Shown here in pieces: positions 1 to 64,000 of a stretch of DNA of 64,000 nt. The notes beneath the pieces were generated by a model. It saw nothing but the letters and a program-made list of their open reading frames with translations. It had not been told where the DNA came from and did no database searches. The stretch is from Capnocytophaga stomatis. Its GTDB lineage: Bacteria > Bacteroidota > Bacteroidia > Flavobacteriales > Flavobacteriaceae. The translations under genes and the position numbers were made by a program. The stretch lies in assembly GCF_002302635.1 (NCBI RefSeq), contig NZ_CP022387.1, positions 2,728,001-2,792,000 on the forward strand, given 5' to 3'. Numbering within the stretch: the stretch's first letter is position 1; each line of letters begins with the position of its first letter.

Positions 1-1
1 A

Positions 2-37
2 ACGGGAGAAGTGGAAGAAGAGAGTAAGGAAGGATAA
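2..37 (+). CDS. possible C-terminal end of an upstream gene (partial)
   Basis: One forward frame is open from the window edge to a TAA at 35-37 and would end a protein in an acidic tail (TGEVEEESKEG). Only 11 codons are visible, so no function can be given. A hairpin terminator follows about 25 bases later, which fits a gene end, but a chance open frame cannot be excluded. Confidence 0.3.
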   Translation, partial: TGEVEEESKEG

Positions 38-62
38 TTTATTTTTCATAATTTTGTTGAAC

Positions 63-101
63 GAAGAGGTATATGTGCTCAAACCAATATACCTCTTTTT
101 C
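63..101 (+). terminator. Rho-independent terminator
   Basis: Inverted repeat AAGAGGTATAT (64-74) and ATATACCTCTT (87-97) with a 12-base loop, followed by a T run. It closes the partial upstream gene before rdgB. Confidence 0.6.
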
Positions 102-127
102 TTGTCTAAATAATAAAAATAACGGAA

Positions 128-706
128 ATGCGTAAACTTGTTTTTGCTACACATAATCATAACAAAATGAAAGAGATACAATCTCTTATGCCTGATGATA
201 TTCAGCTTTTGAGCTTGGACGACATTGATTGCTTTGAAGATATTGAGGAAACGGAATCAACCATTGAAGGGAATGCGATTTTGAAGGCAAAATATATCAA
301 AAAGAAATATGGTTATGATGTTTTTGCTGATGATACTGGTCTGGAAGTGAAAGTATTAGCTGGTCAGCCTGGGGTTTATTCGGCAAGGTATGCAGGAAAT
401 CACAAAAGTGATGCCAACAATATGCGATTACTTCTTCAAAATATGGAAGGAAAAACAGACAGGGAAGCCCAATTTAAAACGGTGATTGCCTTATGTTTAG
501 GAGATGATACACACGTATTTGAGGGAATCGTAAAAGGAACGATTACTAACGCTCCAATAGGAACAAATGGCTTTGGTTATGACCCTGTTTTTCAGCCAAT
601 TGGTTTTTCGGAAACTTTTGCTCAACTTCCGCTTACTACTAAAAATGAAATAGGTCATCGGGGAAAAGCATTCAAGGAATTGCTCGATTTTTTGAGAAAA
701 ATATAA
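128..706 (+). CDS. rdgB: XTP/dITP diphosphatase (RdgB/HAM1)
   Basis: House-cleaning enzyme that hydrolyses non-canonical purine NTPs (ITP, dITP, XTP) to the monophosphate plus pyrophosphate in the cytoplasm, keeping deaminated bases out of DNA and RNA. The 192-residue length is normal. The N-terminal ATHNHNKMKEI motif, the acidic DDTGLEV motif near residue 68, GVYSARYAG near residue 82 and FGYDPVF near residue 148 are the family signatures. The ATG at 128 lies directly before the conserved N-terminus. The next gene starts 6 bases after the stop, so the two are probably co-transcribed. Confidence 0.95.
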   Translation: MRKLVFATHNHNKMKEIQSLMPDDIQLLSLDDIDCFEDIEETESTIEGNAILKAKYIKKKYGYDVFADDTGLEVKVLAGQPGVYSARYAGNHKSDANNMRLLLQNMEGKTDREAQFKTVIALCLGDDTHVFEGIVKGTITNAPIGTNGFGYDPVFQPIGFSETFAQLPLTTKNEIGHRGKAFKELLDFLRKI

Positions 707-712
707 AATTTT

Positions 713-1327
713 ATGTCTATATTTAAAATATTTCAAAATAAATCAAAAAGAAATGAAATTCCTTTGGAGGAAGTTCGGTTTGTGGTTTTTGATACGGAAA
801 CCACAGGATTTAAATTTTCTACCGACAGAATATTATCCATAGGAGCTGTCACTGTTTTAAATGGTCGTATTGATTTGAAAAACAGCATTGAATTCTTTTT
901 GGAGCAAGAAAAATCAAATCCGGAAAGCATTCCTATTCACGGCATTATAAAAAATCATAAATATTCAAAACTATCTGAAAAAGAGGCTCTTATTAAATTT
1001 TTAGAATATACAGAAAATGCCGTTTTGGTGGGGCATCACGTAGGATACGACATAAAAATGATAAATGCCGCATTACAGCGAAACGAATTATCTCCTCTGA
1101 AAAACAAACATTTAGATACTAATTATTTGTTTAAAAAAACGAAAGTAATCAATTATCTTTTGAAAAATGATAAAAATTATAGCTTGGATGAAATTTGCCA
1201 AGAATTGAACATAACAACCCACGACCGACATAATGCGGCAGGGGATGCTTTTTTAACGGCAATTGCTTTTTTGAAAATTGTAAATAAGCTGAAAATAAAC
1301 ACTTTAGGTGCTTTACTGAAATTATAG
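713..1327 (+). CDS. DnaQ-like 3'-5' exonuclease (DEDDh family)
   Basis: Single-domain exonuclease of the DNA polymerase III epsilon / RNase T fold, 204 residues. All catalytic positions are visible: FDTETTG near residue 26 (two acidic ligands), the middle Asp in HHVGYDIKM near residue 113, and the HDRHNAAGDA block near residue 171 giving the general-base His and last Asp. No polymerase or GIY-YIG domain is attached. It follows rdgB by 6 bases, and both would act on nucleotide or DNA quality. The exact substrate cannot be assigned. It converges with uvrD, with only 9 bases between the two stops. Confidence 0.85.
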   Translation: MSIFKIFQNKSKRNEIPLEEVRFVVFDTETTGFKFSTDRILSIGAVTVLNGRIDLKNSIEFFLEQEKSNPESIPIHGIIKNHKYSKLSEKEALIKFLEYTENAVLVGHHVGYDIKMINAALQRNELSPLKNKHLDTNYLFKKTKVINYLLKNDKNYSLDEICQELNITTHDRHNAAGDAFLTAIAFLKIVNKLKINTLGALLKL

Positions 1328-1336
1328 ATGAAAAGT

Positions 1337-3670
1337 TTAAATTACGGTAAGTTTGGCAAACTTCAATAAAATCTTTTTGATTCCGCCTACTTCAAAATTG
1401 ATTTCGGCTTTTTTGTCATTTCCAGCCCCTTCCAAAGATAATATTTTTCCGCGTCCAAAACGCTCGTGCTGCACTAACATTCCTACTTCTAATTGCGAAT
1501 CAGAGCTTGAACCCACCGCTGATGAAGTTCCATTAATTGGTTTTAATTTTCGCAATCGTTGTAAAGCCTCTCCTGTTGGGGCATTGGCTGTTGGAGGCGT
1601 TGAACTTATTGGCTTTTGTAAACGTAATTTGCTTTTATCTACTTCTCCAAAAATATCTCTGTTAATCAATGGTTTATATCGATAATTTGGGTTGCTAATA
1701 GGAGGAGTTAAATATTGCACATATTTTGAATCAATTTCATCAATGAAGCGACTTGGCTCACTATCAACTATTTTGCCCCATCGGTAACGGCTTTCGGCAT
1801 AAGTCAGATATGCTTGTTTTTCGGCTCTTGTTAAGGCAACGTAAAAAAGTCGGCGTTCTTCCTCTAGTTCCGAACGAGAATGCACGCTCATCCCAGACGG
1901 AAACAAATCTTCTTCCATCCCAACGATGTACACATAAGGGAATTCCAGTCCTTTTGCAAGGTGAATCGTCATTAGAGCTACACGGTCATCGTCTTCAATT
2001 TCTTTATCCATATCGGTAGCCAAGGAAACGTCCTCCAGATATTCAGAAAGGCTGGCAGTGCTATCGGCAACATCCTGCTGTCCTTCCACAAAATCTTTGA
2101 TTCCGTTGAGCATTTCCTCGATATTTTCCATTTTAGCAATGCCTTCAGGAGTTCCATCTTTTTTAAATTCTTGTAATAGTCCGGTTTTTCGGGCTACTTG
2201 TTCAGCTATGTCGAAAGCGTTGGCTTGTTTGCTGAATTCCTGAAAGTTACGAATCATTACGACAAATTCCGTTAATCGCTGTTTGATGCCAGCACCGATG
2301 TTTAACCCTTCAATTCGATTAATGTTGTACATTACATCAAAGATGGATTTTTTGTAATGATTTGCTGTCAGAGTCAGTTTTTCGATGGTTGAACTCCCGA
2401 TTCCTCTTGCTGGAAAATTGATAATTCGAATGAGAGCTTCTTCATCATTTGGATTGACAATCAGGCGTAAATAAGCCAACATATCTTTGATTTCTTTACG
2501 TTGATAGAACGACAAACCACCGTAAATTCTGTAAGGAATGTCGCGTTTTCGCAAAGCATCTTCAATGGCACGAGATTGGGAATTGGTTCGGTAAAGCACG
2601 GCAAACTGCCCATTTTGCATTTGATGTAACATTTTATTTTCAAAAATGGAACTTGCCACGAATCGCCCCTCGTCAGAATCGGTTGCACTGCGATGTATTT
2701 TTACAGGTTCTCCCAATTCGTTGGCTGTCCAAACCACTTTTTCTAAGCGAGTTTTGTTGTGTTCGATGACAGAATTTGCGGCTTCCACGATATTTTTGGT
2801 AGAACGATAATTCTGTTCCAGTCGATATACTTGAACATTTTGATAGTCCCGTTGAAAATTCAGAATATTATTGATATTTGCTCCTCGAAAAGCATAAATA
2901 CTTTGTGCGTCATCGCCCACAACACAAATATTTTGAAAGCGGTCAGCCAAAGCCTTTACAATTAAGTATTGAGAATGGTTAGTGTCCTGATACTCATCTA
3001 CTAAAATGTACCGAAAGCGATTCTGATATTTAGCCAAAACATCAGGATGCATATTTAGCAGTTCATTGGTTTTCAGTAGTAAATCATCAAAATCCATTGC
3101 TCCAGCTTTGAAGCAACGTTCCACGTAATTTTGATAAATTTCTCCCATTCGCGGGCGTTTTGCCATTGCATCGGCTTCCATTAATTCAGGATTGTTAAAA
3201 TACGCCCGAACAGTTATCAAACTATTTTTAAAAGATGAAATACGAGATTGGATTTGCTTGTATTTATAAATATCCTTATCAAGTTCCATCTCGCGAATGA
3301 TTGCACTTATCAGACGCTGAGAATCTTGTGTATCGTAAATGGTGAAATTTTGCGGATAACCTAATTTATCAGCTTCAATACGTAAAATTTTTGCAAAAAC
3401 CGAATGGAAAGTTCCCATCCACAGGTTTTTAGCCTCACTATTTCCTACAATTTCTGCGATACGTTTTTTCATTTCGTTGGCAGCCTTGTTGGTAAATGTA
3501 AGAGCTAAGATATTGAAAGCATCAACTCCCAAATGCATCAAATTGGCTATACGATAGGTTAGTACTCTCGTTTTTCCGGAACCTGCACCCGCAATAACCA
3601 TTAAAGGTCCATCTTTTTGAAGTACAGGAGCTTTTTGAGCATCGTTGAGTAGTGATAAATATTGTTCCAT
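1337..3670 (-). CDS. uvrD: ATP-dependent 3'-5' DNA helicase UvrD/PcrA
   Basis: Superfamily 1A helicase for nucleotide excision and mismatch repair and for clearing proteins from DNA. The motifs run in order: GAGSGKT (Walker A), LTFTNKAANEM (Ia), VDEYQDTN (II), GDDAQSIYAFRGA (III), LEQNYRS (IV), MTIHLAKGLEFP (V) and FYVALTRAE (VI). The C-terminal about 60 residues (VQHERFGRGKI block) form the Tudor-like tail typical of PcrA/UvrD. I chose the ATG at 3670 (MEQYLSLLND); a TTG two codons upstream is unlikely to be used. A -7 box lies 20 bases upstream of the start. Confidence 0.95.
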   Translation of the reverse strand: MEQYLSLLNDAQKAPVLQKDGPLMVIAGAGSGKTRVLTYRIANLMHLGVDAFNILALTFTNKAANEMKKRIAEIVGNSEAKNLWMGTFHSVFAKILRIEADKLGYPQNFTIYDTQDSQRLISAIIREMELDKDIYKYKQIQSRISSFKNSLITVRAYFNNPELMEADAMAKRPRMGEIYQNYVERCFKAGAMDFDDLLLKTNELLNMHPDVLAKYQNRFRYILVDEYQDTNHSQYLIVKALADRFQNICVVGDDAQSIYAFRGANINNILNFQRDYQNVQVYRLEQNYRSTKNIVEAANSVIEHNKTRLEKVVWTANELGEPVKIHRSATDSDEGRFVASSIFENKMLHQMQNGQFAVLYRTNSQSRAIEDALRKRDIPYRIYGGLSFYQRKEIKDMLAYLRLIVNPNDEEALIRIINFPARGIGSSTIEKLTLTANHYKKSIFDVMYNINRIEGLNIGAGIKQRLTEFVVMIRNFQEFSKQANAFDIAEQVARKTGLLQEFKKDGTPEGIAKMENIEEMLNGIKDFVEGQQDVADSTASLSEYLEDVSLATDMDKEIEDDDRVALMTIHLAKGLEFPYVYIVGMEEDLFPSGMSVHSRSELEEERRLFYVALTRAEKQAYLTYAESRYRWGKIVDSEPSRFIDEIDSKYVQYLTPPISNPNYRYKPLINRDIFGEVDKSKLRLQKPISSTPPTANAPTGEALQRLRKLKPINGTSSAVGSSSDSQLEVGMLVQHERFGRGKILSLEGAGNDKKAEINFEVGGIKKILLKFAKLTVI

Positions 3671-3689
3671 AATCAATTTTTTGAAGGGA

Positions 3690-3697
3690 CAAAAATA
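3690..3697 (-). promoter_or_regulatory. -7 promoter box for uvrD
   Basis: TATTTTTG on the minus strand fits the Bacteroidetes sigma-ABfr consensus TAnnTTTG and lies 20 bases from the uvrD ATG. Confidence 0.5.
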
Positions 3698-3813
3698 GGA
3701 AAATAATTGAAAATTGGCAATGAATCAGAAGATACAAACCGGTACAAAAAAATATTGCTGACTTGAAGAAAATCAGCAATATTTTAGTTTTGATTATGAA
3801 AAAGTATGATTTA

Positions 3814-4500
3814 CTAATTTATTGAAAATAACCGAGTGAAAAAATTTCTGCGTCTCGTATCTTCACTTTTTTCCTCGTTAAAAATATCATCAGAAATTTC
3901 TTTAAGAGGCATAATTTCATCGTCAGGTTTTTTGTAATTGGCAACAACTTGAGCAACTTTTGCCGTTGTGTCCTCGCCCACAATATCCATTATGTACTCA
4001 ACATACGATTTTCCTTGCTTGTCCAGAAATCCTTTGAAGTAACGATTACTTAAGTCCGTTCCACCAATCTTTTCCAGCTTTAGAAGCGTTTCATAAAGAG
4101 GCACAATATGTTCATTAATAACATTTTCTGCCACAGCTCTCCTTCTTGCAGAAAAAGAAATAATTTCTCCTTCAGTATTTCTATTTACTTCAAAATCAGT
4201 GATTACCCAATAGTACTTTCCTGATTTTGAAATGTTTTTAAGAATTACGTGAAAATTTCTTCCTGCGAGAATATTCTCCCAAAGAATCTTAAAAAGAATC
4301 TTAGGAGAGTCAGGATGCCGAATGATATTATGCGGCTGTCCTAATACTTCTTCAATTGAATATCCACAAACATCTAAAAATGTTTGATTGACATCAATAA
4401 TAGTCCCAAATTTGTCAGTAGTAGAAACAATAGTTTTTGTCTTGTCCCAAACAACTTCTTGATCAACGGGAATCGGCTTACAGATAGATTGCTTTATCAT
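3814..4500 (-). CDS. orphan PAS-domain protein, Aer/CetB-like
   Basis: 228 residues with one PAS domain at about residues 20-125. The segment GYSIEEVLGQPHNIIRHPD followed by a Trp at IKLW-like position closely matches the FAD-binding PAS of the E. coli aerotaxis sensor Aer and of Campylobacter CetB, including the conserved Arg-His-x-Asp. The C-terminal 100 residues are helical and charged. No transmembrane segment, kinase, GGDEF or methyl-accepting domain is attached, so its output partner is unknown. Redox or oxygen sensing is inferred from the PAS family only. The start codon lies just 15 bases from the end of the IS element, so its own upstream region appears displaced. Confidence 0.7.
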   Translation of the reverse strand: MIKQSICKPIPVDQEVVWDKTKTIVSTTDKFGTIIDVNQTFLDVCGYSIEEVLGQPHNIIRHPDSPKILFKILWENILAGRNFHVILKNISKSGKYYWVITDFEVNRNTEGEIISFSARRRAVAENVINEHIVPLYETLLKLEKIGGTDLSNRYFKGFLDKQGKSYVEYIMDIVGEDTTAKVAQVVANYKKPDDEIMPLKEISDDIFNEEKSEDTRRRNFFTRLFSIN

Positions 4501-4515
4501 ATAGCATAGTAATAT

Positions 4516-4534
4516 TAAACTTGTTTAAACTTTT
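4516..4534 (+). repeat. left terminal inverted repeat of the IS
   Basis: TAAACTTGTTTAAACTTTT here pairs with the reverse complement of 5393-5411 with two mismatches. Confidence 0.75.
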
Positions 4535-5319
4535 CGAATAAATGTTAGTATAATCCCTAGATACAACATAGCCATCCAAGTTGTGTTTAGGGTTTCATAT
4601 CTTATAATCAATCCTTTAAAACCATCAAGCCACGCAAAACTTCTCTCTATTTTAAACCGATTTTTATATAATTCTTCGTCAAAATAAATATTTTCATTTT
4701 GTCCATTTCTGGGATTTTGTTTGATATTAGGTATTATTTCTTTTTCCTGTAAAAAACTTTTTAAGTCTCGGCTATCAAAACCTGCATCTGCATTGACAAA
4801 CAAGCCTTTATGCTCTATTTTCGCTTCCTCCAAAAGATTCAAAATCTCTTTTAAAATAAAGTCTATATTATTCAAATCGTGATGATTACCGGATTTTGGA
4901 CTACCCATTGCTAAAATTTGCCCCAAATTATCACACAGAAAGATAGAATTCGTGGTCTTTGACTTTTTTCTTAACTGATAACCAACAGATTGTCCTCCCA
5001 TTCGACATCGAGTATGACTACCATCAAGTTGGACGCTTGATAAATCTAATTTTCTCCGATTCTCAAGCAACAAATTAAGCCAAATTCGCTTAAAACTACC
5101 ATCTTTACTCCATTTATTGAAATAATAATAGACTGTTTGATAGCTTATTTTTTGGTCTTTAAAATACACTTCTACCGGAAGTTCCCTCCACTGGCAACCT
5201 GTTTTTAATCGTTTGACTATCAGAAGAAAAATTAATGATAAATCAAATTTTGTTTTAAATCCTCTTTTTCCAATACTCAAATGGGAAATAATCCATTTTT
5301 TTATTATATCTTTGCTCAA
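4525..5319 (-). CDS. IS5-family DDE transposase
   Basis: 264 residues. An N-terminal DUF4096-like region (GCQWRELPVE near residue 42) binds the ends, and an RNase H-like DDE domain follows. The catalytic residues are visible as Asp in QLDGSHTR, Asp in VNADAGFDSRDL and Glu in FKIERSFAWLDGFKGL near residue 229. No internal stop or frameshift is seen. The apparent start is a TTG at 5319 with no ATG nearby in frame, so the true start is uncertain. It is transcribed towards the PAS gene. Confidence 0.85.
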   Translation of the reverse strand: MSKDIIKKWIISHLSIGKRGFKTKFDLSLIFLLIVKRLKTGCQWRELPVEVYFKDQKISYQTVYYYFNKWSKDGSFKRIWLNLLLENRRKLDLSSVQLDGSHTRCRMGGQSVGYQLRKKSKTTNSIFLCDNLGQILAMGSPKSGNHHDLNNIDFILKEILNLLEEAKIEHKGLFVNADAGFDSRDLKSFLQEKEIIPNIKQNPRNGQNENIYFDEELYKNRFKIERSFAWLDGFKGLIIRYETLNTTWMAMLYLGIILTFIRKV

Positions 5320-5392
5320 AGTTCCTTGATTTTCATTTTGTTATGCAAAACAAAAATGCTAAAAATTCTTGGAACTTTTAATTTTCCTCTTA

Positions 5393-5411
5393 AAAAGTTT
5401 AGACAGGTTTA
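5393..5411 (-). repeat. right terminal inverted repeat of the IS
   Basis: On the minus strand this reads TAAACCTGTCTAAACTTTT, a 17 of 19 match to the left repeat at 4516-4534. Confidence 0.75.
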
Positions 5412-5600
5412 TTATATATTCGGGGCAAAAGTAATAAAAAAATGTGAAAAGAAAAATGTAAAATGTTAAAATTTTTCACATTTGCTTCTTTTGTAAATAT
5501 ATATTTTAATGGTTTGTTGTTTTATTGTTTTGATTTATAGTGTTTTATATTTTTATCTGGAAGAAATAAAAAGTTAAAAAAATATAATTTTAGAAACTTA

Positions 5601-5643
5601 AAAACTGCTTTATAAATTCTTTTTTGATTTAAAAAGCAGTTTT
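5601..5643 (-). terminator. terminator downstream of dps
   Basis: Arms AAAACTGCTTT (5601-5611) and AAAGCAGTTTT (5633-5643) flank an AT-rich loop. A-rich and T-rich ends on both sides would allow function in either direction. It starts 8 bases after the dps stop. Confidence 0.65.
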
Positions 5644-5650
5644 TTAATAT

Positions 5651-6130
5651 TTATATAGTTTCATTCAAATATGCTTTCAGCATCCAGATATTCTTCTCTT
5701 GGTCTGCTATTAGCTCCCCAATCAAGGCGATAGTTCCTTCATCATTAGCTTCATCGGCTGTGTTGAGCAAGTTACGTTCTATTTTAAGAAGTTCAGAAAT
5801 GCTATCCATAATTAACCGAACAGTTTCATCATCATTAAAAACATTATGCCCAACAGGTACTTTTGAATTTTTTACATATTCTTCGAATGTGTGGAAAGGA
5901 GTAAACCCTAATGTTAAAATACGCTCTGCTATTTCATCAACGTGAAGTTGAGCAGCGTTGTAAAGTTCTTCAAATTTTACGTGAAGTTCAAAGAAACGCT
6001 TTCCTTTGATGTTCCAATGTACGCCTCTCAAATTCTGATAGTAAGTTTGAAAGTTTGCTAAAAGAACATTCAATTCACTTGCTACATTTTCTACTTTTGA
6101 CTTTTCAAGTCCTAATGCATTATAACTCAT
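5651..6130 (-). CDS. dps: Dps, ferritin-like DNA-protection protein
   Basis: Mini-ferritin of 159 residues. It would form a dodecamer, oxidise Fe(II) with peroxide and shield DNA in starvation or oxidative stress. The ferroxidase ligands appear in GVHWNIKGKRFFELH (His near residue 40) and HVDEIAERI (His, Asp and Glu near residue 67), arranged as at the Dps inter-subunit site. The N-terminus is short and not strongly basic, so direct DNA binding is unclear. A -7 box lies about 30 bases upstream. No OxyR or PerR operator was recognised. Confidence 0.92.
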   Translation of the reverse strand: MSYNALGLEKSKVENVASELNVLLANFQTYYQNLRGVHWNIKGKRFFELHVKFEELYNAAQLHVDEIAERILTLGFTPFHTFEEYVKNSKVPVGHNVFNDDETVRLIMDSISELLKIERNLLNTADEANDEGTIALIGELIADQEKNIWMLKAYLNETI

Positions 6131-6158
6131 AACGTTAATATTTTTTGATTTCCTAATG

Positions 6159-6166
6159 CAAAGATA
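6159..6166 (-). promoter_or_regulatory. -7 promoter box for dps
   Basis: TATCTTTG on the minus strand, a perfect TAnnTTTG, 29 bases from the dps ATG. Confidence 0.55.
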
Positions 6167-6261
6167 AGAAAATTAATCTGGTGTGAATGAAATTGGGATT
6201 GATTTTTCTTATAGCACTATTTTGTTTTTTTAATAAATTGATTTTTAGTATTGTAGAAGGT

Positions 6262-7341
6262 CTATCTTCTGGTAGATTTCAATAAGTATACAGCTAAAAT
6301 GAAAAATATAACATTTGGGATAGCCACTGCTATTAGGGGAGATAACCCCGAAGTTTCAGCAAGAGTTCCGAAAATACGGTCAAAAAACACAAAAACAAAT
6401 CCTATAACAATTCCGAAAGCTAAATTTATTCCCATTCCTCCTCGTCGTTTTACGGAAGAAACCGCAACACCTATGATAGTTAAAATAAATGCAGTAATCA
6501 TTAGCCCCCAACGACGGTATTTCACTAAAAGATAGAGATTTAAGTTGGGCGAACCTTTCATTCTCTCGCGTTCGATGAATTTGTTTAATTCAAAAATATT
6601 TTTGCTTTCGGCGGCATATTCCACCGGCATTAAATCATCAACTTCGAAAGTGAAAAGCGTGTCCAATGTTTGTTTTCTTTCAATAATATCTTCATTTTCA
6701 CCAACAGTTCGTTTTACATAATCGGTTAATCGATAGGTTTTTACACTGTCATTTTCAATCCATTTTATAGATTGAGCCATTATTTTTTCCTTTAAATGAA
6801 TTCCATCAAAATGCTCAACTGAAAAATTATATCCCATTTTTTCTTCATAATTGAAAGAACTGACGTAGAGATAATCATTTTCCGAGAACTGATTATACAA
6901 ATCGGTTACACTTGTTACGGATTTTCCTTGCAAGTATTTGTTATAGAATTCATTATAGTATTTACTTGCTGCCGGAACTATGAACATTCCCATAAAGAAT
7001 ACCACAACCGAAACCACAGACGCCCCAATAAAGAAAGGACGCAAAAAACGATTGAAAGAAATCCCCGAACTTAAAATAGCGATGATTTCCGTGTTGTTAG
7101 CCAATTTTGATGTAAACCATATGATGGATAAAAATAACAGAATTGGAAATAGAATATTCGCAAAATAAATTGAAAAAGACCCGTAATACATCAACACTTC
7201 GTCAATGGGAGCCTTTCGGTCAATCATTTTATCAACTTTTTCCGATAAATCCACAACAATTCCAATAGGTACGAAAAGCAACATTAACATTGAAAATGTC
7301 ATCAAATACCTCTTTAATATGTACCAATCCAGTATTTTCAT
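6262..7341 (-). CDS. LptF/LptG-family permease (YjgP/YjgQ)
   Basis: Inner-membrane subunit of the LptB2FG transporter that extracts LPS and hands it to the periplasmic bridge. The 359-residue protein has the family layout: TM helices near residues 12-30, 57-75 and 100-120, a soluble periplasmic beta-jellyroll at about 135-265, and three C-terminal TM helices. The N-terminal MKILDWYILKRYL and the NTEIIAILSSGIS coupling segment near residue 84 are diagnostic. F versus G cannot be decided; in Bacteroidetes this tgt-linked copy is usually called LptG. It sits downstream of tgt on the same strand. Confidence 0.88.
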   Translation of the reverse strand: MKILDWYILKRYLMTFSMLMLLFVPIGIVVDLSEKVDKMIDRKAPIDEVLMYYGSFSIYFANILFPILLFLSIIWFTSKLANNTEIIAILSSGISFNRFLRPFFIGASVVSVVVFFMGMFIVPAASKYYNEFYNKYLQGKSVTSVTDLYNQFSENDYLYVSSFNYEEKMGYNFSVEHFDGIHLKEKIMAQSIKWIENDSVKTYRLTDYVKRTVGENEDIIERKQTLDTLFTFEVDDLMPVEYAAESKNIFELNKFIERERMKGSPNLNLYLLVKYRRWGLMITAFILTIIGVAVSSVKRRGGMGINLAFGIVIGFVFVFFDRIFGTLAETSGLSPLIAVAIPNVIFFILAVYLLKSTRR

Positions 7342-7442
7342 TTGTATCCGTAGATTTTTAATCCGTTTTTATCTTTTTCGTAACAAAATTGTGCCAAATT
7401 ACTCATCGTTTCCTCAATTTCATCAATGGGATTTTCCTTGTA

Positions 7443-7757
7443 TTAAGAAGTTAGCTTTTCTTGTCTGTTAAATCTCTCTATTTCAAATTTTCGAGGAATA
7501 AAAATCCATTCAATTTCCTTAAAGGAGAATACCCCAAAAATAGTATCCATATAATTTTCTCCAATATATCCGATGCTAAAATCATAAATTTTATCCTCTA
7601 ATAAAAATTTGATTTTGCTTCCGTTTATCGAAAATCTGCAAACTGAAAGTTCCTCAAATAATTTGTGCCATTTAGTGTCGTTCATAAAAGATGCCCGACA
7701 AGAAATTTCTTTATCAAGCCTTTTTTGATAGATGTCGTAAGGCGTTTTTGTTTTCAT
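7443..7757 (-). CDS. small conserved-looking hypothetical protein
   Basis: 104 residues with no signal peptide or TM segment, between tgt and the LPS permease on the same strand. It contains a MNDTKWHKLFEEL segment near residue 25 and an IEWIFIPRKFEI segment near residue 84. These recall the small DUF6678-type family, but this is a memory-level resemblance only. The 25-base gap to the tgt start upstream suggests a separate small gene. I do not assign a function. Confidence 0.6.
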   Translation of the reverse strand: MKTKTPYDIYQKRLDKEISCRASFMNDTKWHKLFEELSVCRFSINGSKIKFLLEDKIYDFSIGYIGENYMDTIFGVFSFKEIEWIFIPRKFEIERFNRQEKLTS

Positions 7758-7782
7758 TTTATGAACTTCTATAAATTTTGAT

Positions 7783-8913
7783 TTACAGACGATTAGCCAT
7801 TTGTTTTACCATATTTTCTTTCCAAATAGGAAAATCGCCAGCCAAAATACGTCTTCGAGCCTCACGAACTAACCACAAATAGAACCCTAAATTGTGAATA
7901 GAAGCGATTTGCTTGCCTAAAAATTCATTAGCTGCGAATAGATGACGTAAGTAAGCCTTTGTGTAATAGGTATCTACGTACGTATGTCCGTCAGGGTCAA
8001 TGGGTGAAAAATCATTTTCCCATTTTTTATTTTTGATATTAATGATTCCTTGCGAGGTGAAAAGCATTCCGTTACGGGCATTTCGTGTTGGCATTACACA
8101 ATCGAACATATCTACTCCTAAAGCAATGTTTTCCAGTATGTTAATAGGTGTTCCAACTCCCATCAAGTAGCGTGGTTTATCCTTTGGTAAGATGTCACAA
8201 ACCAAATCTGTCATCTCGTACATATCTTCAGCGGGTTCACCCACGGAAAGCCCTCCGATGGCGTTCCCGTCAGCTCCCTTGGAGGCAATGTATTCAGCCG
8301 ATTGCTGACGTAAATCTTTGTACACCGAACCTTGAACAATTGGGAAAAGCGATTGCGAATAACCGTACTTTGGCGGAACTTTTTCCAAATGTGAAATACA
8401 GCGGTCGAGCCAACGATGCGTCATATGCATCGATTTTTTAGCATATTGATAATCACAAGGATATGGAGTGCATTCGTCAAAAGCCATTATGATATCCGCC
8501 CCGATGCTTCGTTGTGTTTCCATCACATTTTCAGGTGAAAAGAAGTGATATGAACCGTCAATATGGCTTTTGAATTTAACACCTTCTTCCTTAATTTTTC
8601 GCGTATCGGAAAGTGAATATACCTGATAACCACCACTATCGGTAAGGATATTTCTGTCCCAATTCATAAATTTGTGAAGTCCTCCTGCTTGTTCCAAAAT
8701 ATGTGTGGTAGGACGCAGATATAAATGGTAAGTATTTCCTAAAATAATATCAGGATTGATGTCTTCTTTGAGTTCCCGCTGATGAACACCTTTAACCGAT
8801 GCGACCGTTCCAACGGGCATAAATATCGGAGTTTCAATTACTCCGTGGTCTGTTGTGATTTTTCCGGCACGAGCTTTAGTATGTGGGTCTGTTTTTAATA
8901 ATTCAAATTGCAT
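7783..8913 (-). CDS. tgt: queuine/preQ1 tRNA-ribosyltransferase
   Basis: Exchanges guanine 34 for preQ1 in tRNAs with GUN anticodons, the committed tRNA step of queuosine synthesis. 376 residues. The TDSGGYQVYSL motif (active-site Asp near residue 92), the MAFDECTPYP pocket, the GGLSVGEP loop and the nucleophile region FDCVMPTRNARNG near residue 270 are present. The classical C-terminal zinc motif CxCxxC is absent: the equivalent stretch reads DPDGHTYVDTYYTKAYLRHL, while the later His in SIHNLGFY is kept. queE lies 1.8 kb away on the other strand and supplies the same pathway. Confidence 0.93.
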   Translation of the reverse strand: MQFELLKTDPHTKARAGKITTDHGVIETPIFMPVGTVASVKGVHQRELKEDINPDIILGNTYHLYLRPTTHILEQAGGLHKFMNWDRNILTDSGGYQVYSLSDTRKIKEEGVKFKSHIDGSYHFFSPENVMETQRSIGADIIMAFDECTPYPCDYQYAKKSMHMTHRWLDRCISHLEKVPPKYGYSQSLFPIVQGSVYKDLRQQSAEYIASKGADGNAIGGLSVGEPAEDMYEMTDLVCDILPKDKPRYLMGVGTPINILENIALGVDMFDCVMPTRNARNGMLFTSQGIINIKNKKWENDFSPIDPDGHTYVDTYYTKAYLRHLFAANEFLGKQIASIHNLGFYLWLVREARRRILAGDFPIWKENMVKQMANRL

Positions 8914-9002
8914 TTGTTTATAATATTGTAAGATACAATTAGTTATGTGGCTGAAAAATTAAATATTCAAAAATTCAGTACATAAATAGAGGTATTAGCG
9001 AG

Positions 9003-9010
9003 CAAAAATA
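9003..9010 (-). promoter_or_regulatory. -7 promoter box for tgt
   Basis: TATTTTTG on the minus strand, 90 bases from the tgt ATG. This implies a leader of about 80 bases. Confidence 0.4.
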
Positions 9011-9231
9011 CAAATAAAATTGAATAATTCTTTAAAAAAGTAATTTCAATATTGATTTTATGCATTTTGAAACATTTAAAGATTGTTAATATCAGAACGA
9101 ATATTATTTTTTGCATTTTTAGTTATAATTGTAAGTAGCTAAAATGAAAATAATTCATTTATAATTGTTTATGTAGTTAGTAATTTCTCATTTTCGTGCT
9201 TTGTTTTTGGCGTCTTGAAGAAAATATTTTC

Positions 9232-9239
9232 TATCTTTG
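9232..9239 (+). promoter_or_regulatory. -7 promoter box
   Basis: TATCTTTG with a TTG at 9215-9217 at -33 spacing, 22 bases before the ATG at 9262. Confidence 0.6.
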
Positions 9240-9261
9240 CGGAATCTAACACAATTAGAAA

Positions 9262-10671
9262 ATGAAATATTTACTACTCATAACTTCGATATGGACGATG
9301 CTCTCGGTTTATTCATACAGCCAAACGCCTTCTCAGGAATTCAACATTAGGTATGAAACTTCCGTGCGGGGAGAAATGAAAATAATAGGAAATAATATCG
9401 TTAATAGGCAAGACAGGCGAAATAGTGCAAACGTTCCTTTTGATGACCGTTCCAACAAGGTGAAAATGAACGATGAGCTTGATATGCAATACATTGATAT
9501 TGATGATAATCCGGATACGTTTTCTTCAAGTAGTGCAAGTTTTTCCTTTGAAGATAAAGAAAATGCAAAAGTGATTTACGCCGGACTTTATTGGACGGCA
9601 ACCTATCCGTATGCTTTAGGAGTGCTTAAAGGGAAAAATTACAAAGCTAAAAAATCAAATCGTGAATTTGCTGATAATGTGCTGATTAAAATTCCGTCAA
9701 GCGAGAAATATCTATCAGTAAAAGGAGAACTTATTTTCGATGGAATTGAGGATTCCTCATTGGAAGGAGTGGCTCCGTACGTTTACTATGCTGATGTATC
9801 TCAATTACTTACAGAATCTTCAATGGTAGAAGGAGAATACACGGTGGCTAATATAAGAGCTGCAAATGGTCATATTGCGGGAGGCGTTGCGGCAGGTTGG
9901 GCTTTGGTACTGGTTTATGAGAGTTTGGAAAGTAGTGAGAAAAAAATCATAACCTATGATGGCTTTTCAATTATTAATAATAAGCCTAAAACGTTTAATT
10001 TCAGCGGATTTTTAACTCCAAAAGAAAATGCTTTTCACACTAAAGTTTTGGGAGCTGTGTTAGAAGGTGATTTTAGTATAGCAGGAGATAAAGTTATGAT
10101 TTACAATCCGATAACTGAAGTTTCTTTGGATTTGGAAACAGAAACTCGTTCTCCGAGAAATTTCTTCAATAGTGGAATTACGGAAAATAATACTTTTGTA
10201 ACAAGCAGAAATCCGGCAAGTAAAAATACGTTAGGTTTTGATATTTTTAGTTTTGATATTCCTAATGAAAATCAATTACTTATCCCGAATGGAACAAGTT
10301 CATTGGATTTGACGTTCACACGAAGTGCAGACCAGTATTATCTGTTTCTCACTGCATTACAAATAGAAAATATTCGCAAAGAAATGGACGAGAATCAATT
10401 TTCGGAAACAGATTCAGAAAATTCCAATTTTAAATATTATGTGGTTGTGGGAGTGTATATAAATCATCATAATACGCTGAAACAAATAGAAAAACTTAAA
10501 AAATTAGGATACGAAGCACATACAATTTATAATGAAGACCGAAATCTCAACTATATTTATATTGAAAAATATGACACTTACAAGGAAGCTTCGTTAAAAG
10601 CAGAGGAAGTTAAAGCGATAGCCAATATCCCTGATACTTGGGTGCTAAAAATGGAAGATTTATCAGAATAA
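9262..10671 (+). CDS. secreted adhesin-like protein with C-terminal SPOR domain
   Basis: 469 residues. A signal peptide (about residues 1-20, ending in YSYSQ) is followed by a beta-rich region. Its segments NDELDMQYIDIDDNP and KVIYAGLYW resemble the N-terminal module of very large Bacteroidetes surface or gliding-associated proteins. Residues about 392-467 (KYYVVVGVYINHHNTLKQI onward) look like a SPOR peptidoglycan-binding domain. The pairing suggests a periplasmic or envelope protein tethered to the cell wall rather than a large exported adhesin. No T9SS C-terminal sorting signal is seen. Function unknown. Confidence 0.75.
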   Translation: MKYLLLITSIWTMLSVYSYSQTPSQEFNIRYETSVRGEMKIIGNNIVNRQDRRNSANVPFDDRSNKVKMNDELDMQYIDIDDNPDTFSSSSASFSFEDKENAKVIYAGLYWTATYPYALGVLKGKNYKAKKSNREFADNVLIKIPSSEKYLSVKGELIFDGIEDSSLEGVAPYVYYADVSQLLTESSMVEGEYTVANIRAANGHIAGGVAAGWALVLVYESLESSEKKIITYDGFSIINNKPKTFNFSGFLTPKENAFHTKVLGAVLEGDFSIAGDKVMIYNPITEVSLDLETETRSPRNFFNSGITENNTFVTSRNPASKNTLGFDIFSFDIPNENQLLIPNGTSSLDLTFTRSADQYYLFLTALQIENIRKEMDENQFSETDSENSNFKYYVVVGVYINHHNTLKQIEKLKKLGYEAHTIYNEDRNLNYIYIEKYDTYKEASLKAEEVKAIANIPDTWVLKMEDLSE

Positions 10672-10682
10672 AATTATTATTG

Positions 10683-10690
10683 TATTTTTG
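10683..10690 (+). promoter_or_regulatory. -7 promoter box for queE
   Basis: TATTTTTG followed by C, 20 bases before the queE ATG at 10711. Confidence 0.6.
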
Positions 10691-10710
10691 CACCGCAATA
10701 ATTGTTTACA

Positions 10711-11343
10711 ATGTTAGATAAAGAAACACAAAAAGCTGTGGAAAAAGGAGAAATGCTTCCGTTGATGGAGGCATTTTATACGATTCAAGGGGAGGGATAC
10801 CATAAAGGGTCAGCTGCTTATTTTATTCGTGTAGGAGGCTGTGATGTAGGTTGTCACTGGTGCGATGTCAAAGAAAGTTGGGATGCCGAAAAACATCCTC
10901 CAACGCATATAGATACAATTGTAAGTGAGGCTGTCAAATACTCCAAAACGATTGTAATTACTGGAGGAGAACCACTAATGTGGAATATGTTTCCTTTAAC
11001 TGAAAAACTAAAAGAGAATGGAGTAAAAACACATATTGAAACATCTGGTTCTCATCCGCTTACAGGCGTTTGGGATTGGATTTGTTTGTCGCCTAAGAAA
11101 ATGAAATTGCCAACTCCTGAAATTTTTAAAGAAGCTGATGAATTGAAGATAATTGTTTACAATAATCACGATTTTATTTTTGCTGAAGAAATGGCTTCAA
11201 AAGTGTCGGATAAATGTATTTTGTATTTGCAACCGGAGTGGAGTAGACGCGAAAAAGTGATTCCCGAGATTGTGGATTTTGTGATGAAAAATCCTAAGTG
11301 GAAAGTTTCTCTTCAAACACATAAATATTTAAATATTCCTTAG
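10711..11343 (+). CDS. queE: 7-carboxy-7-deazaguanine synthase
   Basis: Radical SAM enzyme that contracts the ring of 6-carboxy-tetrahydropterin to 7-carboxy-7-deazaguanine, the precursor of preQ0 for queuosine. 210 residues from the ATG at 10711; an upstream TTG at 10702 adds three residues and is less likely because it crowds the promoter. The N-terminal EAFYTIQGEGYHKG loop, the GGCDVGCHWCD cluster motif (CxxxCxxC) and the TGGEPLMW SAM-binding motif are typical. It functions with tgt nearby. Confidence 0.93.
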   Translation: MLDKETQKAVEKGEMLPLMEAFYTIQGEGYHKGSAAYFIRVGGCDVGCHWCDVKESWDAEKHPPTHIDTIVSEAVKYSKTIVITGGEPLMWNMFPLTEKLKENGVKTHIETSGSHPLTGVWDWICLSPKKMKLPTPEIFKEADELKIIVYNNHDFIFAEEMASKVSDKCILYLQPEWSRREKVIPEIVDFVMKNPKWKVSLQTHKYLNIP

Positions 11344-11499
11344 TAATTAAGAGGTTATCCAAATTTTATTATTTTGATTAAATACCATTGGAAAAATTTG
11401 TCAATTGTTAAATTTTAAGATTTTTTTTGATACTATTTTTAATAGTATTACTTTTACGGCCTTATTTTACACTAATATAAATTTAAGTTAATACATTTT

Positions 11500-14262
11500 A
11501 TGGAAAAATTTGTACTCTATCTTCCATTAGTCCTTGCAATTTTTGGACTTATTTTTATGATTATCAAAGCTTTGTGGATTAATAAGCAAACCACAGGCAA
11601 CGAAAAAATGCAGAGTATTTCTGAAAAAATTCAGGAAGGAGCTTTGGCTTTTTTGAATGCAGAGTATCGTATTTTGGCTATTTTCGTGGTAATCGCCTCA
11701 GTGGCTCTTTTTATAGTTTCCCGAATGGTTGAAACCTCACATTGGCTTATTGTTGTGGCTTTTGTTTTTGGGGCTTTATTTTCGGCTTTGGCAGGAAACA
11801 TCGGTATGCGAATTGCCACTAAATCAAATGTTCGCACTACAGAAGCAGCTCGTACCAGCCTTCCGAAAGCTTTGAAAGTTTCTTTCGGTGGAGGAACCGT
11901 AATGGGGTTGGGAGTTGCAGGCTTGGCTGTACTTGGGCTAAGTTTGTTTTTCATTATTTTTGTTAATGTTTTCTTACAAGGGAGCAAAAGTTTTTATGAC
12001 GAAATGACTATCGTTTTGGAGGCTTTGGCAGGATTTTCACTTGGTGCTGAATCCATTGCACTTTTTGCTCGTGTTGGTGGGGGTATTTATACAAAGGCAG
12101 CTGACGTTGGTGCGGATTTGGTAGGAAAAGTAGAAGCCGGAATCCCTGAAGACGACCCTCGAAATCCGGCAACTATTGCTGATAACGTGGGAGATAACGT
12201 GGGAGACGTAGCAGGTATGGGAGCTGACCTTTTTGGGTCGTACGTGGCTACTGTGTTGGCTTCGATGGTATTGGGAAATTATATCATTAAAGATATTACA
12301 GAAGCAACGGGCGTTGCTTATTCGGATAATTTTGACGGATTAGGACCTATTTTACTTCCGCTTGTAATTGCCGGAGTGGGGGTTATTGCTTCTATCGTGG
12401 GAACATTTTTTGTAAGCATCAAAAATAACGAGGCTAAAGAAAAGCAAGTACAACAGTCATTAAATATGGGTAACTATGTGGCTTTGGCTTTGACATTGAT
12501 TTCTTGCTGGTTCTTAATTGATATGATGTTACCGGAAACTATCCAGATGAAGTTTTTTGGTGAAGGAGTGAAAAGCATTCCAAGTAGTAACGTTTTCTTT
12601 GCTACTGTGGTTGGTTTGGCTGTTGGTTTATTGATATCTGCTTTTACAGAATATTTTACAGCTTTGGGTAAAAAACCGGTTTTGAATATCGTTCAGAATT
12701 CATCAACCGGTGCCGCAACTAACATTATTGCAGGTTTGGCAACAGGGATGAAATCAACGTTCTCTTCTGTTTTGCTTTTTGCTGTGGCAATTTGGGGTTC
12801 TTATGAATTAGCTGGTTTCTACGGAGTTGCGATTGCTGCTTCGGCGATGATGGCTACTACGGCAATGCAGTTAGCTATTGATGCTTTCGGACCGATTGCA
12901 GACAATGCGGGAGGTATTGCCGAAATGAGCGAATTACCAAAGGAAGTGCGTCAACGCACCGATATTTTAGATTCGGTAGGGAATACAACAGCTGCGGTTG
13001 GTAAAGGATTTGCTATTGCATCGGCAGCGCTTACAGCATTGGCTTTGTTCGCGGCATACGTAACTTTCACAGGTATTGACGGAATTAACATTTTCAAGGC
13101 TGACGTTTTAGCGGCTCTTTTCATCGGAGGTATGATTCCTGTTGTTTTCTCTGCTTTGGCTATGCAATCGGTAGGAAAGGCAGCGATGGATATGGTTCAA
13201 GAAGTTCGTCGTCAGTTCCGTGAAATCCCTGGTATTATGGAAGGTAAAGGCACTCCTGAATATGGAAAATGTGTTGATATTTCAACCAAAGCAGCACTTC
13301 GTGAGATGATGCTTCCCGGTGCGATTACTATCGTTACACCTATAATAATAGGCTTCGTGATGGGAGCAGAGGCTTTGGGTGCATATATGGCGGGCGTTGC
13401 TGTGTCAGGGGTTCTTTGGGCTATTTTCCAAAACAACGCAGGTGGAGCTTGGGATAACGCTAAAAAATCTTTTGAAGCAGGTGTTGAAATCAACGGACAA
13501 ATGACTTACAAAGGTTCTGACGCTCATAAAGCAGCTGTAACCGGTGATACTGTGGGAGATCCTTTCAAAGATACATCAGGACCTTCAATGAACATTTTAA
13601 TCAAATTGACTTGTTTGGTGGGCTTGGTCATCGCTCCGATTTTGGGAGGACACACATCAACTGCAAGTAATTCTGAATCAACTAAAGTTGAAATGAAAGA
13701 AGAGGCTATGCAAGCCGCTCAAATAGAAAATACGGAAGATAATTCGGATAAGGAGTTGTTAGATGCTTACGGAAATTACAAATATGATGTAGGAGAGGTT
13801 TCTGCACTTAGCTTGCCGGATAACAACGGACTTCAAGTAGGTTTGAATTCTTCTGAAAGAAAGATTGTCAATTTGTTGTTAGATGAAAATTTCGATGTAG
13901 AAAGAGATGCAAAACAGAATTGGATTACCCTTGATAGGACTTACTTTAAATCAGGAAGTGACGAATTAACATCTGATTCTGAGGCACAATTGATAAACAT
14001 AGTTACAATTCTGAAAGCTTTTCCTAAAGCAGGGCTTCGCGTTGGCGGATATACTGATAATTCGGGAGATGCTCAAAAAAATATCGAATTATCAAAAAGA
14101 CGTGCCGAGTCCGTAAAGTCAAAATTAGTAGCTTTGGGAGCAAATGAATCTCAATTGAGTGCAGAGGGCTACGGAGACAAACATCCTATCTGTCCTGAAA
14201 ACGATACGCCTGAATGTAGAGCAAAAAACAGACGTGTTGATGTTCGATTGTTTGCTAAATAA
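11500..14262 (+). CDS. hppA: membrane-bound pyrophosphatase fused to OmpA domain
   Basis: Ion-pumping pyrophosphatase that couples PPi hydrolysis to Na+ or H+ export. Residues 1 to about 735 are the multi-helix mPPase. The catalytic [11 protein letters not shown] motif, the [20 protein letters not shown] loop and the later [12 protein letters not shown] motif are intact. The [13 protein letters not shown] segment has Ala where K+-independent enzymes have Lys, so it should be the K+-dependent class; pump ion not resolved. An acidic linker leads to about residues 810-920, an OmpA_C domain ([29 protein letters not shown]) with the Asp and Arg that bind peptidoglycan. mPPase C-termini face the periplasm, so this topology is consistent. 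Total length 920 against about 700-750 normally. Confidence 0.95.
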
Positions 14263-14285
14263 TTAAAAAGGTAAATAGAAATAAG

Positions 14286-14323
14286 AAAAGTACAGAGTTT
14301 AAAATAAACTTTGTACTTTTTCT
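14286..14323 (+). terminator. terminator of hppA
   Basis: Long hairpin AAAAGTACAGAGTTT / AAACTTTGTACTTTT with an AT loop and one G-T pair, followed by a T-rich run. Confidence 0.7.
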
Positions 14324-14618
14324 TTTTTAGGGAAATTAGAAATTTCAAAAATCACTAAAAAACTTTCTCAATTTATCAAATCAGGAAGAAATTAAGTGAA
14401 AGCTGCTTTCTTTTTTAAAGAATATTGCAAAGAAATTTTCCATTTGAGATATTGTTATTTTGCCGAAAATGTATAATTTTTTCTACAACAAAAATTTTCT
14501 GAAAAAAGTGTGTAAATTTTCTTTATTGTAAAATATTGAAAATAAATATGATGAAAAAAAATGTAAAAAAATCATTAAAAAAACTTCAAATTTATTTGCA
14601 CAAGAAAAAATAACATTC

Positions 14619-14626
14619 TATATTTG
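14619..14626 (+). promoter_or_regulatory. tRNA cluster promoter (-7 box)
   Basis: TATATTTG at -7 with TTTG at 14595-14598 at the correct -33 spacing. Both elements match the Bacteroidetes consensus; the tRNA starts about 40 bases downstream. Confidence 0.65.
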
Positions 14627-14666
14627 CACTCGCAAAACAGAAACAAAGACGTTCACAACAAATAAA

Positions 14667-14750
14667 GGAGAGGTGCCGGAGTGGTAACGGAGCAGATTGC
14701 TAATCTGTCATCGGGTAACCGATGCCTGGGTTCGAGTCCCAGTCTCTCCG
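14667..14750 (+). tRNA. tRNA-Ser (anticodon GCU)
   Basis: A 7-bp acceptor stem (GGAGAGG with TCTCTCC, last pair G-T), an anticodon stem enclosing loop TTGCTAA with anticodon GCT, a long variable arm, and the T arm GGGTTCGAGTCCC are all visible. Length 84 with discriminator G. CCA is not encoded. It reads AGC and AGU codons. Confidence 0.95.
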
Positions 14751-14768
14751 CATCAAAATAAAAATTCT

Positions 14769-14843
14769 CGGGGCGTAGCGTAGTCCGGTCATCGCGCCTG
14801 GTTTGGGACCAGGAGGTCGCAGGTTCGAATCCTGCCGCCCCGA
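14769..14843 (+). tRNA. tRNA-Pro (anticodon UGG)
   Basis: Acceptor CGGGGCG pairs perfectly with CGCCCCG. The anticodon stem CCTGG/CCAGG encloses TTTGGGA with anticodon TGG. T loop TTCGAAT, discriminator A, CCA not encoded. Confidence 0.95.
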
Positions 14844-14913
14844 CTGAAGAATAAAATATATTTCACAAATGTTTCAATATTGCATTTTGGGAATATATTT
14901 TTTTGGTTAAAGG

Positions 14914-14987
14914 GGTCACGTAGCTCAGCTGGATAGAGCATCTGCCTTCTAAGCAGACGGTCGCAGGTTCGAATCCTGCCGTGATCA
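14914..14987 (+). tRNA. tRNA-Arg (anticodon UCU)
   Basis: Acceptor GGTCACG pairs with CGTGATC (one G-T). The anticodon stem TCTGC/GCAGA encloses CTTCTAA with anticodon TCT. The T arm is identical to that of the preceding tRNA-Pro. CCA is not encoded. It reads AGA and AGG. Confidence 0.95.
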
Positions 14988-15027
14988 CGAGAATTTGTTT
15001 CATTTTGTATTAAAATTTATGTTCAGG

Positions 15028-15060
15028 TAACGCAGGGCGAAAGTCCTGCGTTATTTTTTT
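15028..15060 (+). terminator. terminator of the tRNA cluster
   Basis: GC-rich hairpin TAACGCAGG / CCTGCGTTA with an 8-base loop (15028-15053), followed by seven T. Confidence 0.85.
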
Positions 15061-15081
15061 GTGTTTCTAATTTATGAATCT

Positions 15082-15089
15082 TATCTTTG
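15082..15089 (+). promoter_or_regulatory. -7 promoter box for the GH110 gene
   Basis: TATCTTTG followed by C, 24 bases before the ATG at 15114 and directly after the tRNA terminator. Confidence 0.6.
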
Positions 15090-15113
15090 CACAGCAATTA
15101 AAAAAATAAACCA

Positions 15114-16940
15114 ATGAAAAACTGTTTTTATGTTCTACTCGTTGCTGTGGGCTTGATGGCAAGCTGTGCAGTTAAGCAGTCACAAACATTACAAGTGGCG
15201 GAAGAAACCCAAAACTATTCTCCCGTTATCAAAAATGAAATAGAAAGAATTGCGGGAAACCAAGATTCCAAAAAAAGTATCATTTTGCAAAAGGGAGTTT
15301 ATCACTTCTATCCTGAAGGAAGCCACGAAAAAACGCTTTACATTTCCAACCACGACCAAAACAATCCTAAAAAAGTTGCCTTCTATTTGGAGAATCTTCA
15401 AAATGTAACCATTGACGGTAACGGAAGTGAGTTCATCTTTCACGGAACGATGATTCCTTTCGTTGTTAAGAATTGCCAAAATGTAGTTCTTAAGAATTTT
15501 TCAATAGACTTTGAAAATCCGCATCTAAGGCAATTGGAAATTCTGGAAGTAGATAAAGAAAATAATATTACCATAGCAGAATTACACCCGAGGCAAAATT
15601 ACCAAATAGAAAATGATAAACTAATACTTTTTGGAGAAGACTATAAAATCAGTCCGATAGTTGCAATGGCTTTCAGAGAAGATGGAAAACTTACATATCA
15701 ACGTGGAGATGTTGATTTTACACCTCGAAAAGTAAGTGAGCTTCGTCCTGATGTGTTAAAGATAGAAGGCTGGCAACAAAATCCATTTACAGAAGTAGGC
15801 GAGAGGTTTGCTTTACGCACGTATAATCGTCCTGCACCTGGAATTGTACTTGATTATTGCAAAAATACACGTATCGAAAACGTAAAAGTACATTACGCTT
15901 GGGGAATGGGACTATTAGCTCAGCTTTCGGAAGATATAATACTCGATAAGTTTTCTGTCTGTTTAAAAGAAAATGATTCTCGATACTTCACTACACAAGC
16001 CGATGCAACTCATTTTTCTGCCTGCAAAGGGTTTATACGTTCCGAGAACGGTTTGTATGAAGGAATGGCAGATGATGCAATTAACGTACACGGAACGTAT
16101 CTTAAAGTAATCGAGCGGACAAATGAAAACACTGTTAAGGCACGTTATATGCATCATCAGGCTTGGGGATTTTTGTGGGGAGAAGTAGGCGATGAGGTTC
16201 AGTTCATTTCCTCAAACACAATGGACTTGGTGGATAACAAAATCTACAAGATAAAAAGCATTAAAGCAGTGGATAAGCCTTCGGAATTTGGTGCTAAGGT
16301 GTTCGAAATCTCGTTTAATGAGAATATCCCTCAGGAAATTGATCCAAGCAAGCCTTTCGGAATTGAAAACCTAACGTGGACGCCCGAAGTTATCTTCAGC
16401 AACAACGTAATCAGGAATAACAGAGCTCGCGGAGCGTTGTTCAGCACGCCCAAAAAGGTGGTTTGCGAGAAAAACCTGTTTGACCACACGCACGGAGCTG
16501 CGATTTTGCTTTGCGGAGACTGCAACGGATGGTATGAAACAGGTGCTTGCCGAAATGTCATCATCAGAAATAACAAATTCATCAATGCTTTAACGGCAAG
16601 ATATCAGTTTACGAACGCCGTCATTTCAATTTATCCTGAAATCCCGAATTTAAAAGACCAAAAACAGTATTTCCATTCGGGGATTGTGATTGAGAACAAT
16701 GTTTTTGAGATGTTCGATGAGCCTATTTTGTACGCTAAGTCAGTGGATAATCTTATTTTTAAGAATAATAAAGTTATCAAAAACAAAGATTACGAGCCTT
16801 ATCACTGGAACAAGAATAAATTTTTATTCGAACACGTGAAAAATGTGACAATCAAAGGCAATCAGTTTGAAAAACCTCTTACTGAAGATGATATCAAATT
16901 GAATTTATCCAATAAAGAAGATGTAAATTGGAGCAAATAG
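15114..16940 (+). CDS. GH110-type alpha-1,3-galactosidase lipoprotein
   Basis: 608 residues. A lipoprotein signal with lipobox LMASC (Cys 18) anchors it in the envelope. The body is a right-handed parallel beta-helix with repeated ENLQNVTIDGNG / CQNVVLKNFS rungs. The segments TTQADATHFSACKG and LYEGMADDAINVHGTY match GH110 enzymes such as Bacteroides GlaA/GlaB, which release terminal alpha-1,3-galactose from blood group B or linear Gal-alpha-1,3-Gal. Asp residues in these segments are the likely catalytic ones. No acidic surface-export signal is obvious right after the Cys. B-specific versus linear specificity cannot be told. It is monocistronic, with its own promoter and terminator. Confidence 0.85.
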   Translation: MKNCFYVLLVAVGLMASCAVKQSQTLQVAEETQNYSPVIKNEIERIAGNQDSKKSIILQKGVYHFYPEGSHEKTLYISNHDQNNPKKVAFYLENLQNVTIDGNGSEFIFHGTMIPFVVKNCQNVVLKNFSIDFENPHLRQLEILEVDKENNITIAELHPRQNYQIENDKLILFGEDYKISPIVAMAFREDGKLTYQRGDVDFTPRKVSELRPDVLKIEGWQQNPFTEVGERFALRTYNRPAPGIVLDYCKNTRIENVKVHYAWGMGLLAQLSEDIILDKFSVCLKENDSRYFTTQADATHFSACKGFIRSENGLYEGMADDAINVHGTYLKVIERTNENTVKARYMHHQAWGFLWGEVGDEVQFISSNTMDLVDNKIYKIKSIKAVDKPSEFGAKVFEISFNENIPQEIDPSKPFGIENLTWTPEVIFSNNVIRNNRARGALFSTPKKVVCEKNLFDHTHGAAILLCGDCNGWYETGACRNVIIRNNKFINALTARYQFTNAVISIYPEIPNLKDQKQYFHSGIVIENNVFEMFDEPILYAKSVDNLIFKNNKVIKNKDYEPYHWNKNKFLFEHVKNVTIKGNQFEKPLTEDDIKLNLSNKEDVNWSK

Positions 16941-16972
16941 ATTTCTTCAGATAAAGTAAATATCTTTTACAT

Positions 16973-17022
16973 AAAAACTTTGTTATAAAATGTTTAAAAG
17001 TACATTTATAACAAAGTTTTTT
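16973..17022 (+). terminator. terminator of the GH110 gene
   Basis: Stem AAAACTTTGTTATAAA / TTTATAACAAAGTTTT around a 15-base loop, followed by T. Confidence 0.7.
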
Positions 17023-17037
17023 ATTTGTATTTTGTTT

Positions 17038-17394
17038 CTTCCCACTTGGAATTTATCTCTTCTCACTTGGAATTTGTCTCTTCCTACTTGGAATTTGTTT
17101 CATTCTACTTGGAATTTATCTCTTCCCACTTGAAATTTGTTTTTTCCCACTTGGATTTTGTTTCATTCTATTTGGAATTTGTTTCATTCCACTTGGAATT
17201 TGTCTATTCCCACTTGGAATTTGTCTCTTCCTACTTGGAATTTGTATCTTCCTACTTGGAATTTGTCTCTTCCCACTTGGGATTTGTTTCATTCCACTTG
17301 GAATTTATCTCTTCCCACTTGGAATTTATCTCTTCCCACTTGGGATTTGTTTCTTCTCACTTGTAACTTGTCTCTTTTTACTTGTATCTTTCAT
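17038..17394. repeat. 21-bp degenerate tandem repeat, 17 units
   Basis: Consecutive 21-base units of the form CTTCCCACTTGGAATTTGTCT fill 17038-17394, with a degraded 18th unit after it. The core ACTTGGAATTT is best kept. Variation concentrates at the third base (T/C), at CTT versus CAT, and at GTTT versus GTCT or ATCT. The last two units are most diverged. No insertion breaks the phase in 17 units. It lies between two terminators, so it is probably not part of an mRNA. Confidence 0.95.
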
Positions 17395-17426
17395 CCTTCT
17401 ACTTCGTTTTTACAATTTTACAAAAG

Positions 17427-17482
17427 AAAAATCCTTCAAAGAATGAATAAATAAAGTATATTCACGTCGATGAAGGATTTTT
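17427..17482 (-). terminator. possible terminator downstream of 17514-17822
   Basis: Arms AAAAATCCTTCA (17427-17438) and TGAAGGATTTTT (17471-17482) are perfectly complementary but enclose a 32-base loop. Placement suits the end of the minus-strand gene that stops at 17514. Confidence 0.45.
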
Positions 17483-17513
17483 ATAGATGAATAAGAACAA
17501 AATTTTGTAGGAA

Positions 17514-17822
17514 TCACTTCTTGTCATTGATTCCGAATTTCTTCCACACAACGATATCAATGTCAATCTTCACTCTTTTTCGGATATCATTGTAGGATAC
17601 CTCCATTTCCTTAGTTTTTTTGTTAATAAGGTTAGTGAGTTGCTTTGCTTCTGCCTTTGCACTCTCTTTTTGACTGTTGAGGCTCTCTAATTCCGCTTTG
17701 AATTTCTCTAATTTAACAATGCTTTCCTCTGTAACACCGGCAGGAAGATTGTCTTTAAACTGTTTTAATCCGTCAATTAGAAGTTGTAACTGAACTAATT
17801 TCTCTGCAAAAGATTTAGCCAT
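17514..17822 (-). CDS. small coiled-coil hypothetical protein
   Basis: 102 residues, cytoplasmic, with no signal or TM segment. Residues about 35-75 (LEKFKAELESLNSQKESA onward) are a charged amphipathic helix likely to form a coiled coil. The C-terminus is basic (DIRKRVKIDID, WKKFGINDKK). It looks like a structural or adhesive helper in Bacteroidetes, but I recognise no named family. Single gene with its own -7 box. Confidence 0.65.
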   Translation of the reverse strand: MAKSFAEKLVQLQLLIDGLKQFKDNLPAGVTEESIVKLEKFKAELESLNSQKESAKAEAKQLTNLINKKTKEMEVSYNDIRKRVKIDIDIVVWKKFGINDKK

Positions 17823-17845
17823 AATGTTAAGTGTTTAGAATTGAA

Positions 17846-17853
17846 CAAATTTA
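17846..17853 (-). promoter_or_regulatory. -7 promoter box
   Basis: TAAATTTG on the minus strand, 24 bases from the ATG at 17822. Confidence 0.45.
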
Positions 17854-17936
17854 TTCTTTATTATTCAGAAAAACAAATTTTTATGATAATTTTAATTCTT
17901 GCAGATGTTTCCTAAAAGTAAAAACAAATCACTTAT

Positions 17937-18980
17937 TTAAAGAATTGCATACATTGTTTGGACTTTATTCTGTGTTTCGTCCCATTCCGCTTGCGAGTTG
18001 GATTCTTTCAGAATGCCTCCGCCTACATATATGAAAACTTGCTCATTTTCAATTTGCATACATCGCAAGTTAACATAAAAATCAATAGAATGCTCGTTAC
18101 TATCAACAATGCCACAGTATCCCGAATAGTAGGAACGATTGTAATGCTCATTTTCTAAGATGAATTGCTTTGCTTCATCGTGAGGAAAACCGCAAACGGC
18201 AGGGGTTGGGTGTAATTTCTGAACGATAACAAACGGATTCTCATTACTTTTCAATTTCCCGACAATGTCAGTACAAAGATGCACTACATTTCCCGCTCGG
18301 ACGGTCTTCACCGGCGAAACATCAAGATTATCTACGTGCGGAGCTATTTTATGAACAATTACATTAGTCACGATTTGTTGTTCGTCTTTCTCTTTTTCTT
18401 TCCAAATATGGTTTCCGCTTTCGTTGTAAGGCTGCGTTCCGGCAAGAGCCATCGTGTAAATGTGATTTTCATTCAGGTTTAGAAGCTTTTCAGGAGTTGC
18501 GGCAATCCAAATGCCTATTTTAGGGTGAGAAAACAGATAACAAAAAGCTAAAGGATAGTATTTTGTAATATTTTCAAATACTTCTACGGGATTTGTTTTG
18601 TGATTTAGAGTTATTTTTCGAGAAAGAACCACTTTTTCAAAGTTTCCTTTCTGCATTTGCATAATAGCCTTTTCAATTAATTCGATATGTTTTTGTTTTT
18701 CATTATTGTCGGAAGGAATTTCCTTTTTGGCAGGAAAACCAATGTGATTGTTTTTTAAATCTTCCTGATATTTTTTGTCTGCTTTTATGATAACGGAAGA
18801 ATTCTCATCTTTGTGAAAAGGAGCTAACACGAATCCGCTAAGCGAAAATGTATCGTCAAAGAAATAAACCACATTGTCCGATTGCTCAAATACTTGCACA
18901 ATGCTTGAATTTGGCTTTCTGAACGCTACAAAAGGAATGCTGGAACGATATAATTCGTTGATTTTATTGAAAATGGACAT
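17937..18980 (-). CDS. menF: isochorismate synthase (MenF type)
   Basis: Converts chorismate to isochorismate, the first step of menaquinone synthesis. 347 residues with the chorismate-binding fold. The conserved pieces are KVVLSRKI near residue 118, AATPEKLL, LAGTQPY, the basic/acidic DEQQIVTNVI helix, LHPTPAVCGFP and YYSGYCGIVD. It is shorter than E. coli MenF (431) mainly at the N-terminus. TrpE-type anthranilate synthase is less likely given the LHPTPAVCG motif and the partner. It lies 51 bases downstream of a thioesterase gene that fits the same pathway. Confidence 0.88.
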   Translation of the reverse strand: MSIFNKINELYRSSIPFVAFRKPNSSIVQVFEQSDNVVYFFDDTFSLSGFVLAPFHKDENSSVIIKADKKYQEDLKNNHIGFPAKKEIPSDNNEKQKHIELIEKAIMQMQKGNFEKVVLSRKITLNHKTNPVEVFENITKYYPLAFCYLFSHPKIGIWIAATPEKLLNLNENHIYTMALAGTQPYNESGNHIWKEKEKDEQQIVTNVIVHKIAPHVDNLDVSPVKTVRAGNVVHLCTDIVGKLKSNENPFVIVQKLHPTPAVCGFPHDEAKQFILENEHYNRSYYSGYCGIVDSNEHSIDFYVNLRCMQIENEQVFIYVGGGILKESNSQAEWDETQNKVQTMYAIL

Positions 18981-19031
18981 ATTAAATCGTTTAGTAATGA
19001 TGATTAAAAAGAAATTAAACTGTTTTTTGTA

Positions 19032-19454
19032 TTATTCTTTTATTTTGATGGTTGTAAACTTACAGAATGAAATCAATTTATCATCTTGATTGGTAATTTT
19101 TATCTCCCAAAGCTGTAAAGTACGCCCGGGATTGATGCAAGTAGCCTTAGCGAAGACCGTTTCTCCTACTTTTGCGGCTCTTACGTGATTGCCACTTAGC
19201 TCGATGCCTCGTATGCTTTCACCTTCCTTTCGGTAAAGGATCCAAGCAGCGATGCTTCCTGCACTTTCTGCCAGTGCAAGCGTTGCTCCGCCGTGTAAAA
19301 CGCCATCAATTTGAGTGACTTTCTCCGTGACAGGCATTTTCAAGATTATGTAATCCTTTCCCAAATCTACGAAATCAACTTCCCAGAATTTCATCAGATT
19401 GTCATTGGAGGTTTCTTTCCATTTTTTTAGTAAAGCATTTTTATTTTCTTCCAT
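19032..19454 (-). CDS. hotdog-fold acyl-CoA thioesterase, likely DHNA-CoA thioesterase
   Basis: 140-residue PaaI-like hotdog protein. The helix segment DGVLHGGATLALAESAGSIA near residue 50 carries the HGG motif and the catalytic acidic residue, and SGNHVRAAKVGETVFA follows. Location directly upstream of isochorismate synthase on the same strand suggests hydrolysis of 1,4-dihydroxy-2-naphthoyl-CoA in menaquinone synthesis (MenI role). The role is inferred from context; the fold assignment is firmer. Confidence 0.82.
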   Translation of the reverse strand: MEENKNALLKKWKETSNDNLMKFWEVDFVDLGKDYIILKMPVTEKVTQIDGVLHGGATLALAESAGSIAAWILYRKEGESIRGIELSGNHVRAAKVGETVFAKATCINPGRTLQLWEIKITNQDDKLISFCKFTTIKIKE

Positions 19455-19521
19455 AGAATTATCGTTTAAAGTGTAAAGATATAAAATTTTTCAAATCTTT
19501 TTATATTCCGTAAAAATAAAT

Positions 19522-19529
19522 TATATTTG
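19522..19529 (+). promoter_or_regulatory. -7 promoter box for DUF4835-recN
   Basis: TATATTTG followed by C, 20 bases before the ATG at 19550. Confidence 0.6.
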
Positions 19530-19549
19530 CGTGAAATCTGGAAGAAATT

Positions 19550-20431
19550 ATGAAAAAATATCTATTTGCTTTGGCTTTAATTCTTAGTTGGAATTTACAT
19601 TCGCAAGAATTAAATTGTTTGGTTACAATTAACACACAAAAAGTGAGTGTTACCAATAAATCTGTTTTTAAAACTCTTGAAAAATCATTACAAGAATTTA
19701 TAAATAAAACACAATGGACAAACCAAAAAGTACGAGAAAATGAACGCATTCAATGTAGTTTTACATTTGTGATTAATAAATATGAAGGAAATCGGTTTGA
19801 GGCAAGCCTTTTGGTACAGTCCTCTCGTCCTGTTTTTAATACTTCATATCAAACGCCTGTTGTAAATCTGCAAGATAAAGATGTGTTTTTCAATTATCAA
19901 GAATACGAACCTCTTTCGTTTAATGAAAATTCATTTCAGTCAAACTTAACTTCCGTTGTGGCATATTACGTTTATTTGATTTTAGGTTTTGATGCGGATA
20001 CGTTTTCTGAATCGGGAGGACATCATTATTTCACACAAGCTCAGAATGTTGTAATTTCAGCTCAGAGTAGTGGTTTTGGGGGTTGGACAGATGACGGAAG
20101 CAATAATCGTTGGTTACTTGCCACTGAATTACTTTCCGAAAACTATCAGAATTATCACAAAACTTGGTATCAATATCACCGATTGGGATTAGATGTAATG
20201 AGTGCTAATGAGAAACAAGGAAAAGAAGAAATTCAAAAAGCAATTTTGTTACTTGAAAAAATCCCGAGTCTTAGGCTAAATTCATACGCGATGAATCTAT
20301 TTTTCAATGCAAAAACAGATGAAATTGTGTCTATTTTTTCAGGAGGAAGCATCTTTAATGCAACTTCCTTGAAAGAAACGCTAAGCAGAATTGCTCCTTC
20401 ACAAACAGTAAAATGGAATCAGATTAAATGA
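19550..20431 (+). CDS. DUF4835 family secreted protein
   Basis: 293 residues with a signal peptide (residues about 1-18, ending NLHSQ). The protein matches the DUF4835 pattern in full: ELNCLVTINTQKV at the mature N-terminus, FNYQEYEPLSFNENSF, VAYYVYLILGFDADTFSE, SGGHHYFTQAQ and DGSNNRWLLATELLSENY. The family is specific to Bacteroidetes and is often found next to recN, as here (66 bases apart). It is predicted periplasmic and its biochemical role is unknown. Confidence 0.88.
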   Translation: MKKYLFALALILSWNLHSQELNCLVTINTQKVSVTNKSVFKTLEKSLQEFINKTQWTNQKVRENERIQCSFTFVINKYEGNRFEASLLVQSSRPVFNTSYQTPVVNLQDKDVFFNYQEYEPLSFNENSFQSNLTSVVAYYVYLILGFDADTFSESGGHHYFTQAQNVVISAQSSGFGGWTDDGSNNRWLLATELLSENYQNYHKTWYQYHRLGLDVMSANEKQGKEEIQKAILLLEKIPSLRLNSYAMNLFFNAKTDEIVSIFSGGSIFNATSLKETLSRIAPSQTVKWNQIK

Positions 20432-20497
20432 TAATTTATTAAAGAAAGAATAAAATATCGTTTATAATTTTATATATTACTTATTAAATTTAAAAAA

Positions 20498-22156
20498 ATG
20501 CTAAAAGCACTTTCAATAAAAAATTTTGCATTAATTGATGATTTACAGATTGATTTTCCGGAAGGATTTATTATTATCACAGGAGAAACCGGAGCTGGAA
20601 AATCGATTTTGTTAGATGCACTTTCGTTGGTTTTAGGAAAGCGGGCAGATATGTCAGTTTTACGAAATACTGAGGAAAAATGCATCATTGAAGTAGAATT
20701 TGATTTGCATAAATATGATTTTGAATCTCTTTTTGATGAATTAGAAATTGATTATGATGCAAATACGATTATCCGAAGGGAAATACTCCCAACGGGAAAA
20801 TCACGTGCTTTTATTAATGATTCACCTGTAACATTGGATATTCTTAACAGATTAGGACAAGTTCTGGTGGATATTCATTCGCAACATCAAACTATTTCGC
20901 TGGGAGATTTGAGCTTTCAGTTTGAAATTATCGATACAATGGCAGGCAATAAAGATTTACGAGAGGAGTATAAATCTTTATGGTCGGCGTTGAAGAAATC
21001 ACAAAAGAAACTTCAGGAATTGATTGATTTCCAAAAGAATGCAAACAAAGAATACGATTATAACTTGCATTTACTGAAAGAATTAAAGTCCGCACCTTTG
21101 CAAGAAGGCATACAAGAGCAACTTGAAGAGACATACGAAGAAGCCTCGAACATAGAAGAAATAAAAGAACGTATTTCCGAGAGCTTGCACTTGCTTAGCG
21201 ATGAAAATACGGGAATTGTCAATCAACTTCGAGAGCTAAAACGGACTTTCTCAAACCTGACCGACTATAAGCAACAGTACAGAGACATATTTGAACGTAT
21301 TGAATCTGCGTTTCTTGAGTTGGAAGACTTGCAAAATGAAGTTTTTGACATTGATGAAAATATAGAAACGAATCCTGAAACTTTGGAAGAGGTTTCTCAG
21401 CAATTGAATTTGATTTATAGCCTCCAAAAGAAACATAAAGTTTTAACTGTTAATGAATTAATTAAAATTCAGGAGGATTTGGAGAAATCAGTTTCACAAG
21501 CTGAAAACATTGAAGAATCCATCACAGAGCAACAACAAATTGTTGAAAGCAAAAAAGAAGAAACATATCAAAAAGCACTTCAAATTCATCGAACTCGAGA
21601 GGAAATAATACCAAAATTGGTTAAAAAACTTACCGATTTCACACACGAATTGGGAATGCCGAACGCTCAGTTTTCTGTTGAGGTAACGTCAACAGACACT
21701 TTCTTCAATAACGGAATTGACGAGCTTTCATTTTTGTTCTCTGCCAACAAGGGAGGAAATTTCGGTCAGCTTAAAAAAGTAGCTTCGGGAGGAGAATTAT
21801 CGCGTATAATGCTGTCAGTCAAAGCAATTATGGCAGAACATACGGCACTTCCTACCATTATGTTTGATGAGATTGATACGGGAGTTTCTGGTGAAATTTC
21901 TCAAAAAATGGGAGATATTATGAAAATAATGAGTGCAAATCGTCAAGTGTTTGCTATTACACATTTGCCGCAAATTGCAGCTAAGGGGAATCATCACTTT
22001 AAGGTTTTCAAAGAAGACATCAATGGAAAAACAACAACTCAATTAAAACCTCTTTCTGAAAATGAGAGAATTACAGAAATTTCAGAAATGCTTGGAGGTA
22101 AAAACAGCAGTGAATCAGCACGAAATCACGCAGTGGAATTATTAAAAAAAGGATAA
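20498..22156 (+). CDS. recN: DNA repair ATPase RecN
   Basis: SMC-like ATPase that holds DNA ends during double-strand-break repair. 552 residues. The Walker A motif GETGAGKSILL is near residue 30, long coiled-coil arms run from about 155 to 365, and the C-terminal half holds the ABC signature SGGELSRIMLS and Walker B TIMFDEIDTGVSG, ending in the ITHLPQIAAKGNHH switch. No truncation. It probably shares the upstream promoter with the DUF4835 gene and ends at a strong terminator. No LexA-type operator was recognised. Confidence 0.95.
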   Translation: MLKALSIKNFALIDDLQIDFPEGFIIITGETGAGKSILLDALSLVLGKRADMSVLRNTEEKCIIEVEFDLHKYDFESLFDELEIDYDANTIIRREILPTGKSRAFINDSPVTLDILNRLGQVLVDIHSQHQTISLGDLSFQFEIIDTMAGNKDLREEYKSLWSALKKSQKKLQELIDFQKNANKEYDYNLHLLKELKSAPLQEGIQEQLEETYEEASNIEEIKERISESLHLLSDENTGIVNQLRELKRTFSNLTDYKQQYRDIFERIESAFLELEDLQNEVFDIDENIETNPETLEEVSQQLNLIYSLQKKHKVLTVNELIKIQEDLEKSVSQAENIEESITEQQQIVESKKEETYQKALQIHRTREEIIPKLVKKLTDFTHELGMPNAQFSVEVTSTDTFFNNGIDELSFLFSANKGGNFGQLKKVASGGELSRIMLSVKAIMAEHTALPTIMFDEIDTGVSGEISQKMGDIMKIMSANRQVFAITHLPQIAAKGNHHFKVFKEDINGKTTTQLKPLSENERITEISEMLGGKNSSESARNHAVELLKKG

Positions 22157-22164
22157 AAGATAAA

Positions 22165-22196
22165 AAAATCCCGCGTAAAATTTTACGCGGGATTTT
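22165..22196. terminator. bidirectional terminator between recN and PepSY-like gene
   Basis: Perfect 32-base palindrome of AAAATCCCGCGTAAAA and its complement, with A and T runs outside. It serves both convergent genes. Confidence 0.85.
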
Positions 22197-22200
22197 CATT

Positions 22201-22635
22201 TTAATCATCAACTCTTCTGAAATTGCCTTGAGAATCAAACTCAAGTTCCAAACCATTGGATAATTTTACTTCTTGACTGCCAAAAATGCCTTTTTCAATT
22301 TTTACAATTTTAGTGTTAATAAATTTTGTTTTGACATATGACAAAATATTTTTTGAGATGAACTCAGTGGGGATTTCTGTGTAATTTCCATCGATTTCCG
22401 TCCAATCTCCTTTTTCGTCAAATTCGATTTTTATTCCTTCTGAAAATCTTACAGTATAATCATCTGAGGAAAAAAACTCTTTGTCAAGAATTACGTAATC
22501 CAAAGTATATTTTGAAAAGTGTTTCTTTATGAAACTCTGAGCATTATGAGGCAATTCATTGTGAGTTATAATGGTTTCTTGTGCATTGATTGTCATTCCT
22601 ACAAGTAAAAATAACATTGTAGCTAATTTTTTCAT
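22201..22635 (-). CDS. PepSY-like periplasmic protein
   Basis: 144 residues with signal peptide MKKLATMLFLLVGMTINAQ. Two repeats of a PepSY-like (DUF2874) unit follow: LPHNAQSFIKKHF ending in VRFSEGIKIEFDEKGDWTEI, then ISKNILSYVKTKF ending in VKLSNGLELEFDSQGNFRRV. Such small proteins are commonly encoded beside Bacteroidetes two-component systems, as here, where the histidine kinase gene lies 84 bases upstream on the same strand. A role as a periplasmic sensor or modulator of the kinase is inferred, not shown. Confidence 0.8.
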   Translation of the reverse strand: MKKLATMLFLLVGMTINAQETIITHNELPHNAQSFIKKHFSKYTLDYVILDKEFFSSDDYTVRFSEGIKIEFDEKGDWTEIDGNYTEIPTEFISKNILSYVKTKFINTKIVKIEKGIFGSQEVKLSNGLELEFDSQGNFRRVDD

Positions 22636-22718
22636 AAGTGATTAAGTTTAAATTTATAATGCAAAGTTGAACAATGATTTGGGAATAAAATGGGAAAAAC
22701 CAAAAAGATATTGAAAAT

Positions 22719-24002
22719 TTACACTTTTCTTATTTCAAAAATATGCAAATCATTTTGGTATTGATAATCTATTTTTAAATTTGGCGTATTATCAATGATT
22801 GTTTTTACTATCGAAAGCCCCAATCCTGTTGATGTGGTATCTTGGTTGGATTTATAAAATCTGTTGAAAATGAGTTCTTTATTAAGAGCTTCAGGATAAA
22901 CGGAAGAATTCTGAATATTGAAGCTGTTTTCAAAGAAATTAATGTGAATAATTCCTTCATTTTTGTTGTATTTAATTGCATTACGCAGAAGATTTGAAAC
23001 CAAAATATAAGCCAAATCAGGATTTATCATTGATTTGAAAACATTTTCTTCATTTAATTCTAATATAATTTCTTTAAAATCAATCATATCGGAGAAATCT
23101 TCAACAATTTTCTTCGTGACTTCATTAAAGTTAACTTCTTCTCGCGGACTGAATTGATTATTTTCAATACGCGAAAGCATCAAAAGGGATTTGTTCATTT
23201 TTACGAGTTTAAGCAAAGTTTCGCGTGTGTTGCTAAGCTCGATGAGGTTTTCTTCGCTCAGGTTTTCATCTTCCAAAAGCATTTCTATTTTGTTAATTGC
23301 AATAGCCAGAGGGGTTTGCAACTCGTGTGAAGCATTTTCGATGAATTGCTTTTGATGTTTGAACATTCGTTCGTTTCGGTCAATCATTTTTTGAATTTGG
23401 CTATTTAAAAGCTTGAATTCCCGAACGTTGGTTGGTTTGTCTTTTTTGTTGTTATTTCCTTTTCCTAATTCATAATTTCCTAATCTTTCGAGTATTTGAT
23501 AAAAAGGTTTCCAAGTTTTTCGTAGAATTACGTTATTTATCATAATAATACTTGTAACCATTACGATGTACAAAACAATCAACGCAATGAAAAGATTTTG
23601 CCCGAATTCATCTTCCTCCACAATCGATGTGCGAATTTCGAGCCGTTTTGGTTGTCCTTCCCTGTCCCTGAAGTAGGTTTCCAAAACACGATAAGGCTCA
23701 ACATCGTCCTCATATTCCATATAAAAAGACTCAGTTCTGAAGAAATTACCTTCTTTATATTCACCTAATTCAATGGGCGTAATTCGGAATTGATTGAAGT
23801 CAAAATCGTTGATATGTATTATTTTATCATTTACGTATGCCTCACGGATAATTTGGATTTTTAAGTTTTTTAGTCCGTCATCAATATTGTCATAAACTTC
23901 CTCAATTAAGAAGGTATAGAAGAGTGTTGCCCAAACAGCAATGATGATAAAAAGTGCTGAGGCAAGGTATTTTAGCGTATAACTTTTTAACGAAATGCTC
24001 AT
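22719..24002 (-). CDS. two-component sensor histidine kinase
   Basis: 427 residues. TM helices at about residues 10-33 and 140-160 bracket a periplasmic sensor of about 105 residues rich in acid and aromatic side chains. The HisKA phosphoacceptor is ENASHELQTPLAIAI near residue 230. The ATP-binding half has NLLRNAIKYNKN (N box) and TGLGLSIVKTI (G box). The signal is unknown. Its ATG overlaps the response regulator stop (ATGA), so the pair is translationally coupled. Confidence 0.93.
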   Translation of the reverse strand: MSISLKSYTLKYLASALFIIIAVWATLFYTFLIEEVYDNIDDGLKNLKIQIIREAYVNDKIIHINDFDFNQFRITPIELGEYKEGNFFRTESFYMEYEDDVEPYRVLETYFRDREGQPKRLEIRTSIVEEDEFGQNLFIALIVLYIVMVTSIIMINNVILRKTWKPFYQILERLGNYELGKGNNNKKDKPTNVREFKLLNSQIQKMIDRNERMFKHQKQFIENASHELQTPLAIAINKIEMLLEDENLSEENLIELSNTRETLLKLVKMNKSLLMLSRIENNQFSPREEVNFNEVTKKIVEDFSDMIDFKEIILELNEENVFKSMINPDLAYILVSNLLRNAIKYNKNEGIIHINFFENSFNIQNSSVYPEALNKELIFNRFYKSNQDTTSTGLGLSIVKTIIDNTPNLKIDYQYQNDLHIFEIRKV

Positions 24003-24670
24003 ACTAATTTGTATCCAATTCCGTAAACTGCTTGAAAATCAATCTCTGCGTTATATTCTTTGAGTTTTTTCCGTAAGTTTTTTATTTGCGAATAAATAAA
24101 ATCCAAACTATCGGCTTGGTCGATGCTGTCACCCCAAACGGATTCTGCCAAAGAGGTTTTTTGTAAGGTTTTTTCAGGACGAATCATAAAATAATAGAGC
24201 AAATCAAATTCCTTACGATTCAAAGTCATTTCCTGTTCGCTTACCAAAACTTTTCGGTCTTCAGGAAAAATTTTCACATTTTTAAAAGAAATGAAATTTT
24301 CTCCATTTTGGTTTTTTCGTCGTATGGCTGATTTTATTCTTGAGTGTAATTCTAACAAATTGAATGGTTTAGAGAGATAATCATCTGCTCCCAAATCCAA
24401 TCCTAAAACCTTATCTTCAACGGAATCTTTTGCCGAGATGATAATAACGGCATCTTTTTTATTTAGGCGTTTAATTTCTTTCAGAATGTCAATTCCGCTT
24501 CCTTTGGGCAACATAATGTCCAGCAAAATACAGTCGTAATCATATGCCCCAATTTTGTCAATCCCTGAGACATAATCGGTTGCTGTTTCAACGATGTATT
24601 TTTCGTTTTTTAAAAATTGTTGTATGGTCTCCAACAGAGCGGGTTCGTCTTCAATAATTAAGATTTTCAT
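23999..24670 (-). CDS. OmpR/PhoB-family response regulator
   Basis: 223 residues from the ATG at 24670 (MKILIIEDEP); a TTG eight codons upstream is not needed. The receiver domain has the acidic pocket EDE, phosphoacceptor Asp in CILLDIMLPKGSG near residue 51 and Lys in DDYLSKPFN. The C-terminal winged helix (LNRKEFDLLYYFM, VWGDSIDQADSLDFIYSQI) binds DNA. It overlaps the kinase gene and presumably controls the envelope-stress or PepSY module next to it. Confidence 0.93.
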   Translation of the reverse strand: MKILIIEDEPALLETIQQFLKNEKYIVETATDYVSGIDKIGAYDYDCILLDIMLPKGSGIDILKEIKRLNKKDAVIIISAKDSVEDKVLGLDLGADDYLSKPFNLLELHSRIKSAIRRKNQNGENFISFKNVKIFPEDRKVLVSEQEMTLNRKEFDLLYYFMIRPEKTLQKTSLAESVWGDSIDQADSLDFIYSQIKNLRKKLKEYNAEIDFQAVYGIGYKLV

Positions 24671-24691
24671 ATTTTGAAATGTTCGAAAAGG

Positions 24692-24699
24692 CAAAATTA
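24692..24699 (-). promoter_or_regulatory. -7 promoter box for the two-component operon
   Basis: TAATTTTG on the minus strand, 22 bases from the response regulator ATG. Confidence 0.45.
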
Positions 24700-24845
24700 T
24701 GAAATGATTTGGGAATAAGGTTGGAAATTTTAGTTTTTATGTGATATTTCTTCCAAATATTTTTCGGGAAAACAAGCCAGCTTTAAAAATTATTTCATAG
24801 TTTTGTGGAGATTTGAAACTTTATAGAATAAAAGCATTTTTAACG

Positions 24846-26387
24846 ATGAAAATTAAAATAGTTACTTTGTTGGCGTTGTTTGCTGCCTCTTGCGGAATAA
24901 AAACTAAAAAAGACAAGATAGAGACAACACCCAATGTGGTTTTAATCATTGCTGATGACCTTGGCTACGGTGATTTGAGTTGTTACGGAGCTACAACTAT
25001 TCAAACGCCTCAGGTGGACAAGCTGGCTGATGGTGGGATTTTGTTCACAAACGCCCACACAACGGCAGCTACTTGTACACCTTCACGCTATTCGTTATTT
25101 ACGGGCGAATACAATTGGAGAAGGAAAGATACAGGAATCGCCGATGGTGATGCAGGAATGGTTATCCGTCCTGAACAAGTTACCATTGCAGATGTTTTTA
25201 AATCAGCGGGTTATACAACAGGAGCTATCGGTAAATGGCATTTGGGGTTGGGAAATGAACGGGGCTCTCAAAATTGGAACGGATTCATTTCGCCTGGTCC
25301 TTCGGACATAGGTTTTGATTATTCTTATCTGATGGCTGCTACTGGGGACCGAGTTCCGTGTGTGTGGGTTGAAAATCAAAAAGTTTCCAATTACGATGCT
25401 TCTGCCCCCATTGAAGTTAGTTACCAACAGCCCTTTGAAGGGGAACCATTGGGAGAAACGCATCCCGAATTGCTGACAAAACTCAAACCTTCAATAAATC
25501 ACGGTCATAATCAGGCTATTGTGAATGGTATTTCACGAATAGGATATATGAAAGGAGGAGGGAAGGCTCTTTGGAAAGATGAAAATATCGCAGATTCCAT
25601 TGCCCAAAAAGCGGTAAATTTTATTGAAAAGAATTCTAATAAACCATTCTTTTTATATGTAGGAACCAATGATATTCACGTGCCAAGATATCCACATCCT
25701 CGTTTTGTTGGTAAAAGTGGAATGGGATATCGGGGAGATGCTATTTTGCAATTTGACTGGACGGTTGGGCGGATTGTAGAAACGCTCAAAAAGAACGGAT
25801 TGCTGGAAAATACGCTTATCATCATAAGCAGTGATAATGGTCCTGTGATTGATGATGGCTATCAAGACCAAGCAGAAGAACTGTTGGGCAATCATAATCC
25901 TTGGGGGGAATTCCATCACAGAGGTGGAAAATATAGTAATTTTGAAGCTGGTACGCGTGTTCCGTTCATAGTAAGTTTGCCACAAAAGGTGAAAGCAGGC
26001 ACGTCTGATGCCTTGTTTTCTCAGGTAGATTTGTTCGCAACATTGGTGGCTTTTTTAGGTGGAAATATTCCCGAAGGAGCTGCGAAAGACAGTCAAAACC
26101 AATTGCAAGCCTTGCTGGGAAAAGATGCCAAAGGAAGGGATTATGTTATCACATCGGCAGGGGCATTGTCCGTGAATAATGCGGAATGGAAATACATAGA
26201 GCCAAGCAATCGCAGGGCTTATCAAGAACTGACGCGTACGTATCTTGGAAATTCAAAGGAAGACCAACTTTATAATGTTCAGAAAGATAAGTCCGAAAGT
26301 GAAAACGTAGCCAATCAGAATCCTGAAAAAGTAAAAGAGATGAAGAAAATTCTTGAAAGAGAAAAACAGAAAGGATATTTGAAATAA
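24846..26387 (+). CDS. S1-type sulfatase lipoprotein
   Basis: 513 residues from the ATG at 24846; the in-frame TTG at 24813 would bury the signal. The lipoprotein signal ends at lipobox FAASC, followed by IKTKKDK. The sulfatase core has NVVLIIADDLGYGD (metal ligands), CTPSRYSLFTG (Cys to formylglycine by anSME), GKWHLGLG and SSDNGPV. It resembles arylsulfatase / GalNAc-6-sulfatase-like members, but the sulfated sugar cannot be named. A Cys-type site needs an anaerobic maturase encoded elsewhere. With the GH110 protein it suggests mucin or glycosaminoglycan degradation at the cell envelope. Confidence 0.9.
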   Translation: MKIKIVTLLALFAASCGIKTKKDKIETTPNVVLIIADDLGYGDLSCYGATTIQTPQVDKLADGGILFTNAHTTAATCTPSRYSLFTGEYNWRRKDTGIADGDAGMVIRPEQVTIADVFKSAGYTTGAIGKWHLGLGNERGSQNWNGFISPGPSDIGFDYSYLMAATGDRVPCVWVENQKVSNYDASAPIEVSYQQPFEGEPLGETHPELLTKLKPSINHGHNQAIVNGISRIGYMKGGGKALWKDENIADSIAQKAVNFIEKNSNKPFFLYVGTNDIHVPRYPHPRFVGKSGMGYRGDAILQFDWTVGRIVETLKKNGLLENTLIIISSDNGPVIDDGYQDQAEELLGNHNPWGEFHHRGGKYSNFEAGTRVPFIVSLPQKVKAGTSDALFSQVDLFATLVAFLGGNIPEGAAKDSQNQLQALLGKDAKGRDYVITSAGALSVNNAEWKYIEPSNRRAYQELTRTYLGNSKEDQLYNVQKDKSESENVANQNPEKVKEMKKILEREKQKGYLK

Positions 26388-26400
26388 ATTCGGGAACATA

Positions 26401-26433
26401 AAAAAATCCTAAGCGAAGGCTTAGGATTTTTTT
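26401..26433. terminator. terminator of the sulfatase gene
   Basis: Tight hairpin AAAAAATCCTAAGC / GCTTAGGATTTTTT with loop GAAG and a T run. Symmetric enough to serve both sides. Confidence 0.85.
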
Positions 26434-26462
26434 AACGCACTAACACTACTAAGATTATAGGT

Positions 26463-26873
26463 CTATCGTAATCTATCTGCTGATTTTACAAGATTTTCGT
26501 CCCGCCGAATAGCCTGATTGGCCAAAAACAAAAAAACGATAGAAAGGACGGGTAAGAAAATCCCAACACCCTTCTCAGAAATTAAATTTTCTCCGGATGA
26601 GGTTAGCACTCGATATACAAATATTCCTAGTAAAGTAAGATTTATAAGGATATTCAGTCTGTTGAGAACAAACTGAGTCTGTCTTGTCTTGAATTTGAAA
26701 ATACTATAAATTGCTAAAACTGCTGATATTGCAAACAAAACACCGCTTGTAACATCATTTTTGTACGCGAATACAACCGTGCCAGCTTGCGTATATAACG
26801 AAAATATCAGAGGAAGAATTCCACTAATAACTGCCACAACTAACATATAAACGCTTTGTATTCTCTGAATCAT
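26463..26873 (-). CDS. DUF4293 family membrane protein
   Basis: 136 residues with four predicted TM helices at about 8-28, 42-62, 73-90 and 105-122. The N-terminal MIQRIQSVYML and the C-terminal FLANQAIRRDENLVKSADRLR-type ending (IRRDE, DRLR) are the DUF4293 hallmarks seen throughout Bacteroidetes. Role unknown. It has its own -7 box 20 bases upstream of the ATG. Confidence 0.85.
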   Translation of the reverse strand: MIQRIQSVYMLVVAVISGILPLIFSLYTQAGTVVFAYKNDVTSGVLFAISAVLAIYSIFKFKTRQTQFVLNRLNILINLTLLGIFVYRVLTSSGENLISEKGVGIFLPVLSIVFLFLANQAIRRDENLVKSADRLR

Positions 26874-26892
26874 AGCTTAAATTTTCACCGTG

Positions 26893-26900
26893 CAAACCTA
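26893..26900 (-). promoter_or_regulatory. -7 promoter box for the DUF4293 gene
   Basis: TAGGTTTG on the minus strand, 20 bases from the ATG. Confidence 0.45.
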
Positions 26901-27002
26901 CGGAAAAATTAACATATCTACCAAATTTAAAGTGAATTTTTTTTCCGAATTCAAGAAAATTTTATTGAGTTACGAAGAAGTAGGATTTATGAAAAAAAAT
27001 CG

Positions 27003-27010
27003 TAAATTTG
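27003..27010 (+). promoter_or_regulatory. -7 promoter box for purM
   Basis: TAAATTTG followed by C, 43 bases before the purM ATG. The TTG inside it is an in-frame pseudo-start that should not be used. Confidence 0.55.
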
Positions 27011-27052
27011 CCTCCAAGTACATTATTAAAAATACTTAAAAAGAATCAGTTA

Positions 27053-28225
27053 ATGGAGGTAAGTAAACGATACGCACAGCGTGGTGTTTCGGCATCAAAA
27101 GGAGATGTGCATAATGCAATAAAAAATATCGATAAAGGGCTTTTCCCAAAGGCTTTCTGCAAAATAGTCCCTGATTATTTAACAAATGATGAAGAATATT
27201 GTTTGGTTATGCACGCCGATGGGGCAGGAACAAAGTCTTCTTTGGCATATATGTACTGGAAGGAAACAGGTGATTTGTCCGCTTGGAAAGGCATTGCACA
27301 AGATGCTTTGATTATGAACATTGATGATTTGCTTTGTGTTGGGGCAGTTGATGATATTATGCTTTCTTCAACCATTGGTCGAAATAAAAATGTGATTCCT
27401 GCTGAGGTAATTTCGGCAATTATCAACGGAACGGAAGAACTTATTTCCGAGTTGAAAGAATTCGGCGTCAATATTCATTCAACGGGAGGAGAAACAGCCG
27501 ATGTCGGTGATTTGGTTCGTACCGTGATTGTTGATTCTACAGTTGTGGCACGAATGAAAAGAAGTCAAGTTATTGATAATTCAAATATTAAAGAAGGCGA
27601 TGTTATTGTAGGATTGGCTTCTTTCGGGCAGGCAAAATATGAGAAAGAATATAACGGAGGAATGGGAAGTAACGGTTTGACTTCCGCTCGGCACGATGTA
27701 TTTGCTAAATGCTTAGCTGAGAAATATCCGGAAAGTTTTGATGCTTCCGTTCCTGAGGAGTTGGTGTATTCCGGAACAAAAAAACTGACTGATTTGGTTG
27801 AAAACAGTCCGTTAGATGCAGGAAAATTAGTACTTTCACCAACGCGAACTTACGCTCCGATAATTAAAAAAATTCTTGAGAAGTACAATACAAAACAAAT
27901 TCACGGAATGGTGCATTGTAGCGGAGGAGCCCAAACAAAAATATTACATTTTGTTGATAATTTGCATATTATAAAAGATAATTTATTTGAAGTTCCTCCT
28001 CTTTTCAAGTTAATTCAAAAAGAATCGGGCACGGATTGGAAGGAAATGTATCAGGTTTTCAATTGCGGACATCGTATGGAACTTTATGTGCCTCAGGAAA
28101 TCGCAAATGACATTATTTCCATTTCAGAGAGTTTTGGCGTGGCAGCGAAAATTATAGGTAGGGTAGAAAAGTCCGAAAGTAAAAGACTAACCATCAATAG
28201 TGAATACGGGAATTTTGAATACTAA
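27053..28225 (+). CDS. purM: phosphoribosylformylglycinamidine cyclo-ligase (AIR synthase)
   Basis: ATP-dependent ring closure of FGAM to 5-aminoimidazole ribotide in purine synthesis. 390 residues, the length usual for the Bacteroidetes form (E. coli 345). The N-terminal KRYAQRGVSASKGD, the HADGAGTKSSLAY substrate loop, MNIDDLLCVGA, the STGGETADVGDLVRT block and the C-terminal CGHRMELYVP are visible. It is a stand-alone gene with its own promoter and terminator. A PurL-like fragment is unlikely given the full AIRS and AIRS_C domains. Confidence 0.88.
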   Translation: MEVSKRYAQRGVSASKGDVHNAIKNIDKGLFPKAFCKIVPDYLTNDEEYCLVMHADGAGTKSSLAYMYWKETGDLSAWKGIAQDALIMNIDDLLCVGAVDDIMLSSTIGRNKNVIPAEVISAIINGTEELISELKEFGVNIHSTGGETADVGDLVRTVIVDSTVVARMKRSQVIDNSNIKEGDVIVGLASFGQAKYEKEYNGGMGSNGLTSARHDVFAKCLAEKYPESFDASVPEELVYSGTKKLTDLVENSPLDAGKLVLSPTRTYAPIIKKILEKYNTKQIHGMVHCSGGAQTKILHFVDNLHIIKDNLFEVPPLFKLIQKESGTDWKEMYQVFNCGHRMELYVPQEIANDIISISESFGVAAKIIGRVEKSESKRLTINSEYGNFEY

Positions 28226-28230
28226 TATAA

Positions 28231-28262
28231 AAAACGGATAATTGAAATTATCCGTTTTTTAT
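28231..28262 (+). terminator. terminator of purM
   Basis: Hairpin AAAACGGATAATT / AATTATCCGTTTT with a T run, starting 5 bases after the stop codon. Confidence 0.8.
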
Positions 28263-28319
28263 TTGCCTTACGGCACTAAGTTTTTTATAATTTTGTTCTT
28301 ATAGTAATTCTCAAAACGA

Positions 28320-29030
28320 TTAGCTTTGAGGCTCTTCGGGTTTGTTATTCTTCTTTTCAGAAGAATTAGGCTTTATTGATTTTACCAATTCATTAATTTC
28401 GTTGTACAGAGGTTTCCATTCGGGGCTTTTTTGCATTGCTTTTATGAAAGTAAAATACGCTCGTAAATACTCTTCTAATTCGGAGCGTATTTTAGTTGCC
28501 GAAGGAATATTACGAAGCTCAGAATTACTGGCTATTTGCTCGGCGTAAATAACATCAAAATCATCTTGAGCTTGTTTTAACAAATCTAAAATAGCTTTTA
28601 CGCCCAAATCTTCCAATAGTAACAGATTTTCAGGTAGATTCATTTCTTCAAGAAACTTTCGTAGTTGAGCAGTTTGTTCAGCATATTTTAGTTTTGCGAG
28701 TCTGGTTCCATATTTTTTAAATACTGCGTAAATGGTTTTTGCTTTAGCATTGTGGGGGAGAGGTTCCAAACCTGCATATCCCTTTATGTAATCGCGTAAG
28801 CCGTTGTAAAGTTTGTCGCGATGTCTGTCTGCTTCGGCTACTGATTTGCCTTTTCCGCTGAAAGTTGATTTTGTATAGACAGTTCTGTACACTTTAAAAA
28901 TTTCCTCTACTTGTTTTAAAAGCTCATTACTTTCTACAAATGTGTACTTTCCGCTTTTAGAAATAGAAATTGTTGTTTCGGTTAATGTAGCTAACTCTTT
29001 GGTGTTAAGTTTTGATAAAGTGATTTTCAT
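28320..29030 (-). CDS. DUF6261-like hypothetical protein
   Basis: 236 residues, cytoplasmic, largely helical. The layout (short N-terminal LSKLNTKELATL, YTKSTFSGKGKSVAEADRHRD near residue 55, a helical middle, and an R-rich EEYLRAYFTFIKAM near residue 190, then a charged disordered tail) resembles the Bacteroidetes DUF6261 family. That name is from memory and not searched. No catalytic motif is evident. Monocistronic, between purM and a gene-poor region. Confidence 0.65.
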   Translation of the reverse strand: MKITLSKLNTKELATLTETTISISKSGKYTFVESNELLKQVEEIFKVYRTVYTKSTFSGKGKSVAEADRHRDKLYNGLRDYIKGYAGLEPLPHNAKAKTIYAVFKKYGTRLAKLKYAEQTAQLRKFLEEMNLPENLLLLEDLGVKAILDLLKQAQDDFDVIYAEQIASNSELRNIPSATKIRSELEEYLRAYFTFIKAMQKSPEWKPLYNEINELVKSIKPNSSEKKNNKPEEPQS

Positions 29031-29554
29031 AAGGATTTAGTTTAAATTTATAAAAAGATATTTTACTGCGACTAAGGTACTTAAAATTATTAAAAAGGCA
29101 ATATTTTTTCTTGATAATTTTTTGAAAACAAATAAAATATATTTTTTTAAAGAAAATTATATATCAATTTTATAAAAAGAAAAACAGAAAAAATACATAT
29201 TGTATAATTTATTTTCTGATGTTTTGTGTTTAATATATGCTTTTAATAAAATAATTCTTTTTATTTAAAAATAAAATAGATAGCTAAAAAAAATATTATT
29301 TTTTTTATTCAGATAATTGTATATTTCTTTGTGGTAGATAAATAATTAAACGGTTAAAAGCATAGATTTGTATTAATTTCAGAGACTTTTTTGAAAGAAG
29401 AAGGAATAATAAGTAAGTTATTAATTTATTTTTGGTGATTGGTGATATGACGTTTTAATTATAATAAACAATTCCCCCTAAAAATGAACTTTATTTTTTA
29501 GGGGGAATTTGTCTAAGCAAATTTTTATTATTTATTCCTTAATATTCTATTTTA
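29031..29554. other. AT-rich gene-free stretch, 524 bp
   Basis: Very AT-rich spacer between two minus-strand genes. The only structure I see is the hairpin at 29470-29509. No TAnnTTTG box with good spacing was found for the 28320-29030 gene. Confidence 0.5.
29470..29509 (-). terminator. terminator downstream of the repeat lipoprotein
   Basis: Arms AATTCCCCCTAAAAA and TTTTTAGGGGGAATT are perfectly complementary around a 10-base loop. It lies 45 bases past the stop of the minus-strand gene at 29555. Confidence 0.65.
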
Positions 29555-30601
29555 TCACTTTTCTACTTGAGTTATAAAGATAGAAGAAGCATAACTTCCT
29601 CCAGGTAGTTTTGAAGCTATTCCATTTTTCCAAAGAACTGCCTCTTCTCCTATTCCTCCTACTACATACACAATATTATCCATTACGTACACACCTCCTG
29701 CATAAGCTTCTTGCCCTTCAAGAGGTTGTAATTGTCCATTTTTCCAAAGTAGAGCAACGTCTGCTTTGCCAAAAGAATCTGTTGAATAAGCATATTTAGC
29801 TCCTGTAGCATACACGTCTGTTCCTGAGATAAATAATTCTTCAGAAGAGTAACTGAATTTTTCGTTATCTCCATTGCTATCATTTAAAATAGTAGGAATT
29901 CCGTTTCTCCAAGTTTTAGCAACATTCCCTTCTTTGCCTGATAGATGTATGTCTGTTCCTGAAATAATTACCGAATGAAAAATGGCATTTTGGCTTCCAT
30001 CAGTATGGAAAACTACTTTTCCGTTTTTCCAAAGTTTAGCTACAAGAATGCCTTTTTCATTATCTTCAAAGCCAGCGACATAAACATCTGAACCTGATAC
30101 ATAAACTGATTCAGCCGCACTTCTGTTAGTTGCTAATGATGTAGCTTTTCCATTTTTCCAGAGCACAGCTAATCCGTTACGTCCACTATATTCTGCACCT
30201 GCTACATAAACATCATTGCCTGCTACAAATACACAGAAAGCCTTAGAGTTTTCATATCCTGAAGTCAGAGTGGGCAGATAGGAAGGAGTTCCATTTTTCC
30301 AAATTTTAGCTATTGTTTTTACTTTTTCTGAAATTGTGGGAGAAAATTGTGTTTCTTGCCCAACAATATAAACATCATTGCCTGCTACATACATTGAATG
30401 AACACGTTCTTGATGTTTTTCTGAAGTTGTCATAAATTGCCTTTCTCCGTTTTTCCAATAGGCAACTTTTTGATTATTATCCCAACCTGATATATGAATA
30501 TCAGTTTGTTTTTCAGGTGTTTCAGGTGTTTCGTTTTCAATAGAAACACATCCTATTAGCATTAACGCTAAAAAACTAAAAGTTGTCAATTTTTTTATCA
30601 T
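29555..30601 (-). CDS. repeat lipoprotein, probable beta-propeller
   Basis: 348 residues from the ATG at 30601 (MIKKLTTFSF); a TTG nine codons upstream is not required. The lipobox LMLIGC gives lipidation at about Cys 18. About seven repeats of 40-50 residues follow, each with the pattern VYVSGSDVYVAG then LWKNGK. This is typical of a beta-propeller built from short strands. The repeat core recurs with variants such as MYVAGNDVYIVG and VFVAGNDVYVAG. No enzyme motif is present; an envelope binding role is a guess. Flanks are gene-poor. Confidence 0.78.
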   Translation of the reverse strand: MIKKLTTFSFLALMLIGCVSIENETPETPEKQTDIHISGWDNNQKVAYWKNGERQFMTTSEKHQERVHSMYVAGNDVYIVGQETQFSPTISEKVKTIAKIWKNGTPSYLPTLTSGYENSKAFCVFVAGNDVYVAGAEYSGRNGLAVLWKNGKATSLATNRSAAESVYVSGSDVYVAGFEDNEKGILVAKLWKNGKVVFHTDGSQNAIFHSVIISGTDIHLSGKEGNVAKTWRNGIPTILNDSNGDNEKFSYSSEELFISGTDVYATGAKYAYSTDSFGKADVALLWKNGQLQPLEGQEAYAGGVYVMDNIVYVVGGIGEEAVLWKNGIASKLPGGSYASSIFITQVEK

Positions 30602-30978
30602 AATTCTAATTTTTTTAAGTTGTTTCAAATTATTTTTTTTGATGAATAAATAATAAAACGCAATATTACTATTTATTCTTTAATAAAACAAATTTTAATT
30701 AATTTTATGTAAAAATGTTTGATTTATTTATTAGGTCATATTTAAGTCTCATTATTTGTTGAGTTTATACATCATCTTTTTAAGAAAAAATCTTTTTTGA
30801 TATACCTTATATAATCTAAAGCATTTGTACAATTGCATAATAGATTATTGCTTAATTTTCATATAGGATTAGGATATGCTTCTACAAAATATAGTTTATA
30901 CAGTAGCTTTTTACCTACTATCGGTTTGAAAATTAAATATGTAATTTTTTAATGATAATACTTTAATAACGTATATCT

Positions 30979-31009
30979 AAAAAGACAGCTTATAAAAGGC
31001 TGTCTTTTT
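30979..31009. terminator. orphan terminator-like hairpin
   Basis: AAAAAGACAGC / GCTGTCTTTTT with a 9-base loop and a T run (A run on the other side). No gene ends within 350 bases on either side. Confidence 0.6.
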
Positions 31010-31131
31010 TATGATTTTTTGTAAGTAAATAAAAAAATACTTTTGTATGGATTATAAACTAATCGATAAATATTAGATTATGTTTATCAGTCTGAGTGAA
31101 GTCAAAGACATTATTTTAATCGTAATTTTTC

Positions 31132-31500
31132 GGAAAGTAGTTTCTGCTCTGGCGAACTCTTCGGAATTTTTTGTAAGATAATTTTTGCTTGAGCGAACTC
31201 TTCAAAATTTTTCGGAAAGTAATTTCTGCTCGGCTGAACTCTTCAGAATTTTTTGGAAGATAATTTCTGCTTGGGCGAACTCTTTGGAATTTTTTGGAGA
31301 GTAATTTTTATTCGGGAAAACTCTTTGGAATTTTTTGGAGAGTAATTTTTGCTTGGGAGAACTCTTCGGAATTTTTTGGAAAGTAATTTCTATTTGGATA
31401 AACTCTTCGGAATTTTTAGGAAAGTAGTTTCTGTTTGGGCGAACTCTTCGTAATTTTTCGGAAAGTAGTTTCTGCTTGGATAATCTCTTCGGAAAAAATT
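31132..31500. repeat. 41-bp degenerate tandem repeat, 9 units
   Basis: Nine consecutive 41-base units, typified by GGAAAGTAGTTTCTGCTTGG followed by a GCGAACTCTTCGGAATTTTTT-like half, run from 31132. A partial unit precedes it at about 31121. The CGAACTCTTCGGAATTTTT half is best kept. A 41-base period is not a multiple of three, so it cannot encode a repeated peptide. Confidence 0.93.
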
Positions 31501-31669
31501 GTATGCTATATTTCAGAAAGAAAATAAATAATAATAAAAAATATGAGATAAAATAGCAAGAAATATATATTACCTGTTTTTTTACTATTATTTTCTGATT
31601 AAAAATTGATTTTTATAAAGTTATGTGGAAAATAATCTGCTGTATTTTTTGTTTGTTGAGTAAAATAAT

Positions 31670-31677
31670 TATTTTTG
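31670..31677 (+). promoter_or_regulatory. -7 promoter box
   Basis: TATTTTTG, 135 bases before the ATG at 31813, which implies a long leader if used. Confidence 0.4.
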
Positions 31678-31812
31678 TAGGTGAATGAAGAACTTAACTT
31701 TATAATCTATTTGCTATTGATAATTTGATTTTTATTTCTTGCATTCAGCAAAGGGATTAAAATTTGAGTTTGCTATTCATACAAAAGAGGTTTATTAATA
31801 GTATAGTAAAAA

Positions 31813-33000
31813 ATGAAAATCAATATAAATACGGATATCCGCTACGCTTTTTTCAATCTTTTGGCGGTGGTTTGTTTAGGAGTTTTTCTTCGTTTGGTGT
31901 ACATCGTGCCAATTCCTTTTGAATATAATTACAGATATATTCTTCACGCTCATTCGCACACGGCCTTTTTGGGTTGGATTTATATTTTGCTTGTTGGGCT
32001 TATCAGTAGAGAATTTGTTTTGCCAAAATATGAAAGGAAGCATAAAGTTTTGCTCTATCTTACACAGATTTCCGTTTTAGGAATGCTTTTTAGCTTTATT
32101 TTTCAGGGCTATGGTGCAATTTCTATCACGTTTTCATCTTTATTTGTAGTTCTTTCGTATTGTTTTGCATATTTATTTCTGAAGAAATGGCAAAATGGTA
32201 ATATTAAAAAATCTGTTTCCTACCTTTTTATAAAAATGGGTGTGATTTATCTTGTGCTTTCAAGTTTAGGAATTTGGTCAATACCATTTTCGATTATCAA
32301 ATTTGGGAAAGATTCTGATTTTTATAACGCTTCAATTGCATTTTTTCTGCATTTTCAGTACAATGGTTGGATACTTTCCTCATTAACAGGATTATTCATA
32401 CGGAAATTCGGTTGGGATTTGAAATATTCTCAGTTGATAAAAAAAATATTTTACGGATTTCAGGTTGCCGTAATCGGGACGTTAGTAATATCTTGGTTGG
32501 GAATATTTAACCTTGCGGGATTTTACTTGATAGGAGGTTTTTCCGGAATTGTATGGTTATTTATAATTCTGATTTTAAGTTATTTATATTTCTTTAAAAA
32601 TTCTGAAAAATCGCTTTTGGCAACATTGTTTTTATTGTTTTTCATTTTAAAAATATGTGTGATGATTTTCGGAACTGCGTTAAATATTTTCAAACCTGTT
32701 TTTAATAATCCTGATTTGATTATCAGTTATTTGCATCTGAATTTTTTAGGAGTTATAAATTTGGGATTATTATTTATTTTGTCCTCTTGCAAATTATTGG
32801 AAATAAATAAATTATCTGTTTTGGTTTATCTGTCGGCTTTTATTGTTACAGAAATTCTTATAGCTTATAAAGGTTTATTTCTTTGGCTTGACTTTCCTTT
32901 TTTTGATACTTATTTCTTGTATTTGGCTATTGGCAGCATTTTGTTTTTGTTCCCTATTTTGTATTGGTTCGTATGTAGCTTGAAATTAAAAAATGAATAA
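31813..33000 (+). CDS. multispan membrane protein with heme-copper-oxidase-like His motifs
   Basis: 395 residues and about 12 TM helices covering nearly the whole chain. Conserved-looking His clusters sit at helix positions: HAHSHTAFLGW (His 45, 47, 49), FFLHFQYNGW near residue 180 and SYLHLNFLGV near residue 305. Their spacing and the following Gly-Trp recall cytochrome oxidase subunit I or NorB/NnrS-type heme or copper sites. The Cu-Tyr active site and other oxidase subunits are missing. I therefore call it a heme-copper-oxidase-like membrane protein of unknown function. The porin gene follows 57 bases later with its own promoter. Confidence 0.65.
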   Translation: MKININTDIRYAFFNLLAVVCLGVFLRLVYIVPIPFEYNYRYILHAHSHTAFLGWIYILLVGLISREFVLPKYERKHKVLLYLTQISVLGMLFSFIFQGYGAISITFSSLFVVLSYCFAYLFLKKWQNGNIKKSVSYLFIKMGVIYLVLSSLGIWSIPFSIIKFGKDSDFYNASIAFFLHFQYNGWILSSLTGLFIRKFGWDLKYSQLIKKIFYGFQVAVIGTLVISWLGIFNLAGFYLIGGFSGIVWLFIILILSYLYFFKNSEKSLLATLFLLFFILKICVMIFGTALNIFKPVFNNPDLIISYLHLNFLGVINLGLLFILSSCKLLEINKLSVLVYLSAFIVTEILIAYKGLFLWLDFPFFDTYFLYLAIGSILFLFPILYWFVCSLKLKNE

Positions 33001-33031
33001 TTTTTGACTTGTATTTTTAAAATAATTTTAT

Positions 33032-33039
33032 TATTTTTG
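33032..33039 (+). promoter_or_regulatory. -7 promoter box for the porin gene
   Basis: TATTTTTG, 18 bases before the ATG at 33058. Confidence 0.5.
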
Positions 33040-33057
33040 GTCAAAAATTATTGATTT

Positions 33058-34317
33058 ATGAAAAAAAATATTTTTTTGCTCGTATGTAGTTTATTTTCAG
33101 TTAGTTTTTACGCTCAACTTTTGAGATATAATTTTGATGAGCGAGGGGATACTTATATTCAAGGTTCATTTCGAGGTCAATTTTGGGCGAGATATCTTGA
33201 CACTAACCCGGGGACAACCATCGGGGGAGAACCTGTAAATCAAGTTTTTGATTTCTCTGTAAGACGTTATCGCGTTGGATTTCAGGCTCAAATAAACAAA
33301 AAGTTATATTTCTTCTTATTGATGGGAAATAATAATATCAATCAGAAAACCATTCGTTCAACTGATTTTAGGTTACTTGATATTTTGGCAGAATATACTT
33401 TCAGTCCTAAATTCAAATTAGGGGCAGGAAAACTTATTTTTGCAGGTCCGGGACGTTATGTGTATTTCTCCAATGGTTCGATGATGAATTTAGACCCTGC
33501 TATACATCAGCTATTTACGATAAATCATTACGATGATGTAGGGCGAAATATCGGGGTGTATGCCAAAGGACAATTAGGCAAGTTTGATTATAATATAAAT
33601 GTTCAAAGCGTTGCGATGCCTACGGATGCTCACGTCAAAGACTTTGGATATTCCAAAAAGCACGCAACTTTAGGATATGCTTCATACATAAAATATGAAT
33701 TTTTTGACGATGAAAGTAATAGAAGTCCGTATAGTGGAGGTATTGGGACATATATCGGAGCAAAAAAAGTGCTAAATTTAGGTTTCGGGTATGTTTTCAA
33801 GCCGAAAATGTTTGAAAGAACGGTAGGAACTGATACAAAATACGATAATTACAGAAATTTAGGTATAGATTTGTTCATTGATATGCCCATATCGGAAAGA
33901 AATGCAGCTGTAACTACTTATTTGGCTTTCAATAATATGAATTTGGGAGAAAAATACGTCCGAAATATAGGAGTAAATAGCATTTATGATTCAGGCGGAA
34001 CTTCATTTAACGGAGGTGGAAATGCTTATCCTATCGTAGGAACGGGAAATTCCATAATGTTCCAATTTGGTTATTTGTTGCCGAAATCTGAAAATCATAA
34101 AGTGCGTTTTCAGCCTAATTTTGGTTGGAAATATTCTGATTACAAAGGTTTAAATCAGGCTGTTAATGTTTACGACTTAGGCTTGAATATCTACTTTAAC
34201 GGACACAAAAGTAAACTATCTTTAGGATATCATAATCGTCCTATTTTTGATAAATCAGATAAAAAAGTGAGCACCCGAAAAGGAATGCTCATAGCTCAGT
34301 ATCAAATTGAATTATAG
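33058..34317 (+). CDS. outer-membrane porin, phosphate-selective porin-like
   Basis: 419 residues. Signal peptide residues 1-19 (ending SFYAQ), then alternating beta strands with aromatic girdles to a C-terminus ending in a strand (MLIAQYQIEL). Residues such as RRYRVGFQAQINKKLYFF and KLGAGKLIF suit the OprO/OprP-like porin group common in Bacteroidetes. The substrate cannot be inferred. It follows the His-rich membrane protein on the same strand. Confidence 0.8.
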   Translation: MKKNIFLLVCSLFSVSFYAQLLRYNFDERGDTYIQGSFRGQFWARYLDTNPGTTIGGEPVNQVFDFSVRRYRVGFQAQINKKLYFFLLMGNNNINQKTIRSTDFRLLDILAEYTFSPKFKLGAGKLIFAGPGRYVYFSNGSMMNLDPAIHQLFTINHYDDVGRNIGVYAKGQLGKFDYNINVQSVAMPTDAHVKDFGYSKKHATLGYASYIKYEFFDDESNRSPYSGGIGTYIGAKKVLNLGFGYVFKPKMFERTVGTDTKYDNYRNLGIDLFIDMPISERNAAVTTYLAFNNMNLGEKYVRNIGVNSIYDSGGTSFNGGGNAYPIVGTGNSIMFQFGYLLPKSENHKVRFQPNFGWKYSDYKGLNQAVNVYDLGLNIYFNGHKSKLSLGYHNRPIFDKSDKKVSTRKGMLIAQYQIEL

Positions 34318-34326
34318 TGTTTATTT

Positions 34327-34358
34327 TTAGAGATTATCATTTACTTGATAATCTCTAA
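34327..34358. terminator. terminator between porin and bcp
   Basis: Hairpin TTAGAGATTATCA / TGATAATCTCTAA in the 23-bp gap, reaching into the bcp 3' end. It serves the two convergent genes. Confidence 0.6.
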
Positions 34359-34802
34359 AATTTGTTGTGTGTGTTCTTTCGTTTTTACCTTTTCTATAAC
34401 GTGTGTTACCGTATGATTTTCGTTCAGAATGAAAGTCATACGATGTATTCCATCGAAAGTTTTACCCATAAATTTCTTTTCGCCCCACACCCCAAATTGT
34501 TGGATAATTTGCTTATTTTCATCGGCAATTAACGGAAAACTCAGATTATTTTTGGAGGCAAAATTAGCTTGTTTTGTTACAGAATCGGCACTGATGCCCA
34601 AAATTTCATATCCTTTTTCTTGCAGAAGGTTGTAACCATCTCGTAAATCGCAAGCTTCGGCGGTGCAGCCCGGAGTACTTGCCTTCGGGTAGAAGAAAAT
34701 TATCAGCTTTTTTCCTTTGTAATCGGAAAGACTGATTTCTTTTCCATTTTGGTCTATACCTTTAAAATTCTTAACAGAATCGCCAATTTTTAATGTATTC
34801 AT
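34341..34802 (-). CDS. bcp: thioredoxin-dependent peroxiredoxin Bcp
   Basis: Reduces H2O2 and organic peroxides using thioredoxin. 153 residues of the Bcp/PrxQ class. The peroxidatic Cys is in PKASTPGCTAEACDLRD (about residue 47), with a second Cys five residues on acting as resolving Cys. The FKGIDQNGKEISLSDYKGK start and GVWGEKKFMGK region match. The DASS transporter upstream on the same strand is only 37 bases away, so read-through is possible. Confidence 0.93.
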   Translation of the reverse strand: MNTLKIGDSVKNFKGIDQNGKEISLSDYKGKKLIIFFYPKASTPGCTAEACDLRDGYNLLQEKGYEILGISADSVTKQANFASKNNLSFPLIADENKQIIQQFGVWGEKKFMGKTFDGIHRMTFILNENHTVTHVIEKVKTKEHTQQILEIIK

Positions 34803-34839
34803 ATATTAATTGTTTGTTTTTATTAGTAAAAAAGTAATT

Positions 34840-36696
34840 TTAAAAAGGAAACAGCAGCGGAAGCACAAAAATCATCACAATTCCCATAATGATTTGCAAT
34901 GGAAGTCCCACTTTTACATAATCCATAAATGTGTATCTTCCTGCGGACATTACTAGTGCATTGGGCGGCGTTGAAAAAGGAGAGGCAAAGCACATACTTG
35001 CCCCAACGGCAACAGCGAAGAGGAACGCTTGCGGATTCAAACCTAATGAAACTGCGGATTGAAAAGCAATCGGAGCCAGAAGAACTGCTGTGGCTGTGTT
35101 ACTTATGAACATTGTCATAAGTGAAGTAGTAAAATAAACTCCCGCCAAAAGCACATAAGGGCTGTATCCTCCCAAACTTCCCACCAGAGTCTTTGAAACC
35201 AAATCGGAAACTCCTGTTTTTTCCAGAGCCAAAGCCATCGGTAACATTCCCGCAATTAGTACCACACTTTCCCAATTGATAGTTTTGTAAGCAGCTTCCG
35301 TATTTCGCAAAGCTCCTGAAATTACCATTAAAAGTGACGCTATTAAAACAGCCGTAACAGGAGCAATCGGGATAAAATCGAACATCATAGCAAAAACCAT
35401 TGCTATCATAATGAGTCCTGCTATGGGAGCTTTATGAGTCAGGGTAACCTTTGAGGCTTCACTCATCGGTTGTCCTAAAACAACCAGCTGACTGCGTTCG
35501 GCTTCAAGTTTTGCGATGTGTTCCCAAGTTCCTTGCACAAGCAGAATATCTCCGGAATGCATTTTTTCATCTTTCAAATGTTGTAAGATGTAGGTGTTTT
35601 TTCGCTGAATTCCTAAAATATTCAAACCGAAATGCTCTCTTAGCTTAGAATCTTTAATAGGTAAATTTACCAATTTTGAAGCAGGCATAATCAACACTTC
35701 TGCAATTCCTACCTCTTGAAAATTAAGCATATCTGACTCTTTTTCCTCTGTTTGGTGAGTATCTAAAAGTTGCAAATTATTTTCAGAAATCATCATTTGA
35801 ATATTTTCAAAATCTCCTTGCAAATATAAAATATCTCCTTCAAAAATAATTGTATCAGCATTCACCACTTCTTGATTGCCAGATTTGAAAAAAGGATTGT
35901 TGGAGGTAGATTTACGCCGTATTTCTAACACAGAAGTACGATATTTTTCATAAATTCGTATCTCTTTTATTGATTTTCCTTCGAAAGGCGAGTTTTTATT
36001 AACTTGTACACGATATAAATTCGTAGCAAGTTGATATTCATTAACTAAATCATACAAAGATTTACTCTTTTTTTTGTTTTCTGTCCCTGAATTTTCCTTT
36101 TTTGATAGCAAAAACTTACTTGCAGGGATTAAAAATAAGATTCCAACAATCAAACAAACAATTCCAACGGGCGTGAATGAAAAAAACGTCAGTTGCGGAA
36201 AACCTTCTTTTGCAAGAACTTCGTCAATTACCAAGTTCGGAGGTGTCCCGATAAGGGTCATCATCCCGCCCATACTGCTTGCAAAAGCCATTGGCATTAG
36301 CAAACGACTTGTATTGATGTTGGAACTCATTGCCATACTAACCACTATCGGAAGCATCAAAGCCACTGTACCTGTGTTACTTACGAAAGCTCCGATAAAT
36401 GAAGTTACCAGCATCAGCAATATGAAGAGTTTAATTTCACTATTTCCAGCTAACCGAAGGATTTTGCTACTAATCATTTTCGCAAGTCCCGTCTGAAAAA
36501 TAGCACCTCCCACCACAAAAAGCCCAATCATCATTATCACAACAGAACTTGAAAAGCCCGAAAGTGCCTCTTCAGGAGTTAAAATTCCAAAAACAACCAG
36601 CAAAACCAAAGAACACAAAGCAACCAAATCCGAGCGAACTCTTCCGCTCATAAAAAATACGGCTGAAATAAGGAGTATAGAAAGTGTTATGTACAT
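34840..36696 (-). CDS. SLC13/DASS-family anion transporter with two RCK_C domains
   Basis: 618 residues from the ATG at 36696. The two helical halves (about residues 1-200 and 420-618) carry the paired motifs SNTGTVALMLP and SNTATAVLLAP, the anion- and Na+-binding SNT signatures. Between them lie two TrkA-C (RCK_C) domains at about 215-300 and 320-405 (EVGIAEVLIMPAS, LNILGIQRKN). This layout is common in Bacteroidetes members. Substrate (sulfate, dicarboxylate or other) not determinable. Confidence 0.88.
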   Translation of the reverse strand: MYITLSILLISAVFFMSGRVRSDLVALCSLVLLVVFGILTPEEALSGFSSSVVIMMIGLFVVGGAIFQTGLAKMISSKILRLAGNSEIKLFILLMLVTSFIGAFVSNTGTVALMLPIVVSMAMSSNINTSRLLMPMAFASSMGGMMTLIGTPPNLVIDEVLAKEGFPQLTFFSFTPVGIVCLIVGILFLIPASKFLLSKKENSGTENKKKSKSLYDLVNEYQLATNLYRVQVNKNSPFEGKSIKEIRIYEKYRTSVLEIRRKSTSNNPFFKSGNQEVVNADTIIFEGDILYLQGDFENIQMMISENNLQLLDTHQTEEKESDMLNFQEVGIAEVLIMPASKLVNLPIKDSKLREHFGLNILGIQRKNTYILQHLKDEKMHSGDILLVQGTWEHIAKLEAERSQLVVLGQPMSEASKVTLTHKAPIAGLIMIAMVFAMMFDFIPIAPVTAVLIASLLMVISGALRNTEAAYKTINWESVVLIAGMLPMALALEKTGVSDLVSKTLVGSLGGYSPYVLLAGVYFTTSLMTMFISNTATAVLLAPIAFQSAVSLGLNPQAFLFAVAVGASMCFASPFSTPPNALVMSAGRYTFMDYVKVGLPLQIIMGIVMIFVLPLLFPF

Positions 36697-36853
36697 ATAA
36701 ATCAAGTTTTTAGGTTTGAAAAATGAGAAAACTAAATATTTGACTATATTATTTTTGAAAAAGTTTGAAAAAAAATGATTTTTCAGGCAACCAAATTAGT
36801 TAAAAAAAAGAATATCTCATAATTTTTCCGAATTAAAATCTGTATTTTTTTCA

Positions 36854-36861
36854 TATCTTTG
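36854..36861 (+). promoter_or_regulatory. -7 promoter box for the phosphoribosyltransferase gene
   Basis: TATCTTTG, 19 bases before the ATG at 36881. Confidence 0.6.
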
Positions 36862-36880
36862 AGCCGAAATAAAAAGAATT

Positions 36881-37372
36881 ATGACACCAATATTAAATCA
36901 TCAGGATATTCAGCACAAAATCAGACGTATAGCTTTTCAGATTTATGAAACAAATTTGAATGAAAGCCAAATTATTTTAGCAGGAATTCAAGGAAATGGG
37001 TATATTTTTGCAGAAAACTTAAAAAAAATGCTTTCTGAAATTAGCCCGATTGAAGTGATTTTATGCAAAGTGAAAATGAATAAGAAAAATCCGCTTGAGG
37101 GAATTACAACTTCCATAGAACCAGAACAATACAAAAATAAAGTAGTCGTTTTGGTTGATGATGTTTTAAATTCGGGACTGACGCTAATTTATGGTGTAAA
37201 ACACTTTTTAGAAGTTCCTTTAAAGAAATTAACCACTGCCGTTTTAGTGAACAGAAATCACAAAAACTTCCCGATAAAGGCTGATTTTAAGGGGATTTCG
37301 TTATCTACTTCCTTGCAAGAACACGTTTCGGTTGAGTTTAACGAAGGAAATTATGTTGCATATTTGGAATAA
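36881..37372 (+). CDS. phosphoribosyltransferase-family protein
   Basis: 163 residues with a type I PRTase fold. The PRPP-binding loop is VVVLVDDVLNSGLTLIYG near residue 87, with the expected two acidic residues. The N-terminus (LNHQDIQHKIRRIAFQIYE) and GIQGNGYIFAENL resemble PyrR or hypoxanthine PRTase. No regulatory region for pyr genes is nearby, so PyrR-type function is not supported. Base specificity unknown. Confidence 0.8.
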   Translation: MTPILNHQDIQHKIRRIAFQIYETNLNESQIILAGIQGNGYIFAENLKKMLSEISPIEVILCKVKMNKKNPLEGITTSIEPEQYKNKVVVLVDDVLNSGLTLIYGVKHFLEVPLKKLTTAVLVNRNHKNFPIKADFKGISLSTSLQEHVSVEFNEGNYVAYLE

Positions 37373-37404
37373 TTAAGGCAAACAAATATTATTTTTTCAG
37401 ATTA

Positions 37405-37441
37405 AAAGACATTCTGCACGATTTTGGTTTGGAATGTCTTT
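37405..37441 (+). terminator. terminator of the phosphoribosyltransferase gene
   Basis: Arms AAAGACATTC and GAATGTCTTT around an 18-base loop, followed by a T-rich stretch. Confidence 0.5.
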
Positions 37442-37517
37442 CTGCCATATTGTCACAAAAGAAAAAATGGCACACTTTTGAATATAATTATAGCGTTTTA
37501 TAGTAAAAAAATTGATT

Positions 37518-38066
37518 ATGAGTACGGAAAAGAATACACACGAAGAGTTCGTTTCAAATGAAGAGCTTCAAAAAGAAGAAATTACCCCTGAAACGGAATC
37601 TGAACAAAATAATGAATCTCCTCAAAATAATATAGAAGAAGAGCTGGCGAAGGAAAAGGATAAATTTTTGCGTCTGTTTGCTGAGTTTGAAAATTATAAA
37701 AAACGCACAACTAAGGAGCGAATTGAGCTTTTTAAAACGGCAGGAGAAGACATTTTGTCAGCAATGTTGCCTGTAATGGACGATTTTGACAGAGCTTTGG
37801 CAGAAATTTCAAAATCAGGTGATGAAAATATGTTAAAAGGAGTGGAGCTAATACACAATAAGTTAGTTAATACTCTGAAATCAAAAGGATTGGAGAAGAT
37901 AGAAGTTTCTCCGAGTGATGTTTTTGACAGTGAAATTCACGAGGCAATAACGCAAATTCCTGCACCAACAGAAGATTTGAAAGGGAAAATTATAGATATT
38001 ATCGAAAAAGGATACAAATTAGGAAATAAAGTTATCCGATATCCAAAAGTTGTTGTAGGACAATAG
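37518..38066 (+). CDS. grpE: nucleotide exchange factor GrpE
   Basis: 182 residues from the ATG at 37518; the TTG two codons upstream is not needed. An acidic disordered N-terminus leads into a long helix (ELAKEKDKFLRLFAEFENYKKR) and the four-helix/beta head with GVELIHNKLVNTL and the PSDVFDSEIHEAI loop. It releases ADP from DnaK. dnaJ starts 13 bases after the stop, so the two are an operon; dnaK is not in the window. Confidence 0.94.
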   Translation: MSTEKNTHEEFVSNEELQKEEITPETESEQNNESPQNNIEEELAKEKDKFLRLFAEFENYKKRTTKERIELFKTAGEDILSAMLPVMDDFDRALAEISKSGDENMLKGVELIHNKLVNTLKSKGLEKIEVSPSDVFDSEIHEAITQIPAPTEDLKGKIIDIIEKGYKLGNKVIRYPKVVVGQ

Positions 38067-38079
38067 TTTATAAAAATCA

Positions 38080-39192
38080 ATGAAAAAAGATTACTACGAA
38101 ATATTAGAAGTTTCAAAAACGGCAACCACTGCTGAAATTAAAAAAGCGTATCGCAAACAAGCTTTAAAATACCATCCGGACAAAAATCCGGGGGATAAAC
38201 AAGCCGAGGAAAATTTTAAGTTAGCCGCTGAAGCCTATGAAGTGCTGAGTGATGACAACAAAAGAGCTCAGTATGACCGTTTTGGGCACGCAGCTTTTGA
38301 TAATGCCGGTGGCGGTTATCACTCGACGATGGAGGATATTTTCAGCCATTTTGGAGATATTTTTGGCGGGCGATTTTCAGGTTTTTCAGGATTTGGAGGC
38401 TTCGGAGGAGGACAGCAGGCTCGTATGCGAGGCGAAAATCTTCGAGTTCGTATAAAAGTTTCTCTGGAAGACGTTGTAAAAGGTGCTGAAAAGAAAATAA
38501 AAGTTAAAAGAAAGGTTCAGGCAGAGGGAGTTACCTATAAAACGTGTCCGACTTGTAACGGAACTGGGCAAATTGTCAGAGAGGTGAACACAATGCTTGG
38601 AAGAATGCAAACGGCAAGTTCTTGTTCTTCCTGCTATGGAAGTGGTCAGGTTATTGATTCTCGTCCGTCAGAGGCTGATTCTCAAGGGTTAAAAGTTGTT
38701 GAAGAGACGATTTCCGTGAAAATTCCGGCTGGGGTTATGGAGGGCGTTCAGCTGAAAGTCAGCGGGAAAGGTAATGAAGCTCCGGGAAGAGACAGCCTTG
38801 CGGGTGATTTGCTGGTGGTCATAGAAGAGCAAGAACACGAAACGCTCAAAAGAGAAGGCGAAAATTTGCATTATGACCTTTATGTCAGTTTTTCGGAAGC
38901 AGCTTTGGGGGCTTCCAAAGAGATTGAAACCGTTACGGGAAAAGTACGAATTAAATTAGAAGAAGGAATACAATCCGGAAAAATTCTTCGGTTAAAAGGG
39001 AAAGGAGTTCCCAGCTTAAATGGCTATGGAACAGGCGATTTAATCATTCACGTGAATGTTTGGACTCCTAAAAATCTTACGGAAAAACAGAAAGAATTTT
39101 TTAGAGAAATGCTCAACGATGCCAAGTTTGAGCCAAAACCTGAAAAAACGGATAAATCCTTTTTTGAGAAAGTAAGGGAAATGTTTTCATAA
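38080..39192 (+). CDS. dnaJ: chaperone DnaJ with reduced zinc finger
   Basis: 370 residues. The J domain (residues 1-65) has HPD in [11 protein letters not shown] Gly/Phe-rich linker follows ([19 protein letters not shown]). The zinc region shows only two CxxCxGxG repeats, CPTCNGTG and CSSCYGSG, where the classical form has four. C-terminal beta domains ([19 protein letters not shown]) and the dimerisation tail follow. It stimulates DnaK. The short zinc region is seen in flavobacterial DnaJ proteins by my recollection. Confidence 0.94.
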
Positions 39193-39221
39193 TTAATTAG
39201 TTTAAAATTTGTATTACGATA

Positions 39222-39266
39222 AAGTTGAAAGAGCAGTGTAATCGCTGGGCTTTCAGCTTTATTTTT
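39222..39266 (+). terminator. terminator of grpE-dnaJ
   Basis: Arms AAGTTGAAAG (39222-39231) and CTTTCAGCTT (39250-39259), with one G-T pair, followed by a T-rich run. Confidence 0.6.
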
Positions 39267-39327
39267 TTATATTTGTTTTTCTTTTTGATGATTTTGGAAA
39301 TTCCTGAAAATAATAAATGTTTTGAAT

Positions 39328-40020
39328 ATGAACCACATTGATTATAATAATTTTATTTTAGATAAAAATAGAAAATTTAATGAACAAAATAGTATTCTTA
39401 TAGAAACATCAAGTGATGATTTTAGGTTGGGTACTCATTTAGTTTACAAAAGCAAGGAAAATTTATATGTTATATATTATTATATGGAAAATGATATTAG
39501 CACTATATATTTCCAAGGATTTGATATTTATATAGTGTATATTGAATTAGAGAGTATTGTAATGAATATTCTATCAAAATATGATTTAATAGGAAAAGAT
39601 TACAATATTATTGACCGTCCTTCTTTTAATTTAAATGAAAAAACTTTAAAATATAACTTAGAAAAAATTAAAGAAGAAAATATTGATAAAATAGCCAATG
39701 AGTTTATTACTTTTTATACCCAAGAAGCCCTTCCATTCTTTGAAAAATGGCAAAACCTAAATGTTTTATACGAATACATAAAAGATAAAACAGATGACGA
39801 ACTTTGGGATATTTTAGGGCAATTTGCACCAATGAAAAAAGCTGTTATTTTAAGACTTTGTAACGACTCTAATTATCAATCGTTTATGGATAACTATTTT
39901 CAAAAACAAAAAGAATATTTTGAAGAAGACCCCGAAGATATTGATAATATTCGTTATTACAACGCCTCCAGAGAACTAAACGAAATTTTGGATAAAACAA
40001 AACCTATTTACAATTTGTAA
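39328..40020 (+). CDS. tandem paralog A, hypothetical protein
   Basis: 230 residues from the ATG at 39328; a TTG two codons upstream is not used. No signal, TM or enzymatic motif. The N-terminal 140 residues are beta/alpha with many Tyr and Ile. The C-terminal 90 (LYEYIKDKTDDELWDILGQF onward) are nearly identical to the next gene. The conserved helix pair and acidic EEDPEDIDNI tail recall small immunity- or antitoxin-like proteins, but this is only a look. AT-rich, unlike its neighbours. Confidence 0.7.
   Translation: MNHIDYNNFILDKNRKFNEQNSILIETSSDDFRLGTHLVYKSKENLYVIYYYMENDISTIYFQGFDIYIVYIELESIVMNILSKYDLIGKDYNIIDRPSFNLNEKTLKYNLEKIKEENIDKIANEFITFYTQEALPFFEKWQNLNVLYEYIKDKTDDELWDILGQFAPMKKAVILRLCNDSNYQSFMDNYFQKQKEYFEEDPEDIDNIRYYNASRELNEILDKTKPIYNL
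39743..40020 (+). repeat. 278-bp duplicated segment, copy A
   Basis: Aligns without gaps to 40458-40735. By eye about a dozen substitutions are seen, many of them synonymous. It covers the shared C-terminal coding region. Confidence 0.85.
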
Positions 40021-40066
40021 GCGAAAGAAATAATATAAAAATTCCGCCTATTAAAATGTTTTAACT

Positions 40067-40735
40067 ATGGTAGAAATAAATAAAGTAGTAAGAGAAATAA
40101 AGAGTATGATTTCTGAAGGAAAAGATATAGAAGAAATCGTAATAAGAGAAAGTAATTATACTATTATTCATTTTATGCACTCTATTTCTGAAACAGATTT
40201 TACTGTAACATTATTATTTGAAAAAGATGATTCAAAATTTTTATTTTGTCCTATCCAATATCAAATAAATTATAATCAATTAGATGATGTTGTGAATAAA
40301 ATTCTAATCAAAAATGGTTTGAGTTTTAAAGATAGCAAAAGTAATAGATGGGGGTCTTTTTTCATTGAAAAACAAAAATATAACTCACTTGTAGCAGATG
40401 ATAGTATAACAAAAATATTTGAAAATCAATATAATAATGAAATTCTCCCATTTTTCAAAAAATGGCACAACCTAAATGTTTTGTACGAATACATAAAAGA
40501 TAAAACAGAAGACGAACTTTGGGATATTTTAGGGCAATTTGCACCAATGAAAAAAGCTGTTATTTTAAAACTTTGCAACGATTCTAATTATCAATCGTTT
40601 ATGGATAACTATTTTCAAAAACAAAAAGAATATTTTGAAGAAGACCCCGAAGATATTGATAATATTCGTTATTACAACGCCTCCAAAGAATTGAAAGAAA
40701 TTTTGGACAAAACAAAGCCTATTTACAATTTGTAA
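40067..40735 (+). CDS. tandem paralog B, hypothetical protein
   Basis: 222 residues, 46 bases after gene A and on the same strand. Its N-terminal half (NKVVREIKSMISEGKDIEEI) is clearly diverged from A, with only the general order of hydrophobic segments kept, while the C-terminal 90 residues are near identical. Such mosaic pairs arise by tandem duplication plus gene conversion. Function unknown; not a member of a family I can name. Confidence 0.7.
   Translation: MVEINKVVREIKSMISEGKDIEEIVIRESNYTIIHFMHSISETDFTVTLLFEKDDSKFLFCPIQYQINYNQLDDVVNKILIKNGLSFKDSKSNRWGSFFIEKQKYNSLVADDSITKIFENQYNNEILPFFKKWHNLNVLYEYIKDKTEDELWDILGQFAPMKKAVILKLCNDSNYQSFMDNYFQKQKEYFEEDPEDIDNIRYYNASKELKEILDKTKPIYNL
40458..40735 (+). 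repeat. 278-bp duplicated segment, copy B
   Basis: Partner of 39743-40020 at constant 715-base spacing; ends exactly at the stop codon, as does copy A. Confidence 0.85.
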
Positions 40736-40887
40736 TTGACAGCAAATCCCTTCGACAGCTAACCAAAAAACGATGCATAAAAAAACGAATAGAAAATGGA
40801 AAATATTGGTAATAAAACATCTTGCGATTGACTTTTTCAAAGCAGTTGCAGAAAGCAAGATTTTTTTGCTGATTTGTAAATAGTTCG

Positions 40888-40895
40888 TATCTTTG
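40888..40895 (+). promoter_or_regulatory. -7 promoter box for the M48 protease gene
   Basis: TATCTTTG with TTTG at 40865-40868 at -33 spacing. The ATG lies about 130 bases downstream. Confidence 0.5.
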
Positions 40896-41022
40896 CCTCA
40901 CTGAGTTACAACCTAAAATGGGTAAAATCAACAAGGGTTGTTTTGTCACTAAATCATTACCTTCTGCTCTTCGGTGATGAGGTTATAAAAAAGATTTTTA
41001 TTTGTTACAAAAAAAGAAAGTT

Positions 41023-41826
41023 ATGAGAAGAATTAGTCTGGTTATCATTTTTTTAGTGATTTTTTCTTGTAAAACAAATCCGTTTACGGGAAAAAATACT
41101 TTGAACTTTAAATCGAACAGTACTTTGTTCCCGATGGCTTTTACTCAATATTCTACTTTTCTGAAAGAAAATGAAGTTGTTATGGGAACTGCCGAAGCTG
41201 AAATGGTTAAGCGGGTAGGGCAACGAATTGCCAAGGCAGCTCAAATGTGGGCAGAGGCAATCGGTCATAAGGACTATTTGAAAGATTATAAGTGGGAATA
41301 CAATTTGGTTCACGACAAGCAAGCCAATGCGTGGTGTATGCCAGGGGGGAAAATCGTGGTTTATACGGGAATTCTTCCCATTACCAAAAGCGAGGAAGGG
41401 CTGGCAGTTGTTATGGGGCACGAAGTTGCTCACGCACTGCTTGACCACGGAGCCCAACGTATGAGTGCAAGTGACATACAGGTACTCGGAGCGATTGTCG
41501 GCAATGTGGCTCTTCACAACAGCAAGTATAAAGACACATTCAACGCTGCGTACGCACCTGCAACGCAAATATTAGGAATGTTGCCTTACAGCCGTTCGCA
41601 CGAAACCGAAGCCGATGAAATAGGAATTCAACTTATGGCAATTGCAGGATACAATCCTGAAGAAGCACCTAAATTATGGGAACGAATGCAAGCAAACAGT
41701 TCAGGACAGTCGCTTGAAATACTAAGTACACACCCGTCCAACGCTTCGCGAATAGCAAATCTGAAAAATTGGGTTCCTAAAGCAAAAGCCGAAGCAGCAA
41801 AATACGGAATTACAACCTTCAAATAA
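41023..41826 (+). CDS. M48-family metalloprotease lipoprotein
   Basis: 267 residues from the ATG at 41023; a TTG at 41002 would displace the signal. Lipobox VIFSC gives an envelope lipoprotein. The zinc site is HEVAHALLDHG near residue 142, with the third ligand Glu in SRSHETEADEIG near residue 194. PWCMPGGKIVVYTG-type segment precedes (NAWCMPGGKI). It resembles LoiP/YcaL or the protease half of BepA, without TPRs. Likely outer-membrane quality control in the periplasm. Confidence 0.9.
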   Translation: MRRISLVIIFLVIFSCKTNPFTGKNTLNFKSNSTLFPMAFTQYSTFLKENEVVMGTAEAEMVKRVGQRIAKAAQMWAEAIGHKDYLKDYKWEYNLVHDKQANAWCMPGGKIVVYTGILPITKSEEGLAVVMGHEVAHALLDHGAQRMSASDIQVLGAIVGNVALHNSKYKDTFNAAYAPATQILGMLPYSRSHETEADEIGIQLMAIAGYNPEEAPKLWERMQANSSGQSLEILSTHPSNASRIANLKNWVPKAKAEAAKYGITTFK

Positions 41827-41951
41827 GGAACATTTTATCAAAAAAATATATTTTCTGCATTCTTTGAAAAAGAAGTACGAAACAAAACAGTGAGTACAAG
41901 CAATTCTTTTTTGAAGAATGCAGATGAACGTTAAAGAGGAAGCATATAAAT

Positions 41952-42593
41952 ATGAAGAAATCCGAAAAAGTAAGCTTTGTAATCAATACATTGGAGGAAA
42001 TATACCCAAAAGTAGATGTCCCCCTTGACCATAAAGACCCGTACACCCTATTAATAGCCGTGCTACTCTCCGCACAAAGCACCGATGCTCGTGTAAATCA
42101 AATAACGCCCTTACTTTTTGCAAAAGCGGACAATCCGTACGATATGATAAAGCTATCCGTTGATGAGATTCGTGAAATCATCAAACCGGTGGGGCTTTCT
42201 CCTGCCAAGTCGAAAGGAATTTACGAACTGTCACACATTTTGATTGACAAACACGGCGGGGAAGTGCCGCAGAGCTTCGAGGATTTGGAAGCGTTGCCTG
42301 CCGTTGGGCATAAAACGGCCAGCGTGGTGATGTCGCAAGCCTTCGGCGTCCCTGCGTTTCCTGTGGATACGCATATTCATCGCTTAATGTACCGATGGGG
42401 GCTATCAAACGGAAAGAATGTGACGCAAACGGAGAAAGATGCGAAGCGTTTATTTCCAGAGGAGAAGTGGAACAAGCTCCATATCCAGATTATTTTATAT
42501 GGGAGGGAATATAGTCCTGCCCGTGGGTGGAATATCGAGAAAGATATTATCACAAAAACCATCGGACGGAAGTCAGTTATTAATTCCATTTAA
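41952..42593 (+). CDS. nth: endonuclease III-like DNA glycosylase, no Fe-S cluster
   Basis: 213 residues. HhH-GPD fold: LLSAQSTDARVNQ, the LPAVGHKTASVV hairpin with catalytic Lys (about residue 121) and AFPVDTHIHRL with catalytic Asp. Removes oxidised pyrimidines and cleaves the AP site. E. coli Nth ends in a CxnCxxCxnC cluster; here the equivalent stretch is YGREYSPARGWNIEKDII with no Cys, so the 4Fe-4S cluster is lost. Overall Nth rather than MutY or AlkA on length and motif. Confidence 0.9.
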   Translation: MKKSEKVSFVINTLEEIYPKVDVPLDHKDPYTLLIAVLLSAQSTDARVNQITPLLFAKADNPYDMIKLSVDEIREIIKPVGLSPAKSKGIYELSHILIDKHGGEVPQSFEDLEALPAVGHKTASVVMSQAFGVPAFPVDTHIHRLMYRWGLSNGKNVTQTEKDAKRLFPEEKWNKLHIQIILYGREYSPARGWNIEKDIITKTIGRKSVINSI

Positions 42594-43083
42594 GAAAATT
42601 ATTTAATGAAGAAGCAAAACAATGCAAAACAAACAGTAAATATCAAATATCAATATAAAAAAATCAAAGAAAGGGTAGGGGCTTTAGAAGAGAAATAAGG
42701 GGCTGTTCAAATTATTGATAAAACATCAAAAAGTAAGTGTTTTTTATTGGAATGTAATTATGGGCAATCCAAAAGGAACTGTAAAAAATGTAAGAACAAG
42801 TATGGGGTATTTAAAAACAGGTCAGGGCAATACAAAGTAAGTGATAAAAATTCAATAAACGAGTTTCATTTATAAAGATGTAATAATCAAAAATGAAAAT
42901 TCAATATAATAAAATACAAAAGTAAAAATGTGCAATATTAAATCAATAATCATAAATAAAGATGATAAATAAAAAATATTGATTTAATGAAATAAAAATA
43001 CAGTACAAATTAAATAAGAAGTAAAATCGTGTAATAAACACAAAAGATATTCTAATAAACAGAAGTAACTAACAATAAAGACT
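42594..43083. other. gene-free stretch with possible coding relic, 490 bp
   Basis: AT-rich region with no ORF having a plausible start. A forward frame from about 42700 to 42875 encodes a Cys-rich peptide with CKKCKNKYG and a GGGGCTGTTCAAATTA-like lead, reminiscent of an IS end and a zinc-binding transposase N-terminus. It has no start codon and is short. Treat as a possible relic only. Confidence 0.35.
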
Positions 43084-44361
43084 ATGAAGTTACAACAAAG
43101 AGATGAAAAACATCTGTGGCATCCTTATACGCAACATCAAACAGCTTCCAAACCTTTAGGAATTGTTAAAGGGAAAGATGCTTTACTTTGGGATGAAGAC
43201 GGAAATGAATATATTGACGCCATTTCGAGCTGGTGGGTAAATCCTTTCGGGCATAGTAATGAGCTTTTAGCCCAAGCGGCTTACAAACAATTAACACAAC
43301 TGGAGCACGTACTCTTCGGGGGATTCACTCACGAACCTGCGGTGCTTTTGGCAGAGAAACTAATCTCCATTTTGCCTTCCAATCAACAGAAAATATTCTT
43401 TTCGGACAATGGTTCTACCGCTGTGGAAGTCGCAATAAAGATGGCGATACAGTATTTTTTCAACAAGGGAGAGAAAAGGCACGTAATAGTGGCGTTCGAA
43501 AATGCTTTCCACGGTGATACTTTTGGGGCGATGGCAGCTTCAGGAATATCATTCTTCACGGAATCGTTTAGGGGGCAGCTGTTGGAAGTGGTGCGGATTC
43601 CCATTCCGGAGAAAGGAAAGGAGCAATTATCGGAAGAAAAGCTAAAAGAAGCCATCGCAAAGCACAAAGTGGCGGCTTTCATCTTTGAGCCGTTGGTTCA
43701 GGGTGCAGCAGGAATGAAAATCTACTCCGAAAAGGCTTTAGACAATTTGATAAAAATAGCTAAAAGCCAAAATGTTATCACAATCGCCGATGAGGTAATG
43801 ACCGGATTTGGCAGAACAGGGAAAACATTCGCTTGTGATTATTTAAGCGAGCAACCGGATATTGTTTGCCTTTCAAAAGCATTGACGGGGGGCACAATTC
43901 CGCTGGCGGTAACCTCGGCAACGCAGGAGATTTTTGATGCTTTTTGCGATGAAGATGTAAATAAAGCTCTGTTTCACGGGCATACTTATATGGCAAATCC
44001 CACAGGATGTGCCATTGCTTTGGAGGCAATCCGAATTCTGCAAACAGATGAAACTCAGCAGAAAATAAAACGCATTGAGCAGTATCATAAGGAATTTGTG
44101 CAAAAATTAAATAGCAACCCGAATGTTGAAAACGCACGAACGCTGGGGGTTATTTTAGCTTTTGAAGTGAAAACATCAGGAAATACATCGTATTATGGAA
44201 GTATTCGCAATCGATTGTATGAATTTTTTATTGAAAAAGGCGTAATTCTGCGTCCCGTGGGCAATACAGTCTATATACTTCCTCCGTATATTGTCACAAA
44301 TGCACAATTACAGCGTATTTATAGTGTAATTGAAGAAGCAATCAAGGAATTTTCGTCATAA
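43084..44361 (+). CDS. bioA: adenosylmethionine-8-amino-7-oxononanoate aminotransferase
   Basis: Class III PLP aminotransferase of biotin synthesis, using SAM to aminate KAPA to DAPA. 425 residues. LWHPYTQH at the N-terminus and ISSWWVNPFGH are BioA-specific. The cofactor site shows DNGSTAVEVAIKMA, FENAFHGDTFG, ADEVMTGFGRTG and PLP Lys in CLSKALTGG near residue 262. The rest of the biotin operon is not in the window. The downstream Gfo/Idh gene starts 13 bases later. Confidence 0.95.
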   Translation: MKLQQRDEKHLWHPYTQHQTASKPLGIVKGKDALLWDEDGNEYIDAISSWWVNPFGHSNELLAQAAYKQLTQLEHVLFGGFTHEPAVLLAEKLISILPSNQQKIFFSDNGSTAVEVAIKMAIQYFFNKGEKRHVIVAFENAFHGDTFGAMAASGISFFTESFRGQLLEVVRIPIPEKGKEQLSEEKLKEAIAKHKVAAFIFEPLVQGAAGMKIYSEKALDNLIKIAKSQNVITIADEVMTGFGRTGKTFACDYLSEQPDIVCLSKALTGGTIPLAVTSATQEIFDAFCDEDVNKALFHGHTYMANPTGCAIALEAIRILQTDETQQKIKRIEQYHKEFVQKLNSNPNVENARTLGVILAFEVKTSGNTSYYGSIRNRLYEFFIEKGVILRPVGNTVYILPPYIVTNAQLQRIYSVIEEAIKEFSS

Positions 44362-44374
44362 AACTGATTTAAAA

Positions 44375-45586
44375 ATGAAAAAAGTATTCGATTTGAGGGT
44401 CGCTCCCATAGAAAATCTTTGTGTGGGATTTATCGGCGTCGGCATTCGAGGTATTGAAGCCCTAAAGCGATATATGTATTTGGATGTGCGTATCTCGGCA
44501 GTGAGTGATGTGTATGAGGAATATATAGAAAAAGCTAAGAAAATCACAGAAAATCAGTCTGTTTCACCAGTTTTCTTTACAGGAAAAGAAGATTGGAAGA
44601 AGCTTTGCGAAATGGAAGAAATTGACTTGGTTTATATATCCACACCTTGGGAATTACACACTGAAATGGTAACGTACGCAATGCGTTGTGGTAAGCACGT
44701 TGCGGTGGAAGTTCCGCTGGCTATGACCGTTGCCGATTGCTGGAAAATAGTCAGAACTGCGGAAGAAACTCAGCGACACTGTATGATGTTGGAAAATGCG
44801 TGTTACGATAGCTTTGAACTGATGACTATTGAAATGGCAAAAAGAGGAGATTTCGGAGAGATAGTCCACGGAGAAGGCGCTTATATTCACGATTTGAGGC
44901 GTTTGAATTTTCAGCAGAATGATAGAGATACACTGCGAGGCGAATGGCGAATGAAATACAGCCAAACGCACAATGGAAATCCGTACCCAACACACGGAAT
45001 AGCTCCTATTTGTCAGGCAATGAATATCTTAAGAGGAGATAATTTAGTTAAATTAGTGTCGATGTCGTCTCTCTCAATCGGGATGAAACGTTATGCCGAA
45101 GCTACTTTCGGGAGCGAATCTCCACAGGCAAAAGCACAGTACACAGGCGATATTAATTTGACGCTGATTCAGACAGAAAAAGGAAAGACCATCTTATTAC
45201 AACACGATGATACCAGCCCACGACCATATTCACGAATATTTTTAGTGAGTGGAACAGACGGATTTATTCAAAAATATCCCACTCCTCAAATTTATTTCGA
45301 CAAAAGGGAAATTCCACAATTAATTCAGGAGGAAGTAGCATCGTATTTGGAACAAAATCAGCATCATTATGTGTTGGAAACCGCTCATTTGAGAGAAAAA
45401 CTTCCGGAACAAAAGCCTATGGATATCATTATGGATTACAGATTGGTGTACTGTCTCAAAAATGGACTTCCGTTAGACCAAAACGTATATGATGGTGCAT
45501 TGTGGTCGTGCATTACAGAATTATCACAAATTTCCGTAGAAAAAGGAAGCATTCCTGTTGATATTCCTGATTTTTTGAACGGATAA
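44375..45586 (+). CDS. GH109-type NAD-dependent glycosidase (Gfo/Idh/MocA)
   Basis: 403 residues from the ATG at 44375; the TTG at 44330 lies inside bioA. An N-terminal Rossmann fold (CVGFIGVGIRGIEAL, a G-x-G-x-x-G variant) is followed by the Gfo/Idh C-terminal fold with GKHVAVEVPLAM and the signature NGNPYPTHGIAPICQAMN. The latter matches GH109 alpha-N-acetylgalactosaminidases, which use NAD in a redox-assisted hydrolysis. No signal peptide is present, unlike secreted GH109 enzymes, so it would act in the cytoplasm. Other Gfo/Idh activities remain possible. Confidence 0.75.
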   Translation: MKKVFDLRVAPIENLCVGFIGVGIRGIEALKRYMYLDVRISAVSDVYEEYIEKAKKITENQSVSPVFFTGKEDWKKLCEMEEIDLVYISTPWELHTEMVTYAMRCGKHVAVEVPLAMTVADCWKIVRTAEETQRHCMMLENACYDSFELMTIEMAKRGDFGEIVHGEGAYIHDLRRLNFQQNDRDTLRGEWRMKYSQTHNGNPYPTHGIAPICQAMNILRGDNLVKLVSMSSLSIGMKRYAEATFGSESPQAKAQYTGDINLTLIQTEKGKTILLQHDDTSPRPYSRIFLVSGTDGFIQKYPTPQIYFDKREIPQLIQEEVASYLEQNQHHYVLETAHLREKLPEQKPMDIIMDYRLVYCLKNGLPLDQNVYDGALWSCITELSQISVEKGSIPVDIPDFLNG

Positions 45587-45637
45587 CACTTGAAAAACAA
45601 AATTGAAATTCTTTTATCAATTATTACTTTAAATAAT

Positions 45638-45645
45638 TATATTTG
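45638..45645 (+). promoter_or_regulatory. -7 promoter box for ribB
   Basis: TATATTTG followed by C, 18 bases before the ATG at 45664. The short leader leaves no room for an FMN riboswitch. Confidence 0.55.
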
Positions 45646-45663
45646 CCACAAATTTGAGTTAAG

Positions 45664-46785
45664 ATGAAAAAAATAGAGCTAAACACTATTGAAGAAGCTA
45701 TTGAAGATATAAAAAAAGGAAAAGTTGTTGTTGTGGTTGATGATGAAAATCGTGAAAACGAAGGAGATTTCATTGCTGCTGCAGAAAAAGCCACTCCTGA
45801 GATGATAAATTTTATGATTACACACGGTCGCGGATTGGTTTGTGCGCCACTTACTGAAAAACGCTGTGCTGAGTTGGATTTGCCAATGATGGTACAGAAT
45901 AACACAGTGTTGCATCAAACTCAATTTACGGTTTCTGTGGATTTGATAGGGCAGGGGTGCACTACCGGAATTTCGACTCACGACAGAGCAAAAACAATTT
46001 TATCGTTGATTAATCCCGAAACAAAACCATCGGATTTAGGACGTCCCGGACATATTTTTCCACTTCGGGCGAAAGAAGGAGGCGTACTCCGCAGGACAGG
46101 ACACACTGAGGCTGCAATTGATTTGGCTCGGCTTGCGGGCTTTCAACCAGCAGGAATTTTGGTGGAAATATTGAATGAAGATGGGACAATGGCTCGGCTT
46201 CCACAGCTGGTAGAAGTGGCAAAACGTTTTGACTTAAAACTTGTTTCAATAGAAGATTTGGTAGCTTACCGAATGCGAAAAGATACTTTAATCGTAAAAA
46301 AAGAAGATTTCTATTTGCAAACGCCTTACGGAGAATTTCGCTTGCGTGCTTATGAGCAAACCACTAATAAACAGATACATTTAGCATTTACCAAAGGAAC
46401 TTGGGAACCTGATGAGGCTGTGCTTACCAGAGTTCACGCGTCATTTATCAGTAATGATATATTGGAGATTTTGGCAAATGATAAGGATAATCCGCTTGAG
46501 AGAATATTCAAAAAAATCAATGAAGCAGGCAAAGGAGCTGTGGTGGTTATCAATAAAGAAGGATATTCGCAAGATTTACTCAAACGCATCACAGAAATCA
46601 AAGAAAAACAGAACGGAAATTATATTCCGCAAACTTCAACCGATACAAAAGATATTGGAATGGGGTCGCAAATTCTTCACGACTTGAATATACGTAAAAT
46701 TAGATTGCTAACTAATTCAAAACAATCACATTACGTAGGTATGTCGGGTTACGGACTTGAAATTGTAGAGGAAATTGAATATTAA
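45664..46785 (+). CDS. ribB: 3,4-dihydroxy-2-butanone-4-phosphate synthase with degenerate GTP cyclohydrolase II domain
   Basis: 373 residues. Residues 1-205 are a complete RibB: DDENRENEGDF, THGRGLVCAPL, STHDRAKTI, GHIFPLRA and the RRTGHTEAA motif. Residues about 210-373 align with GTP cyclohydrolase II but the zinc motif CxxxxxxxCxC is absent; the matching stretch reads VLTRVHASFISNDILEIL. The second domain should therefore be catalytically dead for GTP, so a separate RibA is expected elsewhere. Ends at a strong terminator. Confidence 0.9.
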   Translation: MKKIELNTIEEAIEDIKKGKVVVVVDDENRENEGDFIAAAEKATPEMINFMITHGRGLVCAPLTEKRCAELDLPMMVQNNTVLHQTQFTVSVDLIGQGCTTGISTHDRAKTILSLINPETKPSDLGRPGHIFPLRAKEGGVLRRTGHTEAAIDLARLAGFQPAGILVEILNEDGTMARLPQLVEVAKRFDLKLVSIEDLVAYRMRKDTLIVKKEDFYLQTPYGEFRLRAYEQTTNKQIHLAFTKGTWEPDEAVLTRVHASFISNDILEILANDKDNPLERIFKKINEAGKGAVVVINKEGYSQDLLKRITEIKEKQNGNYIPQTSTDTKDIGMGSQILHDLNIRKIRLLTNSKQSHYVGMSGYGLEIVEEIEY

Positions 46786-46786
46786 A

Positions 46787-46827
46787 GAAAAAGCTCAAAG
46801 AAAATTAAAATTCTTTGAGCTTTTTTG
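46787..46827 (+). terminator. terminator of ribB
   Basis: Arms AAAAGCTCAAAGAA / TTCTTTGAGCTTTT with T run; also suits the convergent gene at 46845. Confidence 0.8.
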
Positions 46828-46844
46828 ATTATTTCTTTAATTCT

Positions 46845-47882
46845 TTATTCTGCTACTACTTCAATGGGGAAGTGTTTTGTGAATATTTTATTTATTTCCA
46901 TTCTTTTTATTAGGTATTCAGCTTCCTCTTTAATTCTCGTGCCATCTGACTTATCGTAGTCATTTTGTACCAATTTCTCAGCCATTTCAATAGCTTTTTG
47001 AGGCATATCAAAGATTAGATACAATCTTCCTAAGTTGTAGTAAGAATAGTAACGCATCTTTCGGTGTGCTTTTTTAGAATCAGTATATTTTGGAAGAATA
47101 TCCAAAAAGTGTTTTTCTATCTCATTAAATTCATTTTTTAATTCCTCACTGATTGGTTCATTTGCTTTCAGACCTCCTACCATACTCCTGATTTTGGTCA
47201 TTATTTTTTGGCAGTTCTGGTACTCTGGGTTTTTCTTTGAGCCAAGTATCCAAAAGAGAATGTTATCATTATAAGTAGGATAACCATATAGCCTATTTCC
47301 ATAGTATTGAACCTCTCTTGGTATTGAGGCAACAAATTTATTTTGAAAATTTTGAGTCAATATTTCGTAATTGTTTTTCAAGTAATTTTGTGCTGCACCG
47401 TAACTTCTATGAGATTCTCCTGTATGTCTTTGCGAGCCTCCCAATCGTTGATTAAAAGAGTCGCCACTATTGTTGGTAAATGCTGCCGAGCCATTAGTAA
47501 CATAATCCATATAAGGATAGTAGGTGTATGTGGTTTCAATTACATTACCTTTGTCATCTTTTTTCTCACTTTTTTCAGTTCGGATATCCATCTGTTCTAC
47601 TTTGAGACGTTCAATTCTTACGTCAATTTTTATAGTTGCATCTTGACCTTCTTCTCTTTTTTTGAATCCAACTAAATTGATGTTGTCCAAAATCTTAGAT
47701 TTGTCATATACATCAGCATTTGTTGTAATTGAGAAATGTCTTAATGCAGGGTCATTGATAGGATGAGTTGGTAGGTTAACGTACTCATAAGATACATTAA
47801 ATCTATCTAAATCAGCATTTTGTGCGTAGGAAATAAAACTAGTTCCTAAAGCAAGGATTGCGATTTTTGTTTTTAAATTCAT
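46845..47882 (-). CDS. secreted hypothetical protein with TPR-like C-terminus
   Basis: 345 residues with signal peptide residues 1-20 (ending FISYAQ). The N-terminal half is beta-rich (YEYVNLPTHPIND, IKIDVRIERLKVEQ). From about 250 on the sequence is helical, with YYNLGRLYLIFDMPQKAIEMA resembling one TPR. I recognise no family. The divergent XRE regulator shares the 147-base intergenic region, so it could control this gene. Confidence 0.65.
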   Translation of the reverse strand: MNLKTKIAILALGTSFISYAQNADLDRFNVSYEYVNLPTHPINDPALRHFSITTNADVYDKSKILDNINLVGFKKREEGQDATIKIDVRIERLKVEQMDIRTEKSEKKDDKGNVIETTYTYYPYMDYVTNGSAAFTNNSGDSFNQRLGGSQRHTGESHRSYGAAQNYLKNNYEILTQNFQNKFVASIPREVQYYGNRLYGYPTYNDNILFWILGSKKNPEYQNCQKIMTKIRSMVGGLKANEPISEELKNEFNEIEKHFLDILPKYTDSKKAHRKMRYYSYYNLGRLYLIFDMPQKAIEMAEKLVQNDYDKSDGTRIKEEAEYLIKRMEINKIFTKHFPIEVVAE

Positions 47883-47946
47883 GATAAATAAAAGTGTTAA
47901 ATTGTTATTATTATTTTTATTTTTTTTTAACTAAAATTAGTTGCGG

Positions 47947-47954
47947 CAAATGTA
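47947..47954 (-). promoter_or_regulatory. -7 promoter box for the secreted protein gene
   Basis: TACATTTG on the minus strand, 65 bases from the ATG at 47882. Confidence 0.4.
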
Positions 47955-48001
47955 TGCTAAATTAATTTGAGTGATTACTTAAAAAGTAAATATTTTTATT
48001 T

Positions 48002-48009
48002 TATTTTTG
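48002..48009 (+). promoter_or_regulatory. -7 promoter box for the XRE regulator
   Basis: TATTTTTG followed by C, 21 bases before the ATG. The leader would be about 14 bases. Confidence 0.55.
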
Positions 48010-48029
48010 CATAAAAAATATTGTAGGTT

Positions 48030-48440
48030 ATGAATATACGAATAGGGCAGAAGATGAGGGTGTTACGTAAGCAAAAGGGGTTTTCACAAGAGCAGATAGC
48101 TGATTATATACATACGACACAGTCTACATACGCTCGTATTGAGAATGGTATTGGTAATTCTTGGGTTAACTATATATTGCCTTTGTGTGAGTTGTTTGGA
48201 GTAGAACTTGAGGAATTTTTTAGATCTGAGTCCGAAAATATAGGTGGTGCTAAAAAAGGTTCTAGGCGGTTTGATGAATTGAATATCATTAACGAACTGT
48301 CAGGTAGGCTTATAGAGCAGTATGAGAAGCGTATCTTTGAAAAAGATATGTATATTACTGAGTTAAAAGCAGAAGTTGAAATGTTAAGACGAATTGTCGG
48401 TGGTGAATGTAAAATAAATGTTAATGTAAATGATTTGTGA
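48030..48440 (+). CDS. XRE-family HTH transcriptional regulator
   Basis: 136 residues. Residues about 5-62 form a Cro/C1-type HTH (LRKQKGFSQEQIADYI, TTQSTYARIENG). A leucine/charged helix at about 90-120 (YEKRIFEKDMYITELKAEVE) could dimerise as a coiled coil. The C-terminus is short with no sensor domain. It is divergent from a secreted protein gene and is not next to a toxin gene, so a simple repressor is likely. Target unknown. Confidence 0.82.
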   Translation: MNIRIGQKMRVLRKQKGFSQEQIADYIHTTQSTYARIENGIGNSWVNYILPLCELFGVELEEFFRSESENIGGAKKGSRRFDELNIINELSGRLIEQYEKRIFEKDMYITELKAEVEMLRRIVGGECKINVNVNDL

Positions 48441-48495
48441 ATATTAAATTAACATTTTATTTGATATTTTTAGTTTTATGTGAATTTGTTCATTT

Positions 48496-49773
48496 TTACC
48501 CTTGTGCTCTTTTATTACTCGGTTTTAGAATCATTCGGTAGGATTGGTCTTTACTGATGTAATACCCTAACCAATTATAGAAAGCCTTGAGGCGGTTTCG
48601 GAATGTTACAAGCGACATAATATGTACAAAAACCCAGATAAACCAAGCGAAAAATCCTTTCAGAAATATTTTTTTGGGGATATCAGCAACAGCCTTATTA
48701 CGCCCGATAATCGCCATAGAACCTTTGTCAGTATATGAAAAAGGCTTAGCGTTTATGAAATCGTTACTTAGGTTTTTACCTAAATTTTGTGCCTGTTGTA
48801 TGGCAACTTGAGCCAGTTGAGGGTGACCTTGCGGAAAGTTTGAATCGGTAGTCATAATGCAAGAATCTCCAACGGCATAAATATTATCAAAACCTTCCAC
48901 TTTATTGAAAGTGTCTGTTTTTATTCTCTTTCCTCTTCCTAAAAGCGATTCATTATCAATGCCTTTGAATGATTTAGCAGAAACTCCGGCTGCCCAAATA
49001 AGGTTTCTCGCATCCAAAATTGTTCCGTCAGAAAGATACACTTCATCGTTCACAAAATCTTTTACAGAAACGTTAAGTTTGAGTTTTACTCCCATTTTTA
49101 GCAAAGATTTTTCGGTGTATTTTTGAGATTTTTCGGACATTGGTGCAAGTACTGTTTTTTGTCCGTCAATCAGGAAAATATCTCCCAAATCCTCTTGAGC
49201 AAGTTCGGGATAGTCCTTTTCCAGAATGTAATGCTTCATTTCTGCAAAAATTCCCGAAAGCTCAACACCTGTTGGTCCCGCTCCCGCAATGGCAAAGGAA
49301 AGTAGTTTTTTTCGCTGTTCCTTGTCTTCAGTGCGGGTGGCTCTTTCGAGCCGTGTATATACCAAATTTCGCAACATTAAAGCATCACTGATTGTCTTCA
49401 TTGGCATTGCTTTTTCTGCTACATTTTGATTGCCAAAGAAATTCGTTTCGGCTCCTGTTGCCATTATCAAAACATCGTAAAACATTTCTCCATTGCTGAG
49501 TATCAGTTTGTTTTCGGAAGGAATTACTTCTTTGAGTTCTCCCATTCTGAAATTTGTGTTTTTATACGAACGCAAGATTTTCCGAAAAGGGTACGAAATG
49601 GCGGAAGGCTCCATAAAACCCGCTGCAACTTGATAAAGCAAAGGCGGAAAGAAGTTGTAATTATTCATATCCACCAAAGTAACACGGAACTTATCAGAAC
49701 GATTTAGTTCTTTAACAAGTTGTAAACCAGCAAAACCACCTCCAACAATAACGATATGTTTTTTATGTTTCAT
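48496..49773 (-). CDS. ndh: type II NADH:quinone oxidoreductase (NDH-2)
   Basis: 425 residues. Non-pumping NADH oxidation with transfer to menaquinone at the inner membrane. The FAD Rossmann motif is GGGFAGLQLVKEL near residue 9, FFPPLLYQVAAGF is typical of NDH-2, and the NAD site is AIAGAGPTGVELSG near residue 165. FAD contact YAVGDSCIM is near residue 294. A C-terminal amphipathic/membrane segment (FFAWFIWVFVHIMSL) anchors it. The menaquinone genes at 17.9-19.5 kb would supply its partner. Confidence 0.9.
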   Translation of the reverse strand: MKHKKHIVIVGGGFAGLQLVKELNRSDKFRVTLVDMNNYNFFPPLLYQVAAGFMEPSAISYPFRKILRSYKNTNFRMGELKEVIPSENKLILSNGEMFYDVLIMATGAETNFFGNQNVAEKAMPMKTISDALMLRNLVYTRLERATRTEDKEQRKKLLSFAIAGAGPTGVELSGIFAEMKHYILEKDYPELAQEDLGDIFLIDGQKTVLAPMSEKSQKYTEKSLLKMGVKLKLNVSVKDFVNDEVYLSDGTILDARNLIWAAGVSAKSFKGIDNESLLGRGKRIKTDTFNKVEGFDNIYAVGDSCIMTTDSNFPQGHPQLAQVAIQQAQNLGKNLSNDFINAKPFSYTDKGSMAIIGRNKAVADIPKKIFLKGFFAWFIWVFVHIMSLVTFRNRLKAFYNWLGYYISKDQSYRMILKPSNKRAQG

Positions 49774-49801
49774 TGAATTTTCAAAATTTTAAAAATCGGT
49801 G

Positions 49802-49809
49802 CAAAAGTA
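49802..49809 (-). promoter_or_regulatory. -7 promoter box for ndh
   Basis: TACTTTTG on the minus strand, 29 bases from the ATG. Confidence 0.45.
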
Positions 49810-49851
49810 AAACGATTTTTTGAAATAAACAGGAGAATTTTGATGCTAAAA

Positions 49852-51090
49852 TCAGAAAAATTGAGTTATAACATAGATTAAAAGCCCTACCAATCCGCCA
49901 ACTAATGTTCCGTTAATGCGAATAAATTGCAAATCTTTGCCCACTTCGAGTTCCAATTTTTCGCTTAATTCACGTCCTTTCCAGTTTCCAACAGTCTCGC
50001 TTATAAGCTGACCAACTTCATTTTTGTTTTTCAAAACGAATTGATAGATTGTTTTCTGGCTCCATCCGTCCAATCGATTTTGAAGCTGTTTGTCGGTTTG
50101 CAATTGTTGAGTGAAATTCAGAATTGATTTTTTTAAATAACTTTTTAAAACAGAATCATTTAAAGGTTTTGATAAATCTTCTGTAAGAAAGTTTTTGATG
50201 TATATCCAAATATTTTTGGCATATTTTTCAATATTTTCCGATTGCAATAAATTACCTTTCAAATTTTCCAATTTTTCTTTCCAATGAGGTTCGTTTTTTA
50301 AATCTTCACTGAATTGAAATAATTGTTTTTCTATTTCTTTGCGAACGGAATGTTCTTCATTTTGAGCTGCTTCAGCCATATAGTTTGCCAGCCCTGCTGT
50401 AATTTTATCAGCTAAAATTTTATCAACGAAATTAGGAATAAAAAACGCACTTTCTTGGGAAATTTTTTGATGAATTAAATCCTTATTTTCCAAAATGTAG
50501 TATTCAATTTTTAAGAAGATAAAATCAAGTATTTTTTGATGTTCTTTTTCTTTCAGTAAATATTCTAATACATTGCTTGTTAATTTATTTAATTCTATTT
50601 CTTGAAGTAATAGTTTAGATTTTTCTGTGATAAAATTTGTAATTTTTTCATCGTTTGTATTTTGTATTATTTCTTCAAGGTTTACTTTAACTTCGTCTAT
50701 TAATATATTGATATTCTTTTCTTTATTTAAATGTTTTACAATAAAAGGAGAAACGTTGATATTTTCCACATACGGGCGAATATTTTCTGCTTTTAAAAAG
50801 TTTTCTACTACAAAATTACCCAGATTATCTCCAATGTCTTTCTTCCGATTTTCAATCAAATTTGTATGTGGAATCGGAAGTCCCAAAGGCTTATGAAATA
50901 GAGCGGTAACAGCAAACCAATCCGCCAAAGCACCCACCATAGCAGCTTCGGAAAAGGCTTTGATATATCCCACAAAAGACCACTCAGGAGCTTTTTTTTG
51001 AAGAATTACCATTGCGATGTACAGTAAGGTCATAAAAAGGAATAATGCCGTGGCAATTCGTTTATGGAAGCGTAATTTTTTTTCTTTCAT
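49852..51090 (-). CDS. DUF445 family membrane protein
   Basis: 412 residues with a TM helix at about 10-30, a conserved AAMVGALADWFAVTALFHKPLG-type block near residue 50 (AMVGALADWFAVTALF), and a C-terminal TM helix (LVGGLVGLLIYVITQFF). The middle is long and helical. DUF445/YheB-like proteins occur widely and have no proven role. A divergent possibility is a membrane-protein quality function, unsupported here. Confidence 0.88.
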   Translation of the reverse strand: MKEKKLRFHKRIATALFLFMTLLYIAMVILQKKAPEWSFVGYIKAFSEAAMVGALADWFAVTALFHKPLGLPIPHTNLIENRKKDIGDNLGNFVVENFLKAENIRPYVENINVSPFIVKHLNKEKNINILIDEVKVNLEEIIQNTNDEKITNFITEKSKLLLQEIELNKLTSNVLEYLLKEKEHQKILDFIFLKIEYYILENKDLIHQKISQESAFFIPNFVDKILADKITAGLANYMAEAAQNEEHSVRKEIEKQLFQFSEDLKNEPHWKEKLENLKGNLLQSENIEKYAKNIWIYIKNFLTEDLSKPLNDSVLKSYLKKSILNFTQQLQTDKQLQNRLDGWSQKTIYQFVLKNKNEVGQLISETVGNWKGRELSEKLELEVGKDLQFIRINGTLVGGLVGLLIYVITQFF

Positions 51091-51110
51091 AAGCAGTATT
51101 TATAAAAAGA

Positions 51111-51152
51111 AAAGAATCAACAACCGAAAAATATCCAAATTGTTGATTCTTT
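51111..51152 (-). terminator. terminator of glmS
   Basis: Arms AAAGAATCAACAA / TTGTTGATTCTTT perfectly paired around a 16-base loop, starting 17 bases past the glmS stop. Confidence 0.7.
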
Positions 51153-51168
51153 ATGTTTAATTTATTGA

Positions 51169-53010
51169 TTATTCAACAGTTACTGATTTAGCTAAGTTTC
51201 TCGGTTGGTCAACGTTGCATCCTCGTTTGATGGCGATGTAATACGATAATAGTTGCAACGGCACCGAAGCTAAAATCGGAGATAAAGCCTCGCTTACTTC
51301 AGGAATTTCAATTATGTGGTCGGCAATTGAAGCCATTTGCTTATCTCCTTCGGTTACTATGGCGATGATTTTTCCTTTTCGTGACTTGATTTCCTGAGCG
51401 TTAGATACGATTTTGTCATAATGCCCTTTGAGTGGAGCGATGAAAATCACAGGCATATTTTCATCAATCAAAGCGATAGGTCCGTGCTTCATCTCGGCAG
51501 CAGGATAACCTTCAGCGTGGATATACGAAATTTCTTTCAGCTTTAAAGCTCCTTCCAAAGCCGTAGGGAAATTAAAACCTCTACCCAAATATAGGCAATT
51601 TGATGCATTTTTGTAGATATCTGCCACTTCAATAGCTGTTTGGTGAGTGTTTTTAAGCGTTTTCTCTACTAAATTTGGAATATTAGCCAAGTCTTTAGCC
51701 AAAGTATGATATGTTTTTTCATCTAAAGTGCCTTTTTTACGTCCTAAATGCAAAGCCATTAGCGTTAAAACTGTCAATTGAGTGGTAAAAGCCTTTGTTG
51801 AAGCTACTCCGATTTCAGGACCTGCGTGCGTATAAGTTCCGGAATCCGTGATTCGAGCAATGGAAGAACCTACTACGTTGCATATTCCGTAAATGAAAGC
51901 TCCTTGTTCTTTTGCTAATTTCAGGGCAGCCAGTGTATCAGCAGTTTCTCCTGATTGAGAAATAGCTATGACAATGTCATCTTTGTGAATAATTGGGTTT
52001 CGGTAACGGAATTCCGATGCGTATTCTACTTCCACAGGAATTCGGGCGAATTCTTCAAACAAATATTCTCCTACCAATCCTGCGTGCCAAGAAGTTCCGC
52101 AGGCCACGATAACGATGCGTCTGGCTTTTAGGAAGGTTTCAAGGTGATTATCAATTCCTGATAATTTGGTTGTGTAATCCTCAAGTAAACGCCCACGCAT
52201 TGTATCCAAGATGGATTTTGGTTGTTCGTAAATTTCTTTCAGCATAAAATGGTCATAACCTCCTTTTTCGATAGCTTCCAAACTGATTTTCAGTTCTTGC
52301 ATAAGTGGCGTAACACTTTCATTACTAATGATATTTCGAACATTTAGCGGTTTTCCCAATCGGATGGTAGCCATTTCTCCATCTTCCAAATAAAGTGCAT
52401 TTTTAGTAAATTCAATGAAAGGAGAGGCGTCTGAAGCGATGAAAAATTCATTTTCGCCGATACCAATCACAAGCGGGCTTCCCAAGCGAGCTACCACAAT
52501 TTCTTCAGGGCGACCTTCTTCCATTACGGCAATGGCGTACGCTCCAATAACTTCGTTTAAAGCGTGACGGACAGCACTTTCCAAAGAAAGATTTTCCTTT
52601 TCTTTGAAATATTCAATGAAATTTACCAAAACTTCAGTATCAGTATCCGACTGAAAAGTAAATCCTTCTTGCAATAATCGCTGTTTGATGCTGTCATAAT
52701 TTTCGATAATTCCGTTATGGACAATGGCAAGCTTTCCTGAACTTGACAGATGAGGATGTGAATTTACATCATTCGGAACTCCGTGCGTAGCCCAGCGAGT
52801 ATGCCCCATTCCGCAACCGAATTTAGGAACTTCATCTCCTGCTTTGTTTTCCAAATCGGAGACTTTTCCCTTGGTTTTTACATTTAAGAATTTTTCAGAA
52901 TTCAGAATGAATCCTGCACTGTCATAACCGCGATATTCCAATCGCTTAAGTCCGTCAATTACAACGGGAAAAGCAGCCCTGCTGCCTAAGTAACCTACGA
53001 TTCCACACAT
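51169..53010 (-). CDS. glmS: glutamine-fructose-6-phosphate aminotransferase
   Basis: Makes glucosamine-6-phosphate, the entry to UDP-GlcNAc. 613 residues. The N-terminal glutaminase begins MCGIVGYLG with nucleophile Cys 2 and has GHTRWATHG and HNGIIENY. Two SIS domains follow (ACGTSWHAG, SQSGETADTLAALK, STKAFTTQL, KEISYIHAEGYPAAEMKHGP). No riboswitch or glmS ribozyme is evident in the 80-base gap upstream; expected, since glmS ribozymes belong to Firmicutes. Feeds WecB in the glycan cassette. Confidence 0.97.
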   Translation of the reverse strand: MCGIVGYLGSRAAFPVVIDGLKRLEYRGYDSAGFILNSEKFLNVKTKGKVSDLENKAGDEVPKFGCGMGHTRWATHGVPNDVNSHPHLSSSGKLAIVHNGIIENYDSIKQRLLQEGFTFQSDTDTEVLVNFIEYFKEKENLSLESAVRHALNEVIGAYAIAVMEEGRPEEIVVARLGSPLVIGIGENEFFIASDASPFIEFTKNALYLEDGEMATIRLGKPLNVRNIISNESVTPLMQELKISLEAIEKGGYDHFMLKEIYEQPKSILDTMRGRLLEDYTTKLSGIDNHLETFLKARRIVIVACGTSWHAGLVGEYLFEEFARIPVEVEYASEFRYRNPIIHKDDIVIAISQSGETADTLAALKLAKEQGAFIYGICNVVGSSIARITDSGTYTHAGPEIGVASTKAFTTQLTVLTLMALHLGRKKGTLDEKTYHTLAKDLANIPNLVEKTLKNTHQTAIEVADIYKNASNCLYLGRGFNFPTALEGALKLKEISYIHAEGYPAAEMKHGPIALIDENMPVIFIAPLKGHYDKIVSNAQEIKSRKGKIIAIVTEGDKQMASIADHIIEIPEVSEALSPILASVPLQLLSYYIAIKRGCNVDQPRNLAKSVTVE

Positions 53011-53089
53011 AATTTTTATTTTATTTTAAGATTGTTCTTTTTTAAGTAGTTAGACAGTAATATTTATGAATGATAATCCAAAACTCGCT

Positions 53090-53548
53090 TTACAGTTCTA
53101 TTTTTACGCTTTCGGGAACAAGTACCGTATAATCTCCGTTATTTCGGATTACGTCACGTACGATAGACGATGAAATAAACGAAGTACTTGCTGCGGTAAG
53201 CAAAAAAACCGTTTCAATTTTTGAGAGCGTTCTGTTAGTGTGAGCTATTGCTTTTTCAAACTCAAAATCGGCAGGATTTCGAAGTCCTCTCAGGATAAAC
53301 TGAGCTTTGATTTCTTTGCAGAAATCTACCGTAAGCCCTTGATATGTTGTTACTTTTACCTTAGGCTCATTAGCAAAAGCTTTTTCTATAAATTCTTTGC
53401 GTTGTTCTACCGAAAACATATAGTTTTTGTCGTTGTTTACCCCAATGGCAACTACTATTTCATCAAACAAATCCAACGCTCTGTGAATGATGTCATAATG
53501 CCCGAGTGTAATTGGGTCAAATGAACCGGGAAATAATGCTCTTTTCAT
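53090..53548 (-). CDS. coaD: pantetheine-phosphate adenylyltransferase
   Basis: Adds AMP to 4'-phosphopantetheine in CoA synthesis. 152 residues from the ATG at 53548 (MKRALFPGSFDPITLGH); an in-frame ATG four codons upstream lies inside ddl and is less likely. The T/HxGH motif is TLGH, and the C-terminal ISSSIVRDV replaces the usual ISSTxxR. The start is 1 base after the ddl stop, so the two genes are co-translated. Confidence 0.94.
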   Translation of the reverse strand: MKRALFPGSFDPITLGHYDIIHRALDLFDEIVVAIGVNNDKNYMFSVEQRKEFIEKAFANEPKVKVTTYQGLTVDFCKEIKAQFILRGLRNPADFEFEKAIAHTNRTLSKIETVFLLTAASTSFISSSIVRDVIRNNGDYTVLVPESVKIEL

Positions 53549-53549
53549 T

Positions 53550-54530
53550 TTAAACTTCATTTATAGCTTCTTCGATAGCATTTTCAAACAAATCTGAGAG
53601 CGAAATTCTTGCCACTTTAGCTTGCTGAGGCAATAAACTGGCTTCAGAAAGCCCCGGAGTAGTGTTCATTTCCAATAAGTAAGGAGTTTCCCCTACAATG
53701 ATAAATTCACTTCGGCTAAATCCTTTCATTTTCAATATTCGATATATTTTTTCTGCCAAAATATTAATTTTTTCAGTCATCTCAGCAGAAATTCTTGCGG
53801 GGGTAATTTCATCGGATTGACCTAAATATTTTGCTTCGTAATCAAAAAAATCATTGTGAGAAACGATTTCCGTCATCGGAAGAACTTTTATTTTTCCTTT
53901 GTAAGTAATTACACCAACAGAAACTTCAGTTCCTTTCAAAAAACTTTCAATCAAAATTTCATCATCTACTTCAAAGGCTTTTTCAATAGCTTCAGATAAT
54001 TTGTTTTCTTCATATACTTTGTAAACACCAAAGCTACTTCCTGATTTATTGGCTTTTACAAAGCAAGGAAGCCCTACTTTTTCAACAATTTCACAAGTTG
54101 AAAAACTTTCTCCCTTATTTAGATATACCGAAGGTGCACACATTATTCCGTAAGGTTTTAAAACCGAAAGCATATCCCTTTTGTTGAAGGTCAAAGCCGA
54201 AGCATACATACTGCAACCTGTTAAAGGTAAGCCTATTAGATTGAAATACGCTTGTAAATAACCATCTTCACCGGGCGAGCCGTGGATTGCATTAAAAACG
54301 GCATCAAAAGTTATTTTTTCTCCTTGAATTTCGATGGAAAAATCATTTTTGTTGACGGGAATTTCCTGATTTTGACCATCAATGGAAACCCATTTTTCTT
54401 TGTAAATGTGAATGGGAAAAACGTCGTATTTTTCCTTATTAAGATGCTGTATAACAACACTTCCGCTTTTTAGAGAAACTTCTGCCTCTGCAGAATACCC
54501 TCCCATAATAACAGCTATTTTTTTCTTCAT
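53550..54530 (-). CDS. ddl: D-alanine-D-alanine ligase
   Basis: ATP-grasp enzyme making the D-Ala-D-Ala dipeptide for peptidoglycan. 326 residues from the ATG at 54530; the TTG nine codons upstream is not needed. MGGYSAEAEVSLKSG, HGSPGEDGYLQAYF, PCFVKANKSGSSFG and the metal-binding LEMNTTPGLSEASLLPQQ are conserved. The D-Ala-D-Lac changes of resistance ligases are not apparent. First gene of a ddl-coaD unit. Confidence 0.95.
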   Translation of the reverse strand: MKKKIAVIMGGYSAEAEVSLKSGSVVIQHLNKEKYDVFPIHIYKEKWVSIDGQNQEIPVNKNDFSIEIQGEKITFDAVFNAIHGSPGEDGYLQAYFNLIGLPLTGCSMYASALTFNKRDMLSVLKPYGIMCAPSVYLNKGESFSTCEIVEKVGLPCFVKANKSGSSFGVYKVYEENKLSEAIEKAFEVDDEILIESFLKGTEVSVGVITYKGKIKVLPMTEIVSHNDFFDYEAKYLGQSDEITPARISAEMTEKINILAEKIYRILKMKGFSRSEFIIVGETPYLLEMNTTPGLSEASLLPQQAKVARISLSDLFENAIEEAINEV

Positions 54531-54571
54531 TATCTTTTCAAAAATCTCTGTAAACAAATCTATGAACGTGC

Positions 54572-54579
54572 CAAAAATA
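54572..54579 (-). promoter_or_regulatory. -7 promoter box for ddl-coaD
   Basis: TATTTTTG on the minus strand, 42 bases from the ddl ATG. Confidence 0.45.
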
Positions 54580-54684
54580 GCATTTATTCTTTTAATAAAA
54601 AGTTAAAAGATGTTTTTTTTATTTATTTGAGGAGATTTGTGCAGAAATGAATCAGTAAAATTTTGTTAATTATTTGTTGTTTTT

Positions 54685-54692
54685 TACTTTTG
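54685..54692 (+). promoter_or_regulatory. -7 promoter box for aroC
   Basis: TACTTTTG with TTTG at 54662-54665 at -33 spacing, 33 bases before the ATG. Confidence 0.55.
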
Positions 54693-54724
54693 CTTCAAGA
54701 AGAGATTTTTGAAAAAGAAAAACT

Positions 54725-55807
54725 ATGGCAGGAAATACATTCGGAACGATATTTAGGCTTACTACTTTTGGCGAATCGCACGGGGAGGCACTTGGCGGAA
54801 TTATTGATGGTTGTCCGGCTGGTGTGACCATTGATTTTGAAGCAATTCAAAAGGAATTAGACCGGCGAAAACCCGGACAATCTGCTATTGTTACCCAGCG
54901 TAAAGAACCTGACGAAGTGCGTTTTCTTTCGGGTATTTTTGAGGGAAAAACAACGGGGACTTCCATAGGTTTTATTATTGAAAATACAAATCAAAAGTCG
55001 CACGATTACAGTCATATAAAAGATGTGTACCGCCCCAGTCACGCCGATTATGTTTATCAGCAGAAATACGGGCATCGTGATTATCGCGGTGGAGGACGCA
55101 GTTCGGCTCGTGAAACAGCTTGTCGCGTGGTGGCAGGAGCTATCGCCAAGCAGGTTTTAAAAGACATTCGTTTTTCGGCTTATGTTTCTTCTGTGGGGGA
55201 ACTTTCTGTAAATAAACATTATACAGAATTGGATTTATCGCTAACGGAAACCAATCCTGTTCGTTGTCCCGATTTGGAATTGGCTTCAAAAATGGAAAAT
55301 TATATCAAAGAAATCCGCAAGGAAGGTGATACCGTAGGCGGAACGATAAGTTGCGTCATCCAAAATGTTCCCGTTGGTTTGGGCGAACCTGTTTTTGACC
55401 GACTTCACGCACAGCTTGGCAAGGCGATGCTTTCCATCAATGCGGTAAAAGGTTTTGAATATGGTAGTGGTTTTGAAGGAACAAAACAACGAGGAAGCCA
55501 ACATAACGACCTTTTTAATCCCGACGGAAGCACGCAAACCAATCGTTCTGGTGGAATTCAAGGTGGTATCAGTAACGGAATGGATATTTACTTCAAAGTG
55601 GCTTTCAAGCCTGTGGCAACTCTTATGCAAACGCAACCGGCTTTGGATTCAGAAGGAAACATCGTGCAAATGCAAGGCAAAGGCAGACACGACCCCTGTG
55701 TAGTGCCACGTGCAGTCCCCATTGTGGAGGCAATGGCTGCAATGGTAATTCTGGATTTCTATTTGATGAATAAAACAGTAGGGTACAATAATCTGAAAAA
55801 ATATTGA
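54725..55807 (+). CDS. aroC: chorismate synthase
   Basis: Last step of the shikimate pathway: EPSP to chorismate, with reduced FMN as cofactor. 360 residues. [53 protein letters not shown] and [12 protein letters not shown] are the four family signatures. Chorismate feeds isochorismate synthase at 17.9 kb for menaquinone. Single gene with its own promoter. Confidence 0.97.
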
Positions 55808-55934
55808 TTTACAGTTAATCAATTAGTAAAAGATATATAAAAGTAGCACATTTAAAATTCTAATTTTAAATTATTGATTTCTTGTTTTGATTTTCTAAAG
55901 TAGTTATGCGTTCCAAAGCCTTTGAGATTGCTTT

Positions 55935-56117
55935 ATGCGTACCGAAAGACAAGAAATCTTCTGTATAAAAAGTGTACTCCTTTTGGCTTTTTTTATTTTT
56001 ACAGCATTGCCTATTTTAATAAATACTATTGAACATACTGTAAGTCATCATAAAGAATGTCTATACAATCTTCAGAGTGAAAAATTTGACCACTTCGTAA
56101 AGTTTCTGACAGATTGA
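55935..56117 (+). CDS. doubtful small membrane ORF
   Basis: 60 codons with a hydrophobic segment SVLLLAFFIFTALPILI and a His/Cys-rich end (HTVSHHKEC). Its last third overlaps the 3' end of the convergent gene at 56026. The profile recalls short His-rich membrane proteins found in flavobacteria, perhaps a truncated one. I cannot rule out a chance ORF. Confidence 0.25.
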   Translation: MRTERQEIFCIKSVLLLAFFIFTALPILINTIEHTVSHHKECLYNLQSEKFDHFVKFLTD

Positions 56118-56955
56118 CAACCAAATAATTATCTTTATCGTTGTATGCTTTCCTCGCTTCTTCTTGGTCTTTAGGGTCACTATAAGGAATAGAAAGACAT
56201 TCTTCGTAATATTTTTTTTCTAATGCATATTCTTTTATTTCTTCCCATAGGGAATTTTGAAATCTATCCAAAATCAATTGAGCAGAGCCTTGATCTGGGA
56301 AATAGATGATTTCTGTAGCACCGACTTTTTGATACAATTCGATATTTTTTTGCCTAAACTCAAGAAAATATGGGCTTGGCACTTCTTCTTTTAGATTATT
56401 GATAAACCCAAACCAACGAAAAGGCTCTATGATTGAAAAACTAATGAAGTCTTTCATTATGTCTATATAACAAATTTCGTATAAATCTCTATTTCTTAAA
56501 TCATTACCACAAAAAAGTTCATACTTTATTAAACCTCGTTTTACACTTTCTATCTCCTCTATGTCCGATTGATATATTTTACCTTTAGAAAATAACTCTT
56601 TTAATTCGCTTGATGTTTTATTGGACAAACTTTTAGCAAAATAGAAATCATCCCAAAGTGTAAACCATTCTGCTTTTTCATCATAAATAATTTCACCCAA
56701 ATCGACTTTTTCTTCATAAAGCCTATCTTTAAAAGCTTTGCAAGAAATGTTGATTTTCAATATTTCGGACAATTGTTTTGCCAATGTTTCTATATTTGAA
56801 ATGTCTAGCGTGTGGTTTCCCATAGAACAAATATCCCACCCCATATTTAAATAATTTTTAGTATTAATTTTGTCTATAAATTTCACACCCAGTCTCGAAT
56901 TCACTTCTTCACTTTCAATAATCAGTAAAGTTGAAATCAATTGATATTTTACCAC
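56026..56955 (-). CDS. hypothetical protein, start uncertain
   Basis: 309 codons from a GTG at 56955; the first in-frame ATG is about 38 codons later. No signal, TM or known motif. It is acidic with many Tyr/Glu (EEKVDLGEIIYDEKAEWF, EVPSPYFLEFRQKNIELY), and its C-terminus is DCIDILYDDLQYVQ. An in-frame TAA at 56962 separates it from an upstream open segment in the same frame, so it may be the rest of a longer, interrupted gene. Resembles large immunity-like proteins only in general composition. Confidence 0.55.
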   Translation of the reverse strand: MVKYQLISTLLIIESEEVNSRLGVKFIDKINTKNYLNMGWDICSMGNHTLDISNIETLAKQLSEILKINISCKAFKDRLYEEKVDLGEIIYDEKAEWFTLWDDFYFAKSLSNKTSSELKELFSKGKIYQSDIEEIESVKRGLIKYELFCGNDLRNRDLYEICYIDIMKDFISFSIIEPFRWFGFINNLKEEVPSPYFLEFRQKNIELYQKVGATEIIYFPDQGSAQLILDRFQNSLWEEIKEYALEKKYYEECLSIPYSDPKDQEEARKAYNDKDNYLVVNLSETLRSGQIFHSEDCIDILYDDLQYVQ

Positions 56956-56961
56956 CGTCGA

Positions 56962-57138
56962 TTATTTTATTGAAGACCTCAAAAAAACTAATTTTTTTTC
57001 TGAATAATAATTCTTGAGCAATTCCGTCAGTAATTTTTGTCTGTCTTTTTCGACCAAGTGTGATTTTATCTGATTCCAAGATTTTTCAAATTCCGAAAAA
57101 TCTCTTATTTCTGTTGTCTTTATAAGTCGGTTTTTTAT
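56962..57138 (-). pseudogene. truncated C-terminal gene fragment
   Basis: Open in one frame for about 58 codons with no ATG, encoding a charged helical peptide (SEFEKSWNQIKSHLVEKDRQ). It ends at TAA 56962-56964 and is in the same frame as the following ORF at 56026-56955. Its 5' side is cut off within 5 bases of the wecB stop. It looks like a gene remnant truncated by the arrival of the glycan cassette, or the head of an interrupted gene. Confidence 0.55.
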
Positions 57139-57142
57139 CTAA

Positions 57143-58276
57143 CTATGTGTCTATTTTTTGTAATTGTTCTATTATTCTATTTGCTGTTTTTCCATCCCAA
57201 AATTTTGGGATTTCCTTTCGTTTTTTGTGTAATCCTTTTATAATTAAATCTATTTCGTTTGATAATTCTGTGATAGTTGTTAATTTGTTACTACCTATCC
57301 ATACGGTTATTGGTCGTTCCGTATTTGCTCGTAATGTTAAACAAGGAATATCGAGATAGGTCGTTTCTTCTTGAATACCTCCAGAATCAGTTATTACAAA
57401 CAAAGATTTAGAAAGTAAGTTTAAAAAGTGCAAATATCCCAACGGCTCAACAACAAATAAGTTTGGATATCTTTCTATTAAGTATATCAAATTCCATTCT
57501 TGTATATTTTTTAATGTGCGAAAATGCATTGGAAAGACTAAAGGTACTTTTTGTGAAATACTACCCAGCTCCTGAATTATGTCTGTTAGGAATTCTTTTG
57601 AATCTACATTGCCTGATCTATGTAAAGTTACAATGCCATACTTTTTTTCTTTGAAATCGGTACTCACTAAAGGTACTTTTGAGTTACTATATCTATTAAG
57701 CTCGAATTCTTTAATCATTGCCTTAGGTAACTGAGAAATCAAAGTGTCAATCATTAAATTACCTAACATAAATATTTTTTCATTAGAGATGTTTTCTTTA
57801 ATTAAGTTAGATGTTGCATCCTCTGTTGTCGTGAAATAAAAATCACTTATCGAATCTGTTACTCTACGATTTATTTCTTCAGGCATACTTTTGTCGTAGC
57901 TTCTTAATCCAGCTTCATAGTGAATAATTTTAATTCTCAATTTTGCGGCTACCAATGAACATGCAATAGTACTATTAACATCCCCAACTACAAAAACATA
58001 CTCAGGTCTTTCGTTAAGACAAACTTTTTCAAATCGTTCCATTATTTTGGCAGTTTGCACCGTTTGACTTCCAGAACCAACTCCTAAATTTATGTTGGGC
58101 AAAGGAATATCTAAATCTGTAAAGAAATGACTTGACATTTTATCGTCATAATGTTGTCCAGTATGAACAATAATGAACTTTATTGCTTTTTGATAAATAA
58201 AATGAGGTATCAAAGGAGCAATCTTTATAAAATTTGGTCTTGTTCCTACCACGACAATTATTTTTTTCGTTTTCAT
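57143..58276 (-). CDS. wecB: UDP-N-acetylglucosamine 2-epimerase (non-hydrolysing)
   Basis: Interconverts UDP-GlcNAc and UDP-ManNAc for surface glycan synthesis. 377 residues from the ATG at 58276, which overlaps the preceding gene stop as ATGA; a longer in-frame start at 58393 lies inside that gene. VVVGTRPNFIKIAPLI, HTGQHYDDKMSSHFF, VVGDVNSTIACS, HYEAGLRSYDKSMPEEINR, TLHRSGNVDS and SGGIQEETTYLDIPCL are all conserved. Last gene of the seven-gene operon. Confidence 0.92.
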   Translation of the reverse strand: MKTKKIIVVVGTRPNFIKIAPLIPHFIYQKAIKFIIVHTGQHYDDKMSSHFFTDLDIPLPNINLGVGSGSQTVQTAKIMERFEKVCLNERPEYVFVVGDVNSTIACSLVAAKLRIKIIHYEAGLRSYDKSMPEEINRRVTDSISDFYFTTTEDATSNLIKENISNEKIFMLGNLMIDTLISQLPKAMIKEFELNRYSNSKVPLVSTDFKEKKYGIVTLHRSGNVDSKEFLTDIIQELGSISQKVPLVFPMHFRTLKNIQEWNLIYLIERYPNLFVVEPLGYLHFLNLLSKSLFVITDSGGIQEETTYLDIPCLTLRANTERPITVWIGSNKLTTITELSNEIDLIIKGLHKKRKEIPKFWDGKTANRIIEQLQKIDT

Positions 58277-59421
58277 CTCTTGAGACATAGTATTTCTTCT
58301 AATAACTTTTCTTTCTGATTTTCTATTGAAAATTGTGAAGTACTTTCGATAGCTTTTTGTGATTGATCTCGATAAAAATAAGGATTTGTGCATAAATCAT
58401 ATACTTTTTGTGCCATATCATCCACATTTTTAACATAGGAAATTCCTTCACCTGATTCAATATATTCAGATAGACAATCAATATTATCATAGACGACAGT
58501 GGGCAAACCTGCACTTAATCCTTCAAAAATACCTCTGCCAAACGTTTCCCAACGAGATACAGAGATATTGATATCTACATCGTTTAATAGCTCAGCTATT
58601 TCTTTTTGGGATAATACTCCGCAAAAAGAAATATTATTTTTAACTCCTAATTCAAAAGCTAAATCAATACAATGAGAGTATAATGTTTCATCTTGTATAG
58701 CTCCCACTAGGTATAAGTGAAAATTTTCGTTTTTTTGCTTTAATTTCGAAAGTAATATGATTGCATCATTATTTCTTTTTTGTTGTCTGATTGCCCCAAT
58801 ATAAATCAATTTGTTGGTTTTCGATTGATATCGTACTTTACCTTTAATATATAAATTTGTAGCTCTAGGAATTACAACTATATGTTTCTCATAAATACCA
58901 TATTCATTAATTATATCTTTTTTTTCTGATTGACTTGGTGAAATAATTTTTTCTATCTTGGATAATATTCTTTGTTCTGCTTCCACATATTCATCTGGAA
59001 CAATTTCGTTTGATCTTCTATAAGAAGAAGTTAAATACATCGGGAACAAAATAATCTTTTTCAACAGTTCCTTTGGTAGATTTTCTAGACCAAAAGCTTT
59101 ACTACAATGGATAATTATTACCTTGTCATATTGTGGTATGAATTGTGATATCAATTCGCTATTCCATTTGCTGTTTGCTATCCTCCTTAGGAACTTATTA
59201 CTCTCTCTAAATTTATTCGTGTGAAAAATAACTTTTCTGACACCATTAATGTTATTGAAATGAGCATTATATGTTCTTGTAAATAAAACATCAACTGTAC
59301 AGACACCTCGTAAAGCATCAATTAAATGATTAACCATAATACTTCCTCCATCAGTGTCAGAAGAGGTGCCAGGAAATTTCCCTGTAACTAATAAGACATT
59401 CTTAACTCCAAAGATTTTCAT
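58273..59421 (-). CDS. GT4-family glycosyltransferase
   Basis: 382 residues from the ATG at 59421; a TTG seven codons upstream is not needed. GT-B fold: N-terminal domain with VLLVTGKFPGTSSDTDGGS, C-terminal domain with LIYIGAIRQQKRNND, the ISVSRWETFGRGIFEGLSAG block and ExxE-like Glu residues of retaining GT4 enzymes. Donor and acceptor unknown. Overlaps the next gene (wecB) by ATGA and the previous GT gene by 20 bases. Confidence 0.85.
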   Translation of the reverse strand: MKIFGVKNVLLVTGKFPGTSSDTDGGSIMVNHLIDALRGVCTVDVLFTRTYNAHFNNINGVRKVIFHTNKFRESNKFLRRIANSKWNSELISQFIPQYDKVIIIHCSKAFGLENLPKELLKKIILFPMYLTSSYRRSNEIVPDEYVEAEQRILSKIEKIISPSQSEKKDIINEYGIYEKHIVVIPRATNLYIKGKVRYQSKTNKLIYIGAIRQQKRNNDAIILLSKLKQKNENFHLYLVGAIQDETLYSHCIDLAFELGVKNNISFCGVLSQKEIAELLNDVDINISVSRWETFGRGIFEGLSAGLPTVVYDNIDCLSEYIESGEGISYVKNVDDMAQKVYDLCTNPYFYRDQSQKAIESTSQFSIENQKEKLLEEILCLKR

Positions 59422-60496
59422 ACTGGCTAAAAATTTTCTCAAAACTATATTCTTTCAAATAACTTTGTCTAGATGTCTCTTTCAGTGGAGGCAACGCAAT
59501 CACTTTTTCAATCTGTTTAGCAAATTCTACTTCACTATCTTCTGAGACTATTCCATTTTCAGAATTTATGAACTCTCCCACAGCACCACAATTAGTAACT
59601 ACCACGCTTGTACCGCTGCATATTGCTTCAATCAGACTTCTTCCCATACCTTCAGTATGAATATATTTTCCACCTCTTACTTCTACAAGTAAATCTGTAC
59701 TGGCTTGACAGTAAACATTTGCTGCTGCAATGATGTTTAATGTTTCTTCCTGAGTTAATCTACCCAAAAACCGTACATTTAAGTTCAGTCTTTTTGCTAG
59801 TACTTTTGCATCATCAAGTAAATCTCCGTCTCCAACTAAAACAATTTTGTATTTTTGAGGTAGGTATTGAAATGAGCGAAGTAAAAAATCCGTTCTCTTA
59901 TATGGAACGAAACGACAACAACATACAATCAAGGTCTCAGTGCTTATATTCAACAAGGTTCTTGTTTTTGAGATTTTATTAACAGCTTCTTGAATATTAG
60001 ATAAATCAACCCCTCCAGAAATTATTCTTATGATACTACTTTTTATTCCTAACTCAATTAGTCGTAGCTTTGTAAATTGGCTATTTGCAATTAAAAAATC
60101 AATATTTCGATTAATTGTACTTACCCAGTAATTCTGTCTTTCAGTATGACTAGCAATATCTAGAGATAATGGAGCTTTGTTAATTTCATTGCCTCCTGTT
60201 CGATATAGGAAACAAGCTTTTTTTAATACGGATTTTATTTTACTAAAGCATTCAATCCAATAACCGCTATTGTAGAAAACTATGCAGTCTGTATTTTCGA
60301 AGGATTTTAGAAAATTTAATAAATCTATTTTTTCAACTGTTTGAAATTCATTATTTACAATAACATCACAGCCATTTCTATTAGAAATAATTATTAACTC
60401 ATTCTCTTTTGAGAAGTGTTTTATAAAATATTTTGCATGAGTTTCCATTCCGCCGATATTAGGAGGCAATTTGTCCGCAAACAGTAGTATTTTCAT
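59402..60496 (-). CDS. GT4-family glycosyltransferase
   Basis: 364 residues from the ATG at 60496, in an ATGA overlap with the HAD gene. KLPPNIGGMETHAKYFIKHF at the N-terminus gives the acceptor loop; LIVCCCRFVPYKRTDFLL and EGMGRSLIEAICSGTSVVV carry the nucleotide-sugar binding Glu and Lys/Arg. Not close to the other GT (different donor likely). Retaining mechanism by family. Confidence 0.87.
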   Translation of the reverse strand: MKILLFADKLPPNIGGMETHAKYFIKHFSKENELIIISNRNGCDVIVNNEFQTVEKIDLLNFLKSFENTDCIVFYNSGYWIECFSKIKSVLKKACFLYRTGGNEINKAPLSLDIASHTERQNYWVSTINRNIDFLIANSQFTKLRLIELGIKSSIIRIISGGVDLSNIQEAVNKISKTRTLLNISTETLIVCCCRFVPYKRTDFLLRSFQYLPQKYKIVLVGDGDLLDDAKVLAKRLNLNVRFLGRLTQEETLNIIAAANVYCQASTDLLVEVRGGKYIHTEGMGRSLIEAICSGTSVVVTNCGAVGEFINSENGIVSEDSEVEFAKQIEKVIALPPLKETSRQSYLKEYSFEKIFSQYENLWS

Positions 60497-61206
60497 AATT
60501 GTAAGTGCTTTAATGCCCAACTTACTCCATTGTTGCTAACTGACTTTGTAACGAAAGATGCTACTTGTTTAAGTTCATCAGGAGCCGTTTCCATAGCAAC
60601 AGAAATGTTGCATAATTTAAATAGATCTATATCATTGAAACCATCTCCAAACACTATACTATTTTGTAGTGAGATATTGTAATAATTACAAACCAGTTCC
60701 ATTGCCTTACTTTTTGATGTATTTGTACTGTGTACATCACAGATTTTACCATCTTCCCAGCTGTAAAAAATAAAAGAATGAAAGTTTTCCCTCAAAAAAT
60801 CTATATGATCCGAGCAATTTTTTATTTTAATTCCATAAACACATCCTTCTTCTTCAATTGAATTTGTGATATTATACTTTTTATACAGTTCGTATTGAAT
60901 TTCTTTTGATTTGAGAATATTCAAAAATTGTATTAATTCAAAATCATCAATAGGACTATCAATTAGAATATTGTTTTTACAGATAACATAAGCCCCATTT
61001 AAGGCAATTATAAAATCAAATCGTAATTGAGATATCAATTTTTCAAGCATCGTCAGATTTCTCATAGTTGCCAAACCAATGAGATTGCCTTGTTTCTGTA
61101 AAGTGAATAAATCTTGTATTAATTCAAAATTCATATGATTGTTTGGCTTTTCAATCAGCGTATTGCCAACATCAAAAACGAATATCTTTTGTTCTCTATT
61201 TTTCAT
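60493..61206 (-). CDS. HAD-superfamily hydrolase, Cof-like
   Basis: 237 residues with the Cof/C2B cap layout. Motif I is FVFDVGNTLIE: the nucleophile Asp is present but the +2 Asp general acid/base is replaced by Gly. Motif II is Thr/Ser in IGLATMR, Lys is in TNTSKSKAME and motif IV is FGDGFNDIDLFK. The +2 change is seen in some HAD subgroups and may alter or weaken phosphatase activity. A sugar phosphatase in the glycan cassette is the simplest guess. Confidence 0.78.
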   Translation of the reverse strand: MKNREQKIFVFDVGNTLIEKPNNHMNFELIQDLFTLQKQGNLIGLATMRNLTMLEKLISQLRFDFIIALNGAYVICKNNILIDSPIDDFELIQFLNILKSKEIQYELYKKYNITNSIEEEGCVYGIKIKNCSDHIDFLRENFHSFIFYSWEDGKICDVHSTNTSKSKAMELVCNYYNISLQNSIVFGDGFNDIDLFKLCNISVAMETAPDELKQVASFVTKSVSNNGVSWALKHLQL

Positions 61207-61927
61207 TGATTAAAGATTTTAGTAGTACACACTCTATCATATTTTCTTTACTCCATTTAATAAGCTCCCAAAGCAAATGATTTATTCCGTAAAAATTATT
61301 TTTGTTTTTCTTAATGGTTTCTATGGAAATGTTTTGATACTCTTCAATGGAGATACTTTTTTTTAGATTTTTCATTGTGTGAAAATTGTTACTATTAAAG
61401 GCTAAGTGCATTGGATGAAAGAGAAATACTATTGTCCCCTTTTCAGGTAGCCTTTTGAGTATAGTTTCTAAGCTTAAAGAGTGTTTTTGAAGCAAAAAGC
61501 CGCCATCTTCCATAAATAGTGGAATAGATAGTAAGCCAACTCTGTTATAAAAAGGCTGAATATAATGTAAGTCAGTACATATGTTTGAAGAATATTTATA
61601 GCCTTCTGACTTATAATATTCGTTTATTTCATTTACTTCAAAATACCTATGACATCTGAATCCCTTTTTTTCAGTTTGTAGTTGGTTACAATAATTGAAA
61701 ACTTCATCATAGGTGCTTCCGTGTGAACTATTTAAACAAAAGTTAGGATGAATTTCTAATTCAATATTATGATTATTTATAGAGCGAGAAATTAACCACT
61801 CGGAATTGTGTGTAGAGAATATAGTAAGAGGGATGTTATCTTCCAATACAGGTAAAAGTGCATATTCTATAACGGCTTCGCTTGCCCAATCCAAATCAAT
61901 GGTAAAAGCAAATTTTAAATCACTCAT
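61196..61927 (-). CDS. polysaccharide deacetylase-like protein (NodB homology)
   Basis: 243 residues, no signal peptide, so cytoplasmic. DLDWASEA near residue 10 carries the DxD catalytic/metal Asp pair and ELEIHPNF holds a metal His; FLFHPMHLAF provides the second. It resembles the WbmS-type deacetylase group of O-antigen loci. It likely removes an acetyl group from a sugar nucleotide or lipid-linked intermediate before assembly. Overlaps both neighbours by a few bases. Confidence 0.75.
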   Translation of the reverse strand: MSDLKFAFTIDLDWASEAVIEYALLPVLEDNIPLTIFSTHNSEWLISRSINNHNIELEIHPNFCLNSSHGSTYDEVFNYCNQLQTEKKGFRCHRYFEVNEINEYYKSEGYKYSSNICTDLHYIQPFYNRVGLLSIPLFMEDGGFLLQKHSLSLETILKRLPEKGTIVFLFHPMHLAFNSNNFHTMKNLKKSISIEEYQNISIETIKKNKNNFYGINHLLWELIKWSKENMIECVLLKSLINEK

Positions 61928-62553
61928 GACTCTAATAGTGGTAAAAAGTTATTATTATATATATCACAGACTGAATTCATTTGATTTTGTCTATCAATTG
62001 AATGATTATCATTTATGCCGATTACAAAAACTCCAGCCTGCTTCCCGGCAACACAATGTAAATAAGAATCATCAACTAATGTAATATTATGTATATTACA
62101 ATTATATTTTTTTGATAAGTTTATGTAAAAAATTACTTTGTTTCGATCGTTATTGTGATCTTGAAAAACTTCTGAAACTTCAAATATTTTATGATGTTTT
62201 AAGTAAGATTTTATTAAAGCAGGTTCTTCTTTTGAGATGATAATTATCTTTGAACTCAAATTATGTCTATTCTTGAGAAATTTAATGAACCCTTCTCTTG
62301 GATTTATTTTTTTGTAAATATTCTTTGCTATTTCGTTCAAAGAAGCATCTAGTAGTTTCGAATATTGTGAAGATAAAATGGTTGATTTAATTTCTTCAAT
62401 ACAATCTGAATACGAAAAATCGCATTTTTTTCGATTTGCCTTATTTGAGATAGTTATATTATATTTTTTACAATATTCTTGGTATATATCAAACCAAGCC
62501 TTTGATGAATCAAGGATTGTTCCATCAAAATCCAATATCATAAGGGACTCCAT
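61924..62553 (-). CDS. HAD-superfamily phosphatase, subfamily I
   Basis: 209 residues from the ATG at 62553; an upstream TTG at 62565 is unlikely and an in-frame ATG at 62541 is also possible. Motif I DFDGTILDSS has both Asp residues, motif II is IIIISKEE, motif IV is TLVDDSYLHC. The helical cap lies at about 20-75. Phosphatase of a small phosphorylated metabolite is inferred. ATGA overlap with the deacetylase-like gene. Confidence 0.82.
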   Translation of the reverse strand: MESLMILDFDGTILDSSKAWFDIYQEYCKKYNITISNKANRKKCDFSYSDCIEEIKSTILSSQYSKLLDASLNEIAKNIYKKINPREGFIKFLKNRHNLSSKIIIISKEEPALIKSYLKHHKIFEVSEVFQDHNNDRNKVIFYINLSKKYNCNIHNITLVDDSYLHCVAGKQAGVFVIGINDNHSIDRQNQMNSVCDIYNNNFLPLLES

Positions 62554-62567
62554 ATTATGTGTCAATC

Positions 62568-63494
62568 TTATTTGGGTGGAAAATATGAGTGATATTTTTC
62601 AAATAATTCAGCATCGATTCTATTTCTTTCAATAAGTTCTTCCATAGAATTGTAGTTTAATAAATTCTTTGTCCTTGCAGTAGTTGTCCAAGTACTTTCA
62701 GGAAGATTATATTGTGCAATTCCTGTTGCTAAAATGTTAAATAGAGATTGATTCATTTCTTTATTATCCTTAAAGTGTATATTTATATCCAAATCAGCTA
62801 ATTTTTTTTCAATTTCCTTTCTTACTTTTTGGAATTCTTTATCGTCTATTTGATGTTTGCTATCAACAGCAGTGTTATCATAGGACATGTATTGATAAAA
62901 TTTCCATTGATTAAACATTGCGTTTGCATTTTTTATTGAGTGATAAATTGAGTATACTTCTGACGCAATTCCTTGATAATTCAAGGCACTAATGACTGTG
63001 TGAAGTTTTATTTTTATTTCCTGATTAGAAAGATTTTTTATTACTTCAATGGTTTTTAAAAAATATTTATCTTTTCTATCCCTATTTCTTCCGATTAGTA
63101 GCAGTGTTTCGTCATTATTGCTGTCAATATTGATAGAAACTTCATCAATAATACCTTTCATCATTTTAGCTACATTTTGGGTAAGATAGATGCCATTTGT
63201 GTATAACTTTATATTTAAATTTTTTTCAGGGTCTTTTGACTTAAATTGTTTCATAAAATTCAAAAGTTGCAAAAACTCGTTAGGAGCACTCTTACCTATT
63301 ATTAAGGCTTCTCCCCCCGAAATAGTCAATGATCGAAATTTTAAGTTATGGTATAAGTGGTATATGAGAGCCTTCTTTTCAGAAAGACTAAGTTCTTGTT
63401 TTAATTGATACGGAGCATTTTCAAGTATACAATAGGAACAAGATAAATTGCATCTTGCTGTTATCATATAGTATCCCTTATAATATTTTATCAT
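62568..63494 (-). CDS. radical SAM enzyme of unknown function
   Basis: 308 residues, first gene of the seven-gene operon. The N-terminal CNLSCSYC has the CxxxCxxC cluster ligands (Cys 15, 19, 22), followed by LTISGGEALI (GGE SAM-binding motif) and a SPASM-free C-terminus: no further Cys pairs are seen after residue 30. VSINIDSN near residue 141 is in the typical strand-4 position. It is not viperin-like, since the flanking NxHxTxxC pattern is missing. Chemistry unknown; sugar or cyclitol dehydrogenation or epimerisation would suit the context. Confidence 0.82.
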   Translation of the reverse strand: MIKYYKGYYMITARCNLSCSYCILENAPYQLKQELSLSEKKALIYHLYHNLKFRSLTISGGEALIIGKSAPNEFLQLLNFMKQFKSKDPEKNLNIKLYTNGIYLTQNVAKMMKGIIDEVSINIDSNNDETLLLIGRNRDRKDKYFLKTIEVIKNLSNQEIKIKLHTVISALNYQGIASEVYSIYHSIKNANAMFNQWKFYQYMSYDNTAVDSKHQIDDKEFQKVRKEIEKKLADLDINIHFKDNKEMNQSLFNILATGIAQYNLPESTWTTTARTKNLLNYNSMEELIERNRIDAELFEKYHSYFPPK

Positions 63495-63735
63495 TTTATT
63501 ACTTTTTTATTGCATTATATCGGACGGAATTATTCTTTGAACTATTTTTCATGCTAATCTAAATAATCCAACTTGCTAATTATAAATAAAAAAGCGAAGC
63601 AAAAGTTTTGTAGTTTTGTGTTTGGCTATAAAAAACACAATTCCAATGCTTTGCAAAGACAAAATTACAGCTATTTTTTGTTTATTGATGACATTTTAAA
63701 AGAAATTTATCCTATTGAAGATAAATGCTGTAAAA
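63495..63735. other. operon upstream region
   Basis: About 240 AT-rich bases between the radical SAM gene and a mobile-element relic. CAAAATTA at 63660-63667 is a TAATTTTG -7 box on the minus strand but lies 166 bases from the ATG, so it is a weak promoter candidate. No ORF. Confidence 0.4.
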
Positions 63736-64000
63736 TCAGTGATAGTGAGGACTTAAATTCATCAAAGCACAAACCTCAGAAATACTCAAATACATCTTCT
63801 TGTTTAAAGGCTCTATATCAGTACTTTCAGAAATATTATTAACTTTCAAAACTTTTTTTCAACAGATTGTTCTTCCTTTACTTTTTCAAGTTTTTCTTGT
63901 TTTATCCTTTGTTTATAAGCCTTTTGACTACACTTATGAGACAATACTTCGTGTAAAAAGTTTTTGCTATAAACTGTTCTTTACAATGAACACAAATACG
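63736..64000 (-). pseudogene. frameshifted excisionase/HTH protein remnant
   Basis: Minus strand from the window edge encodes RICVHCKEQFIAKTFYTKYC, a zinc-finger-like start; one frameshift later it continues SHKCSQKAYKQRIKQEKLEK to a TGA at 63846. After a further shift it continues NKKMYLSISEVCALMNLS to a stop at 63736. The order zinc-finger, KQRI helix, LSISEVCALMNLS helix-turn-helix start matches excisionase-like proteins of Bacteroidetes mobile elements. At least two frameshifts and stops show decay. It extends beyond the window. Confidence 0.6.

Follow-up and report, generated by a model that had tools for sequence, protein, structure and literature searches.

The operon described here, from Capnocytophaga stomatis, encodes a divergent radical SAM enzyme of the viperin fold side by side with enzymes that build and trim amino sugars. 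It lies within a stretch of 64,000 nucleotides that was analysed as a whole (the window), and its core recurs in other genomes as a cassette that is rare and has spread horizontally across phyla. Since a relative of viperin shares its gene set with amino-sugar building and trimming enzymes, the cassette suggests that the viperin fold has been reused for a sugar- or nucleoside-type small molecule.

Seven open reading frames on the minus strand fill positions 63494 to 57143 with no gene between them. In the order of transcription, they encode the radical SAM enzyme, a HAD_2 protein, a WbmS-like deacetylase, a Cof-type HAD, two GT4 glycosyltransferases (GT4a, then GT4b) and a 2-epimerase (Table 1). 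Pfam and NCBIfam back every one of these family calls, in agreement with the assignments of the first-pass annotation (radical SAM, HAD, NodB-like deacetylase, Cof-type HAD, two GT4 and WecB). Three of the listed ORF starts are too long, better ones being 58288 for WecB, 59421 for GT4b and 60496 for GT4a. Read from the sequence, each gene overlaps the next or is separated from it by a few bases. ATGA joins HAD_2 to the deacetylase and the Cof-type HAD to GT4a, and overlaps are found at the deacetylase/Cof (11 bp), GT4a/GT4b (about 20 bp) and, given the WecB start at 58288, GT4b/WecB (about 16 bp) junctions. The first-pass description of seven minus-strand genes linked by ATGA or short overlaps is borne out by these junctions, with a short gap between the radical SAM and HAD genes, where TAA is followed by ATG at 62553, and TTG at 62565 is an alternative start.

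Table 1. The operon, its island and the accompanying orphan reading frame, in window coordinates.
Feature	Position	Strand	Evidence
Viperin-fold radical SAM enzyme, 308 aa	62568..63494	(-)	PF04055; NF038283 93 bits; PADLOC pVip; structure model
HAD_2 phosphatase-like protein, DxDGT intact	61924..62553	(-)	PF13419 1.9e-16
WbmS-like NodB-fold polysaccharide deacetylase	61196..61927	(-)	PF22537 1.2e-32; PDB 3hft profile match 9.4e-17
Cof-type HAD-IIB hydrolase	60493..61206	(-)	PF08282 9e-40
GT4 glycosyltransferase a	59402..60496	(-)	PF00534 2.2e-21
GT4 glycosyltransferase b	58273..59421	(-)	PF00534 1e-21
Non-hydrolysing UDP-GlcNAc-type 2-epimerase (WecB/WbpI family)	57143..58288	(-)	TIGR00236 312 bits
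Orphan 309-aa ORF on the same island	56026..56955	(-)	no library match
Island between aroC and degraded stretch downstream of mnmE	55808..63750		alignment breakpoints vs relatives

The viperin fold of the radical SAM protein is the key point that the first-pass annotation overlooked. The best NCBIfam model for this protein is the viperin model NF038283 (93 bits, the next being moaA with 61), a score that falls below the curated cut-off of 180 bits; because MoaA-like proteins approach it, scoring up to about 80 bits on the same model, the viperin identity is not rested on this score. The sole PADLOC match is pVip (two models), at 99.8 bits over residues 9–297. Against seven true viperins, the profile–profile alignment extends over 226 columns and takes in the C-terminal N-x2-M-x2-S motif, whereas against MoaA it covers 175 columns of the core only. 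In a tree of viperins and MoaA-like proteins, the long-branched cassette clade groups with the viperins (97/89). A structure model built from the five cassette proteins alone (pLDDT 69, moderate confidence) ranks viperins at places 1 to 11. This viperin-free model serves as a control for a second one, in which 20 viral viperins were added to the alignment (pLDDT 90.3) and which is biased to the viperin fold by that alignment; mouse viperin in complex with CTP superposes on this second model at Z 28.1 (268 residues, rmsd 2.5), and the model's Z scores are 27–28 for viperins (residues 2–307), about 22 for SuiB/SkfB and 18–19 for MoaA/BlsE. These data leave little doubt that the enzyme is viperin-fold and divergent.

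The divergence affects residues that are otherwise invariant. H79, N222, R245, E293 and Y302 (mouse numbering) are present in 20 of 20 viral viperins and in none of the five clade members, which carry M/L10, H165, Q/K/Y/C196, K242 and L251 in their place. These mouse residue numbers come from alignment with an offset of 44, anchored on C84, K220, K247 and Y302 of mouse viperin, an enzyme in which several of the replaced positions, Y302 among them, touch the triphosphate or the ribose radical. By contrast, the five members all keep CxxxCxxC, GGE, N100-G101, D124, G135-R136, K163 (mouse K220), V167, N172, W197-K198 (mouse W246-K247), N244, M247 and S250. All viperins of tested function make, to our knowledge, ddh-nucleotides; because residues invariant in true viperins are lost, ordinary ddhNTP synthesis is unlikely here, and for the same reason strict SAND membership is not claimed. 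The pattern says that the same scaffold and phosphate-binding lysines probably serve a different substrate or chemistry. As the two lysines are retained, the substrate is likely phosphorylated. In IMG/VR, full-length viperin-like genes were also observed on at least 20 viral contigs (L082–L102).

A cassette of two GT4s, Cof-type HAD, radical SAM enzyme and deacetylase is also found in four other genomes, and two phyla are represented. The first-pass annotation had listed a gene order conserved nowhere among the findings that would count against it; in a Chitinophagaceae genome (L004), all seven genes stand in identical order with 56–78% identity. In a Rhodocyclaceae genome (L005), Caedibacter (L006) and a gammaproteobacterial MAG (L007), a single operon holds GT4a, a GT4b–Cof fusion, the radical SAM enzyme (47–48% identical to that of the window) and the deacetylase (37–43%). 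A gene of the PF04029 family, 2-phosphosulpholactate-phosphatase-like, is convergent with the deacetylase gene and overlaps it, in an identical arrangement in these three distant genomes (L005 10910–12330, L006 10909–12253, L007 4144–5494); it was called by domain search in L006 and L007 and by sequence likeness in L005. The Caedibacter operon continues with a fused ABC exporter and then an epimerase (45%). The epimerase is thus present in three of the five cassette copies, none being seen in the stretch read in L005 and L007. The core therefore consists of GT4a, GT4b, Cof-type HAD, radical SAM enzyme and deacetylase; it is accompanied by a further phosphatase, whose family differs between copies, and the epimerase is optional. 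That this cassette is a real conserved unit can be stated with high confidence.

A scan of the whole collection with exact peptides of one sequence gave four matches among 84,980 genomes, which is a lower bound. No members beyond the seeds were found in the phylum (395 genomes), in the families of L005 (200) and L004 (396), or in the orders of L006 and L007. Plasmid matches were distant viperins or MoaA only. Viral or phage carriage was also considered and rejected, as no copies were found in 2.9 million viral contigs, where conserved patterns were tried, or in phage records. With five copies known, neighbourhood statistics are thin. The surroundings of all five lack any recognisable undecaprenyl transferase, flippase, polymerase or ligase, and the single fused ABC exporter of Caedibacter is the only exporter beside the four other copies.

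The partner enzymes show varying degrees of conservation. The HAD_2 protein is 56% identical to the counterpart at the same place in the Chitinophagaceae genome. The deacetylase scores 113.8 bits on PF22537 against a gathering threshold of 27; its motifs TxDLDW, H60, H149 and HPMH are invariant across the five genomes, and its closest solved structure is WbmS (PDB 3hft). In the window and in L004, motif I of the Cof-type HAD reads DVGNT (FDVGNTL) and not DxDGT / DxDx[TV], whereas the fused proteobacterial proteins keep DFDGT. Lacking the usual second Asp of this motif, the Cof-type HAD of the window may be altered or not a normal phosphatase. GT4a has counterparts in all four other loci (39–72% identical), and that of GT4b is fused to the Cof-type HAD in the three proteobacterial ones. 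Finally, the epimerase exceeds the TIGR00236 cut-off (312.6 bits against 210). In profile scores, it reaches 281 bits with 4neq, the closest solved structure, 254 with UDP-GlcNAc3NAcA 2-epimerases and about 155 with the E. coli-type WecB. As it stands nearer to the UDP-GlcNAc3NAcA 2-epimerases than to WecB of E. coli, the sugar donor is uncertain.

In C. stomatis, the operon lies on an island 8 kb long. Same-genus genomes align only up to 55780 (aroC) on one side, and alignment resumes on the other at 64772 (mnmE), or at 63751 in one of them. The radical SAM gene is present in one of 20 species genomes of the genus. The first-pass impression of AT-richness was correct: with a G+C of 0.296, the operon falls below all 163 equal-length windows from about 94 kb around (mean 0.346, sd 0.016, minimum 0.300). 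The island also carries an orphan 309-aa ORF that has no match in Pfam, NCBIfam, PADLOC, PHROG or PDB and is absent from the 19 other species of the genus. Remnants of genes broken by frameshifts (CVHCKEQFIAKTFYTKYC / SHKCSQKAYKQRIKQEK / LSISEVCALMNLSP) lie directly upstream of the radical SAM gene, at positions 63580–64000 of the minus strand. By eye, they resemble a relic of a Bacteroidota mobile-element excisionase or HTH protein; Pfam gives no mobile-element support for them. Gene relics had been noted on both flanks, and these remnants are found on the upstream side, at about 63.75–64.0 kb, none being confirmed on the other. Two opposite-strand copies of what is apparently one 264-aa transposase-like ORF (MSKDIIKKWIISHLSIGKRG...) lie about 9 and 14 kb upstream of the operon (L002 9765–10559 and 14724–15518), and aroC of one same-genus genome (G003:C112:18818–19897) is reported with an internal TGA. 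The flanks in the window genome were judged from ORF translations, with Pfam applied to the cassette genes only. In these translations, no Wzx, Wzy, ABC exporter or sugar-phosphate transferase is seen in or beside the operon, within the window and just upstream, which upholds the absence of flippase, polymerase and ABC exporter first reported for the locus.

We tentatively propose that the cassette makes a soluble, exported small molecule bearing an amino sugar, and that the viperin-like enzyme works on a nucleotide or a nucleotide sugar. The product of this horizontally acquired cassette could, with similar caution, be a pseudo-oligosaccharide or a glycosylated nucleoside. The epimerase would supply a UDP-ManNAc-type donor. 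The two retained lysines of the radical SAM enzyme would hold a phosphorylated substrate, either a nucleotide or a nucleotide sugar; the enzyme would cleave SAM and abstract a hydrogen from the sugar moiety of this substrate, which would end up deoxygenated or dehydrated. The GT4s would attach one or two HexNAc units, the HADs would take off the handling phosphate(s), and the deacetylase would free the amine. The product would then leave the cell, in one relative via the co-encoded ABC transporter. A logic of glycosyl transfer, dephosphorylation and deacetylation recalls the mycothiol and aminoglycoside routes. A soluble small-molecule route fits better than a surface polysaccharide because the cassette is self-contained, horizontally spread and combines glycosyl transfer, dephosphorylation and de-N-acetylation with a radical step. 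With the invariant viperin residues lost, the radical chemistry is a prediction and is offered as such, guardedly. Somewhat more speculatively, the antiviral viperin fold may have been turned to remodelling the sugar moiety of nucleotides or nucleotide sugars, within a pathway that is mobile, crosses phyla and makes a glycosylated small molecule, probably exported and possibly bioactive. The open-access literature covered here yielded no viperin-like enzyme tied to a glycosyltransferase or deacetylase cluster.

An alternative that we regard as rather unlikely is that the cassette decorates a surface glycan, adding an unusual terminal sugar to an LPS, capsule or glycolipid whose synthesis genes lie elsewhere in the genome. 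Such a role in the Bordetella O-antigen is attributed to WbmS-type deacetylases, and it is from an O-antigen locus that the closest solved relative of the deacetylase comes; WecB/WbpI-type epimerases, like GT4s, typically belong to surface-glycan synthesis, and the window copy has no exporter. However, a radical SAM step is unusual in surface-glycan routes, and in five genomes of two phyla the five-gene core forms an isolated unit, where no initiating transferase, flippase, polymerase or ligase was seen in the surroundings. The first-pass rejection of an ordinary O-antigen or capsule locus holds, the core being without polymer-export machinery in the four other genomes, and the small-molecule glycan route that it put forward is still the best fit. 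An antiviral system appears improbable. There, the viperin-like enzyme would still make a chain-terminating ddh-nucleotide, which the other genes would glycosylate, store or release. The viperin fold, the pVip match, the two lysines with the W-K motif and a sporadic, island-borne distribution agree with such a system, but all five members have exchanged residues that never vary in the pVips of viruses and plasmids, the Tyr at mouse position 302 among them, no nucleotide kinase is a neighbour, and no copy was found in the viral contigs with the conserved patterns tried or in phage records. The candidacy of a plain pVip defence gene is lowered by the same replacements.

The first-pass annotation had compared the operon with BtrN, BtrD and BtrM, i.e. 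with a butirosin-like aminocyclitol antibiotic route, the joint presence of glycosyltransferase, deacetylase, phosphatase and radical SAM genes being in its favour. This reading is very improbable, and a BtrN-like route was rejected: CxxxCxxC at residues 15–22 (Cys 15, 19 and 22) provides the only cysteines of the radical SAM protein, which hence cannot hold the auxiliary cluster of BtrN. The SPASM/twitch auxiliary [4Fe-4S] cysteines of the BtrN type are absent from its C-terminal half, and its kinship is to viperin, not to SPASM proteins. The deacetylase is WbmS-like and of a different family, BtrD being of the PIG-L type, and the cassette has no cyclitol synthase or aminotransferase. A nucleoside-glycoside antibiotic like tunicamycin or blasticidin, with radical SAM chemistry on a nucleoside-sugar and neighbouring genes for GT, deacetylase, epimerase, phosphatase and ABC proteins, is a narrower form of the best explanation and, so specified, has a low probability. 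The functional list of tunicamycin-type clusters is similar (PMC6965331), and the structure model matches BlsE at Z 19; however, BlsE lies well below the viperins in fold similarity, and there is no acyltransferase, cytosine glycosyltransferase or sugar dehydratase.

Should the preferred small-molecule route be true, viperin chemistry would reach past antiviral nucleotides, and a new metabolite would come with a compact set of seven genes open to testing. Each known system resembles this cassette in part. The deacetylase shares with WbmS its family (PF22537) and the conserved metal- and catalytic-type motifs, but WbmS belongs to an O-antigen locus, whereas the enzyme described here lies outside any such locus. 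The epimerase joins the WecB/WbpI non-hydrolysing UDP-HexNAc 2-epimerases by its TIGR00236 score, while scoring nearer to 4neq and the UDP-GlcNAc3NAcA enzymes than to WecB of E. coli. With butirosin btrN/btrD/btrM, only functional words are shared (radical SAM, deacetylase, glycosyltransferase); the present cassette has neither auxiliary-cluster cysteines nor cyclitol genes, and its deacetylase is of another family. In tunicamycin-type clusters, tunA-H encode epimerases, radical SAM enzyme, GT, deacetylase, phosphatase and pyrophosphatase (PMC6965331). The likeness is one of functional list (radical SAM, GT, N-deacetylase, sugar epimerase and phosphatases), whereas the present cassette is without acyltransferase or dehydratase and its radical SAM enzyme is viperin-like. 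The closest kin of that enzyme are the viperin/SAND/pVip/RSAD2 proteins, with which it shares a single radical SAM domain of about 300 aa, CxxxCxxC, the fold over residues 2–307, K220, W246, K247, N-x2-M-x2-S and the G-R of the IGR motif. It differs from them in an identity of only 18–22% and in a replaced C-terminal arginine as well. Whereas viperins stand alone or with a kinase, the enzyme described here sits in a sugar cassette, as a conserved side branch that travels with amino-sugar enzymes. This branch retains the fold and a pair of phosphate-binding lysines, but its catalytic Tyr and four further invariant residues (Asn, Arg, Glu and His) are gone.
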